Source: Hydractinia symbiolongicarpus (lineage: Eukaryota; Cnidaria; Hydrozoa; Anthoathecata; Hydractiniidae). From it: a stretch of 64,000 nt of DNA. Where the stretch lies: assembly GCF_029227915.1 (NCBI RefSeq), contig NC_079876.1, positions 13,084,001 through 13,148,000 of the forward strand. Direction: 5' to 3'. Positions 1 to 64,000 of the stretch are shown here, piece by piece. A program made the translations under genes and the position numbers. The notes below the pieces were generated by a model. The model had not been told where the DNA came from. It did not search any database and saw only the letters and a list, made by a program, of their open reading frames with translations. Positions within the stretch are counted from its first letter, which is position 1. Each line of letters opens with the position of its first letter.

Positions 1-642
<642 letters not shown>

Positions 643-656
643 GCAAATGTCATGAT

Positions 657-775
657 TCAACAACCTCGTTTCCATGGCATTTTGCCTTGTTGGTGAAGTT
701 GATAGCGGCGAAAAAATTGTTGCCCACTCCATAATAACGACTCAGGGGCTACAAGACCCTGGGGACGAGTTTGAT
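657..775. repeat. Small imperfect inverted-repeat (MITE-like) remnant
   Basis: The left end reads CAACCTCGTTTCCATGG and the right end GACCCTGGGGACGAGTTTG, imperfect inverted copies of one motif. A similar arrangement recurs at about 38390-38480, and single copies of the motif (TCGTTCCCAGG-like) occur near 32608, 61892 and 63813. This suggests a dispersed foldback family. Its superfamily is unknown. Confidence 0.45.
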
Positions 776-1142
776 AATCCACAGTTTAGACATTTGTTTA
801 TAGTCCAACAACAATGCGACATAAGACTTCAGGAAATATTTTATTTCTCATTCTTCTTTGTTAGACTGCAGACAATAGCAATCATTGCAGCCACTGCCTG
901 ATACTCAAATTTTAGCCTGTACAACAATTAAAAATTTGTAAGACGTGTTAGCTGATTGGCTGAAATAGCGCGGAATAAAATGATATTTTTTCCTGATTGG
1001 TTAATAACACGCTGAGTAAGGTTATCGTTTTTATATGTTCCATAATTTTCTCCTTTTTTTTTACGTAACAAACTAACAATCAATCATAACGAATATTCAC
1101 AGTTCAAGTACTCTTTTGTTTCGACATACCGTAAATGACAGA

Positions 1143-1486
1143 TTAAGCGCCCCGTGCTCGATAAGCCTCTCGGGGTAATGAAAAAAATTGATAATAAGTG
1201 CCCCTGCTTTAATAAGCGCCCCTTTTCTCCACCCTTGAAAAAAGGGGGTGCTTTTTCGGATCGTCAAGAAGGACAACATATACACACAAAAGATATATTA
1301 TTACTATTGTTGGTATTTCTTTTTTGTTGGTATTTCTTTTTTTATTTATAAATATTATGAGAATAAGGTTTAAAATTTGTTTTTCTTGAAAGAAAATTAA
1401 TAAGCGCCCCTGCTGAATTACCTGCCCTGCCAAATAAGCGCCCCCTGTTTAGATGAAATTGTTAAATGAGCGCCCCGGGCGCTTAA
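1143..1486. mobile_element. TTAA-flanked repeat element with many GCGCCCC boxes
   Basis: The block starts TTAAGCGCCCCG and ends CGGGCGCTTAA, so it is bounded by an inverted repeat next to TTAA. TTAA target duplications are typical of piggyBac transposons. Inside are five or more further copies of a TAAGCGCCCC-like box (about 1166, 1195, 1211, 1400, 1434, 1466), mostly in one orientation. No transposase is encoded, so it would be non-autonomous. The piggyBac link rests only on the TTAA ends. Confidence 0.55.
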
Positions 1487-2900
1487 ACATTTAAAGGTCA
1501 TTTAAAGGTAGGTTTCCATACGAATGCATTTTCCGCTTAAGCGAAAAAAAGCTCGAGAGTATATCCCACAAGCATGCTTAATGAAGTAGAATAACCACTG
1601 ACTCGCGTAAAAAGATTTTTCCGAGCTTTTCTCAAAATTTTGAACTCATTCAACTTTTTCAGCGCGCATTTTTTCTCTCGAGCTTTTTAACCAATGAAAT
1701 TCAAGGAAATGTAAACAATTGCGCAATCCATTATATTCAAGAAAAATATTAAAAACAACAACAATTCTTCTGCACTTTTTTATTTACAAAATAACAACCT
1801 TTCACTTCAAAAAAAGTGGTTGGCGTTAAGTAGAGCAGAGAAACCTGTTAGCATTGAATTTGTGAACAAAATTTATGGATTCATAAATTCTTTTTAAATC
1901 TTCCTAACCACAAAAATAAACTGCTTGTTGTTTCCCTAAGCATTGGTAGTTAAAATCATAATAACTTTCCCCTTTTTCATTAAAAGGTTTTCTCATCTTT
2001 CTTAGTTGTTGTTTTCTGTTACGTCTTGTTTTAATTCACAGCCATATAAACAACTTTGTAATTAAATTATAAAATTTCGTAGCCAAGGGTTTTTCTGTTT
2101 ACGGCAGCTATTTTATTCCGAGAATCTTTTCTCTCAAGCGGGAAACTCAAACTCAAGAGATTTACTGAAGTTCCCCTTTAACTTATTATACAGTACGTAT
2201 TAAGCATAAGTTAATAATTTTGCGAGATAAACGAAATACACGCTTTTTTTATAAGAATATACTCTATAAGAATATCAAGACTGAGAAATGGTTAAAAATT
2301 AAGAATATCCTAAGAATATGCCCAGGCTCGAAATTTGTGTTTCTTTAAGTTTCATTCCTTTTCTTATTTCTTTTTGGTGTTTTAAATTAGTAGTTCGTTC
2401 GTAAATTAGCAAAATGACCTCATAGCGCTTACTTGATGGCTAACGAGTTTTTTTGCCGCCTGCTTTAATGTCAATAAGGCAAGAACGTCGGGAGACGAGT
2501 TTGATGGACCAATCATTGACCGGGTGGCATATTTGAAACCGAGGTCGGAAGAATATGGTCAGTAACAATTCTGCGCATAACCTTGACGAATAACATGACG
2601 CCAGTCATACTAATAGTGGCACTCCAAAATAATCTTTCTGCAATGTGAACCCTTTGTACACAGTCCGTGCAGTGTTTTCTTATGTTTTTTGTTGAAAGAG
2701 AAATATCAAAACACGTTCGTTATCATTTTACAACTCCCTTTAAACATAAAATAAACTTGTTTTTATAGACACTTTGTCGTAGATGTCGCTCTCCATTGTA
2801 GGTGTCTCATTTACTTTGATATCATGCTATCACGTGGTGCCAGGTAACATCGTTCACCTTTAACAGCCCCTTGCACCATTGCTATTTTTGTATGCTAGAA
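1487..2900. other. Non-coding, no gene seen
   Basis: AT-rich sequence with no long open frame, no convincing exon and no repeat with clear ends. Confidence 0.5.
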
Positions 2901-3081
2901 TCTCTTTAATAATAGCCGTATTTTGTCTGTCTGTCCACGAGAGCCGCGTCCCGTAACGGAATCACGAAATTTTTATAATGCGCACCAATACCAAATGCGA
3001 TATATTTTTGTCCACCCTTTTGCGACGGATGTATTTAAAGGACGGGCGAACCCGTGGATTTTTCCACGGGCAAACGACTAG
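2901..3081 (+). mobile_element. Non-autonomous mini-Helitron, copy 1
   Basis: The 5' end is TCTCTTTAATAATAGCCG preceded by A. The 3' end has a perfect hairpin at 3051-3070 (CCCGTGG, loop ATTTTT, CCACGGG) followed a few bases later by CTAG and then T. These are the standard Helitron signals: TC start, 3' hairpin, CTRR end, insertion between A and T. It contains a GTCTGTCTGTC tract near the 5' end. It encodes nothing. A second copy abuts it directly. Confidence 0.75.
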
Positions 3082-3208
3082 TCTATATTATAATACCCGT
3101 ATGCGTCTTTCTATCACGCAAAATGGTAACCGCAGTAACAAGACATACGAATTGCAATAAATTCAGGACGGGTGAACCCGTGGATTTTTCCCACGGGCCA
3201 CCGACTAG
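3082..3208 (+). mobile_element. Non-autonomous mini-Helitron, copy 2 (tandem)
   Basis: It begins TCTATATTATAATACCCG immediately after the CTAG of the previous copy and ends with a CCCGTGG/CCACGGG-type hairpin and CCGACTAG followed by T. The same 5' and 3' ends are seen in the copy at 45656-45786. Short open frames across this region (about 2978-3480) are chance frames through the repeat. Confidence 0.78.
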
Positions 3209-3820
3209 TTTAATCTTAATACGTTGTGAACATGTGCGTCGGTTAGGGTTCATTACGTTTGTTGCCTGGACTGGCAAAACACCATGCCTTGCGATGTTGG
3301 CTTCTTTTACCCATGCTTCTGTGTGCACCAATATACGAAATTGCGAATGGCTTCTGCTTTATCAGCCTACAAACGTGTGAACAAGCATTTCCAAATTTGT
3401 TTTCGAAAGTATGGCCAGAGCAAGTCACGTGGTTTCCGGTTTTTAAAGGGCGCGTAAGACATGAAAGCGATCACATGTGAATTAAAGAATAAAAAAAAGT
3501 TCTAAATGTTATTGCACAGATACTATCATGCGACCTTTCTCTTTATTTTACGAGGAAAGGGGGTCCGTGGTCCCTTTAAAAAACACTTAAAAAACATAGA
3601 GCACGGTTGATATGCAAGTCGAGCGACAACTATGCTGCCTTTTATTGATACAAGTTAGGCTGCTTTTAAATAAATTCCTGTTATAGTCTCTTAAAGTTTA
3701 GGTGAGTCCGGCCGAGATTAAAAAAAAAGAAGCTGTGGAAAGGAGTTTGGGCTGTTCACCACACTCAAAATTTGATTTGGATAATAAAGACAAATAATCA
3801 AGACCATGTAAACATTAAAA
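3209..3820. other. Presumed upstream region of the hydroxypyruvate isomerase-like gene
   Basis: No coding exon is supported here. The promoter and 5' UTR of the gene starting at 3821 should lie in this interval, but no TATA box or other regulatory site stands out from the AT-rich background. Confidence 0.35.
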
Positions 3821-6800
3821 ATGGCAGCCATGCAGCATGCTGCACGTCATATTTCAAGACTTAATTTTGCTGCAAATCTGTCATTCCTTTTTCCTGAAAT
3901 ACCTGATTTTAAACAGCGGTATGCAGCTGCTAAGGAGGCAGGTAGTAAGCAGTTTTTCTTCTACATTTCTTTTCAACTGTAAGCAACCTGTTATTCATGC
4001 ATCTTGAAGGTCGAGAGAAGGCTCCCCAAAACCCTCTTCTCGCTATGCTTCTTACCACAAGCGTAGGGTACAACGCAATTTAAAGGGACAAATGTATGTG
4101 GAATTTAAGTGGACGGAGTGTCCATGGTAATTACTTCGGATTAAATAAGAATAAATTACAGACAGAAATATAGTTAGAGAAATAGAGAAAGAACGACTGC
4201 ATCTTATTTTCATAGCTTAGCTATTAGCTTGTAAATTAGAAAAGCTAACTGGAAAATAACCAAACAAAGAAAAAAATATTATTAGCTATAGCTATATTTT
4301 AATACTATATAAACTAGTCGATAAAGCTCATGAAAAAATTCACAGGGGCAGGATAAAAATGAAAAACAACCGTCATTTAAATTTTGATGACGTCAGCAGA
4401 GACATGTCAGAACACAATTTTTTTTTAGAAATGTGTATGCCTGTTGCCTTCATCGTATAGATCTTGAAACGCTGATCAAGAAAATATATAGGATCGCGTA
4501 TTTTTGACAAACGGTTGCAGAGATATTAGGGTTTGAAGGTTTTTTGATGACGTCATCAACCCGTCCATTCCAAAAACGGATTCGGGGACGCAGGTTTGGG
4601 AAACTTACCCAAATTGGTCCCAGGTGGTCCCTAGTTACCTATGCAGGGGATGACGTCAGTTATTTCCACCCGTTTCCAAGTTATTTAGCCTTAAATTTAA
4701 AAGTGCAATTCAATGGCTTCACTAATCTTAATATACTTTTCTTTGACGTCAATATTGCTTTAACGTCAAACTTTGCTAATTTACAGAACAAATTTTTAGG
4801 CAATATTTTATAGACTTTATCAAAGCAATTTTATCCACTTTGCAAAAGTGACAGACAGACAGAACTGGAGTATTATTATATAGATTAGATGTTCTTGCAA
4901 AGGTGCACAATTAACATAATATGGGCATGTTTATTACAATGGAAAATTACACCTAATCAAATAAATACAATAGTGCTGACCTGATGTTATTATTAAGTAC
5001 AGGAATTATCACGCAAGATGAAAAGGCTCTCTTTGATTTCAAGTGAGAAACGATTATTCCCATGTGTAAGAATGCTAAAATTGTCAAGAGACAGAACGTA
5101 GTTGTTGCATTGTTTTAGATGATCTTTAATAGCAGATTGTTGCATTGACAACGATTTCTTACTTATATTGAAGGTGAAGGGTCTCCTTAAGAGACAAGAG
5201 AGGAGTTGAACGTCCTCCACCATACCTTAGTTTAAAGGGTCGATTGTGGAAGTCCCATGAAATGCCACATAGTGATGGTGTCACTTTAAAAAACACCCAG
5301 TCCGGTCTGTGAACGGTTGGCGCTAGGAAGGGCATCCAGCTGTAAAACAATGCCAAAACTCTTTATTAATGGCCGTAAGAATAGTTGATCAGACCAAATG
5401 CGTAAACGGGGCTGGAACTCTAAGGAGTGAAGGTGTCGCGCACGGTAGGACAGATGTCAGATGTGAGCATTGTCAGACCGTTACCCAGCTATCACATCAA
5501 AAGGTAGATAACACTAGGCTGAGGATGGCTAGTGTAAATGTTGGTACTCTGAGAGGTAGAGCAGGTGAAGTAGTTGAAATGTTAGAACAAAGATCTGTTG
5601 ATATGTGTTGTGTTCAGGAGGTTAGGTGGAGAGGAGCTTCAGTGAGATTTGTTGAAGGTAGGAGGGCAAGGTATAAGCTTTTTTGGATTGGTAATAGTGA
5701 TGGATATGGAGGGGTTGGCATATTCGTTGCGAAGAAGTGGGTAGAAAAAGTAATAGATGTTATGCGTGTTAATAGTCGTATTATAGTGATAAAGTTTTTG
5801 ATAGGTAATAGGATTGTCACTTTTCTGTCAGTTTATGCTCCACAGTGTGGACTCAGTGAGGAAGATAAAGATAAGTTTTATGATGAGTTAATAGCAGTCA
5901 CATCAAAGTTTGGAGACACTGAACTTGTCATGGTGGGCGGCGACTTTAATGGTCATGTTGGGAAGTCATCTGAAGGTTATAGGGGTGTGCATGGAGGCTA
6001 TGGATTTGGGAGCAGAAATAAGGAAGGGGAGAGATTGCTTGAGTTTGGAATGGCAACGAACATGGTGGTTTGCAACACAACATTCAGTAAGAGACAGAGT
6101 AGGCTGATAACATATGAGTCAGGTGGTTGTAAGACACAGATAGATTACTTTTTGGTTAGAAAGTCAGACAAGAAAGTGGTGAAGGACGTGAAAGTTATAT
6201 CGGGGGAAGAGTGTGTTTCCCAGCATAGGTTGCTGGTTTGTGATATTATCTTGAAGAGTGTTAAAGAAGCCAAGGGAAAGTACAGGCCCCGTCGAAAAGT
6301 CTGGAAGCTGAAGGAAGAGATTGTAGCAAGACAATTTAGTGCAAAAGTTCAGCAGTTAGCCTACAATAGTCAATGTGATAGTGACAATGTTGAAAGTACT
6401 TGGACTACTTTGAAGAATTGTCTTCTAGAAGCTTCTGATGATACCTGTGGGTGGACGAAAGGACCAGCTAGACATAGACAGACCTGGTGGTGGAATAATG
6501 AGGTTGACCAATGTATAAAGGAAAAGAGGAAACTTTGGAAAGAGTGGAAGTCAGGTGGTAGTAAAAATATTTACTTAGAAGCTAAGCGTCGCGCTCGTAC
6601 AGCAGTGTATAAGGCAAAATCAGAAGCAGAGAGAAACAGATTTGCAGATGTGTTAAGAAGGGAAGACCAGCGCAATGAGGTATTTAAGATAGCAAAGCAA
6701 ATGAAGAAGACTAATCAAGATATTGTAGGTGAGAAGTGTATACATAATGATGAAGGTGTTTTGGCTAGCACAGAGGAGGAGAAAAGGGTAGCTTGGAAGA

Positions 6801-9800
6801 ATCATTATCAGAGGTTGCTTAACACTGAGTTTGATTGGGACGAGGATAATTTGTCTGATGATGATGTCGTAGAAGCTATGCAGATCAAGACAGAATGGGT
6901 AGTGGAGGCTATTAGGAAATTGAAGATTGGCAAGGCTGCAGGAGTATCAGGTATTGTTGCAGAGATGGTAAAAGCATCTGGATATATTGGAGTTGAGCTT
7001 ATTACAAGTCTTGCTAACCAGATTATAAAGGATGGTGCTATTCCGAGTGAGTGGCAGTCGAGTGTAATAGTGAACTGTTTTAAGGGCAAGGGTGATGCAT
7101 TAGAAAGGGGTAACTATAGAGGTTTGAAGTTGGTTGATCAAGTAATGAAAGTTATTGAAAGAGTGATTGATAAGTTACTTAGAGAAAGAATTGATATAGA
7201 TAAGATGCAATTTGGTTTTGTTCCAGGGCGTGGCACTACAGATGCAATATTTTTACTCAGACAGCTTCAGGAAAAGTATTTAGGAAAGAGAAAGAATCTC
7301 TATTTTGCCTTTGTAGATTTAGAGAAAGCTTTTGATAGAGTGCCACGTAAAGTTATTTGGTGGGCTATGAGAAAATTAGGTGTGGATGAGTGGCTAGTTA
7401 CGATGGTTCAGTCTATGTACAGCAATGCTAGAAGTCGTGTCAGGATTAACGAGGATTATTTGGTGGGCTATGAGAAAATTAGGTGTGGATGAGTGGCTAG
7501 TTACGATGGTTCAGTCTATGTACAGCAATGCTAGAAGTCGTGTCAGGATTACCGATTCACTTAGTGATTAATTTAGTGTAAATGTTGGTGTACATCAGGG
7601 TTCTGTACTTAGTCCTTTGTTGTTTATTCTACAATCCTGGCCAAAATTGGTTGAGAAAAGGCCAAACACATGTGGATTTATTATCTTTATTATCATTATT
7701 TTTGTTTCTGTCGTCCCATGTGTAGAGATTCTCTGTTTTGTTGACATAAACTAGCCAGCAAAATTGTGGTATGTGTATACTAAAACAGTGCAGGTTTTCA
7801 CTTATAGAATAGTAGCTAGTTTCCAGTCCCCTCTCCCCTATTTCAATGTTGAAGTCATTGTCACTGTCACATTGTCACAGTTGGAAAAATGCAGTTGGCC
7901 ACTCAACCCACAGCCAGCCATTGGCTTCAACATTGAAATGGGGAGAGAGGGGGGCTTGCATCTTTGTTTATCTTATAAGCTTATGTTGCATTGGAAATTT
8001 TATCAACAATTTTGGCCAGGATTGTAGTCTTAGAAGCGCTGTCGATGGAGTTCAGAACAGGTTGTCCATGGGAGTTATTGTATGCAGATGATTTGGTTCT
8101 CATAGCAGAGTCGATGGAAGAATTAGTTGAAAAGTTTGAGAAGTGGAAGAAAGGACTAGAAGAGAAAGGGCTGAAGGTAAACACAGCAAAGTCTAAAGTC
8201 ATGATAAGTAGCATCGCAGCCAAGTGTGACCTTGTAGTTGGAAAGTGGCCTTGTGGAGTTTGCAGGAAAGGGGTTGGTAGTAACTCAATTTTTTGTCAGA
8301 CTTGCAAGCATTGGGTACATAAGAAGTGCAGTAGTATTAGTGGAAGGTTAAGAGCTGACATACAGTTTGTATGAAAGCGTTGCAAAGGTGAGATTATAGA
8401 GAATGAAGTATTTCCAGCTTTAATGATGTACAACAGTGGCTCGTTAGAGATAGTTAAGAACTTCTGTTACTTAGGTGATATGTTGGGCATTAAAGGGGTG
8501 TTGGAAGAAGTGTTACTTGCAGGATAGGTTCTGCTTGGAAAAAGTTTACAGAGTTACTTCCTTTATTGACTAGCAGAGTCCTGTCAATTGAGGTAAAAGG
8601 TAGGTTGTATGAGGCCTGTGTAAGAAGTGTTATGTTGTACGGTAGTGAGACATGGGCAGTGAAGCAGGAAGATCTTGACCGTTTAGAAAGGAATGATATG
8701 AGAATGGTTAGGTGGATGTGTAATGCCAGTCTGAGAGACAGAAAGAGTTCAGATGAGCTAAGAAGCAGGCTAAGTCTCCGTAGAATTAAAGATGTTATCC
8801 AGATAAGAAGATTGAATTGGCTGGGGCACTTGTAAAGAATGGAGGAGTATAATTGGGTAAGACAGTGTAGAGACTTGATAGTTCCTGGGGCAAAGCCCAG
8901 AGGCAGACCGAGAAAGACTTGGAAGGAGGTTATAAGAACAGACTTGATAGAGAGGAAGTTGAGTTTAGATCTAACACAGTCTAGATCAGATTGGAAGAGG
9001 GTCATTAATATACCCCGTCCAACCCATGCTAGCATGGAAAACGGACGTTAAGCCGAGAATGATGATGATGATGATGATATTATTATACATATATTATAAA
9101 CAATGTTTTTAAACATTATAGTGAGGGAGGGTAATGATAACGTCATATCACAAAACTTTGTTTTTCTGCTAGGTGCAATCGACTTAAATTACCTTTGTTG
9201 TAAAATTGTAAAGGCTATGGTAGCATCTTTAAAAGTAAAAAGAATTGTTAGTTCGTAACTGTCTTGTTCCACACTTTTTCGCAATTCATTGAGCATAATT
9301 TTATTAATTATTACGCCTTTAAGGAAAATTATTACACTGTAAAATTAAGCGATTTAGCAGAAACTGCACTGTATGTGAATAATACAACTAAGCTCTGAAA
9401 AAGAAACATTAACTGTCTTATAAATAATTAACATCAATAACTTTTTACAACAGGTACTTCAAATGTGTTATTGTTTACATCTATAAGAAGTAAAAAATGT
9501 GTTTTCCAATGTAAGCAAGTTAATAAACACACTGCAATAAGATTAGCCATACAACTTGGCGTAATTAAATTGTCTAGGTCACTCGGTAACATGGATTCAA
9601 CCTTGACATTGAAGCGTAAAAATTTCCCCCATATCAACATGAAACTGATATCTATTACTCTCCTATTCTGTAAAATATACATAAGTATCCAATCAAAACA
9701 AATGGCGACTCTAAAAGCTATAATGTTAATAAGCGGGAATGGTATTTCCATCGGAATAAAAGCGAAAGTTGCTCAGACGTGATAAAAACTTGTTATCAGC

Positions 9801-12800
9801 GGGAAAATGTAATGATAATTTGGTGAATTATTTACAGTTATCAGTTGAATACTTAACTTTGCATTATATATTTGATTATGGAACAATAATTATGAAAGTA
9901 AAAATGTGCTTAGAGATAGCTACAGTTGAATTCTACTTCCATTTTTTGTAAATTTAGGGCGTAATATTTAACTTAACAACCCTCCGGCGTAATAATTACC
10001 CTCCCTCACTATATTAACAATACTTTAGCTTTCAAAAAGAAATACACACATACGTACAATTTAAAGCATTTAGCAAAATCATAATATAGTTAAAGTCAGG
10101 TTTTCATGAAAAAAGTATTATATAATCATCTTCTTCACTGTGGATTATGCCTAGGTTGCACAAAATTTATTTTGGTTTATGAATTTTTATGGTATATATT
10201 TAATTATTGCAATTAGTTATTGCAGCCAGCACTATCATACCATTCTAACTAGTCAATCAGCAAACAACAGTTTAAAAATTATAAAAAGCAGACATCATGT
10301 AAAAGATTCAAACAATTTGTGCGTCAGACCATAATCATTTTAAACATGGAATCTTGACATATTTCAGTGGACCTTCAGTATTTAACTAATAAAACCGAAT
10401 GAAACAGCTTTGACCTCCCTCACATGCAACCTCTTGGTAGAACCATTATATGTGTACAACAATAATGAAACCATTTATAATACTTCAAATAGTCTAATGA
10501 AAATATGTTACTTCACTACCGCTTTTTTCCAATGTTATTGTTGGAAAATAGTATATCAATATTTTTAAACATTTTTAAAATATCACACAGCAAACAAACC
10601 TAAGTGATACTTCTACAGGGTGTGTGAAATTTAAGATATTATTTATATACTTATATATTATCAATTTAAGAAAAAATGAACATAAGGCAAATAAATGAAA
10701 AGAAACAGAAAATAAATTCGGCATAAAAAGTATGAGATTTATTCAAACATTAGAATTTTTTTACTCTGAACCATATTAGGAAATATTATTTGTATAAAAA
10801 ACCATCCATTTTGTTTAACCTGTCACCCACTTCCTGTAATACTTATCATCTTGTTTTAGGATTTGGAGGTGTTGAGTGTGGTGCAGAAATATACGCTATT
10901 CCTATAAGTGAGTTGGTTTCTGTGAAGGAGAATTCCAACATTATTCAAGTGTTGCTAAACTCTTTTACAGGTATGAGATGCACTTTATTATGATTTCTGT
11001 TAGTGCTTTTAAGTAAATACTTGTAAATGTCCCACCAAGTTCAACAAACGTCCATATTCTGTTAAGCAGCCATATTAAGCCTTACAGGGGAAAATAAATG
11101 AATGTTTAAGTATATATATATATTTTAAATTGTAACTTATTTTACTTTTTTTTAAAAGTAAATAAAAATCATTTTTATATATATATAATACCTGATTTTA
11201 TTTTATTTCTTATGATTTAGGAACTTTCTATATGTAAAGTCATTTTCTTTTTTGTTTACATTCAAGTTTTTAAAATTACTTTTTTTGATTTATTGTTGAA
11301 GAATTCTTGTTAAATTTTGTGTAAGTAAGGCAAACATCTTTTTTCTTTCTATAATTCGTAAATGTTTAAAAAAGTGCTTTTCTTTTAGGTCCTCCTCTTG
11401 ATTAAGCATCCATGTAAACATCAAAAAATTTAATAAGTATATACTGAAGGTGCTAGTTCAAATTATTAAGAACATGTGTGTTTTGATGTACATTTAAGGA
11501 TTTAGAATTTAAGTGTATTTTGACGACACCATCAACCCATCGAATATAAAACCAGTGGGTTTGCCCAGCTTTAGGATGTTAACCAAATTTTGTTCTCAGG
11601 TGGCCCCTAGTCACTTGGTTGTCATCAATTATATCAATATGTTTTTAAATTATTATGGCTTAAACTTAAATCTGATGTGATGGATTCACTAAAACCTTGT
11701 TTAATGTATTGATGTCAGTTAATGCATTACCTCTGTGTCATAAAGTCAGATAAATTATGCACATTTTAGCTACGTAGAAGTATTTCTGCTCTAATAAGTT
11801 TCTTACTAAAAAAATTTAGTGTTTATTATATATGCATGTCCAGAATGTCTTGTCTTCCATGATATTAAGTAATAACTAATTGCTCAAATTAAATTCTATA
11901 CGTATGTTCAACATGGTTAATACTCTGACTTGTATATGTGGATTTGCACAGATGAGAACTACAGCTTTGTTGATGATACAGAAATTTATTTTCATGGCTC
12001 ATCAAATTTTTACTCTCAGGAGACAATTATGGCATTGCTGCAGTACCATCTAGAGCAGATGAGTTTAGACAATGTCTTGAACTTTCAATTCAGTATTGTA
12101 ATGCACTGAAATGCAAGAGGTACTTATTTGCACTTCAACTTTTAATTTAAAACAGTTTTTAAAAGTTGTTTGTAAAAGTACATCTCATTGTTTTTCTAGA
12201 AAATCTGTGCTTACGTTTGCGCATAATAATTATATTTTAATTTTCAAATGTTTTATTCACAGGATGCATATAATGGCTGGCCAATATCCAGAAGGGTTAA
12301 ATATCACTAAAGAAATTAGCAGGTCATATAAGGAAACCTACTTAAATAATTTAAAGTTTGCATCACAAAGATTGGAGTTGGTAGGTTGTAACACTTCTTT
12401 TATTAGCCAATAGTAACAATAATGTGTATATAGCATTTCAAAACATCAATAAAAAATTGAATTTGTAAAATATTGTAAAACAGCACTAAGTGCTTTGAGT
12501 AAATGAATAGTTGTGTAAAAAGAAAGGATTTTTGTAATTATAAGATCCAGGTTTGAGTCAAGACTGCAGGCCGCTAACTGTTAATCGCCTTGTGCTGTCA
12601 AGCAAAACGTACCTTTGGTAATGAAACATAGTTACAGTCCTGTCAGCCCACGTTTCTCCCCGTTTTAAACCCTTAACCTTACTGCATGCTTATTTCTTAG
12701 TTAGTTGGTATATCTGTTTATCTTTTAGGAAAACATCAAGTTATTGATTGAGCCGATATCAACCATACCAAACTATTTTCTGACACGAACAGACCAAAGT

Positions 12801-15800
12801 CAGATATATTAAATTGCACCATTAAATTTCGGAGCTCTTAGATCTACAATTTTTTATCCCTGGTAAAATTTCTTAAAATACTTTTCTTGATTCTGGAAAG
12901 TTAATTCCGAAAATTTTGCAGTGATTTTTTGATATCACAAAAGTTTATTTCCTTAAAAGACTGGATTTAATTAGTTGTCAGAAGGATCTAGACTGTTTTC
13001 TTTTTTCTTGGTAGCTCTGCAAATCTTAAAAGCATTAAATTGCAAGAACGTTTTTCTTCAACTAGTAAGTCTTTTAAATATCTTTGTTGGTTTTTGCTGT
13101 CTACTGTAATAACAGTGGGTATAATTCTAAGAGTTCGGCTTATTTTACTGTGACTTTTTATTATGGCAACTTCAAACCCATCTTCAACCCCTTCCCCATT
13201 TTATTTGATGACAGTTCTAAAATCTTCTAACTAACCTATGATTTGAATCTTGAATAATAAAAATTGAGCATGCGTTCATCATGCAACAAAAGTGATGATT
13301 AATAAGTATTAGTTAATGGAATTTTTAATAATCAGCCCAAATTTGACCCCAGTTCCTCTTAAGTCCTCCTTGAAATTTCTAAAATTTTGAAGTCTTATAA
13401 ATGACTGAAATTTTGATGAAAATTTTATGATTTTAATATGTGAGTTATAGAAAGCATTTTACAAGTAGAAATATTCCTTCTGTCACAATGTGTACCTTTC
13501 TCCACTTCAGGATGTATATCACCATCAAAGAACTCATGGAAATATTGCAGACACTATCTCAGAAAATATTGATTTCATTGGTATGTTTGCGTTTACATCT
13601 TAACTGTGCTTTGTCTGTCACATTAAGTGATGTCGTGCTAAAATATGCACGAAATAGCGATATTGAGATATGTATGACTGGTGAAAGTCTGAAAACAGGT
13701 GGAACCCATGCATTTTAAAGGGGCTAACGATTGACTTAGTTTGCAGTAAAAGCCCTATATGTTGACTTACAAAATTTGATTGCAAACCGACATGCAGATC
13801 CCAAGTTATGGGGTTTGCAGCAAAAAATTAGGCAGCTCGGGACGAGCAAACAAGTATCATTTTTGCAAAACAAAATTTATGTTAATCAATTCATCTATAT
13901 ATTATCTATGCATTGATAAAGTTTTAATGTACATCCCTTAACAGGTCTAAAATTATAGAAAAATTGACATAATTTGCTATTACTTAAATATGACATCATA
14001 ATTTATGCAGCATAATTAAATCTGAAATTGTTTAAATGTGAATATCTTGAGAACGAAAAGAGCTTTAAAAATTTAAAAAGACTTGTTAGCTAACTTTTTA
14101 AGCTCTATAATATAAGTCCAACATCATTTTACACCCTGGGTTTCCTTTATATAAAGTTTAGTTTTCGTATGTGGTTTTAAGTTTAAGATGTTTACACTTT
14201 GTGACGAAAAAAAACGAACGCATATTGTGTAAAAAACGTGTGGTGCAAACTTTGCAGATAAACTAACTATCGTTATAAATATTTAAAAATTTTCCAGTAT
14301 TTATATAAAATTTCTTTACCTAAAATAACAGATTAATACAGATCGATATTATTTTCTTTTTTCCTCTGTTTACAAATTCATGTCAACGTTGTTTTTTAGT
14401 TTCACAGTGTTATTTGTTAGTTTGTATTCACAACATTCACAACAACAATAAAAATCATTTTTTTAAGGAAAAAGGGTTGCCAGTGTCTCCTGAAAACTTT
14501 TTATTTTTTCTATAAAAGTAGATTTTTTACATCTTTCTCCTTAAATCTCCCCTTAAATCTAGTTTTACGGCTTGTCACGTGTTTTTAGTTTTAAAAACAT
14601 AAAATTTTACATGGATGCAGATATAATTTCTACTTTACTCATAACCTTTCAAATCTCCTGAAGTAGATTTTTCAATTTCAGTTTTACAACTGGTCATATA
14701 ATGCTATCTTCTTCACTGATGGCATTAACTTTAAAATCTCTCCTCAAGTAATATCAACTTCCTTTAAAAAATACAAAAAATTCCTAAAATCTCCTTACAA
14801 AGGTAAATATATCTTCATAAAAATTCTTAATCTTCTCAAATCAAGAGTGACAAACTATGGAACAATACACAGTAAATTGCTTGTCACTACTCCCAGACAC
14901 CCTTTTGCCTCATAGAGAACATACAGCAAACATAACAATATTGAAAGTTATATTACTTTTAGTATTGTGTAGTACAGAGACGTAATTTAATTTTTTCTAG
15001 GTCATATCCAAATTGGTCAAGTGCCTGGTCGACATGAACCTGATCAAAGTGGAGAAATTAATTTTCAGTTTGTTTTCAATCATTTACTGAAGGTCGGTTA
15101 CACAGGTTGGATTGGTTGCAAATACCTACCAAGTGGTAATATGTTGTTTGTTTTCTAATTTTGTTTTGCATAATGGACCTTTTCATCGATAGCGACATCA
15201 TTTTGAATTTTTGGTAAAGTTTTGTAATGCATCAACGGAAAGCTGGGGTATTTTAAGTTAGTGTAAACAGAAAAACTTGTTGGATTGCGTTGGATTGTAT
15301 TTGTTCTAATCATGGTTTTTACTGAGAAAGAATTAATAAAATGAAATGTTGAGGCACTTACGAAATATTTGTCTTCCCGAGGCATATCTTTATCTGGGGG
15401 AAAAGCTGATTTAATTAAGAAAGCCCTAGCTGCTCGGCTACTTGAGCATCCAGTTTTACCATCCTTGGAGAAAAAGAGCAAAGAGATACTGGATCTAAGA
15501 GCAACGAAACTAACTGTTGGTTATATTAAGAGTGAGGTAAAATTAAACCGGATGAATTCCTTTGTACACTTCCCAGACATAACCACCAATTGTCTCAGGG
15601 ACTATGCCAAAACATTTTTTCAGAAAGGGGTTACAACGAAGGCCATAATCTGATGTTTGTAGGTTTGTTAAAATTGTTGATTTTAAAAATATTATAAGTT
15701 GCTTAAAGTATTGTTTCATTCGAGGTAATGTTGTGCCACAAACCAGAGTTAGGGAAACATCTTATAATGTCTGGGTGTGTATAAACTGTGACTGAAATGG

Positions 15801-18790
15801 TGGTTGTGTTGCAGGATACAGTGAGTCGTGCAAGCATATTTTCGCTTGTGATAAAGATGTGCTTGATTATGCGACATAGAATAAGTCTTGCTTCTGTGTC
15901 ATCACTGATACATCTGAGGTTGTCTATACCTTAAAACCTGGTCATCCTTATTTCACACAAATTCAGCATCAAATGTATGTTACTAGAACAAATCCAAACT
16001 TTGTCATTTATTTACCACAAGAATCATGCACAATTAGAGTGGAAAAAAATACTATTTATTTAAATCATTCAGTGCCTAGCTTGGAACAGTTTTTTTTAGT
16101 GGAGAAATAGCCATTGAATATATGCAAAATGTTTCAAATGAAATTATTAAGTATGTTTCTGTGAGTTACAGTAATCACATACAAAAGGAGTTAGATCAAC
16201 TGCTCTTCTATCAACCCTGATAAACTGTGCCTTATGCTTTGATAAAACGACCTTTTTTAAAGCCACAAATTTTAAAAAAATTTTCAGGTTTATTTCTTCA
16301 GTTATAAATCGGTCGCATGAACCAGCGTATGCAGATGATATATATGATGTTAAAATCCGTTTGTTCGAAATATTAATTTTTCCAAAGTGACTTTTATTTG
16401 TGCTATTGTTCTGATATTGTGCAGCAACATTATGAGAATGTTCTATCCACTGTTCTCCCATTCCTCCACGCTTGTTAAACGTCCTAGCAGAGTGTTAGGT
16501 TGGACAGTGTCTCATCAGGATTGAGCCAATAAATCAATGTTTCTAGCTCCAAACTAAGGAACATGATAAATTTTGTTAATATGTTTGAAACATGACTTGC
16601 TGAGATCACAAATCTGAATGCCAAATCCCCAACAGGTGCATCTAATCGAATTCTCATTAAGGTCACTACTATTTCATCCTCCAATTAGAGGTACCTAATT
16701 GGACCAGTCCTTTCGTTGACAAAACAGTTTTATTGGACTTGCGTTGTATTTCTTCACATCATCAAGAGATGATTTAGAGCTTCGATAATACTGCAATTTT
16801 TTATAACATGGTTGGCAATAAACATAAATATTTTTCCTGATTGGCACCGTATGAAGTAAAGTACAATACTGTACTTTACTTTATACGGTGCCAATCAGGA
16901 AAAATATTGCTTGTTGATACGATCATTATCTTTGTTACATCCCAAGACATTTGAGACATTTGGTGGATCCACTACAAATCAGGTGTACTTATAGGTAATG
17001 AAGAATTAGGGATGCTAATAGGTGAAAGGATTTCTGATGAAAAGCTAGCTAGGAAAGATGATGGTGATGTCAACTCAACACTGACACTAAAATCAAAAGA
17101 ACTAACAGTATCAGGTAAAAAATGTATTTTGCAGATGCCGATATCCTGCTTAATTTGCGCTTTTGGATGAACAAGGCAATACCTGTGTATCCCTTGGTTG
17201 TTTTCTTTTCTTAACAGGCTCTTCACCATATCCTTTTAAATATAGTGAGGGTGTTGGCTAAGATCAGTGGGTCTTCCATAACCAAACAGATGCGAACATA
17301 TAACACTGACCTTCTTAAGAATAGAATGCTTCCTGTTTCATGCAAAGCCCCGTTTGGAATGAAACTTTGGATCAGAATCACTTCCAATAACATGCGTTAT
17401 TTCAAGCGCCTATTTGACCGCTTTTGTTTATCAAGGGTCAGGTGTATACATTGCGTGAAGCGCATTTTCGCTAACTCCTCCTTCAGAGAACTGATGCGGT
17501 ATTTTTTGGACGACAGAAAAGCTAAAACAGGGCGAAACAGGCAATATCTCGACAAAATAGCTTAAAGACAAAACTTCGATTTGAAAATCGGTTTCATTTA
17601 AGCACTAGGTGTTACTAATGCCTGCATCGACAGAAGAAATTGTAAAGCGTGTGTGCTTCGATCTTGAGAATTCTTGTTTCGCGTGGATTCTGAACGTAAA
17701 CGGCAAAAAACTTGTTTAAAGATTATTTTATGGACATTCTTGACTTGTGGATCGACAAAAGGTGTACGCCAGCGCTATTTTAACCTGAAAAGCACCAAAT
17801 ACCTTAAGTCTAATTGATGACGAGTAAACTCTGACGAAGGGTGCGTCGTTATGACAGCTTTCTAAATGTTTGTGGAACACCACATTTAATATTCAGAACT
17901 GTCGTATGTTGTCTTAGGAGGCCCTAAAGTATCATCTAGCTATTGCAAACAATTAAACATCGACGGAGGGGCAAGGAAGCTGTCTAAAAATGCAAATTTT
18001 GAGACATAAAGAAAAATTGAATATCAATTGAATGTTAGATATTTTTCAAGAAACTGGTAAAATAAATGAATTTATCGTTTTGTGGCTTTAAATACCTACA
18101 ACAAGTTTTCGCGAGAATTTTGTCGCACATTTTATCAGAAATTTGCGTAAATCATCGATTTTGCTGATTCGGCATTTTATGTCATTAGAGGCGTGAAATG
18201 TGTCAATTATCCATGTTCGCTTGAAATCCATTTACCTTGTTGAATGTTTTTATTGTTTAAAGTTTCTAATAGGGAAACAACTCAAATAAAAATATGTTAG
18301 CAACAACATTTATTTGTTGAACTCTCTAAATTACAGAAGTGCCACTTGTAGACCACATAAACAGAGTTTATGTGCACACACTATTTTTGCATCCGACTTC
18401 GTAACAGAACGCATCATGTATGTGATTTGAAATTGAGATTGCAAATCGTAGTAATGATAAGACCTAATTGCAACGATAAACTGTTCACTATGCGCGGAGA
18501 GAGGGGAGGGGAGAGAGGGGAGGGGAGAGAGGGGAGGGGAGAGAGGGGAGGGGAGAGAGGGGAGGGGAGGGAGGGGAGGGGAGAGAGCCATTTTAACATG
18601 AAAGCTAAAAACCTTTTATCATGCTTACATCTTGCACATTATCTTTGACAGATAAAATCTCGCAGACTTGCCGCTATTATCGAAGATTTTTCTTCAAAAG
18701 ATGAAATAATCGGTCATTTTATCATGTATTTATTTATTTATAGGTCCGAAAACAGATTTAAGTTGGTTGAAACCTTACCTGTATGTATAG
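3821..18790 (+). CDS. HYI: Hydroxypyruvate isomerase-like protein, nine exons
   Basis: Exons: 3821-3941, 10860-10970, 12020-12119, 12263-12380, 12729-12798, 13015-13064, 13511-13580, 15001-15135, 18744-18790. Every junction is GT/AG and phases join without a stop, giving 273 aa, close to known animal HYI proteins. HYI is a TIM-barrel sugar isomerase interconverting hydroxypyruvate and tartronate semialdehyde. Supporting segments, in order, are ANLSFLFPEIPDF (N-terminus), NALKCKRMHIMAGQYPEG, LLIEPIS, LQLDVYHHQ, HIQIGQVPGRHEP, GYTGWIGCKY and the terminal LSWLKPYL. The Glu of LLIEPIS and Asp of LQLDVYHHQ match metal-site positions of the family, but the last expected Glu (GCEY in relatives) is Lys here. 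The large introns are full of transposons. The start is the first ATG, in AAAAATGGCAGCC context; an ATG three codons downstream is possible. Exon 6 is the least certain because it is short. Confidence 0.9.
4314..4884 (-). mobile_element. Non-autonomous Helitron in HYI intron 1
   Basis: Read on the minus strand it begins TCTATATAATAATACTCC after an A, has a GTCTGTCTGTC tract, and ends with a weak hairpin (TGAA/TTCA stem) and CGACTAG followed by T. The body carries GATGACGTCATCAACCCGT-type sequence that recurs at about 11515-11790 and twice at 50737-51815, defining one family. The plus-strand frame at 4544-4813 runs through this repeat and is not a gene. Confidence 0.72.
7353..7553 (+). repeat. 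103-bp direct tandem duplication inside the LINE
   Basis: The segment from TTATTTGGTGGGCTATGAG to CAGGATTA is repeated with an offset of 103 bp and is nearly identical (one difference is at the TTATTT start). Because 103 is not a multiple of three, it shifts the reading frame and produces the stop at 7490-7492. Confidence 0.92.
7632..8024. mobile_element. TA-flanked foldback MITE nested in the LINE
   Basis: The ends are CAATCCTGGCCAAAATTG and its reverse complement, flanked on both sides by TA, the target duplication of Tc1/mariner elements. Removing one TA plus the insert restores an open RT frame, which confirms the borders. A second internal inverted pair (CCTATTTCAATGTTGAAG at about 7838 against CTTCAACATTGAAATGGGG at about 7924) makes much of the element foldable. 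It has no coding capacity. Confidence 0.88.
9117..10014. mobile_element. Non-autonomous inverted-repeat DNA transposon
   Basis: TATAGTGAGGGAGGGTAAT at the left is mirrored by ATTACCCTCCCTCACTATA at the right. The terminal TATA/TA on each side suggests a TA target duplication. The roughly 900-bp interior is AT-rich, with further GGCGTAATA-type subterminal repeats and no recognisable transposase. It sits directly after the LINE tail, still in HYI intron 1. Frames at 9434-9951 on both strands do not look like proteins. Confidence 0.75.
11515..11790 (-). mobile_element. Old Helitron fragment in HYI intron 2
   Basis: The order of motifs (GACGACACCATCAACCCAT, a GGTCC-like box, CTCAGGTGGCCCCTAGT) matches the body of the Helitron at 4314-4884 in the same orientation, but the sequence is diverged and no intact ends are visible. 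Confidence 0.5.
12550..12690. other. Possible tRNA-derived SINE fragment
   Basis: On the minus strand the segment has TGACTCAAACCTGG, resembling an RNA polymerase III B box, preceded by GCGATTAACAGTTAGCG-like sequence. It lies in HYI intron 4. There is no complete cloverleaf and no clear tail, so this is tentative. Confidence 0.2.
13581..15000 (+). other. HYI intron 7, nothing further seen
   Basis: AT-rich intron between two well-supported exons. I see no repeat with ends and no other gene in it. Confidence 0.5.
15336..16110 (+). pseudogene. SAP-domain / YqaJ-like recombinase remnant of the transposon
   Basis: An open stretch from about 15336 to 15653 carries a SAP helix-extension-helix pattern (TKYLSSRGISLSGGKADLI then KKALAARLLEH); SAP domains bind DNA. 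After an interruption, a second piece at about 15815-16110 reads SESCKHIFACDKDVLDY and then HPYFTQIQHQMYVT, resembling the C-terminal half of YqaJ exonucleases (HxYxxQxQxQM pattern). Frames between the pieces are broken by stops and shifts. YqaJ proteins are lambda-exonuclease-like enzymes; a role in transposition here is inferred from the ISL2EU group. No intact protein can be made. Confidence 0.6.
16147..17229 (-). pseudogene. DDE_Tnp_4 / HTH-type transposase remnant
   Basis: Three pieces are in order on the minus strand. 17229-16972 ends near CKIHFLPDTV, which could be the tail of a THAP-like zinc finger. 16684-16484 (MEDEIVVTLMRIRLDAPVGD then FRFVISASHVSNILTKFI) resembles the helix-turn-helix that precedes DDE_Tnp_4 domains. 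16461-16147 (EQWIEHS and TSYISSAYAGSCDRFITE) resembles the core around the second catalytic Asp. The gaps contain stops, and a perfect hairpin lies inside. Dead transposase of the element containing the YqaJ remnant. Confidence 0.6.
16826..16909. repeat. Near-perfect palindrome with about 40-bp arms
   Basis: AATATTTTTCCTGATTGG at the left is matched by CCAATCAGGAAAAATATT at the right, and the arms meet at a CAATACTG centre through GTAAAGTA/TACTTTAC. It lies within the decayed transposase gene. It could be a tiny foldback insertion. Confidence 0.85.
17245..18743 (+). other. Remainder of HYI intron 8, non-coding
   Basis: Apart from the GA minisatellite listed separately, nothing here is supportable as a gene. 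The 106-codon frame at 17245-17565 shows no recognisable domain and lies next to the transposon edge. Confidence 0.4.
18496..18587. repeat. GA-rich minisatellite, 14-bp unit
   Basis: About six and a half tandem copies of GGGGAGGGGAGAGA, a pure purine run on the plus strand. G-runs of four separated by short spacers could form a G-quadruplex or triplex. It lies in the last intron of the HYI-like gene, about 155 bp before the terminal exon. The Ser/Pro and Gly/Glu frames across it are artefacts. Confidence 0.95.
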
Positions 18791-20336
18791 ACTTGTGACT
18801 CCAATATGTTTCGACGTGTTGTTTTTATATATTGTTTCGATGGGTTGTTTCGATGTGTTGTTTCATCCAGTCAAGTGCTTGTATGTTTATTATCATTTTG
18901 TCATTTTATATTGCTGCACAAAACGATGACAATAATGCTTTTCATAACTAGCTTTTCCAATGCCTTGTCTGAGCCATAGCTCTATCTCCGCTTAACAAAA
19001 AAAAGTATCGCAGATAAATACTTTTTGTTTATAACTCTTGTCTTTACACGAATTGTATCTAAGGATAAATCTCGCTAGTCTGTTGGTACCTTTTTTGAAC
19101 GGGGTCTTTAACGATATATTGTCATGGTTTTGCATATACGAAGATTAGAAAAGAATTTTTATTTGAATTCGATTTTGTTAAATTGACATTTAGTATTTTA
19201 TTGTACATTTTAATTACACTAAATTTTCTTTCCTTTTTTGTTTGTCCGACCACTCAGAGTATTTTCCTTAAAGGCGCGTAATCACCCTTATCGAAAAAAT
19301 TAACATATACAAATTTTCTATTTATTTTCAAGTTCAGACGGAGTTATGACTTTCCTGAAAATTTGAGGATATAAAACCTACTAGAAATGGAAATAATGGT
19401 ACTTCAATATCTTGAATTTATTGTTTGTTTTTTCCAGCCGCTATTTAACGGTCTTCTTGATCTCTTATTCTCGTCTAATAAGCGGGCCGTGGCAAAATGT
19501 TCGTGTGAAACCGCAGGTAAACAAACGGCCTTAACTTTAAATCAGCACTGAGATGGAGTTCGATAAAATCGCCATTATGGAGTCGCCGGGAGAATGCTCG
19601 TTGTGATAGTTGAAGATAGTTGAAGCACTATTGAAATAATTAAATTTAGAGCATGAAAGGGGAAGTTCTGAAAGTTTAGGTATTGTAATTGGCTAGATCT
19701 GATACTGTCTCCATAAAGAAACGATTAACTGTTTGAACAAAGGAAAATAATCAAAAAGTAAGACAGCTAGCGAGGCGAAGCTGTCTTCAGAAACAACAAC
19801 AAGAAGTGGTCAGTGTTGCAAAGAAGTCTGATTTCAGTAAGTTATAACGTTGAAATAATAAAGAATAACACAGAAACTTCGATTGATTTATTTCATTTAT
19901 CATGTTCGGAAATTTGTTAGTACATTTATAAAAGCATTACGATGGAAACACGGCTATAGATACTCTCCCTCAGTCATTATTTTTTTTGTAATGGCATGAA
20001 TCCAGCAACCATGTGATAGCTTTTGCCGTGGGTTTATTATCGCATGATTCATGCAATGAAATGCAATGGCGATTCTGTATGCGAAGAGAAATTGGGGTGA
20101 GTTTGTTATTTCTATGAAACGTTTGAGCATGTTCTGGTTGTCAGTTTTCAATAAAATTTTCAGGATAATGTTTTCCTATGTATATCTTTCAATTTTTACA
20201 ATAAAATGGGTACCTCAACTTGCCTACAGAGTGATTACGTGCCTTTAAAACTACTCCCATGATGCATTGTGTGTATATCTAACAGAATGTTGTGTCATTC
20301 TTTACATGCGAGTTTGAAAAACTCCAAGATCTCCTC
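18791..20336. other. Intergenic, between HYI and the Polinton-like element
   Basis: This should hold the HYI 3' UTR. No exon, repeat with ends or RNA gene is recognised. A short TGTTTCGAYGNGTTGTTT repeat is seen at about 18806-18870. Confidence 0.4.
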
Positions 20337-20569
20337 AGAGATAGGAAATGTATGTTCTAGCGCAGTCGCGTGGGCGTTCCGCAGTGGCGTCACAACAAAT
20401 CCAGCACCATGCCATGCTTAGCTATGCCTAGTGAAGTAAAGTCCCTATCATGCAGCGTTGAGTAAGGGTAAGTCTCTAATAATAGATGACGTCATCACAG
20501 TATGCAGAAAAGGAGTCCAAAATCTTATAGCACAATTCCTAAAAATCTACCCATGTCAAGGTTAAGTCC
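20337..20569 (+). repeat. Left terminal inverted repeat of the Polinton-like element
   Basis: Pairs with 31939-32153 in inverse orientation. Shared blocks include GCAAATCCAGCACCAT-like sequence, GACGTCATCA, AGTATGCAGAA, GCACAATTCCTAAAA and TCAAGGTTAAGTC. The left copy has extra sequence in the middle (near 20430-20480) and several substitutions, so the copies have diverged and the insertion is old. Confidence 0.88.
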
Positions 20570-20789
20570 CCTACTCATTTTTGTATGAAAGGACTTACCC
20601 TTGATCGCAGTAAAAAGTTGTTATCTTACAACCATGCTGTAAGATACCATAATAAATGTGCGTCAGCTGTCAATCAAAATTTAATATATTTGGAAGTGCA
20701 GTAGCCGGTATTTTTATAGCTTGCGTTGGTATCTCTCCGCCACTAGTAGCGTTGGCACTGGCATTAGAAAAATCAGAGGAGGTGAATGA

Positions 20790-21078
20790 ATGGATGAGAC
20801 ATCGAGGCTTTTGAGGGAAAGTCTTGATGACCTGGAAGATGATCGTCCTTGTAATTGTAAATAAAATGGAAGAATGTAACGACTTTGAACGTATGCTGGA
20901 TGCGTACGACAGATGTACCTGCGGACGTAGGTTTGTGGTAAAGGGTAAAATGTTGTGTTGGTACTGTTATAATGAAACAATCACGTACAACGGAGGTGGT
21001 TGCGTATGTACGATGACATGCAATTCTCTGCAGTCGTTCAAAATATATAATAAACAAGATGCTGAAATTTGGGAATGA
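20790..21078 (+). pseudogene. Small Cys-rich ORF next to the left end
   Basis: A start-like segment (MDETSRLLRESLDDLEDD, about 20790) stops after 24 codons. A second frame (20869-21078) continues with MEECNDFERMLDAYDRC and several CxC/CxxC pairs (CTCGRRF, CWYCY, CVCTMTC). The overlap suggests one short Cys-rich protein broken by a frameshift. Function unknown; possibly a zinc-binding protein of the element. Confidence 0.35.
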
Positions 21079-21164
21079 ACTTGTAAATCTAAAACTATTC
21101 TACTCATTTCCTGCTACAAATATCAACAGTGTCAGATCCCATACCTGTCATTGGATCAACGGTA

Positions 21165-21593
21165 AGTAGTAGGGTCCCATACACGAGATCTTGTAGTAGC
21201 CCTCAGGGTAAAAACACCTAAAATCTGGTCCGCACATGGGGTCACCCGGTACAACGCTAATGCAGTGCGGCCAATGAGTCTCGATTTTGAAGGATACCCC
21301 GATTGGCTTGCGAAGTATCGCCAAATTTGGTCCAAAATTGAAGGGCTGATATCTGAGCAATTGACGACAGAGCCCGTAAAAAAGGACGTTACGTGAACGC
21401 CAAACTCAAATATTACAAGGATACAATCACAACTAAATTTCACGGTATGCCGGTACCCTATGATGAGCCCTGCCAAGTCAGTGCCATTCTGGCTATATCA
21501 TCTGTATATATGCAGGATAAAACCCCCCAGACACATATTATAGAATGCCGATACAAGGACTTTAAAAAGGAATGGCTGTTAAGTGAGGATTAA
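21165..21593 (+). pseudogene. Unrecognised Polinton-like element protein, frameshifted
   Basis: Frame 1 runs 21165-21395 (with TPKIWSAHGVTRYNANAVR and EGYPDWLAKYRQIWSKIEG) and stops; frame 2 continues 21396-21593 (LKYYKDTITTKFHGMPVPYD and HIIECRYKDFKKEWLL). The pieces abut, so one small frameshift joins them. I do not recognise a named family, but proteins of this look occur in cnidarian Polinton-like elements. Role unknown. Confidence 0.45.
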
Positions 21594-21727
21594 AACCATA
21601 TATTTTATACGCTTTGTAGACCTACAAAATATATACCAAAATTATGTTCTATGCTCAGGTGAGGATTCTAGATACCGCTTGCATACTGCGCAGGTCGAAC
21701 GTTTTTTAAAATTTCATCCTGTATCTC

Positions 21728-22308
21728 CTACCTTCCTTCATCACGGCCGCTCGCAATTAGTTGGGCTCTCTCTTGTTCGTTAATGGCGTTCACAATACCA
21801 TTAAAACAGCGCCGCACCTGTTCCTTCAATAGCATGCATTTTTCCTTTTCACGGCTAATCAGGCTGTACTCGTAGTCGCTAATCACACCGTTTTCCATTG
21901 CCTTGCTGATCAGATCGACGACAGAATTTACTTTCGGCCAATAGCCTGATGCCCTCATGCTTCTTGCTCTTAACCTCAAGCCTTTTCGAAGCGTTTCTAA
22001 GCTCGGCTTGCCCTATCCCGGCTGCAATCATTAGCCCCCCCATCGCTATAGCAAGGGGCAATGGCTCCAATACCAAGCCCGGACGTAATCACGCTCACAC
22101 CAAGCAGGCCGTGGTCGCAGAAGCGTACCCACGTGCCATGCATTTTAAACTTCTTTGCAAGCTTATCCCGCTCCTTAACTTCATTCCGCAGATACTTTTC
22201 AATATCATCGATTTTTTTGAGTCTGTAAATTTGGCTCTCATCCTGCATATCAGCACCTTGTGCAGGTGCACTCGGTAAGTTTGGGTAAAGTTTGCTGATA
22301 TCGCTCAT
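21728..22308 (-). pseudogene. Membrane-associated Polinton-like element protein, frameshifted
   Basis: It starts MSDISKLYPNLPSAPAQGAD at 22308, followed by a charged coiled segment (RLKKIDDIEKYLRNEVKERD) and a hydrophobic Gly/Ala-rich stretch. It then continues in a second frame (22076-21879, LAIAMGGLMIAAGIG) and a third (21979-21728, EYSLISREKEKC). At least two frameshifts break it. Layout is short Pro-rich N-terminus, coiled coil, membrane hairpin, coiled coil. Exact role unknown; possibly a virion membrane protein. Confidence 0.55.
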
Positions 22309-22377
22309 TTATTCTATGAGAAGGCACATAGTTAGGCCTAGTGAACGTAACGTTCTTCTCATGATGATAGACGTCTG

Positions 22378-22830
22378 TTAACATGAACTCGAGCCCTTTA
22401 GGGGGAGGTAAACAAGGGTATCAAAACTCCAGGTTAACATATCCCCCCAAGCGTTTAGCTCCTTAGTGGGAAGTAGGGCCAGAATCTTCGGCTTTTTACC
22501 ATCAAGCAGGCAGTCGTCTTCATCCAACTGAGGGCACACAAGTCTCAATCTGTGGTAGACGTCGCTCCTATAATAGGCATCGTGGTCACCGCTAGTGTAA
22601 TATTTTTTTGCGGGATCGTAGGGTAGGCCCAAAAGCTCAAGCAGCTGTCAATGAATAACCACAGTTTACCCATCGCTGACACGAAGCCTGCAGAGTCCAT
22701 TTTTCAGGACAAAAAGCTTGATCTTGTGCCCTGCTTTGCTATTGACGATACTCGCAATATCTTCTATCCAATATAAACCATTCATGATCACGATCTGAGT
22801 CACCCTCTGATCCGGTCCTTTGTTTTAAGA
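22378..22830 (-). pseudogene. Unrecognised Polinton-like element protein, broken
   Basis: The downstream piece is 22632-22378 (GLPYDPAKKYYTSGDHDAYY, then CLLDGKKPKILALLP). The upstream piece, in the same or adjacent frames to about 22785, contains GLYWIEDIASIVNSKAGHKI with internal stops. The product is probably a structural or DNA-processing protein of the element, but no named family is recognised. It is divergent from the plus-strand gene that begins at about 22835. Confidence 0.45.
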
Positions 22831-22834
22831 AAGG

Positions 22835-24160
22835 ATGAACATATATTCGTATAACCCTAAAGCAAAGTATAAAAGTAACGGAGAGGAGTGGCCCCTTGGT
22901 GTAACCAACTTGGAGCACCAAGATCTCTTCGTGTCTACGGAGTCGCATATCTCTGTGGCATTCCCTGAATTTAGCAAATATGCTATCAAGGTCCCAACAA
23001 CCTACCTTGATGACCCCGTTTAACTGGGATGGGCATGACAGGCCTTGGACTACTGGAATATCCAGGTGAATTTCGCCACACACTGCGCCACGACGGCATT
23101 AGGCATCTGTGCCAAGCACATGACGGGTTCTGTACCCCTTATCAACTCCATCTTAAAATTTCAAGTCTACTACCACATGCATCGTATTCTTGCAAGAATG
23201 AAGGTACCCATGCTTTACGATGACGGGTTCTTGCAGTACAAAACTCCTATTCCACCTCGGGATATGCACAAATTTGCCGTGAGTATGGAGCAGATCCTGA
23301 TGCTTTGTACAAATTCAAGGCAGTCATGTCGTCATTGACAAACGGGAGATGGTGACCCAAAGTTGATGGGGACTGGGCCAAATTCATCATCCCAACAAGT
23401 CAAGGCCTTGCATCTAAAGGTTGACCAAACTGAGTGAAAGTAAAAGGGCTTACGTGGTCTTGTTGTTGGGGCCAAAGCCTCCCTAGTTGGGTCCGATGCT
23501 GACAACTACACAGCAAGGCAGATTCTACTGCAGAAATTTGAAGCCATGATACAGCGCTTCGAAAATGTAGGGCATGATATCACCGAATTCTAGAAGGTGC
23601 TGCAATATGCCCGAACTCCGGTGAATTTTACCGTCATGCATGGCGTGTACATGTTGCCTTCCGACATCGGATGTAACGAAACTGTTAGAGGACAAGAGGG
23701 TTGAAATTAAGAGGGCCACTACCAAATATCACCATACGTTAAGCCCCAGGATGCGCAGGAGCTAGTCTCTGGGGAGCCTAGTAGCACCTAGGTGAAGCAC
23801 TTGTATACCATCGTAAAGAGTCTAAACAATACCAAGACTACCATGATCGGTCTTAAGCCCAGCAAAGCTATCAAACTCGATGAGGTACCGCTCGCAAAAA
23901 GCGAAGAATATCCCGAAGAGAAACCCTTGCCAGAGGATGGATTGTACTTAACCAGGGGAAGAGCACGGTGATGCGAGACGACGTGCAACTGATGTTTTCT
24001 GGAGTTGGAAAATGTATAGGTTGGACCGTATAGTAGCAGGTAGTCGTGTTTTAAACTACCTGAAAGACGGTCCTGATCGCAGCTTCGTCTCGGAAGAACT
24101 CATGCTTATTCCCGAATATGTTCAGGTACCTTCAGAATATGTTAAAGAGTGGTAGACCCT
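22835..24160 (+). pseudogene. Candidate capsid/structural protein of the Polinton-like element, broken
   Basis: A long plus-strand gene in at least five frame pieces: 22835-23023 (WPLGVTNLEHQDLFVSTESH, PTTYLDD), 23045-23338 (YWNIQVNFATHCATTALG, FQVYYHMHRILARM), about 23380-23500 (WAKFIIPTSQGLA), about 23480-23700 (ADNYTARQILLQKFEAMIQR, FTVMHGVYMLP) and about 23790-23960 (KHLYTIVKSLNNTKT). Total length of about 440 codons and its position suit a major or minor capsid-type protein. I assign this from resemblance to cnidarian Polinton ORFs, not from a fold prediction. Several stops and shifts make it non-functional. Confidence 0.5.
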
Positions 24161-24259
24161 AAACCCTACAATTTTTAATACTACTCTTGCGGGTACTATT
24201 AAAAATTAGTGTCTGCCTAGTCCTATAATGCCGGCACAGGTCATCCCGTGTAATGTCAA

Positions 24260-25021
24260 TTAGTCCAAAATGGTTCTTGAAACGTTCCAAATGTTTGTCG
24301 TTGGGGTTGTCGATGACAACAATCTCTTCGTATTTTGGGTAGTTGTCCCCGAGCCATCTCCTTCTGATAGGGATAATACGTCTTCGGACACGCGCACAGT
24401 AGTATGAAGATGATGGTATTCATCGTCATCCCGTGCACTATGTTTTCTGTATATTATGATGACGTCATCTTTACCTGAATCCTGATCATTTGGTGCGTAC
24501 AGTTCTTTGAGTTTTGCATTTTCCTGGGTTTGTACTTCGAGTTCGTAACCAGTCTCCACGAGTTGTTCAACCCTGGAGTAAAAGTTATTGTCAAGAATGG
24601 CAATGTTAACATCCCTGTCCTCTAGGGCTTGACGCTGCTCCTTAAGCTCATCCTGTAGTTTTTGCACAGCTGCCCTGGCCAGCCATTTGTTTAGGCCCAC
24701 TGCTTTAGGCTTTTTTGACCTACGCACAATTTCCAATGCTTGATCCAATGTGACGAAAGCGTCATGCCTATTTTGGGTCTCATTTAGTCGTGGGTTCTCA
24801 ACCCCTCCTCCTATAAGATCGGCGCGTGGTGTGGTCTCAATATCTGAGAACAAATGATGAATATCAACGAGCCCCCAAAAACGTCCAATATCGGCACGTT
24901 TGAACATAGGTTGATCCTGCTTGTTGGATAAGGTCTCGATTGCTCCTACGTTGAACATAACTTGCGACGACGTCTTTCTAATATATCGATGTAAGCCAGA
25001 GGTTTTCAACGTGCTCATTTT
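24260..25021 (-). CDS. BRO-like protein, intact copy
   Basis: An uninterrupted frame from the ATG at about 25019 to 24260. The N-terminus contains DAFVTLDQALEIVRRSKKPKAVGLNKWLARAAVQKL, read here as two blocks (DAFVTLDQALEIV and GLNKWLARAAVQKL), the pattern of BRO-N-type DNA-binding domains of large DNA viruses. A coiled region follows (LQDELKEQRQALEDRDVNI) and then an acidic, Thr/Ser-rich tail. BRO proteins bind DNA and are thought to regulate viral or host transcription. It stands beside a second, broken BRO-like copy and is among the few Polinton genes without an obvious break. Its C-terminus (after KDDVIIIYRKHSARDDD) may be shifted: the low-complexity tail is unlike the family. Confidence 0.55.
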   Translation of the reverse strand, partial: KMSTLKTSGLHRYIRKTSSQVMFNVGAIETLSNKQDQPMFKRADIGRFWGLVDIHHLFSDIETTPRADLIGGGVENPRLNETQNRHDAFVTLDQALEIVRRSKKPKAVGLNKWLARAAVQKLQDELKEQRQALEDRDVNIAILDNNFYSRVEQLVETGYELEVQTQENAKLKELYAPNDQDSGKDDVIIIYRKHSARDDDEYHHLHTTVRVSEDVLSLSEGDGSGTTTQNTKRLLSSTTPTTNIWNVSRTILD

Positions 25022-25055
25022 ATAACTCACGAGGAGTTATAAATTTAGTGCCCGC

Positions 25056-25700
25056 TTACAACATATCAATATCAAACATACCTTCGAATAGCTCCCGCGT
25101 ATCATCGTCGGGTAGCGTGAAGTGATTTAGGTAACAATTCTCAATACCAAGACAATCTTCTCTGAATCGGCACCAAGCATGTACGGCATTCAGGTCGTCA
25201 TATTCCGGTTTCCTCACCGTCATGTCAGGATACATTGCCCTTAACGTGTTTATTCTTGTGCTGAGCTGCCTGCGTTGGTACCGTATCATATAGTGCTCAT
25301 GTATGCCCTTTTTTCCATGCTCGTGGGGATCGTTTTTATCAACCATACATAGCAGGTTTGTAGAGATTACAGGAAGAGCTTGCTGCAGCAATCGAAGAAA
25401 GGGATAACATTTCGATGGCGCCATTTAACGTAACGAAAACGTCATGCGGATTTTTCCCCTTAAAACGTATGGGGGTGGCACCCCCAAACTTCTGTCCTAC
25501 AATTACTTGCCTTGTTGTAGTTTCTTCAGCCAAATTTTGAAAATTGCACACTATATCAGTAATCTCCAGAAACCTACCAAGATCAGCGCGTCTAAAAAAA
25601 GGTCGATTTTGTTCATCAAAAAAGTCTCAATGACTCCTGCGGGCACTGCGTTGAATAGCGAAACTTACGACGACATCTTTTTTTATATCGATGCCCGGCC
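25056..25700 (-). pseudogene. Second BRO-like gene, broken
   Basis: The upstream half (to about 25340) contains NPHDVFVTLNGAIEML, matching the DAFVTLDQALEIV block of the neighbouring BRO-like gene. The downstream half (25424-25056) has RYQRRQLSTRINTLRAMYPD and LNAVHAWCRFREDCLG, like the C-terminal domain found on viral BRO/KilA-N proteins. The halves are in different frames, and there is a large gap where the middle should be. Probably a tandem duplicate of the next gene that then lost its middle. Confidence 0.55.
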
Positions 25701-25717
25701 GGGGGATTTCACTGAGG

Positions 25718-26307
25718 TCACTTAAGGATCTTCCACGTCCTAGGATGTTCCAACCTCACGTATTGGCATGCATGCTTGAATCTTTTTAGATCAGCCTTGA
25801 TATTGTCCCAATCCGAGATGAGATTCGTTTCCTCGTCCAGCAGCTTCATGTCACTCTTCTCATGAGGGTCCCAGGCAAACAACTGCTTCTTCTGCCTCCT
25901 CAGATTCTTGGGCAATGCAATGTACGATTGGGTTAAGAGCTATAGATTGTGTTTACGATGCCTACCACTGATAGCAAGCTCAAGTAGTGATTGTCGACGC
26001 TTATCAAGGCCTTCCTCAGCTATGATGTCGTCGACTATGAAGAGACTCTCTTCACCCGCCAACAATGAGGACAATTTCGCTATCCAAACAGTTGGTCCTT
26101 GGGATCCCTAAAGAACACATAGTTATCCCTCCATAATGAATCCCTTTCGAGGTAGGTGGTATTCCACCGTATAGTTGAACACAAAATGACAATATTGTGA
26201 TAGTGTTCCCTATACTCATGCTCAAGCAGGTCTAAAACACGTTGCGTTTTTCCACAAGAAGTTGGACCTGTAAAGATTGCCGTATGCGCCTCTTTAATAG
26301 TGTTCAT
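25718..26307 (-). pseudogene. A32-like (FtsK-HerA) packaging ATPase, broken
   Basis: The N-terminal frame (26307-26080) has Walker A at FTGPTSCGKT. A second frame, beginning near 26090, has a Walker B-like FIVDDI stretch at about 26033-26016. The C-terminal frame (25915-25718) begins PKNLRRQKKQLFAW. Two breaks are visible: a single-base shift near 26088, and a TAG stop near 25944 just before an LTQSY stretch. This family pumps DNA into capsids of Polintons, poxviruses and relatives. Length of about 195 codons fits the family. Inactive as it stands. Confidence 0.75.
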
Positions 26308-26538
26308 TTACTAATAGTTGTTCCACTTTCGATCGTGAATTTTTGGGTATATTGCTGCACATAGCGAACATATTAACACACCACCGTGATTGTTTAACAA
26401 AGACTCCCGACAAACTTGGCAGATATTGGTATTTCGAGCCTGGTATTCGAGGGATAGTGGAGTATACTTTAATTTGCCTTGCAGGCATCTTAATGCGTTG
26501 CGGTACCTTTTGGCTAGGAATACCTTCTCCGAGCTCAC
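26294..26538 (-). CDS. Small zinc-finger protein of the Polinton-like element
   Basis: Open frame of about 75 codons, slightly overlapping the start of the ATPase. It holds two CxxC pairs (NICQVCRESL and LICSLCAAI), spaced to bind one zinc. The basic N-terminus (EKVFLAKRYRNALRCLQGK) suggests nucleic-acid binding. No family name recognised. The start codon is uncertain because the frame extends upstream without a clear ATG context. Confidence 0.45.
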
Positions 26539-26611
26539 TCCGATGAGCTCAATATGTCTTCAATGTCTTTCCTTTTGACACCCCGCCTCTCCGTAGCCTT
26601 ATTGAGGCAGT

Positions 26612-27037
26612 CTATGCAGGTCTTGGTTCTACTATTACCCCTGATTTGGAACTTGTCCGGGGGAAGTAGTTTTTTGCATCCTCTACAACGTGTGATATCC
26701 ATTTAATATAGCATATTGAGCCCGCTGCAATGCCTTGGTGACCTCGGCAAGCGTCGGAGATATAAATTTTTCTAAATGGAGTTTTATGAGTTTCGTGTAA
26801 TTCGAAGTTCTCCCATGTGTAACCTTCTGAAAATTGGGCCTTTATATGGTCCTGCAGGATGATTATTAAGTCATGTAAGGACTCCATATAGATACGACGT
26901 CTAAGGTGACCCTTTGACAGCCTCTTAAGATCAAGGCAGGAAATGCATGTACTCTTTAGTTGACCTTTGCCCTTTGCCTTGAACTGGTTCAGGGGGAGAG
27001 ATTTTGAACACTTGGAACAATTTTTAGTCTCTTCCAT
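26612..27037 (-). CDS. Zinc-finger protein of the Polinton-like element
   Basis: ATG at 27037 gives a 141-codon frame. The N-terminus shows NCSKCSKSLPLNQF followed by STCISCLDLKRL, two CxxC pairs about 25 residues apart in the pattern of a zinc ribbon. The rest (WENFELHETHKTPF, FRKIYISDAC) has no recognised domain. The C-terminal 25 residues are less certain. A role in transcription or DNA binding is inferred from the finger only. Confidence 0.5.
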   Translation of the reverse strand: MEETKNCSKCSKSLPLNQFKAKGKGQLKSTCISCLDLKRLSKGHLRRRIYMESLHDLIIILQDHIKAQFSEGYTWENFELHETHKTPFRKIYISDACRGHQGIAAGSICYIKWISHVVEDAKNYFPRTSSKSGVIVEPRPA

Positions 27038-27083
27038 GTTTCTATCTCCTATAGAGGAGATAGAAACTTTACCATGCGGTCTA

Positions 27084-27690
27084 TTACGATTTTTTGTACC
27101 AACTTTGTTTTATCGCGTATTCGTCAAACAGGATCGCCGCCGTCATATAACCAGGTAGCTTCAAACCGTCCTCTAAGTCCATCTTTACCCCGGTTCTAGA
27201 AACTTCTAGGGCCTTTTTCCACCCATAGCGATCAGGGTTGTATAGGATACCAGCCTGACGGACTCCCACAAGGCGTCAATAACCATGGTTTCCTTAGGAC
27301 CAATATTTTCACCATGTTTGCTTGTTGCCATTTATTAAGTGTTTTTGAGAAAATTCTTTGCATTTTAAAAATATCGATCTGAGGCTGAGTTTTGCCTTGT
27401 TTCCCCTGTTGGGTCTCTGGTGGGATGTTTTGGGATTTATTTTTACTCCTGCTAAACATATACCAAACCCCGACACCTATCGCGAGTACGGCTATCGTTC
27501 CTACCCCACAAATGCGAACCAACTGTATGGAACTGGTCCCAGAAGAGGTTTTGCCTTCAGGCTCTACAGTAGCCTCTTGTTACTTCATTTCTTCCTTCCT
27601 CTTCTTCATCAATGCCGCCAACTTGTGTCCCTGCGCAACCCTTCCCAGATGCTTTGGTGGTTTTGTAATGACTTTCTCCTCTTTTTCTGA
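27084..27690 (-). pseudogene. Single-pass membrane protein of the element, broken
   Basis: In one frame (about 27690-27280): a basic segment (ITKPPKHLGRVAQGHKLAAL), a stop near 27590, then a membrane helix (CGVGTIAVLAIGVGVWYMF) and a basic tail with RIFSKTLNKWQQAN. The frame then shifts near 27270 into 27269-27084 (GWKKALEVSRTGVKMDLEDG, TAAILFDEYAIKQSWYKKS). One stop and at least one shift break it. The layout (basic N-terminus, one TM helix, longer C-terminal part) recurs in Polinton minor proteins of unknown role. Confidence 0.45.
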
Positions 27691-27700
27691 TCTTCTTCAC

Positions 27701-28081
27701 TCATTTTATTATTATAATATGGTCTCTGCCTCTTCTGCCTCCTCCACCTCCTTCCCCTCGTTCTCTTTCTTCTTGCTCATATGCCGAGCCGTGTGAGACA
27801 AGACCAGGGGCGGTGCAAGACATCTGGCGATGGTTCAGTACACCAAGATCTCGAGATCTGTCATAGAGTCTCGGATTATAGGGTCTTCTTCTTCTTCTTC
27901 TTAGTTCCTCGACATTGTCGATATCCACAAAGTTGCCAATCATGTTGGCATACAGATTGACTACGTGAGTAGACAGTGCTTTTGCCGTCTTTTCTCCCTT
28001 TTCCCGGAGCTCGCGTTGTACGTACTCGGTACGGATCTTTTCTACCGCCTCCTCTGGGGCCTTGTCGACCTTTCGGTGCAT
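27701..28081 (-). CDS. Basic protein of the Polinton-like element, function unknown
   Basis: A 126-codon frame overlapping the 3' end of the next upstream frame. It is charged, with AEEAVEKIRTEYVQRELREK-like helical sequence at the start, an RRRRRRPYNPRLY stretch in the middle and a Gly/Arg/Glu-rich tail. The first 55 residues look real. The tail after the ELRRRRRR tract is low-complexity and may follow a frameshift. Confidence 0.3.
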   Translation of the reverse strand: MHRKVDKAPEEAVEKIRTEYVQRELREKGEKTAKALSTHVVNLYANMIGNFVDIDNVEELRRRRRRPYNPRLYDRSRDLGVLNHRQMSCTAPGLVSHGSAYEQEERERGEGGGGGRRGRDHIIIIK

Positions 28082-28296
28082 TTTTTGGGAAGGAGATGTC
28101 CTTTACCTTTGCGTAGGGCCTCTTTTAAAATTTGGCGTTTATCGATATGCTTCTCTATCTGTTCATATCCTGTAGAGGCATTATCAAAGGCTTGTGTAAT
28201 ATCAGACGACATCTTTATTATACGTCGATATCGAAGACGTACATAGGCAATCATGGCATACGGTAGAACTATAGCAATATACAAACACACTTCCAT
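28042..28296 (-). CDS. Small protein with N-terminal membrane helix
   Basis: ATG at 28296 and 84 codons. The first 20 residues (MEVCLYIAIVLPYAMIAYVR) form a membrane anchor or signal; the rest is helical and basic (ITQAFDNASTGYEQIEKHID). It starts next to the end of the polymerase gene and overlaps the following frame by 40 bp, suggesting that the two were one protein before a frameshift. Function unknown. Confidence 0.4.
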   Translation of the reverse strand: MEVCLYIAIVLPYAMIAYVRLRYRRIIKMSSDITQAFDNASTGYEQIEKHIDKRQILKEALRKGKGHLLPKKCTERSTRPQRRR

Positions 28297-31200
28297 TTAT
28301 TCCCCTGTAGACGTTAGGCGGTAATGGCCTCTGGTAAGCGTTGTAATCTGGTCCGGTTGTACGATACGTTTGTCATCTGCCCTGTTGAGTGCCAACTTTG
28401 ATACCTCTTGCGTGTATACCTGATGGCCCTTGTTTTGGATTAAGACCTGACTCTTGTGGATGTCAACGCCCTCTTCCAGACACCACTGAAAGTCATCGAA
28501 AGTTATAGATTTTTTCGTGACACACCTTTTCACACCCTTCGTTTTTTGATCACCGCCTTCTTTTGTAAGGCTCTCATAGGCATAGAGTTTGGCCCTGAGG
28601 GTAATAAACTTGGTCATGATTTTAACACCCAGCTCTTCTTTCATAAGGCCTACCACCTTTTTGTTTTTGCCAATGGAAAGAGGCCTATTATCATCCGCAT
28701 TATAGGTCCTTGTGTCAAAATGTGCTTCAACATCCTGTGCGATATCCCTATAAAAGTCCTCCGTATAAGGTACACAAAGCTGTCCGTCCATGTAGCAGAG
28801 CTGTATTTTGGAACCATATTTGGGTTGCATATAGTCGTAGTGGAACTCGTACATGTCTAGCTTCGACATGTCTAGGATGGCCTGTCCAATGTATACCGGC
28901 TTATTCATCTTCACCTCGGTCTTGCCCATCTCTACACCTACCAGGTTTTTGCTAAACCGGCTTCCACCCTCAAAACTTGGCTTCATTATGAGTTTCGTAT
29001 ACTTGTCCTCATTTGTGACCAATTCATGAGTTTGTAGAAGTCCTTCTCAAACTCGTTTTTGGCATTTGTTCTAAAATCGGTGTTGTGATCGATATAGTCC
29101 TACAACTATGCCTTCTGGTTGAACCGGATGATTTATAGCGTCATTTAATGCCCTTATATGTACCACGTATTTCCGCTTGTCTTCTAAATTTGGTACTAAT
29201 TTCTCTACCCTTTGAACCGTCGTGCGCTCGGGTAAAAATGGTAGCTCGTTATGTTTATCATGTAGCCTCTTTAGGTAGTCAATATCTACCTCCAGGATAT
29301 ACCCATGCTTATTATCTTCAACGAGCTTCCCGACCCGCCTTTCTGTAAAGGCCTCAACGTTTGATACCCATTTGAAGCCATCTGTTGGGAGGTCTTGACG
29401 CATCGCCCAGCCGTACAGGTTGTTTGCATCGATTACTGTAGGTATCATGTACTTATTGTTAGCTTTGGCGTACCGGTGTACAGCCTGGGTTATACCTCCA
29501 CGGATGCCTTTTTGAACATGAGGAGCATGTCTGGGTCTGTAAGGAGCTCTAACCAAATTCCAGTAAATTTTAGTGCTGCCTTCCAGGCCAAGTCAGGTGC
29601 ACTGAAAACTGTGCAGGATCAAGGCTGTAGTTGTCCAAGCAGACGCCTCAAAACGTTTCAAACACGTCTGCCAATAGCAGGACGTCTGTTGTCAGTTACA
29701 CATCCTGGCAGTCTCCCATGGTAACATCATCACCCTCTGGAGTAATACCATTCCATGCCTTTTTAGCGTATGATAATCTTCATCACTGATCCCATTTATG
29801 TTTAGCATGCTGTAAAAGGCCTCCTTGGGGGTAACTCCACCTCCTCAAATCGCTGCCAGTTATCCATGTGTTCACATGGATAGACACCCTTTCTGCGCAT
29901 GAGCTTAAACGTGTCATCCTCAGTGAAAAACCAGCGGAGATTTTTACACTGCTCATCGTTGAGGTTGCTTGCCAATTTGTCTAGCGATGATGCCATAGTT
30001 TGGTCATAGGTTTCTGTGGATAGGTATAATATAATCTTTTTACCTTGTCCTCCAGATGGTTTACGAACCTCGCCACGCAGTTCTCACCCCTGTATACTGT
30101 TAGGGGGTCCGGCACATCCCCATAGGCAAAGGCGCTATAGATACACCAGCTAGACGGTACATGCTTGCTTAGCTTTTTAGTCCTTTTGAGCCTGGCATCT
30201 TCTACTGGGATGAGTAGACTCTCGAAGTCGGCATAGATAGCAAAGGGTACCCTGAAATGCTGTTGGCCATTCCTATAATATAGCTATATTTCAGCCTCAT
30301 TTGGCATCGTAATTTTAACAGTCTCGTGATCGGTGCAATATCTATAGTACTTCTCCCTCGATTCAACTGTGGGAAAGGCCTGTAGGCAGTTTAGACAGAA
30401 GTGCAATTTTGCCGTATTTTTCGAGGTATCACTACCTAGGAGCCGTGATAGGGATTTGACGGCTGTGTAGTGGGTCTTTTTGTTATCTGTTATAACAACA
30501 GATTAACCTGCTTGTTGCGCCTAATGTTGTACTCGGATCGACGTCGGATGTTAATCTTCTTCCCCATTACGTACAACATGTTTACCGCAATGTCAGGGTT
30601 ATTATTTTTAAACCTGGAAATGTCCTTGATGCTTGTAAGGAACTCTATACCATCCCAATTGTAGTGGTTTATATAAAGTTTCAGCTTGGTGATTCTTTGT
30701 GGATCTCTTTCAATCTCCATATGATATAGACCACCGTTGATGCCCCACTTGAAACACTCCTCAACATCATTTTTCGGGTCAATAATGGCCTTTTAGAGGC
30801 TATCCACTTAGGTGCTTGTGTATACGATGAACCCCTTGTTAGACTTAATTTGTGGAAGTCTGCATCAAGGTATAGTATTCTACTAATTGTAAAACCACTT
30901 TGGCTTAGTGCTGGATGTTCCATACCTGTTTTGATTTGGGCAAACATCCTATCCAGCAGGTCATCTACGTTGCTACCCTGGAATACTGAGGCCATATTAC
31001 TATGGAAGACCTTCTTCACCTCAATGTACCTCCAAGAATGTACTCATCGTTGGCGCCTTCTATATTTGACGGCTTCTTCCACATAATCCATAGTGACAGC
31101 TGTACCGCATAGTGACAGCTGACCCCTTCACCTGCCCTTCAACCAAAGTTTTCACGTTTGGTCGCAATATCCCTATATACCCGTCAACCGGCCCCTCCTA

Positions 31201-31741
31201 TACCGGGAACGCGGAAACTTCGGAACGTTCTGTGGAGAGCATGCTTATGTTCTTGAGGTGTGAAATCTTGCCCCGGCTGTTCATATAGATAGTCTTCCTC
31301 GGCCTCTTTTTCCACCTCGTCATGTAGTGTAGGTTTTGTGTTGGCTGTCCCATTATAGAGATTCATCACCGTGAGGTTAAGGGTCGCATATGTACTCTTG
31401 ACACCCTCTTTTAGAGGTTTGGGGACAGCATCTACAAGCCAATTATAAAATCCTTTAATTCCATCAATTACAATGGAACGGTTTTTCGACAGCTCCTGTT
31501 TCTCAAAAATTCCCATGGCCTCTGGCGTTGGTAGTATAGTTACGGGCCTTACCGGCTTTTGTTATCCAGCACTTCTTACCGGTCTCTGGAGTACGTCCTC
31601 CGTTGGTTTAACTGGAAGCCTTTTAGGTGGCCTCCAAGCATACTACGGTACGTCCACCGTTGTTTTAACTGGAATCCTTTTATGTGGCCTCAGGGGGTAT
31701 TGCGGTACATTCTCCAATAGTGTAACCAATTCAATCTTGCG
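28297..31741 (-). pseudogene. Protein-primed family B DNA polymerase, multiply broken
   Basis: Pieces in order: a Pro/Lys repeat N-terminus (31741-31520) with stops; 31516-31184 (GFYNWLVDAVPKPLKEGV); 31019-30700 (VFQGSNVDDLLDRMFAQIKT); 30720-30490 (NWDGIEFLTSIKDI); 29996-29802 (FRLMRRKGVYP-like block and a DNWQRFEE stretch); 29556-29071 with the motif A region VIDANNLYGWAM; 29022-28297 with a motif C region read as CYMDGQLCV and, downstream, KFITLRAKLYAYES. About 1150 codons in total. This enzyme copies Polinton DNA with a protein primer. Frameshifts separate nearly all pieces, and the motif C Asp-Thr-Asp core is absent from the surviving frame. Inactive. Confidence 0.85.
31540..31741 (-). 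repeat. Degenerate Pro/Lys-rich coding repeat at polymerase N-terminus
   Basis: Three imperfect copies of a 60-75 bp unit. On the minus strand each encodes RPPKRLPVKPTEDV-like sequence. Two in-frame stops interrupt it. Such repeats would vary in copy number between elements. Confidence 0.6.
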
Positions 31742-31938
31742 TAGCTTATAATAGCCCATAATCCACGGCTTTTGGCTTCATCACGTAAATGTATTCATTC
31801 TTTATTATATAAAATTTTCACTTTGTCGGAAGATATCATAACGGTCAAAAATACTAACGCGGTTATTTCCTTTTTACTGCGCATGCGTTGATTTTCATCA
31901 CTTTTTGGGGAATTCACCTACTCATGTTTGTATGATAG

Positions 31939-32153
31939 AGACTTAACCTTGATATGCGTAGACTTTTAGGAATTGCGCTAGAAAATTTTGCACTCCTATT
32001 CTGCATACTTTGATGACGTCACTACACTTGCAATGATTATTAGGGATATGTCCTTGAATTCCATAGCCCGATATGGTATGGTGCTGGATTTGCTGTGACG
32101 TCATTGTGGTGCGCTTGCGCGACTGCGCTAGAACATACATTTCCTTATCTCTT
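31939..32153 (-). repeat. Right terminal inverted repeat of the Polinton-like element
   Basis: Inverse counterpart of 20337-20569: TTAACCTTGATATGCGTAGA, TAGGAATTGCGCTAGAAAA, GATGACGTCA, ATGGTGCTGGATTTGC and GCGCGACTGCGCTAGAAC are all matched. It ends CATACATTTCCTTATCTCT. Confidence 0.88.
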
Positions 32154-32478
32154 TCTCCACAGAGGTCAGTACAATCTAGTCCAGTTTTTTTAGGGCGAAG
32201 TTTCAACCAGTAATTTTACCTCCAACAGAAAACACTATAGAGATTTTTTAATAAATTTTTTTTATGTATGTCTTGTTTAAGTAAAATATCTTAAATAATA
32301 TATATAAAGTATATTTTGAGATGCGGAGAGAATCAAGTTCCCTTTCACGCATCTGTGCTACCACGGTTTTTTATATTAGACAAACAGCGGCAAGATTACG
32401 TTTTACCGTCAGAGTTGCATATTTCTTCGTCATCATGGGCACAAATAGTCCAAATTTTAAAATGAATTTTACTTTTAA

Positions 32479-32516
<38 letters not shown>

Positions 32517-33869
32517 GCAATGTCTCTCGAAAAGATAATCCTATTCTCAGGGTCACCTACATTCTCTTTGCGCAAACCGATCGTCAAAATCAACAGAATA
32601 TCCTAACTTCGTTCCCAGGCGTTTGTAGACAAAAGTCCCACTGCGTGACGCGGATCTTGTTTCATTCATAGCAAGGTCGTTTTCTTTACTACTCGATTTA
32701 AAAAAATTAAAAAAAATGTAAGCAGACAAAATATCGTTTAAATATAATTTTTTAATATTTATTTTGACTCATTGTGGGAGATTAACAATTATAATCATCG
32801 TGAACTTCTTTTCACCACTTTTTTACTAAGTAATAATTTTTTCTTTATCACTGCATAAAAATTGATGTTACCTATCTCACTAAATAATGGGATATTTTTT
32901 ATGCAGTGACAAAACAAAGCTTTTCTGAAGTCCAAGGTATAGACGTTTTACTTGTTTTAGGACTCTAAAAATGCATTGGCAGCTGTTTCGGCAACTCGCT
33001 TCGATCGTTGATTGTCACTAAAATCTCAAAATCTTCTACCATGCCTAAGCCCTCCACTTTGGAAATTGTGGCGCCACCCTGTTTAAACAGACTTTTTAAA
33101 TAATTATCCCGAAGTTCCTGTCGTTTGCCTTTCAAATACCTCTGTAATCTTGTTGTTAAGTGTTCAAACGCGTTCCCAGGGGATTTTGACTTTTTAATTA
33201 AGTTGATAAACGCCCCCAAACACCCAGTTGGTGAAAATATGCTGAATCCGACCCTGGAGAATAACTGCTACGTAATAACGTCTCACGAGGATTGCATGAA
33301 CGACAGTATAGAAATGTTGAAAAGTCATCATTCATAGACTCTGTAAGACGCCATTTCATGTTAAAACCTTTTTCTGAAAAATACTCCTCATGTAAAATGA
33401 CGACTTATTTTGTGTTATCCTCAGTGTAGATATTTAACATAAGGTTACAATAGTGTTGTACTATCAATAACATGTTACATGAAATAAATAATGCAATATA
33501 TGTTTTTCAACTTTTTTTGTACATTGTTTATAAGAACAAACTACAACAAAACACGATGCTCTGCCTTATGTTTATGTATCAGATTTGTGACAGGTAAAGG
33601 ATATCGCTACGTAAGAATAAAGTATAAATCACATATATTTGGGATCCTTTGTTATTCATTTTAATACTTATCTCCTCTGAACAGGAAATGTTGTTCAGAG
33701 GAATGTTGTCGCTTGGTAAAAAACCTGGCATAACACGGTCTGTCATACAATGCATAAAGTTGTTTTTCCTGTGTGGTAATACTGTTTGTTTGTTTATTCT
33801 AGCAGTGTCTTAATTAAAGTGCTTTTAACCGAGTTTTATCTTCATAAATAATAGTTTTGTTAATTATAG
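32154..33869. other. Intergenic with a (TTA)n tract and one coding-like fragment
   Basis: A short TTA microsatellite lies at about 32479-32514. A coding-like minus fragment (32965-33219) is listed separately. The other frames here are chance. Confidence 0.4.
32958..33285 (-). pseudogene. Coding-like fragment, probably of a transposon
   Basis: An 84-codon frame with normal protein composition: INLIKKSKSPGNAFEHLTTR, then LQRYLKGKRQELRDNYLKSL and DFEILVTINDRSELP. In-frame sequence extends upstream to about 33285 (FSPTGCLGAF) until a TAG stop. The pattern resembles a repeated ORF I associate with animal transposons, but I cannot name the family. No neighbouring exon extends it. Confidence 0.35.
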
Positions 33870-34502
33870 ATGTCTCGATCTCCCAGAATTTTATTGTTGG
33901 ACACTTCAGGTAAATTAAGAATATTTCTTAGGTTTTCAATGCAACGTTTTTAATACGGGAAGGGCTGATCTGAAGAATTATAAGTTTTATTTCTGTGGCG
34001 TCGAATGACTCGACACATACATTCCTATTTCAGCAGGAACATTTCCCGATCACGTGATTGGAGAAGCGGTTATTGCTGACCACTTGCTTTATGCTCTCAA
34101 CAAACAAAAGAACGCCAGGTTAGCTATAATACTAGTCATCGGTTTATACTATAAACTAACTTCAATAACAGTAGAGCCTTGTAATTGCTATCGATGCACA
34201 GGATAAACCAACTTAAATTACTCCTAGGTAGCCTAATATCAATTATCAAGCAAGTTTAATAAAACGAGGTTAGCCTTAATACTAATAAGAAATCTCAAGC
34301 GTGAAACAACTTAATTTGGAGTTTCTTGTCTTATAACAAAAGTAAATACAACATAACTTAATTCATTATATTCTTTTATGAGTATTAACTTGGAGAATCT
34401 TTTTTTCTTGTGCTTTATTTTTATAGATATTTAAAGATGTTTGCGCTAAAAGAACCGTGCGAAGAATTTGATAAAGTTATATATTTACTAGGTCAACAAT
34501 GA
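33870..34502 (+). CDS. Small three-exon gene, function unknown
   Basis: Exons 33870-33909, 34034-34118 and 34427-34502 join in phase with GT/AG borders to a 66-residue protein starting MSRSPRILLLDTS and containing DHVIGEAVIADHLLYALNKQ, then KMFALKEPCEEFDKVIYLL, ending at TGA. The second exon has a CAGCAG acceptor, so a form lacking one Ala is possible (NAGNAG splicing). The first ATG directly follows a possible acceptor (AATTATAG), so a 5' UTR exon may lie upstream. I do not recognise the family. Consistent phase and normal composition are the only support. Confidence 0.55.
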
Positions 34503-37153
34503 GATCTTATAAGGGGTAATGTGGATTTTCCCAATAACATGGCGCTTTCTTAACTGAGAAAAGACTTGGAAGGGTTAACTTTAAATTTTTTTACCTATAA
34601 TTACAAGACATTAAATTTTCTACTTCGCTGTCACATGTGATTACATTGGTTGTTTCTATATTTGAGTCTCTATATTTGAGTTGCATGATATGAAATCTTA
34701 GGTATTAGGTTACATGGTTAAATTCATAGTCGTGAAGGGTGCTAATTGTTGCTAGCGACATCAGTATACATCCATTTTTCCAAAAATTACAATGAGGGAT
34801 GGAGGGCAGAATTTTTTTTTCTCTGTTTAATGGAATTATTATCACTATCATCATCATTAATTCTCGTAACGACGCTTCTATTATTTGTAACGGGTTTTTT
34901 AGAAGTTACTCATTCAACATTTTTTAAAATGTAACGTAAAATTCAACATTTTCAAAAAGTTTTAAATAAACACTCCTTAAAAGAGACGGGATTTGATTTA
35001 TTACACGGGTGTCTATAGAAAAGATTGAAAATGAGGTGACCGATAAGGAGTCTCAAATAAAAGGGAAGTGTTTACCAGAGGCGGTGCAGAATTGAAAAAA
35101 GTCAAAACTATTTGACAAAAAAACTGATGTTACTTTTGTCTTGATTATTCAAGTTTAACATCTGTTAGATAAGTAAGTAACCGCTACTTACGCTGGTGAC
35201 GTAACTATACTGTTTTAATTTTAGATTCTCGACCAGATTACCGACGTTGTTCGATATTATTAATACAAGCTTTCAGAAATGGAAGGTTTGGTCGTATTAC
35301 TCTCGAAACGTCAATGTTACGATGGATTGTGTTACCGTAAATTCTCTAATTTACCGCGTGTTCTAATTAACGCGTGGCACCATTTTTTTTAGGAAAAATC
35401 GTAATTTATTTCCGTGTACTTATTAACGCGTAGCCGAAATTCAGAATAATTTATTTCCATCCAATTATTAACGCGCAGCTGAAATTCAGAATAATTTATT
35501 TCCATCCAATTATTAACGCGCAGCTGAAATTTAGAATAATTTATTTCCATCTAATTATTAACGCGCAGCCGAAATTCAGAATAATTTAATTTGTGTCTAA
35601 TTATTACGCGTAACCAAACCGTAACGATAAACATTTCCTGGTTGCAAAAAAACACTCAATAAGAGATTCTTTTTTATAAATTTCAACTTTCCAATTATCA
35701 ACCCAGATATTTCTGGATATTTTACAAATCAGTTAAAAATGGATCATCATTATCGTCTTCTTCATCGTCAACACACTTTAAAGCCTTTTCCCTCGAAGTT
35801 TTTAATCCCTACAAATACAAGTTTTAACGTCCCGCAAACTTCCCCGTATTTAAATAAATAAAATTTTTACGATTTGTTATTCTTACACAAGAAAATGCTT
35901 TCCGTAAAATATAAAATGTATTTTTCAGCAGGATAATTAATGCTTTACATTTTCTGAATGAAACATTGTTTTTCTCACGACACAAGAGTTTAAGAGTGTT
36001 GAGAACGAGACTAGTTGACTGTAACAAAACCACATGACTTTAAACATGCATCCATCCATGCTACGAAAATACATCAAACAAAATTTGTTTCACAGTACAC
36101 TTGCTGAAAATACGTTATTTTATGAGAACTATGTAATTTGGCTTTATGCTCAGATGTAATTTCTATAATTTTTCGCAAAGTAAACAAACTTGAAAAGCTA
36201 CAACAATTGACTCTGCGAAAATTTCTCTGCGCTGAAAGATGTATTTCTTCATATTTGTTGTGAAAAGAATATCAGTAAATATTCAGCCTTTCTATTTCTC
36301 AAAATTTGTTTTTATTTCTCAACCACATCCAGCTTCCTTGTTCTTATTAGTTGATATAGTTTAAAAGAAAAATAACATGGATTTATACTTACAAATTAAA
36401 TTAATCCGTATGAAATAAATATATATATCAAATAAATACATAGAAATCAAATATACAATAAAAAATAATGTATGTACAATAATAAAATAAATAATTCGAG
36501 CTGCAATTTTTTTTCTTCATCTAAAAAATAAAAGTTCATTAAAAATGTGAAAATTTTTCCCAAACATTAAACTCAAACAGACTGGCGAAATTACACTCTC
36601 GAATAATTGATAAAACATTTTAAACTCCCAGAATTTTACGAAATTTCACTAAGAAATTATCTCACCTGGTGAAACGATTGTTATTTTTTCATATTAATTT
36701 CCTGAGACATTTATCTCCTCTTTCCATCCTATAAAAATATTTTAAAATATTTAAATATAAACTCGTAACATATAACTAGCTGTTTGATTGTTTATTCTCG
36801 TTTCATCTAGTTGATAGAGGTCTGGGTACGAAGTTTTATTTTACCTAGTATTCAAATTATTTTTATATAACTACATGTTTTTGTTCAACATTTTATTTCA
36901 TCTTTTTCATCTGTTTAAACCAAAAATATCACATCTAAATATTTAAAACTTTATTCATTAATTTAAATTATTTTTTGTTAAAGTATTTTACTCCGCTCGA
37001 AAACTGATCATTCCTTCCTGTTTCTTTTATAATATTTATATATACATTTTTATTCCTTATTAGCAAGGTAACAAAAATGATTAAATTAATTAAATAAATA
37101 AGATACAAAATTTACTCTTCTTTCTAATTTATTAAATCAACTTAATAACTTAC
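34503..37153. other. Intergenic, mostly non-coding
   Basis: Contains the 45-bp tandem repeat block at about 35330-35625. Otherwise very AT-rich with no supportable exon. If the ankyrin exon's donor is used, further minus-strand exons should lie here, but none is convincing. Confidence 0.4.
35330..35625. repeat. 45-bp tandem repeat with TTAACGCG boxes
   Basis: About four to five copies of a 45-bp unit. It contains CCAATTATTAACGCGCAGC, then GAAATTCAGAATAATTTATT. Six or seven ATTAACGCG-like boxes are present. The leftmost part (TTACCGTAAATTCTC) resembles the start of the element at about 1128-1143 (TACCGTAAATGACAG), so the two may belong to related repeat-box families. Confidence 0.8.
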
Positions 37154-37635
37154 TTCGTATTCTTTTATTTTTCGTCTTATTATTTCCCGCTTTTGTTCAT
37201 TCTTCAATCTTCCAGCAACATCATAAGCTGTTCTTCCAGCTCCATCTTCGATCGTCACATCAATATTTTCATGACGTAACAAAACATCAACACATGAGAT
37301 GTTACCAAGCGCTGCAGCACGATGTAATGGTGTGCGGTTGTTAACATCTACACGGTTGATGTTTGTTACATCATGTCGACATAACATATCTAATCTTGTG
37401 TGACGATCATGATATGCAGCGTAATGATAACTGTTTTCTTTCCATCTATTTCCCGCCCAAACATCACTCCCATATGAGATGAGTATTTCCACCATTGATG
37501 TATTGTCGGTGTGAAATACTGTCCACATCAATGGTGTGTATTCATGTTCATCTCTCATGTGAACGATGTTTGGATGAATGGATAGTAATTTTTTCAGTTT
37601 CTCGAGATCGTTAGATTTAATAATTTTCACGATAT
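37154..37635 (-). CDS. Ankyrin-repeat exon of a longer gene
   Basis: A 482-bp exon: acceptor TTTTTAG at its 5' side and donor GTAAGT at its 3' side. If the donor is not used, the frame stops at 37142-37144 after EVSY. Encoded are about three ankyrin repeats, recognisable by TPLMWTVFHTD, SYHYAAYHDRH and TPLHRAAALGN helices followed by VDVLLRH, plus a partial fourth (GRTAYDVAGRLKNEQ) and a basic helical end. Ankyrin repeats mediate protein binding. Neither the upstream exons nor any other domain were found, so the protein's role is open. Confidence 0.8.
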
Positions 37636-38969
37636 CTAAAAATAAAATAATAAATGAATAAAAAATATAAATTTATAAATTAATGAAATATCATAACGAA
37701 AAACCTATGACATCGATTTTAAGATGTTTCTTCTTATTGTAATAGATTAAACATTTTATAAACATAAAAATAGTGAAAAAAAGAATGTTAATATATTAAA
37801 CATTCGCAAATAATTATAAAAACACAAAAATAAATATAAGAACAAACGAAATTCGAGTATATTATTTTGATGTCACCATTGCAGATTAATTTGCGCAAGT
37901 GTAATTTTTTTCAAATAAAAAATATTTTGAGATAATTTGTTCGTAGCGACAAAAATAAATAAATATCGAAGAAAATAAACAATTATACAAATTAATACAA
38001 ACATTGATAAACAGATGAAATTAAAATTGTAATAACACTAATTTAATGACGTCATCATGTATGGGATAATTTGCAAATGGAGAAAAATTAGAAACACAAA
38101 ATTAATTGTCTAAATCATGATGACATTAGAATTTTTGTTTAACTAATAAATTCTTTATCACAAAACGGTTTCATAAAAAGAACAAGTTTAGTGAGAGAAG
38201 ATAATTTAAATCTTCGGTACAAAATTTTATGTCGAAAAAATAATTTACTGCATAATAACAAAAAATACGAGCGATATTTTTTCTCACAACGTTGAAAGTA
38301 ATTTAGCTACAATATATTCGATTTCGTCTGCACGAATATTTCAAAGATGTTTCTCTGACACGCGATCGGTTATTTGAAAACATGGAGTATCCCAACCTCG
38401 TCCCCAATATCTCTTCTTCTTCGCGCCGTCTCCAATATAAAAAAGCGAATAGGGGTCCTGATGAAGATGAGGTTGGGGTAGTGTTTGTGGTGGTAGTTTC
38501 ATTCTACAGACCAGTTCATTATGTGCTTTCCTTTGCCACTGATAAGTTATGCAGATGGAAACCGTCCCATAAGATTCGCACTGAGTTGTTTGTATTAGCG
38601 ATAATTTTCAAGTGTAAGAGACTTTTACAAAGTAAGAACGGGACTATCTGCACCAATGTTGACAATAACTTTTCATAAAAGCCCGTTGTATGAATAACGC
38701 GCCAAAAATTGTTTACGAAAATTTAAACGAAAGTGACAACTATGGCTACTGTCACAAAATGACAACAAAGCGTTGAAGGAACTAAGTTCAAAATCCGTAC
38801 AGTCAAACCTTTATAGCTATGGAGAATGGGTTGTATTATACGTATTATACTGCGCCATTCAACTATAAAAATCCTAACAAGTCCTGGCAACCATCCTATA
38901 GGAACCGAACTGCTCGTCGTTTCGTAAAAGTGATCAATTTTACACGGAGGTTTAATTTTGCAAAGGTAT
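37636..38969. other. Non-coding with one foldback repeat
   Basis: AT-rich. At about 38389-38479 the pair CCCAACCTCGTCCCCAAT and a GATGAGGTTGGGG-type counterpart form an imperfect inverted repeat, the same family as 657-775. The plus frame at 38382-38678 runs through it and is not a gene. Confidence 0.4.
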
Positions 38970-39302
38970 AGGCCGAATAGACGGAACAATTTTGCAGATC
39001 AATTTTCAAAATAAAATTGATCTAAAATTGTTGTGTATATATCGTTAAAAAATAATAGAACGGTAATACTCAAACGACATAGAAACACAAATCAATTTTC
39101 GAAAATTGATCCAATAAAATCAAACTGATAAATTAAATTCAGATGTTTCTATTGTATCGTGTATGTACGCAAAAATATTAAATCAATTTAAGAATGGAAT
39201 AATTATTGACCTAAAATCTTTGCGTGTATTGTTTTCAACAATATTCCGACAAATAATATTTTTCGAAAATTGATCTACAAAATTGTTCCGTCTATTCGGG
39301 CC
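38970..39302. mobile_element. MITE with about 38-bp terminal inverted repeats
   Basis: Left end AGGCCGAATAGACGGAACAA followed by TTTTGCAGATCAATTTTC; right end is the inverse with one extra C (GGGCCT) and a G/A change. The interior carries several ATTGATC/GATCAAT boxes and no coding frame. The target duplication is unclear (TA-like). Confidence 0.82.
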
Positions 39303-41820
39303 TTATCAGATCTGCAAATTATTCTGCAACATATAAATATTGCGGAGCTACGCGTTGTAACCTAAATGTAAAGTTAAAACTTCTTTTTTAAAACTGGGCG
39401 TCAAATTCAAAGAGCCGTCGTATTACAGTAAAATTGAATCTATTATAATGTGAATTTACAAAATATACGCTTCGATTATGACAGTTAGCTAGTCCTATTG
39501 CTACCCCAAATGCTACCGCAATGCTTTTAATAACCCCACGCGAAAAAATTATTTTCATGCGAGAAGAATTATTAAATCTTTTTATGTAGGATTACACCAT
39601 ATTTTTACCGTTTTTTAATTTGCCACACTATCCTTATAATAACATATATTTATACACCCTAACAACTTTTCTATTAGCCTGCGATACAAGACCCAGGACC
39701 AGAAAGAAACGCATTGTTAAGGTATCACTATTTCAAATTTTAGCCTCGTCTTTTTCTCAACCAACTCCTAGCTTGTTGTTTTTCTTCATATAAAAAACTG
39801 AGTATGTGGGATTTAATAGATGTTGCTGTGTAATGCTTATGAAAATTTCACAAAAAGGTTTTTCGGTTTTTCACTTTACTTATGTCGTCATTTTTTGTGT
39901 AACGAAGAATACACGAAACAAGCGCTCGCAGAGAATCTGTGCCTCCTGCTTCATATTTAACTTGAATTTGGAATTACTTATGGATAGTAAAGTTGATAGT
40001 TTTTTCAGATATGGTCTTTTTTGCTTTAGTGTTAAAATAATTTATTTTGAGCTAATATGGTGGACAACACCATTCTAAACCCTCAAATTTCCGTTTATTC
40101 ATATGCCTGGCCATAGCACATCTCCATATTTGTCAGTCATATACTTTAAAACTTTGAATATTAGTTTAATTCAGGCTTAACGATGTCCAAAGAATACTGT
40201 AGACTTTTTTATAGGAATATTACCTCCTAAAAGACAATTTCAAGTGCTCTAAAAGTATAGCGAGCATAGTCATACGTGTCAACAGCTAACATGCTATAAA
40301 GTTCAGTGAGAGAATTACATCCCTTTAAAGTCAGGTGATACCATCGTTCATATATTTTTAGCTAATTAGTTTAACAGTCAATCTTCAACAGTCTGAATTG
40401 TTGACTGGTACCTTAGAAGTTTATAATGCCTCTGAATTATTTCTGTAGACCAATTCTCTATTTTTTTTAGTTTTAAGCCTTACAATTTTAAAAATATTTT
40501 TTATCAGTTATACTAATGTTTAACAAACAACGTATATGGCTATCTATTTTGAATCTGGAAAACTACATTGCAATAAGTGCTTAATTAACCACCTTCCAAT
40601 AAACCTTCCCTTTCATCAAGCTCTAATTCCCAAGAAGACCATTTCTGACAAAAGAACTTTATAGTATGCTAAAAGTTTGTATCCTCGTCAGCAAAAAACA
40701 TTAAAGTAAAAAAAAAGACAATGAATTGAAGAATCTGTTGGCACTAGCCTTCACCGAGTACTAACGTGGATTACAAAGGGTGTGTTTCTTATCAAAACAG
40801 TTTCAAACTGAAAACTTTCAAACTGAAAACAGTTTCAAACAAACTCTTTTTGAATCTACATAATTAATTATGCCACTGTAAATATATTTTCTTGAGTATA
40901 AATTTAACCAACCTCTACCAACGCAATTTATTGAAAAGAAAGTTAAATTATAATGAAAGCTTTAAACGTTTCCGTGCATCCCAAACACTTGCCTCGTTTT
41001 GATTAACCGCAAATGGATATGGAAAATGTGGTATTGTAATAATAAGAAACATTTGATTTGGGAGTAGCGTTTTGACAATAGTAGCAAAGTTAGAATTTCA
41101 TGATTTTATGGTCAATATAAAAGAATTCCATGTTTTACTTTAGGCACTAAAAGCATTTCCCGTTGACTTTTAAGTGGACGATATGTTACGATATGTTACA
41201 GTAATTATTAAATATTAAAATGTTTCACAATCACTTTGACTAAAATCTAGATCAAAAATATATGGCCAAGTTTCAGTTTCGTTACTATTCTTTAAAATAA
41301 ATATACAGCGTTGACTAAAACTTGCTGATACAAATTCCCTGGTCTAAACACGTTATTTACGCAATCTAAAAATCTGCTCGAGTACAGAACAACTCACTTT
41401 ACGCGATGTGTAAATGCCCTATAATTGGTTCAAAGAGGTCATGCTTTCGTTTTCGGACTTTGCTGAATATCGAAAGATAAAACCGGAAGTCTGTTAAAAT
41501 TGAACTTTGATGTTAAGAACGTGCAATAGTTACTTTTATCAAATGAAATCATGTATATCTTCATCATCACATCATCACATCAGATACATCTTCATCATCA
41601 CATCACATCAGATGTACATCTTGTACATCTTCTGTTTAAATCATGGATTTTAACAGAAGATGAACAACTTCAACCAGCCTTCATCTGAAGACTATATTAT
41701 CATCCCTTAGTTTGACTGTGCAAAGATACCCAAATTTTCATTCTTAGCAAAATCAAAACCTTTTTTAATGACACTACACGGAAAGCAATTAATTCATTTT
41801 TTAGAAAAATTAACTCTCTT
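39303..41820. other. Non-coding stretch downstream of the TIR gene
   Basis: Last exons and 3' UTR of the minus-strand TIR gene should lie here, since its last visible exon ends in a splice donor, but I could not place one. A short CATCATCACAT-type repeat is at about 41560-41640. Frames at 39806-40078 look random. Confidence 0.35.
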
Positions 41821-42128
41821 AAATATTTAATACTCTAATTTAATACTCTAATTTAATACTCTAATTTAATACTCTAATTTAATACTGAATATTTAATACT
41901 CTAATTTAATACTAAATATTTAATACTCTAATTTAATACTCTAATTTAATACTAAATATTTAATACTCTAATTTAATACTCTAATTTAATACTCTAATTT
42001 AATACTAAATATTTAATACTAAATATTTAATACTCTAATTTAATACTCTAATTTAATACTCTAATTTAATACTCTAATTTAATACTCTAATTTAATACTA
42101 AATATTTAATACTAAATATTAAATAATA
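41821..42128. repeat. 13-bp minisatellite (CTCTAATTTAATA)n
   Basis: More than 15 copies of a 13-bp unit CTCTAATTTAATA with interspersed variants containing CTAAATATTTAATA. It begins 45 bp beyond the last visible exon of the TIR-helicase gene, so it lies in that gene's next intron or 3' region. Confidence 0.95.
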
Positions 42129-42172
42129 CTCTTATTTTTTTGGAGCGCTAGTCTCCATACAATTGAACTCAC

Positions 42173-45100
42173 CTTTAAAAGTGACAGATTTATCTACATG
42201 ACCTGATGGAAGAGTATTTCTAAAAATAAAAAATGAAATGCCCAATGAAATAAAAATAACCATACCTTTAGAAAACCAATAGTAAAGCCGCAAAAAAAAA
42301 CTTACACATGTCGATACGATACAACACTTTGAGCTTGACCAGAGTCGTTACTAGCCAAAACACGAAACTTGTATTTATTTCCAATAACTAAATTATTGAT
42401 AACACATCCACCAAACGTGATGATATGTTCTATGTTCTGCCATTGAGATCTGTCGTTTTCCATTTCAATTACGCAACGATATCCTTCCTCATTCCAATTA
42501 ATTGTACAGGAATTGTCGTTTGAAAAATTGCAGATCACGTTAATTGTTGGAGGCTGGAAACTAGAAAATAAATTTGGAGATTATAAGGGTATAACAGTTT
42601 ATATTTTTTAGGAAGGATGGAAGGAATTAGTCTGATGATGATGTTGTAGCTATTTACAATATGGTTTACAATACGGAGACATAGAACAACTTTATAAAAA
42701 AAACGTTTCTATAAATCCAAAATTGCAATAATTATTATACCGACTGATAACCTCCTTATACTTCAAATAAATAACAAAGATATATTTACTTTTTACGTAT
42801 GATTTGTGCGAAATTAGGCGTGTCTGATTCATCCTTTTTATATTCGATCTTCTTTATCCGTTCCATGAGACTTTTGTATCTGCACGAATTTGTATTCACA
42901 TAACCTATCGATTTTCTGTCATTAACTTGTGTTTCAATGTAATCTTCATTTGAATCTTTGCAACATTCCACAGAAACTTCATTCAGGTACTCTGGTAGCA
43001 GATCTTTAATGATATGTCCAGTTGATGAATTAATAGCAGCAGACTGTATGTTACATGCGCAAACAATTATCAGGCGTTCAGTTACTCTGGACATGCCTTC
43101 TAACGTCTTATGTCGCAACATAGTGTCATTTATGTCAATACAACATACGGTTTCACAAAATTCTGTTCCTCTACTACCTTCTACATTAGTAATTAGATCA
43201 TAACCTTTGTTTTTTGGAAGATTGGTAACGACATTGCTTCTGTCGATGATGTTCCATTCTGTTTGTTTGTTATAAACAAAATAATCTTCTCCGATCAAAT
43301 CCAAAACTTTTCGAAACGTGATCATTTGTTCCACAGTATTATGAAAAAATAATCGTTTAATATTAACACGATCTAGGTAGTATTCCAACGAGAGAGCTAA
43401 CATGACAATACTTTTTTCTTCTGTTTCATTTCCATAATTAAGATGTATCAGTATTGGCTTTCTACCTTCAATGTTATGTCCAACTGCTTGGGCGGAGTTG
43501 CATTTCACTTTGGTCAAGGTTTTCACATCTTCAGAAACACCTGGGTAATTTGAGACAGCTGCAATTTCCTCTATATCCACTGGTTCTTCAAAAATCTTTT
43601 TACTTTCTTCTCCTGATTTCACTTGTGAATTTTTTATTTCTAAGACTTTACGCTGCTTTGAATTTTCTTGAATGGTAGAGCTGGTCGTTCCAGATTTTGC
43701 TGATGATGTTTCATGATTTTTGTCGTGAACAGGATGTTTGATAACTGATTCAATCCCGGAAATTTTCTTCTCAAATTGTACCAAGAAGTTAAAATTTTTC
43801 TTCGTTGTTCGCATTGCTTTATTGAGGTAAAACACACGCATACCAGCTTCTTCGTATTTGTATTTATCATGGCTTTTTGATTCTCCAGATGAAACCAATC
43901 TCCTGTGCTTTTCCAAAGATTGCAGAAACAACACAATTATGGAATTCTGTAAAGCTTCTTCCCTTTCCAAAATCTGCTTCAACAATAAAGCTTCTTGTTT
44001 GTCAAACATCGCTCCATCAACTTCGTCACTTATAAAATGAAATGACATACCACCGTGATTCTTTAACAACAACAGTAATAATTGGGATAAGGTTGGAAGT
44101 TTAGAGAGATTGAGCTCTTTTGCTAATTCAATAGCATTCTTTACTTTCAACGTGATATTTTTATTGCATTGAAATGTTAAAACGAATTCTTCGACCGCAT
44201 TCAGCAGTATTGTTTTGTCACTCCATATAACATAATATATTATGCATTTTCCTTCACAACATTGGCAAAGATGTTTTAGATGAGATAAAGCAAGAACCGA
44301 TTTACCACTTCCCAATGGTCCCACGATAATTTTCTTTTTAGATTCGTTAAACAAAATATTCGACTGCTCAGATGACAATAGGACAGTGCATATTTTCCCA
44401 TGAATGTCATCTTTGATTGTTGGAACAGTGTTCATAGTTTCCCTACTAGCCATAAAACACATTGCTTGACCCAATATGTTCATATATTGTTCTTTAATTT
44501 TATTATCAGGATATCTTCTTGTTAATTCGAGATTCACAAAAAACGTTCTAACCTTTGAGTCGTCTGAGAAAATAGACTGATCTAACAATTGACAGTTTGC
44601 ACAAACGTCGATGTTCTCTAACTTTGGGAAATTTGGTGCAGCAACAACATTTATAAATCTGGATGTACTATCCAAGATAAATTGTCGATTGATTGCAAAC
44701 AAATGTTTGATATCTACCTCACCATTTTGAAATTCTTCCTGAATAATTGTGGCACTAGTAGTCTTAGTGTATCTTATGTTGACGAAGGTATTTTGAGATG
44801 GATGGAGCAGCAGAAGTCTGTGTTTATAATCTGGAACATGATCACAATAAGTATTAAAATTTAGAAGTTTCAGATTGTCCGTGGTATTGTAATGTGTGAA
44901 AATCACAAACACGTGCCTAATTTCACTGAGAATTAACTTTAGTCGAAATGCAAAGCTGGAAATCTCTTCATTTACCATTGGTGGTGGAAATTGAACAGCT
45001 TCTTTTAGAAAATCATTGTTAGATGTGCAGTTTTCATTAACATAATTTCTTGAAAATCTTAAGTATTCGCTTCTACTTTTTTCATGTACTTCTCCACAAT

Positions 45101-47380
45101 AGAGCAGCTGAATGTCAGTTTCAAGAACAGGGGTGCTGATAAATGACTTGATATATGCTGCAACTTTGTCACTATTATGTGTATGGAGAGAAAATTTACT
45201 TTCTTTGTTGTAATACTTGTGAGCGCAGGCAATGTTGACATCTACAAATAGTAATGACAGTGACGAATAAAATTTTTAAAACAATTTTTTTTAAAAAAAA
45301 TTAAAAACCTAATTAGTTACTACTTACTGTCTACTTCAAAAATCTCTTTATTTTCATCAATGTCCAGCAACGATATGACAAGTTTTAGGATGTACCGGGT
45401 AGCTGCCTTATATATTGTTAATACAAGCTTATTGTCTCTCATTTCTTCATAAAAGTCAGATGATTCTTTCAGTTCTACCTTGGTATCACTACCGTTCTGT
45501 TGTATAGTAATTCTCTGAACGGTTTTTAAGTTTTTATTATGAAACTTAACAATGATATTTTCTTCTTTGTCTTTATACATCCAAAAACTAAAATTAAAAA
45601 TATAGTTAGAACCTAATTTTTTAAAATATTTGTCAACGAACTTTATATTTCTGTATCTATATTATAATACCCGTATACGTCTGTCTGTCTGTCTGTCACA
45701 CAAAATGGTACCTCAAGTATTGCCACACACGCAATTAGGTATTAAAAGGACCGAACCCGGGGATTTTTCCACGGACCACCGACTAGTACTTTATGATATT
45801 AATTAGGAGTCTATATTGCTGTTGTAATAAAACAACGAGAAGTTTAAAGTAGATGCAAATTAAAGAGTTGAAGCTTGTTTATGATTAGTTTGAATTAACT
45901 AATGTCTTTTTTTTACTGACTTTATAAGCGTAGAATAAAGTAAGCCTTGTAAAATCATTATTATTACTATTATTACATTTCTATAGGAGGTGTTTTAGCA
46001 TATAAAATCTCTTTTTCTGAATCATCAACAAATCCGCTGAATTAAAATTTCAACGGTATAAACAATCGACAACAAGGTGCGAATGTATAATCTGCTTTAC
46101 ATGATGTCGCCTAATGTTTTTTTATCCCGATTTATAAGGCAGTATAATGTCAGTTTTCTAAAATCATTTTTCTTACTATTATTATATTTTTAAAGAAGAT
46201 GTTTTACCATTCAAAATATCTTTTACTGATGTATAAAGAACTGATGTTGCTTACTACATACTTGTAACAAGAACTTTTAACAAGAATACACTTAGTAATT
46301 AAATTTCAAAAATACGAAAGAAAGACGCTATTGTTAAATTTATATACTTTTAGGAAATTTTTCCTGGTTTAATAGATAAAGATAAAAAAAACAAAAAGGA
46401 AAACAAAAAAACATGACAAACAGAATATTTTTTTTTTATTGTAGAGAAATTTGTGACACTTACTTCAAAATGGGCTCAGTCTTTACTGGAGCTATCATAA
46501 ACAAGAAAATAAATCAAAGCAAAATAGTTAAAACAAAAGTATAAGGAAAAGAACCCTAGAAATTTAAACTAAATCATTAAATACACTATTATTCAATAGA
46601 AACGCAAAGATCTAGCATTTCAACAAATTCAGTGTAACAAAATAGACTGAATTTACATGCGTTAGCTGAGGACTCATTAACAATATCCACAATTTGTGGT
46701 TGTTATGGGTTGGCTAGCTACAGATTTATTTGAACCCTACTTCAAAAATAACCTTTTTAAAATAAACAAACATTGGTCTAATGTAGTAGTTTCTTTTTGC
46801 TTTAATCGAACAAAGACGGGGGGAAAGGTAATCAAAAAAATTCTCAAAGTTTTGCGAACTACAAGTTTCGACGACCTTTAGTATTTCAAACCATACACAA
46901 GATGACACAACGATAAAACAGTTTTGCAGTTTTTAAATCTACAACTGAAATGCACATACCTTCTCCTAATAGCTGTTGTGAGATGTCTTTTAATAGATTT
47001 TGAAAAATTGTTTCATCACCTCTGTATAATTGGTAGTACATGTTATTGCCTAGGATCAAACTGAGCACATTGTCTGCTGGAGGTTTATAACCTTTCTCAA
47101 CTATTACACAGATAATTTTCTTGTGTTGCGCACAGGCCAAGTTGTATTCTTTCTGACAGTTTTTAGATTCTTCATATCCCTTTGAAAGTAAAAGAATGAT
47201 CAACTCTGATCCTGCAACGCCTTCTGCCATCCGTGCACCTAAATCTCCATACACATGATCTTCATCAGTCCAAACAGAGTAACCCTGTTTTAATAATGAC
47301 TCTTTAATCCTTTTCATGTACTCCTTCCCAGACGCATGATGGTAGGATATCATAATATCCCAATTTGCTTTGGTGGCCAT
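42173..47380 (-). CDS. TIR - SF1-helicase-like P-loop - fibronectin III protein (3' end missing)
   Basis: Exons: 47380-46960 (TIR), 46491-46464 (28-nt microexon), 45587-45328, 45241-42790, 42560-42306 (FN3), 42219-42173. All are GT/AG and join in phase; about 1150 residues so far, ending at a donor. TIR (residues 5-140): WDIMISYHHAS, YSVWTDEDH, and NCQKEYNLA with Glu78 at the position of the TIR NADase Glu. The large exon has Walker A GPLGSGKSVL, Walker B-like FISDEVD, a QSLEKHR segment, a motif V-like GSRGTEF and a motif VI-like EGMSRVTERL, in SF1/UvrD order. FN3: PPTINVICNF, INWNEEGYRC, YKFRVLASNDSGQA. The second coding third of the N-terminal part is unrecognised. Probably an intracellular innate-immune sensor or effector, by inference from TIR plus P-loop. 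The start is the ATG at 47380 in AAAATGGCC context. Confidence 0.8.
45656..45786 (+). mobile_element. Mini-Helitron in an intron of the TIR gene
   Basis: It begins TCTATATTATAATACCCG after A, has a GTCTGTCTGTC tract, and ends with an imperfect CCGGGG/CCACGG hairpin and CCGACTAG before T. Near-identical ends to the copy at 3082-3208. It lies in the intron between the microexon and the next exon, antisense to the gene. Confidence 0.8.
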
Positions 47381-48819
47381 TTTTTTTTTCTCTTTGCTTA
47401 TCTAAGAACAATATATGTTATAAAATATGTGCTGAAATGCGTTCACATTTTGTCACAGATTACTTCGTTTTTACACTGTTTAGCGTAATTACATTGTTGC
47501 AGACATATTGCGTTGGTACACATTAAGGAGAGGAGGAAAGGGGAAGGGGGGGTGGGTACAATGTGCTGACGGCCTCTTGGACTGGGCATAAGTTTTGTTG
47601 GCATGTGATTATGTGCTGAAATTTTGTGACTTTTTCTAACCTTCATTGGGACTTGTAATGAAAAATTCTATTTGAAAGATCTTCATACTTTGCGCGGGGT
47701 ATCAAAATTTTGGGACGGGTATATTTTTGGTAAATTTTATAATGTGCTGACTTGCATGCCAAGAAGATATATGGGTCACAAGGCTAAAAAACAGAACAGA
47801 TTTAAAGGAAATATCGTTTCACTAAAATATTGTCATTTCTAATCTCAATATTGTTTTCCTTACTTACATTTATAAATTCTAACCTTGTACAAAGTTTAAT
47901 GACTTAAAATGGATATTTCAGGAAAACAGATTTTTTGCTTTATCGTTAAAGTAAGAAACTTACAAATATGACGTCATTTTAAAATTATTTTTTTATACAA
48001 AATAAAAATCTTTCTACCCAGTGAATAAATCCAAGAATTGACGCCCTATCATCAGTAATCCTTGAAAAATTTAAATTTATTACCAAACTAGAAAAATAAC
48101 CATGTGTGACGGCATTAGGCGTGTGTAAACTGATTTCTAATACTAGAATAGCAATTACTAAAATGCATACTGTTGGCATATAAGGATGATTTTCATAGTA
48201 TAGTTAGTACACAATATTTGAAGGATATTGATGATCGTCCAATAAAATAAAGAGTTTTTGACCTTTATTTATTCTAAAAGATTATTTAATATAAGCTCTT
48301 TTTCCATAAGTCATATTATATTACATAAGTAGTGTAAGCCTACGTGAGATTGTAAGACAAAAAATAGGATTATAATATTGTAGCAATGAAGATACGTAGT
48401 GCCATAGTGATAATCCTCCTTCATCAAAATCCAAAGCATGAAACAAATCGCTAATTTTGCAAAGTTTTCTAAAATGTTTTTTCATATAAGTGATATTATA
48501 TTAAATAAGTAGTATAAAACTACCTGAGATTAATACGACAAAAAAAAAACAGGATTAAAATATTGTAGATACGAAATTATGTAGTGTCATAGTGATAATC
48601 TCCCCTTTTTTTTATTGTCTACGTACGCAAGAAAAGTACTGCGCATTTCTTTAAAACGTGAAAATGGAGAGTTAAGGTTCAATTTATTGTAAGAATACTG
48701 CATAATCAATGTCTTATTATCACAGTATTCTCTTCCATTTTTCCCAATGTTGTTTTTCAACTATCAAATTAAAAAAAGATTAGATTTATGGCCACTTGAA
48801 ATAAAAAAAAATTCATTTA
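47381..48819. other. Spacer between the TIR gene and the decayed copy
   Basis: It should contain the TIR gene promoter. Four ATGTGCTGA boxes occur at about 47427, 47561, 47611 and 47742; the segment with GACTTTTTCTAACCTT resembles 59320-59345, so part is probably repeat. Two copies of a roughly 115-bp segment lie at 48305-48420 and 48485-48602. No gene is seen. Confidence 0.4.
48305..48602. repeat. Two direct copies of a 115-bp segment
   Basis: ATATTATATTACATAAGTAG to CATAGTGATAATC is repeated about 182 bp later with small differences. It lies just downstream of the truncated gene copy. Confidence 0.8.
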
Positions 48820-50630
48820 CATATCCGACGATAATTTTCTTTTTAGATTTGTGAAACAAAATATTTGACTGTTCAGATGACAATAGAACAGTGCATATTT
48901 TCCCATGGATGTCATCTTTGATTGTTGGAACAGTGCTCATAATCTCTCTACTGGCCATGAAGCGCATTGCTTGTCCCAATATGTTCATGTACTGCTCTTT
49001 GCTTTTCTGATCAAGATCTTTTCTTGTTAATCCCAGAGATAGAAGGAAATTTTGAACCTTTGTGTCATCTGAGAAAATTGACTGATCTAACAATTGACAG
49101 TTTGCACAAACGTCGATGTTCTCTAACTTTCGGAAATTTGGTGCTGCAACCACATTTATAAATCTGGAGGTACTATTCGAGATAAATTGTCGATTGATTG
49201 AAAACAAATGTTTAATAACTACTTCACCATTTTGAAATTCTTCCTCAATGGTTGACGCACTGGTAGTTTTAGTGTATCTTATATTGACGAAGGTATTTTG
49301 AGATGGATTGAGCAGCAAAAGTCTGTGTTTGAAATCAGGAACAGGATCACAGAAGGTATTCAAAAATGACGAACACGTGTCTAATTTTACTTAGAATTGA
49401 CTTTAGTTGAAAGGCTAGCTCGGATACCTCTTCATTTACCATTGGTGGTGGAAATTGAACAGCTTCTTTTAGAAAATCATTGTTAGATGTGCAGTTTTCA
49501 TTAACATAATGTCTTGAAAATTTTAAGTATTCGCTTCTACTTTTTTTTTGTACTTCTCCACAACAGAAGAGTTGGATGTTAGTTTCACTAAATAGAGAGC
49601 TGATAATTGACTCGATATGTGCTGCAATTTTGTCACTATGATGTGTATGGAGAAAAAAGTTACTTTCTTCGTAGGCATACTTGTGAGCGCAGGCAATGTT
49701 GACATCTACAAATATTAAAGACAAAAATGATAAGAAAAGGTTCAGTGGACATGTTAAAGAAAAAATAATTTAATTGTAATTGGGTGACTTACTGTCGATG
49801 TCAAATAATTTTTGCTTTCCTTCCATATCAAGCAGTGCTATGGCGAGCTTTGCAATATATTGGACGGCTTCTTTATATATCGTCAATACAAGTCTATTGT
49901 CTTTTCTCTCTTCATGGTAATCTGTTTCTTGCAATTCTAGCATTGTATCTTCCCCTTTCCCTTTTTTGAACGCTTTGAATGCTTTTATCATGAAACTTAA
50001 CAACCATACCCGTGTTTTTATGCATCCAAATACTTAAAGTTTAATATATGGTTACAAGCTAGTGTATAAAATTTGTCGAGACACTTTATGATCCTGTAAT
50101 GCCTTTTAATATCAAATTTAAGTCTATATTATAGTGATAATAAAACTAGTTAATGATGAAATATGATATTTAAAGTCGACGCTCTTTAAAGTGTTGAAAA
50201 TTTGTTTATGATGAATCTCAATAAGTTAGTATAGTAATGTACGTGGCTATCCATTTGTAAACACAGATGTAGCGCTGAAAGCAATGTTAGAAAACAAGAA
50301 ATACCGATGTTGAAATAAAAATGTTTTGCCTCTCTGTCTCAAAATTTTGATGGAAATGAATCATTTAAGTTAATAATTATTATCTTTTTGTAAAGTTGGA
50401 GCCGCGCTGAGACGGTAAAATAATCGTCTGAGACAAATATTTTTCTATCGGACAGTGTACAAAATCAATTGTTGATAGAATTTTCCTTTCTTCTCGCCAA
50501 TCAATAAAATTTCCAGTAATTGTCATAACTCTTTTTAGCTCATATGCCTTAATATATTTGTAAACAAATAAAAAAGTTATTAAGGAACTTTTTAAAACTT
50601 ACTTGCAGGCAGGCACATTGGTTACTGGAA
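48820..50630 (-). pseudogene. Decayed tandem copy of the TIR-helicase gene
   Basis: Exon equivalents: 50630-50603 (28-nt microexon), 50032-49792, 49705-48826. They match the neighbour's exons 2, 3 and the first third of exon 4 (for example NENCTSNNDFLKEAVQFPPP in both). Damage: exon 3 is 19 nt shorter with a frameshift near an A-run (about 49965); a roughly 41-bp deletion near 49350 shifts the frame between IRHVFVIF and the HRLLLL segment; homology stops after KKKIIVG, the first residues of Walker A. No TIR exon is visible upstream to 52 kb. A GTAAAT at the break could be the original exon donor left by an internal deletion of about 1.8 kb. Non-functional as a helicase. Confidence 0.8.
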
Positions 50631-50736
50631 CTAAAAAAAAAAATGAAATTAAAATATTTAAAACAAAAGCATGAGGGGACAATAATCTTAATAATATATA
50701 CTAAATTACTTTATATATACGCTTTTATTCAATAGA

Positions 50737-51213
50737 CTAGTTGATAAAACCGTGGAAGAATCTACTTAGGCAGAAGAACAATAAAAATATCAATGGGTTG
50801 AATTTTAATGACGTTAGCAAACCCGTTAATACTCCAAAAATGTAATTTGTAGACGTTTCTTTTCCCTTCGCTGTAATTAAATAGAGCTTAAATCGCTGAT
50901 CAAGAAAATGTATAGGATTATACGCTTTTGACGAACGGGTGAAGAGAAATGAAGTTTTATGACGTCATTATCCCGTTCATTTACAAACGGTTGAGTGGAT
51001 AAAGCTTCAAATAATTGGTCCCATTTTAGTCCAAGGCGATTCCACTTTTTATGCTAATAGGTCTAAAACTCAAAAATGCAATGTAATGGTTTCACTAAAT
51101 TTACGGCAATCTAGTTTATCTTTAGCGTCAAAGTAATTAAATGTCTCACTTTCCAAGAATATATCTATTTAGGAGCTAGGCACAAAGGTTTACTAGCCCA
51201 TTTTTATAAGAGA
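50737..51213 (-). mobile_element. Non-autonomous Helitron, tandem member 1
   Basis: On the minus strand it begins TCTCTTATAAAAATGGGC and ends TTATCAACTAG followed by T. Body boxes (GATGACGTCATTATCCCGTTC, CGCTGATCAAGAAAATGTAT in overlapping short runs) match the element at 4314-4884. It directly abuts the next copy. Confidence 0.62.
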
Positions 51214-51815
51214 CTAGTCGATAACCAAATATTTTGATGACGTTATCAACGGTGTCTCGCCATACACATCAAAAAGTTTTAAAAGTTTATTGACCCATTG
51301 ACCGTATTGTGTAGAGCTTTAAACGCTGATAAACATGTATAAATTCGTGTGCTTTCAACGAACGATTAAGGGGATAAAATAATTTGATTTTTTTTTGATG
51401 ACGTCAGTAACCTATCGGTTTTGGATGTAAGGGACTGATAGAGCTGTAGAAAATTAGACTTATTTTCGTCCGAGATGGTCCTTGGCTACTTACCCAGAAG
51501 ATGACATCAGTTAATCACGTCAGTTTCTAAGTTGTTAAAATTTGAAACTTAAAAGTACAACGCAATCGCTTCGCTAATTTTTAAAACATGCTATTGACGT
51601 CAGTCAAAATGACTATGAGTATGAGTCCACTTCTTAGGAATAGAATGTTTTTTAGTGACGTTATTAACCTGTATATATGTTCCGAAACGGGTGAGCTGAC
51701 TGATTTTAGGAAATTGGTCCAATTATGGTCTCTGGTGGCAAATACCCACGCAGCACATGACGGCAGTTATTTCCATCCTTTTCCAAGTTATTCGGCCTCA
51801 AATTTAAAAATAAGA
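51214..51815 (-). mobile_element. Non-autonomous Helitron, tandem member 2 (5' end unclear)
   Basis: On the minus strand it ends TTATCGACTAG followed by TC of the neighbour. It carries two rounds of the body motifs (about 51235-51560 and 51590-51800), so it may itself be a composite. The 5' end dissolves into GAAAGAAAGAAAG-like sequence near 51815. Confidence 0.5.
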
Positions 51816-53600
51816 AGGAAAGAAAGAAAGAAGTAAACAAACAGGTAAGGAAAACTAAAATGCAAAAGGAAACAATTATTAAATCTTGCAAAGTAACAAA
51901 AGGTGATAAAACGTAAAACCCATAAACAACGAACAGCAACAAAAAGTGATGCAAGTAAAACACAAAACAAATATACAAAACAAACGAACAAACGAACAAA
52001 AATATAGAAATATATACGAATAAATTATGTGAGCATGGAGACTAGCAAATAAAAAGAAAAATATAAAAACACAAACGACAAACACAACAGTGCCAACACA
52101 AACAACAGCAAAATCATGAAATGTACCACAAGACAAGATAAAAATAAACAAATATAAATACAAAAAAAATGGTAACTTAACAAAAGAACGAAAAGCAAAC
52201 AATCGGAAGAATTTAGACACAAGCAAGTAAGGTAAATTTTCTCTATATACTTATCGACTTTCTCAACAAAAGGTGTTCTTTACTGCCTGCTAAACCTTAT
52301 CGTTCAACATTATTTTAAGTTCTACATAGTCTCTTCATTGTTTATTTTATCCAACACAACAAAATTAACAACACACAACCAATACAGCCCCTACTATATT
52401 TGTAATGCTGGTAATTATTACTGCTGAAAATTTTTTTTAGATAACATACTTTGGTTGCCTGTCGACTTTTTCGAACACAGATCTTTCTCTGATGCTGGCT
52501 AAACTTTATCGTTTAACATATATTATACAGCTCCACACCTTTACTATAGAAATAATTACGTATTGAGATTCTTATGATTTCAGTAAAGTTGATTGGTTCT
52601 TTAGGTAATTATTCCTTTGTTTTAAGCAGAGGTTTACCCTTTTAGGTATCGTAACTCAGCAACCATACTAATCAATAACCAATCATAGGAACACAAAATA
52701 ATATAACGATATAATCTAAGAAGTTACATAAAGCTTTCTAAAACATGTAAAAACATTTTTTATTAATTTTTTTTTAGAATTTTACTAACGTAAAAAAGTG
52801 TTTGCCATGGCAACATTTCGTCATAATTTCAAAAAAAATAATATTAAAAAAAGTTTAAGAGGGGGCTGATTCAGCACGAATAGGGTTAAAAAATTAGACT
52901 ATTATATTAACTCACTCTTATTAACTCTTTATAACCTGCGAAATATGCGAAAAAAGTGAAGTGATCAGACTAGGTTCATTTATTTCCATATGCAAATGGA
53001 ACATGTTGTTCTATTTCATTCCCGCCTTTAAATAAACTTTTTTTTCGTCATATAAAAGCCAGGATACCCTGCGTTAATACTCAGGCTAAAACCACCAGTA
53101 ATCCAGCATTTACTGCCAGGTTAAGAACTTAAGTAAATCAATACGCTCTATTAACCGTAATATCCTTTTCAAAAAGCTTTGCACAACTTTAGTTTTAATA
53201 AAGCTGGTTTTACATTTATTTTATTTCAGGATGATTTTTTTATCATTTACCAGTCAGTTGTTTCAGGTTAACAAATATTTTTATATTGGGGAGTTTGTGG
53301 AGTAATATCGCTAATCCTTTTTGCGTTGTTTTATTTAATTTTCTCGAGTGTTATTTAAACTATCACTTTCGCAGAGCCATTCATTTTGATCACAAAATCC
53401 TTTACATGCGTCATCTATAAAAAGTTCTCACCAGACCACAGACATATACGTCAACATTCTTTAAATAAACAACTACGTTTAATTATAGTTCTCCCCCGGA
53501 GAGGTTTTCAGTAAAGAAGAAAAAGTGATACAGATCACAAAGGAACCTTTAAAAAAATCTACAGAATGGTCAACTGACCTTTTTTGGATGAATTAAATAT
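51816..53600. other. Low-complexity A-rich region, non-coding
   Basis: Purine/A-rich plus strand from about 51815 to 52220 (runs such as AACAAACGAACAAACGAAC). Hydrophobic Phe/Leu frames on the minus strand are artefacts of this composition. Nothing coding to 53600. Confidence 0.5.
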
Positions 53601-55590
53601 TCCTTAAATGTTCAATGCTGCATATAATTATGTTAGACGTTTCTTTTTCCACCGACGAAACAATTACCATTTCATAAATATTATGCCACAATTTGATCTT
53701 GATGTAAAGATGATTAAGCATCACAGAATTATAATATTGCAAATACTTTATTTGCACTACTTTTCGTGCATATTAATTTTAACGGGTAATTTATTTCTAC
53801 ACACTTCTTCATTCTCCCCAAAAAGGCATATTTTCGTGCATAGTAATTTGCGCCAAAATTTCAAACATTAACAAAGTCTAAATGGAAAATTTACAAATAA
53901 GGTATAATATTTTACAACTCAAAAAGTCGTTCCAAATATGCCTGATTTAACAGTTCCTCAAGATTGAGACGTCTCTTTTCTTTCTTGCTAAATTTAACGA
54001 TATCAAGTATTTAGGTGAAATTGCAAATATATTCCTCCTAGTCCAGGAGTTATAACTTTTAATATAGCTACAAAATGTTTTCCGTTATTATTACAAATAG
54101 CTTATAAACAATGATAAAAGTCCTATTTCTTATTTGTTACAGAGATTAAAAGATTATATTAAAATATTTTACAGAAAAATACAACAAGGTCCAGAAATTT
54201 TTTTCTTCCATCGGCGCTGCAGTGTATAAAGAGACAACATGTCCCGCCATCGAGGTTGAGGGACATATTTGCACAAGAAATTGCGATTCGAAGTCCACCA
54301 GCTTCACTTACATAATAGCTAGTAGACCCCGCATAATTTTTCTTATCATCAGGAAATCGGAATGTTTAAGGTGGAAAAAATTACGCTGGGTCTCAAACGA
54401 TTTTTCTGCGGTAGGAATACTTAGATTAGTTAACTAGGCTACTTACATAAATATTTTAGTTATGTTAATTTCAACCTTTGACGTCAATAAATCAATACAC
54501 GTCTATTTCTATTTAATTACTCTCATTCTCCTATCGCTATCACTTTCGTCTACCTGACCACATGATATGTCCAAAGTTCATATTGCTCTACTTACGTAAA
54601 CCCATAATTGCTGCAATTAAAATTATCTCCTTTTTACTTTCGTCTATCTGACCACGAAATTGTTTATGCCAAAAATTATCTAACACACTCCAAACACACT
54701 CCAAAATATCATTAAAAAATTACCACTTTTAGTACACACCTATTTTTAATTTTGTACCGTAATGCTTTGAATATACGCTTGCTTCTATTCTTTAGACTTC
54801 TCCAATCTCTGTATATGTAAAAAATCTATCACTATTACTTTCTTCTCGATTATCCATGACAACTTATCGCTATCACTTCGTCTTATTACAAGCTCGTGAG
54901 CTTGTATTAAAACGCAAATGTGTCCTACAAGAATGGAAATTTTTTCCTCTCTGAGCACCGACACGGGAGTCGTCGTGTGTTCGAATCTCATCTTAGTAAC
55001 TATTTTTACTTTTTTTTTCTTTTTTCTTTTTTAAAAAGATAAGACAAGTGTTCAAAACACTTGTTTAACTAACTAGTAAATAAAGGTGTTTCCACCAAAC
55101 TTTTTAAAAGTGAATGTAGGCAGAATTAACTGAATTAATGAATTTCGCAAATTTTGGGGTTTGTGGGTTTGTGGTCTTTCTTCTTCCTGTCAGTCGGTTC
55201 ACCCAAGACGGACCCATCGAATATTAAAAGTTCGAGGAATTTTCTGAAATCAATTTTGAAAAATAAGTGTGTAACAAATATTATTGCGTATCTGAATAGT
55301 AAAATATGTCGTGTCTAACTTCGTAACAAAAATCTCAATTTGATAGACAGCTTTTTGTAAACTTTATTCGCGAGGTTGTTTGCGTATATCATACGTCTTG
55401 TTGACTATATAATGATGTGTTTTCATGATACGCAAAAACATTTGATCACATGGCTATTTTTAATTTTCTGATACATTGGGCATAGCTACTTTTAAAATAT
55501 TATTTAAGACGTATTATAAATTTTAATTCTTTAAAAAAAGGACGCAATATTGTTTCTTCGAACATACTAAGTGTTTCCACGGAGAAGGGA
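53601..55590. other. Non-coding with short local repeats
   Basis: TTTCGTCTAYCTGACCAC occurs at about 54545 and 54641, with a weaker copy (TCGCTATCACTTCGTCTT) near 54868. A tRNA-like segment is listed separately. No exon is supported. Confidence 0.4.
54880..55010 (+). other. tRNA-like / Pol III-like relic
   Basis: TGTTCGAATCTCA at about 54978 matches the B box / T-arm consensus, preceded by a hairpin (GACACGGGAGTCGTCGTGTC-like) that could be a long variable arm as in tRNA-Leu/Ser, and followed by T-runs. No clear D arm or acceptor pairing. A SINE relic or chance are both possible. Confidence 0.2.
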
Positions 55591-55599
55591 GTAGTTTAG

Positions 55600-56780
55600 A
55601 ATGCAGATATGTTCAAGTGTTTATTTATTTAGTTACACAACTTGTCATAACCATTTTCATGCCAGTAGCTACTTGTTTTACTGGTTTCTTTTAAAAAATA
55701 ATATATACCTTAATTCCATAATGATATAATGATAGCCAAAAATGTTATTTTCAGTTTTTTATATAATTCACTAAAAATTCAGTAAAGTTGCCCATAAATC
55801 AGATTTTTCTGATTTTAACTTAAGAAAATCGGGAAATCCGGTTAATAACATGTTTAAACTCTACAAAATTATTCCCCTTGATGAAATCATATGATGAAAT
55901 AAAGTTGTGTTAAGAGTTTCAAGTTCTTAAGAAAATCATAAAGAAAGTTATTTCCCTGATTATAAGAACTTCTTAGAAATATGTGGTGTATTTATGAGTA
56001 ATAGCCAAATTTTATTACTCTGAGAGGGTTAAAAAGGGTTTTTGGCACTTTGTTTTTTCTACGTAATAAATAGGCTACTTTTCGTTACAAGAATTCACAT
56101 ATATTTAAATGTTTATTTATTTAATTGCACACAACTTGTCATGAGATGACATGATGAGTCAGTTCTTGTACTTTCTGTATCAATTTCTTTTATCAGAATC
56201 TCTACTTGGCCGAATTTTTTGCTAGTTTATTAAAACATGCCACTTAATTTCCATTCTATAATTACAGTTTATATAACCTGCCATGACAACAACAACGACA
56301 ATAAGTTTGTACTTTTGTTTTATTTTCAACCTCGTTATAGTATATTTCGAAAAGTGTTATTCAAGTGTTTATTTATTTAATTGCACACAACTTGTCATGA
56401 GATGACATGATGAGTCAGTTCTTGTACTTTCTGTATCAATTTCTTTTGTCAGAATCTATAATTGACCAAATTTTTTTGCTATTTTAAAACGTGCCACTTA
56501 ATTTTCCAATATTCTTTAATTAATGTTTCTATAACCTGTCATGCCAACAATTACAATAAGTTTGTACTTTTGTTTTATTTTCCACCCTGTTGGAGTTTAT
56601 TTCGAAAGTGTTATCCACTGAGACTAACCATAAACAAAATAGAAGAACAACATAATTCAATACAAATAAAAGAAGTTGTCTGAAATGTAAACATATATAA
56701 GTGTTTATTTACTTACGTAACATTTGTCATGAGATGATGACAACACATTTTTTGTAGCTACTTTGTACCTAGTACCCTTC
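55600..56780. repeat. Four spaced copies of a 100-250 bp segment
   Basis: AAGTGTTTATTTATTTAATTG followed by CACAACTTGTCATGAGATGA and, in two copies, CATGATGAGTCAGTTCTTG. Copies start at about 55615, 56108, 56363 and 56700. The two middle ones match over roughly 240 bp. The unit contains TGATGAGTCA, an AP-1-like site, which may be chance. Confidence 0.8.
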
Positions 56781-59240
56781 TCACGAACTAAGTTTGAAAT
56801 TTGTGTGGACGAATTTATGTTTTTCAACGTTACTCTACAATTCTGCATAATAAACATGTTTTTATATGTCATTGTGCACTCAAAGAAAAAAGGTAAATGA
56901 GACGGTTGGAGTAAGCGCTTTGTCCTTAGTATTTTCTCTCTATCCGTTAAATTTTATTGCGTAAAAAAAACAGCTCAAAAAATAATACACTTTAGTAGTA
57001 CGTAGATTAAAAATAATTGTTTTATATGATAAACTTTCTATTTTTTATTTCCCTCTCTTTTATCATTTAGCTAAGACTGTTTAGCAGTAAAATGAGCTAC
57101 GTTCACATTTTAGTGAAAACGAAAGTTTGTTTCGCCGATAAAGTGAATATAAAACATGTTCTTTTTCTTATAAAATACTTTTTGTTAGCTTTGCATATGG
57201 GAGAAAGAGTGTATAGAATTTATTTTTATTTAAAAGTTCCACCTATGTGGAACAAAATTTTCAGTTTCTTGACAAGCGCCAGATAGTGGCAGTCAACAGT
57301 ACCCTCGAAACAATTTTAAAATCTTTTATGTTGCCTCAACTAGCTTTATTAGCCATATTTTGTATACTTTTACGAAAACCTGAGAATACACAGCCAGTTT
57401 GAAAAATGGTTATATGGGTACCAAATATATAATAAGCCGTGTCCAATATCACATTCAAGATGATAAAAGATTTTTTTTTTATTCCAATACCCATGAAACG
57501 TTTCCCTGCGTTTAGCTTGACTTTCGTGGAAGCCACTAAACTCCGAAGTTCATAGTTGTTTGAAAGTACATTTCAAAAACTCGACATCCCTGCAAAATAA
57601 TGCTATAACTCGAAAGATGAAAATAATTCACTTTCTCTATTGCTTTGTGAGTTTTAAAAATAAAATAAAATCGCTTAAACTTTCTTGTTAAATATTCATA
57701 GCTTAAAAAATTAGACTCCGGATGTTCTTAAGTTTTCAAAAATTATCAGCAAATGTGTAAGACTAGAAAATATCAAAAATTATGTTCGGGTTTAAGTACA
57801 GCCACAACTAGAGACAAATAGACAAACAAATGAACAAATACACGAACACATAAAGATAAACAGAAAGAAGAATAAAAAAAATAAAAATAATAAACCAGAA
57901 AACTTGCCTGTGACTTTAAGCGATGTTTGTTTCAAAAAATCTGTATGTCTTTCCTCACTGAAAGGTAAAGTTTTTTCTACCAAGCCCATCTGATTTTATC
58001 GACTGTCGCGAGTTATTTGATTGGTTCTATAGATAGCTATCTCTTTGTTCACAAAATTATAAAAACATTTTTAGCAACGTAATACAAAACCAATTGTCAA
58101 TTTTATAACCAATCAAATCTCTTTCATATTTACGGTAGCCGTATATTATTTTAAACAGAGATCACAGAAGTTTTATTTTTATTTTTGATTTTGCTATATA
58201 ATGTTAGCTAATTAGGATACGCAGTCATTATCGGTTATAGTATCTTTTGTTAATTTACCTTATTGATAAACAAGTGAGGTCAAAAAGTGACCAAATTCTT
58301 GCTAAGTAACTATTATTTTTTGTCGACCAACCATATTTACTGATTTGTTTAACTGACCAAATATTTTTGCTGATTTTACTTGTACCAGTCACTGCGTTAA
58401 ATAACATTTCAAGTGAGTGTAATTGAGCAGAGGAAAATGAAAGCTGAGAAGGAAGAGCGAAAAAGAAATGGAAAACCAAAGCAGAAAAAGTGTGTAAATA
58501 AAAGAAAAAGAGAAAAATAATCATTGAAATTGACGGATTTATATACAGTTTTCATTTTCCTTCTGTTTAAAGTTTTTTTAGACGGAAAAATCATTAAAAA
58601 TTCAAACTTTTTTTTTTTTTTTTTAAGAAAGCCAGAATCGCTATTCATATTTGTAATCTCTATGAATCTAGAAAACCAACACATAAAAAATCCGTTTTTA
58701 ATGTTTTTTAAAATTAAACACTTTTCTCAGCCAGAATCACACTGAAAATAGTTTCAATTAGTTAAAGCTAAAGATAGTTAAATATCTACGTCACGTCTTT
58801 GTGACTTCACTACATTAGTTACTTTCAGTTTACTTAAAAAAATATGACGATAATTTTTAAGAACAAGTGCAATATCTGGTTAATCCTATAAACCGAGCAT
58901 CATTGTAATTTGATATAATCGTCAGATGATTGTTCAACTGTAGTAATCGTTCCATATTGCGTTTATCTCACAAAAGTATTTAGGTATGCTTAATAACTAC
59001 CGCTGAGGTATAAGTTAAGCAATCGAATTAAACACAAAACTCCTTAAATAAATATAACCTCACTAACCTAAAGTGACAGTTTAACTCAAAATCTCTACGG
59101 TGGAGGGTACTGGCACTACTCTTTAATAGCTTTAATGTCTGAACAAAAACAAAATTGAACTGTAAATATTTATTCTGTCTGTTTCGCAAAAATAATTACC
59201 GACAAGTTCTCGATTTTCAAGAAAACAATCACACTGTAAG
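56781..59240. other. Non-coding
   Basis: AT-rich, with poly-T at about 58610-58625. Frames here have the composition of translated non-coding DNA and show no domain. Confidence 0.45.
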
Positions 59241-59254
59241 CATAAGGAAAAAAT

Positions 59255-59655
59255 ATCAGGTGCCCGCGGCAATTTTAATTGAGCATATCTTTTTTTGTGC
59301 ATGATATTGAATGTTCAAATTTGATGACTTTTTCTAACTTATATTATAGATTACGGCAAAAAAAATTTCAATTTCCTGGAATGTCCCGCCATTTTTGAAC
59401 ACATGGTGTGTTTTATTTAGAATTTTTTTTTCAGGAAGTCAATATAAAGCAGTTTTGTTGCGTTGTCAGAATTTTTGTATTATCAGGAGGAGAAAATTTT
59501 ATATATATATGACGTCATTTATGATCCCTATGACGTCATCAATTTTTTGCCTGGAATGAGTTTGTACTAAGACATTCTACAACTGTGCCAAGTTTCATCA
59601 CTTAAGCGTAAGTGGTTCAGGATTTATGACCCGCGGGCGCTTTGTCACCCCCACA
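59255..59655. repeat. Probable dispersed repeat with GCCCGCGG ends
   Basis: Left edge GGTGCCCGCGGCAATTTT; right edge GACCCGCGGGCGCTTTGTC. GC-rich inverse edges enclose AT-rich sequence with two TATGACGTCAT boxes. A segment (GACTTTTTCTAACTT) recurs near 47625. Probably a transposon relic of unknown type. Confidence 0.4.
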
Positions 59656-59659
59656 ACAA

Positions 59660-60390
59660 ACTGCTGCTGTCAAAATATATAATCACCAATATTTACTCAC
59701 TAATAGAGTTGCTAAAGTTTTGACTTCATTATTGAGTTTGCTGACAACTGATCTAGACGTAGTTTGAAATTTTGACTTCAATAATGTATTTGTTGACAGC
59801 TAATCTGAACACATGACAACTAGAATCAATTACGTAAAGACGCAGTATGTTGTTTTAAATTATATCAGTCAAAAGCGTTGGTGTTGGAATGCTATTGTCT
59901 GGATCTGTTAATTAGAAATTTAGTTCAGATTTTTATCTCTATCACGAAAATATGTTGCAGAGTTTAGAGTCAAAGTTGCTATTAGGCAAGCCTTCAAGTC
60001 CCTATTTTCAATAAAAGCTAAAACATGCCTATTTTGTTATCCTTAAGTACTCATAAATTTTTCATTGCCATTAGCTCAACTCCTTCGAATGACAACAAAA
60101 AACTGCTATTGCCAAAATATTTAATCACTAATAGAGTTGCTGAAACTACGGACGCAGTTTGAAATTTTGACTTCATTAATGAATTTGATGACAGATAATC
60201 TGAACACATGACAACTAGAATCATTTACGTAAAGACGCAGTATGTTGTTTAAATTAGATCATTGAAAAGCGTTGGAGTTGGAATGCTATTGACAAGATCT
60301 GTTAATTAGAGATTTTTTTCTTTATCACGAAAATATGTTGACAGAGTTTGTGTAGAGCCAAAGTTGCTATTATGTGTGTATTCTTTTAAC
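59660..60390. repeat. Two direct copies of a roughly 280-bp segment
   Basis: 59700-59985 and 60115-60380 share AACACATGACAACTAGAATC, TTTACGTAAAGACGCAGTAT, GGAATGCTATTG and ATCACGAAAATATGTTG in order. The copies differ by many small changes. No coding frame. Confidence 0.85.
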
Positions 60391-63300
60391 AAAATTAAAA
60401 ATGCGGTAACTCCTTGTGACTCGTGTTTGTATATCTCAATTATGACAAGAATATAAAAAAGGTTCAAACTTGAGTCCTTTGTTCTCGTTTATAACAGGTA
60501 AATCAACCCTTGCAGCTAGAAAATTCTTTTCTTTTCTGATAGCAAAATTTTCAAAAGTAAATTGTTACAGTAATAATTTCTTGATCTACATCATATCAAA
60601 AAAAAGTAGTGAATAAAACTACTTATTAATTGTATCATGCCAAAACTGTCCGAAAAAAGAGTCTGGGAACAAGATTGATTTTAGCATTCTAAAGAATTCG
60701 CAACATGTTTGAATTATTTCCTAATGGTTGAACCAAGCCAACATAACAAAAAAATAATTTTGCAGGAATATTGTACCAGTCGTTGAAATATCAGAATTAT
60801 TTATGCAAAATTTGCGTTTTTCATTCTCCCAATTATGTTGTTGTAAAAGAAATGCTTTTTGTATGCTTTCCTTTAAATTAAATATTTGGGAATTTTTATA
60901 ACAGTACCGAAATACAATTCACTGCGGAAGTCATTTGATTCTCTGATGTATTTTAGTTTTTAATATTTGTAGGCCTAAACACTCTTCCTCCTTTTATGCA
61001 AAACTCATGTATAGAACACAATACAGACTACCTTCCTATGCATCAAAATAATAACAAATCTTTGCAAGTTTGAAAAAGGCTGAGGTATTTCGAAATGTAC
61101 TTTTCAACTTACAGCCTCTTCCAGAACACCTTCCTCGCCAACCAGAGAAATCATAATACCGCTTGCCTTATATGCTACGACCAGAATCTTTGCAGTCTAG
61201 GTTTCAGTATTATACGCGTCTGCGGTATTCTCTGATGAAATATAATGGGAACAGACAAAAATAATTCTTAGGAGAAGATTTAAAAAGTTATTATAAGTGA
61301 AGCTATAAAGACTAAATTCTTAATATAACGTGGAAGAAATTTATAGACCCAGCAGAGAAGAAATCCGAATGGTCTTATGAGAAGTTAGAAGATCAGCGCC
61401 AATATTGTTTGTCGGATGAAAACTAGACTTTTGCATGATTTAACTGAATTTATGTGACCCGAAAATATTCTCATTTTTTTGATGGTTTTATCTTAAAATG
61501 CTCTGAGTGCCTTGCCCGTCGTCGCTCTAGGTTGATGTAGGTGGCCTGTATAAAATCCTTAAACTAAACCATAACATCGGAGTTAAACTCATTAGACTTT
61601 TGTCCAGCAACAATGTCCCAATCATTTTTACATCATATTTATTTCACCTAGTGTTTTATTAACGCCGGCGCGATTTCCTTTGTGTATTACAAAAACCGTC
61701 ACAAAAACAACTCATTGGCTTCAAAAAGGAATGTTCCAGGACACCGGGCGACTTAAAACGTCCTTTAAAAATCTGCAGAGACAATGTTTATCTTTTATAA
61801 TGAGAAAGTTTAGCTTGGTTAGTATCATGACGTATATTTCGGCGATTCTCAGAAGATCATGTTTTTATCAGTATAAGAGATTACGTAACTTCGTTCCCAG
61901 GACTTTTTTGTCATTTGGTGTAATAGGGCGCTTGCTTATAGGATAAACGACCCTAAAAAAATTGTGTAAAGCCTGTACACATCTTATATAACTCGAAATT
62001 CGTGGAAGAAAATTCTAGAAAAAAGAGTTCCTAATTATCCCCCGATGTGCTAACAAAAGTTTTTGCCCGGTTTTTTAGTAATAGGTTCACTCTTTCGTCA
62101 CTTTCAGGGGAAGGGGACATGCCTCGGTCATACGGAGAAGTACCGGCTTAAATGCGTTCAAAGAACAGAAAACTTTGCAATTTTGCAATTTTTATCCCTC
62201 TCAGTAAAGTTTATGTTTTTGAACATTCTAAAAAAAATCGCGAAAAAATATAGATAATCGTCGACTCGCAAAGGTTTTTGTTCTTATCACATAAGCAGTC
62301 CTATCTTATCTCTTACTCCCCTTCCCTTTCTTAAACGTCTGATTTACAACAAGAGTGGCGTATAATAGAAAAAAATAGAGATGATTGACTTGTATTTCGA
62401 TATTCTAATGAGGTTGCACAGTAGCTGACTGTTTTCAGTATCTACCCTCTCATACCAAAAGGCGAAAAAGTTAACACGGCTGTGTCGCTATCAATATATA
62501 TATAAAGGTATATATAAAGCTATATGCATAGTTCTTTTTAAACATGTTTACTAAAAAAATACAAACATGTGTAAAGCGTACTGAAAATGATAGGCTGTTT
62601 AATAGCTTTTTACCCATTCTGGTCTTGATTTCTAGTCTTTACGTCATAGACATGTATCACATTCGCTTACGCATGCGAAACAAGCTGTAATGATGGTCGT
62701 TTAAGCCCACTCATGGGTACAATTATGTCATTTTTATTTTCAAATATCTAGGGAAATATTATGAAGTAGGCAAAATAAAATGTTTCTTTTATTGTTTAAT
62801 AATATGAACTTATTCACATTTATTTGTTTTTTCCTGAGGTACAATTCAATTTGATCTCACATGTATAAATACTTATAATAATACTAGGCGGTACCACGAA
62901 TTTACACTAATTGCCAAAGTTTATTTTATATTTTTGAACATCGACATTTTCTCATGTCACTCAGTGTGTTTTTTATAAAATCTGCTGACACATAATCTGT
63001 TTACTCTATTAAAATTGATCATTAAATTATATTGTATCATTAAAAACTATATATCAATTATCATTAAAAAGAGTGGGCGTAAGGAATGCTATTATTTGGC
63101 ACTGTGTTAAAGTTATCCATATGTCTAGTGAAGCCTCTTATATTGTAAAAAGATGTTAATAATCTGTTACGTAGAACATATTCACTAATTACTTTATAGA
63201 CAATATAAAATTCTGCTACGTTTAACGGCTCTATGCTTTCCTTGAGTGGATAAAAACATTCAGTTTATTTGACATGCAATGAGATAGTAAACTTAAAATT

Positions 63301-64000
63301 AAATTTTGTGCGTCATGCAAATTTTCATATCTCAAATAAACAATCGAGCTTGGACTTATTTTTAGGATATTCCTAAATTCTGACATATTTTTGGTAGTGT
63401 ATCCTTATTAAAAAGTCCGTACACAAAGCAAGCTGAAGAAAGCAGGCTCAAGACACAAAAAGGAACTTAATATTAAAGGGAGAGTTGAACTCTTAAAGTT
63501 GAAACGGCTAAAAAATCGTTTCACACCTAAATTTATCTCTCTAACCTAAACTGTAAACAACTCACTTGCTTTTCTTTGGTTTTCTCAGTAGGTAGCTAGC
63601 TAGCGTTCTTTGGATTAAAGTACAATCATTGTCTGATATATTTTCAATTAGTTCTCTTTGTGACGTTATAACATCGAAAGTTTCTCTTCTTTTAAAAAAT
63701 ATTACTAACAAACAGCATCAACTTTTTATACTCGCTCAAAAACACAGTTAGTTTTTTGCATTCTAGATTCAAGTTAATACTCAAATGCGATAGTTTTTTA
63801 TAAAACTAAGCAACCTCGGTCCCAGAACACAAATGGCAAACTGTGCACAAAACGGCTACTGAATAAAAGTTCATGATGATAGTGTTGACTTTGAAGACCA
63901 GACCGACTGGCTTGGTCTGCTCCATAATAAATCAATTTACATGTTACAGCCATCATAATAAACTGAAACAAACAAATAAGAAGTTTTGATATTAAAAATA
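60391..64000. other. Non-coding to window end
   Basis: No convincing exon. TCGTTCCCAGG-type motifs near 61892 and CCTCGGTCCCAG near 63813 match the foldback family at 657-775. A TATATATA run is at about 62493-62525. Confidence 0.45.

Follow-up and report, generated by a model that had tools for sequence, protein, structure and literature searches.

NLR proteins of cnidarians and fungi are among the closest described counterparts of the gene analysed here. In a survey of cnidarians, HEPN_DZIP3 and TIR are common partners of NACHT: LRRs aside, HEPN_DZIP3 is the commonest one in nine of the species surveyed and TIR in C. xamachana; the resulting TIR-NACHT and HEPN_DZIP3-NACHT proteins have interchangeable N-termini and an effector-switch domain order (PMC8260672). 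More widely in animals, a survey of HEPN domains lists fusions of DZIP3-type HEPN domains with NACHT, ankyrin, CARD and other domains (PMC3710099). In Podospora NLRs, positively selected ankyrin (ANK) sites lie, with one exception, on the concave face, and NLRs with highly conserved ANK, WD or TPR repeats diversify at the contact face and exchange among members, according to the excerpts used (PMC4986451).

A gene of Hydractinia symbiolongicarpus shares these features on a different chassis. Cnidarian NLRs have a central NACHT, whereas the Hydractinia family has an SF1-helicase-like ATPase followed by C-terminal fibronectin type III (FN3) and ANK domains. Podospora NLRs are, in the excerpts used, STAND NTPases that change repeat number among near-identical repeats, whereas in Hydractinia a whole four-repeat exon is apparently exchanged beside an SF1-like motor. 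Group 3 Schlafens (SLFN11, SLFN14) differ in that the Hydractinia family adds TIR or HEPN, FN3 and ANK, and its fourth exon gives no Pfam Schlafen-core match; the SF1A helicases UvrD, Rep and HelD differ in being only about 12% identical, and the Hydractinia core sits in a multidomain receptor. RIG-I-like receptors also carry a helicase-fold motor in a cytosolic receptor, but theirs is an SF2 helicase with CARD and no ankyrin sensor, as opposed to an SF1-like motor with ankyrin repeats. No description of this family was found in the literature searched, most subscription journals lying outside it; a paper on the immune repertoire of Hydractinia (Gene 2019, 684:104) may mention the genes. So far as that literature goes, the receptor plan is known, and the combination of motor and sensor looks new for animals.

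Gene structure

Within the 64,000-nucleotide window, an eight-exon gene runs on the minus strand from 47380 to 36711 and corresponds to RefSeq LOC130629511 (protein P0001, 1320 residues), probably a computed prediction. Its 3963-base coding sequence, assembled from the eight exons listed below, translates exactly to P0001.

46960..47380, minus strand: exon 1, start codon and TIR domain (Pfam TIR_2, E = 9e-18; splice sites and phase)
46464..46491, minus strand: exon 2, linker of 28 bases (GT/AG, in phase, agrees with P0001)
45328..45587, minus strand: exon 3, a small domain rich in beta strands that HEPN members share
42790..45241, minus strand: exon 4, an alpha/beta region at the N-terminal end and a pair of RecA-like lobes resembling those of SF1 helicases (motifs, model, fold matches)
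42306..42560, minus strand: exon 5, FN3 domain (Pfam fn3, E = 1e-4)
42173..42219, minus strand: exon 6, short hinge (splice sites, phase, RefSeq match)
37154..37635, minus strand: exon 7, ankyrin repeats, predicted hypervariable sensor cassette (Pfam Ank_2, 2.7e-28)
36711..36728, minus strand: exon 8, final five residues and stop (coding sequence equals P0001)
48824..50736, minus strand: degenerate partial second copy, matching exon 3, the first part of exon 4 and the introns around them

The original prediction, drawn from the letters of 42173..47380, had joined six exons across five in-phase GT/AG introns into a single protein with a TIR domain, an SF1-type ATPase and FN3. This was borne out: all five introns have GT/AG borders and keep phase, the 1154 joined residues are identical to P0001 residues 1–1154, and the three domains do share one protein, the first and last by Pfam (TIR_2 and fn3) and the ATPase by fold and motifs. 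The range itself held six correct exons but was incomplete: a 4.5 kb intron has its donor at 42173, and the ANK exon (37635–37154) and the last exon lie beyond it. The joining is not a product of chance, because paralogs P0002 and P0004 have the same order of TIR and core and because the multidomain open reading frames of the HEPN-bearing members P0010 and P0018 sit on Logan contigs (3960 and 4575 bases) that are likely to be spliced transcripts.

The smaller domains are less sharply defined. The strands of the exon 3 domain come from a first, lower-confidence structure model, and the domain is 23–35% identical in those distant members where it was detected. The fn3 match of exon 5 scores 22.8 bits, slightly below the curated cut-off of 25 bits, and recurs in nine of 12 family members (E up to 1). 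The degenerate copy is 77.9% identical at the DNA level over 1346 columns and also matches the stretch directly upstream of exon 2; it changes frame near 49360, its match stops at the P-loop, and no TIR was found beside it.

A predicted SF1-helicase-like central ATPase

Across 32 sequences of the core, Q303, GxxGxGK, DE, R488 and G702 are invariant, and R701 and R729 are present in 90% or more. These residues, which we take to represent SF1 motifs Q, I, II, IV, V and VI, occur in that order on two RecA lobes. The first structure model (of P0003, from 12 sequences) reached a pLDDT of just 60.6, and ankyrins took up its VIA search; an AlphaFold model made for the core from the alignment of 32 sequences has pLDDT 84 and pTM 0.85. 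Over both lobes this model matches Schlafen 11 and 14 (SLFN11/14), which are best, and UvrD. Foldseek TM-scores for these matches are low, at about 0.3; SF2 helicases and restriction motors come close behind UvrD in E-value, and the rmsd is near 16 in most Schlafen superpositions, with the other SLFN superpositions listed spanning 8–17.

Profile comparisons reach SF1 weakly. In the PDB, HelD is matched at 0.05 and Schlafens at 0.1–0.2, with unrelated chains in between (DUF2280-type, 0.08; DotB, 0.11). The hhalign results are all weak, with probabilities of 27% over 37 columns around the P-loop against three E. coli SF1 proteins, 32% over 141 columns around the P-loop against HelD alone, 8% over 89 columns against MalT (STAND), and 0.3% over 45 columns away from the P-loop against RhlB (SF2). 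The SF1 module of the original prediction is upheld by fold (SLFN11/14, UvrD) and motifs; Pfam does not add to this, its P-loop matches in exon 4 all being sub-threshold. A STAND or NACHT core was the alternative fold, and the original prediction had named it as a refuting result. In exon 4, Pfam matched neither NACHT nor NB-ARC with E values allowed up to 10, and NPHP3_N stayed under the Pfam cut-off (0.012); AlphaFold-model matches and motifs favour SF1, and a STAND/NACHT core was set aside. With the same limit, exon 4 gave no Pfam match to a Schlafen core (AlbA_2 or the Slfn box), and the SLFN helicase part PF09848 was matched in one of six proteins, at an E of 0.046, below the Pfam cut-off. 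The best reading of the model is a central ATPase that is SF1-helicase-like, with a fold closest to Schlafen and UvrD.

Relatives of the core were also sought outside animals. With one or two short patterns, 105 matches in bacterial and archaeal genome contigs and 53 in viral contigs yielded none that was confirmed. With E values allowed up to 1, exon 4 matched no PADLOC family, and the PADLOC matches of the whole protein (PDC-M72A, 9e-11; SAVED_TIR, 3e-6) come from its ANK and TIR parts.

Different N-terminal domains across the family

Protein searches gave a family set of 33 proteins, comprising 21 named Hydractinia clusters, seven from Logan and five from ENA; this size is a lower bound, given clustering at 90%, length limits and about 8000 candidates scored in two of three protein searches. 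At least 21 named Hydractinia genes share the core: 15 of the 21 lie on one record of 39,956,072 bases (39.96 Mb) and the remaining six on six other records, one each. P0029–P0033, from ENA contigs, are distant relatives (19–26% identical). The N-termini are TIR, DZIP3-type HEPN or unrecognised, and P0011 and P0023 have N-terminal stretches without a match in any other member. Precomputed Pfam places TIR in three of the 33 proteins and HEPN_DZIP3 in 11; P0010, P0021 and P0027 have homologous N-termini, which brings HEPN to 14 of 33, with a sub-cut-off HEPN_DZIP3 match in P0027 (1.6e-4) and none in P0010 or P0021. All 14 HEPN members carry the RNxxxH motif. The order of effector (TIR or HEPN), ATPase, FN3 and ANK repeats matches that of NLRs.

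In a tree of the core (31 rows, 28 of them close members; P0032 and P0033 left out), the basal split of the close members has HEPN on either side, and the three TIR members form one fully supported clade with P0003, whose listed isoform is without TIR. The simplest reading of this tree is that HEPN would be the older state and TIR one replacement, a reading that leans on P0010, the sole HEPN member on the TIR side, where it sits on a long branch next to another. The TIR fusion on which the original prediction centred is real, but it belongs to a family rather than to a lone gene, and because HEPN is commoner there (14/33 as against 3/33) it is probably one lineage-specific swap.

The best solved relatives of the TIR domain are the catalytic TIRs of SARM1, RPP1 and TIR-1 (E from 5e-4 to 1e-3, these limits belonging to SARM1 and TIR-1). 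Unlike in SARM1 and TIR-1, no ARM or SAM domain was recognised in the Hydractinia protein, and the position of the catalytic glutamate depends on the alignment: in that of HMMER the glutamate of the SARM1 HKEI stretch, which we assume to be the catalytic residue of SARM1, faces a lysine. If the stretch is instead aligned by hand with NCQKEY, a glutamate that all three TIR members possess comes to face it; this residue could be a candidate replacement in a putative active site.

Variation in the ankyrin exon

Among 21 ANK domains, predicted contact positions average 2.58 bits as against 0.68 at the other 113 positions (Mann–Whitney, 2e-12; the pattern had been noticed by eye before the test, and the p value conveys its sharpness, not surprise). 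Contact positions were taken at offsets −4, −3, −1, +7 and +8 from the threonine of TPLH, with +4 added after the profile was seen; the face follows from these offsets rather than from coordinates, and we take the offsets to be the positions randomised in designed ankyrin proteins. In those proteins, six positions per repeat are randomised, on the concave face. Adding the two remaining offsets of the designed proteins gives a contact mean of 2.07, still above 0.68, and every other register between −6 and +6 stays far below 2.58, the next best giving 1.55 bits. Position 42, one of the 24 designated, is invariant in a tight set of 16 sequences, and eight other positions exceed 1 bit in that set. 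This tight set was made by dropping P0015, P0017, P0018, P0024 and P0027 after the alignment had been inspected; these five of the 20 other ANK-bearing members, at 41–60% ANK identity, lie outside the exchange pattern described below.

For 15 sequences (the tight set minus P0021), 105 pairs were compared. The 56 pairs with core identity below 0.5 (mean 0.38) have identities of 0.89 in the ANK framework and 0.26 at contact positions; where core identity exceeds 0.7 (32 pairs, mean 0.87), the corresponding values are 0.89 and 0.25. The other 17 pairs, with core identity of 0.5 to 0.7, entered the rank correlations only, and over all 105 pairs the Spearman coefficients are −0.08 for core against framework and 0.04 for core against contact. 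Because ANK similarity is thus unrelated to core identity, the ANK part has, as judged from these 15 sequences, a history separate from that of the rest of the gene. Compared with P0001, nine members with distant cores are identical at 21–30 of 80 FN3 positions and at 23–28 of 30 positions at the start of the ANK exon (25 of 27 in P0016): in the aligned proteins, the identity step falls at the ANK exon border as placed in LOC130629511. Genes of the family appear to exchange this four-repeat exon in one piece.

Could such variation arise without a sensor role? In a family with fast birth of genes, a weakly constrained exposed face might drift while gene conversion homogenises the rest of the cassette; paralogous exchange is visible and a decayed copy adjoins the gene. 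We regard this as very improbable. In repeats 1–3 the concave set reaches 2.65 bits as against 0.58 for the outer helix and loop, which are presumably exposed too, and weak constraint should not follow one face with the precision of register seen here.

The same surface bears on what the receptor would sense. The original prediction described an intracellular sensor whose helicase part could detect viral DNA or RNA; the protein is indeed most simply an intracellular receptor, but the assignment of sensing to the helicase part is not supported. The hypervariable surface that one would expect a sensor to have is on the ANK exon, which the original prediction did not include. A version in which the SF1 core senses foreign DNA or RNA, as in RIG-I-like receptors or SLFN proteins, while variation of the ankyrin face is driven by a host partner, a guardee or a viral antagonist that it binds, is one we hold to be unlikely while giving it some weight: the fold is SF1/Schlafen-like with conserved helicase motifs, and Schlafens and RIG-I-like receptors act on nucleic acids. 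Yet the most variable surface found is that of the ANK repeats, the part that the surface analysis covered. The Pfam families shown for the gene and family members include no recognised separate domain for nucleic-acid binding, and such binding is not a requirement of SF1-like switches.

Instead of defending against pathogens, the family might serve allorecognition or somatic incompatibility, as HET/NWD NLRs do in fungi. Allorecognition is strong in Hydractinia, and P0024 (LOC130635930) is near Alr1 (LOC130635943, chromosome 3 complex), though by number only. The regime of a conserved frame, diversified contacts and exchange among paralogs also resembles that of fungal NLR repeats in the excerpts used (PMC4986451). 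Against this, 15 of the 21 named members share the 39.96 Mb record whereas P0024 is on one of 37.0 Mb, and the published determinants, as far as the consulted text names them, are Alr1 and Alr2, both membrane proteins (PMC11067881). A self/non-self role seems improbable to us.

A proposed receptor family

The reading that we favour, and judge to be probably correct, is a family of intracellular receptors on the NLR plan in which an SF1-helicase-like switch replaces NACHT/NB-ARC and an exchangeable, hypervariable ankyrin cassette is the sensor. We infer its immune role, NADase activity, ligand and mechanism as follows. The ankyrin repeats would bind a ligand (a foreign, modified or self-marker protein) on their concave face, and the FN3 hinge would pass this binding signal on to the SF1 lobes. 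Closure of these lobes on ATP would expose or cluster the TIR domain, which might then cleave NAD+ or recruit partners, with defence or cell death as the outcome; sister members, which have a HEPN RNase in place of TIR, would release that instead. New specificities would come from exchange of the whole ankyrin exon between genes together with divergence at its contact residues, a pattern visible in the alignments.

On a bolder formulation our judgement is evenly divided: that this is a receptor class, neither NLR nor RIG-I-like, defined by an SF1/Schlafen-like motor, swappable TIR or HEPN effectors and germline, single-exon ankyrin cassettes that vary almost only on a paratope-like face. Within that formulation, and with the same even balance, these cassettes would be a natural counterpart of designed ankyrin binders.

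If this is right, the NLR plan has arisen in an animal on another motor, with anticipatory-looking diversity carried by ankyrin repeats. The family would show a way in which invertebrates can achieve variable recognition inside cells with neither LRRs nor immunoglobulin domains. It would connect Schlafen-like ATPases with effectors of the TIR and HEPN kinds and provide a testable model in a colonial animal kept in the laboratory. Genome surveys of immune receptors would also need widening, as screens based on NACHT or RIG-I would miss these genes.

Further features of the window

The following features lie in the same window as the TIR-bearing gene LOC130629511.

48824-50736 (-): decayed partial second copy of LOC130629511, similar in DNA to the region of exon 3 and the first part of exon 4
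41820-42113: tandem repeat rich in A and T (period 13/67/93), inside the long intron of LOC130629511
24260-29592 (-): series of ORFs with weak matches to Bro-N (0.006) and DUF3627 (0.007)
5327-8374 (+): non-LTR retrotransposon-like pieces with endonuclease, reverse transcriptase and PHD-finger matches

The second copy is 77.9% identical to LOC130629511 in DNA over 1346 columns, covering exon 3, which encodes a small beta-rich domain, and the start of exon 4, the helicase-like core; the similarity ends at the P-loop. A search of the window for a second TIR or HEPN remnant gave only chance-level matches. The tandem repeat closely follows the short hinge exon (exon 6) and precedes the ankyrin exon that appears to have been exchanged between family genes.

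Within the series of ORFs, stretches resembling DNA polymerase B were recognised by eye only and have no Pfam match; the series may be an integrated element of virus-like or Polinton-like type. The first retrotransposon-like piece combines endonuclease and reverse transcriptase, the second reverse transcriptase and a PHD-finger match.

Individual family members

P0024 (LOC130635930), on a record of 37,015,953 bases, has a LOC number near that of Alr1 (LOC130635943), a gene in the allorecognition complex; this proximity refers to the numbering only. In P0021 (LOC130612446), a very long array of near-identical NKDNIQQNEDGIKQNQDDIKA-type repeats, probably a coiled coil, separates the HEPN start from the core. 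The N-terminal region of P0011, from a Logan contig, comprises ~600 residues and has neither a Pfam match at E ≤0.05 nor a match among the other 32 family proteins; it may represent a third effector type.
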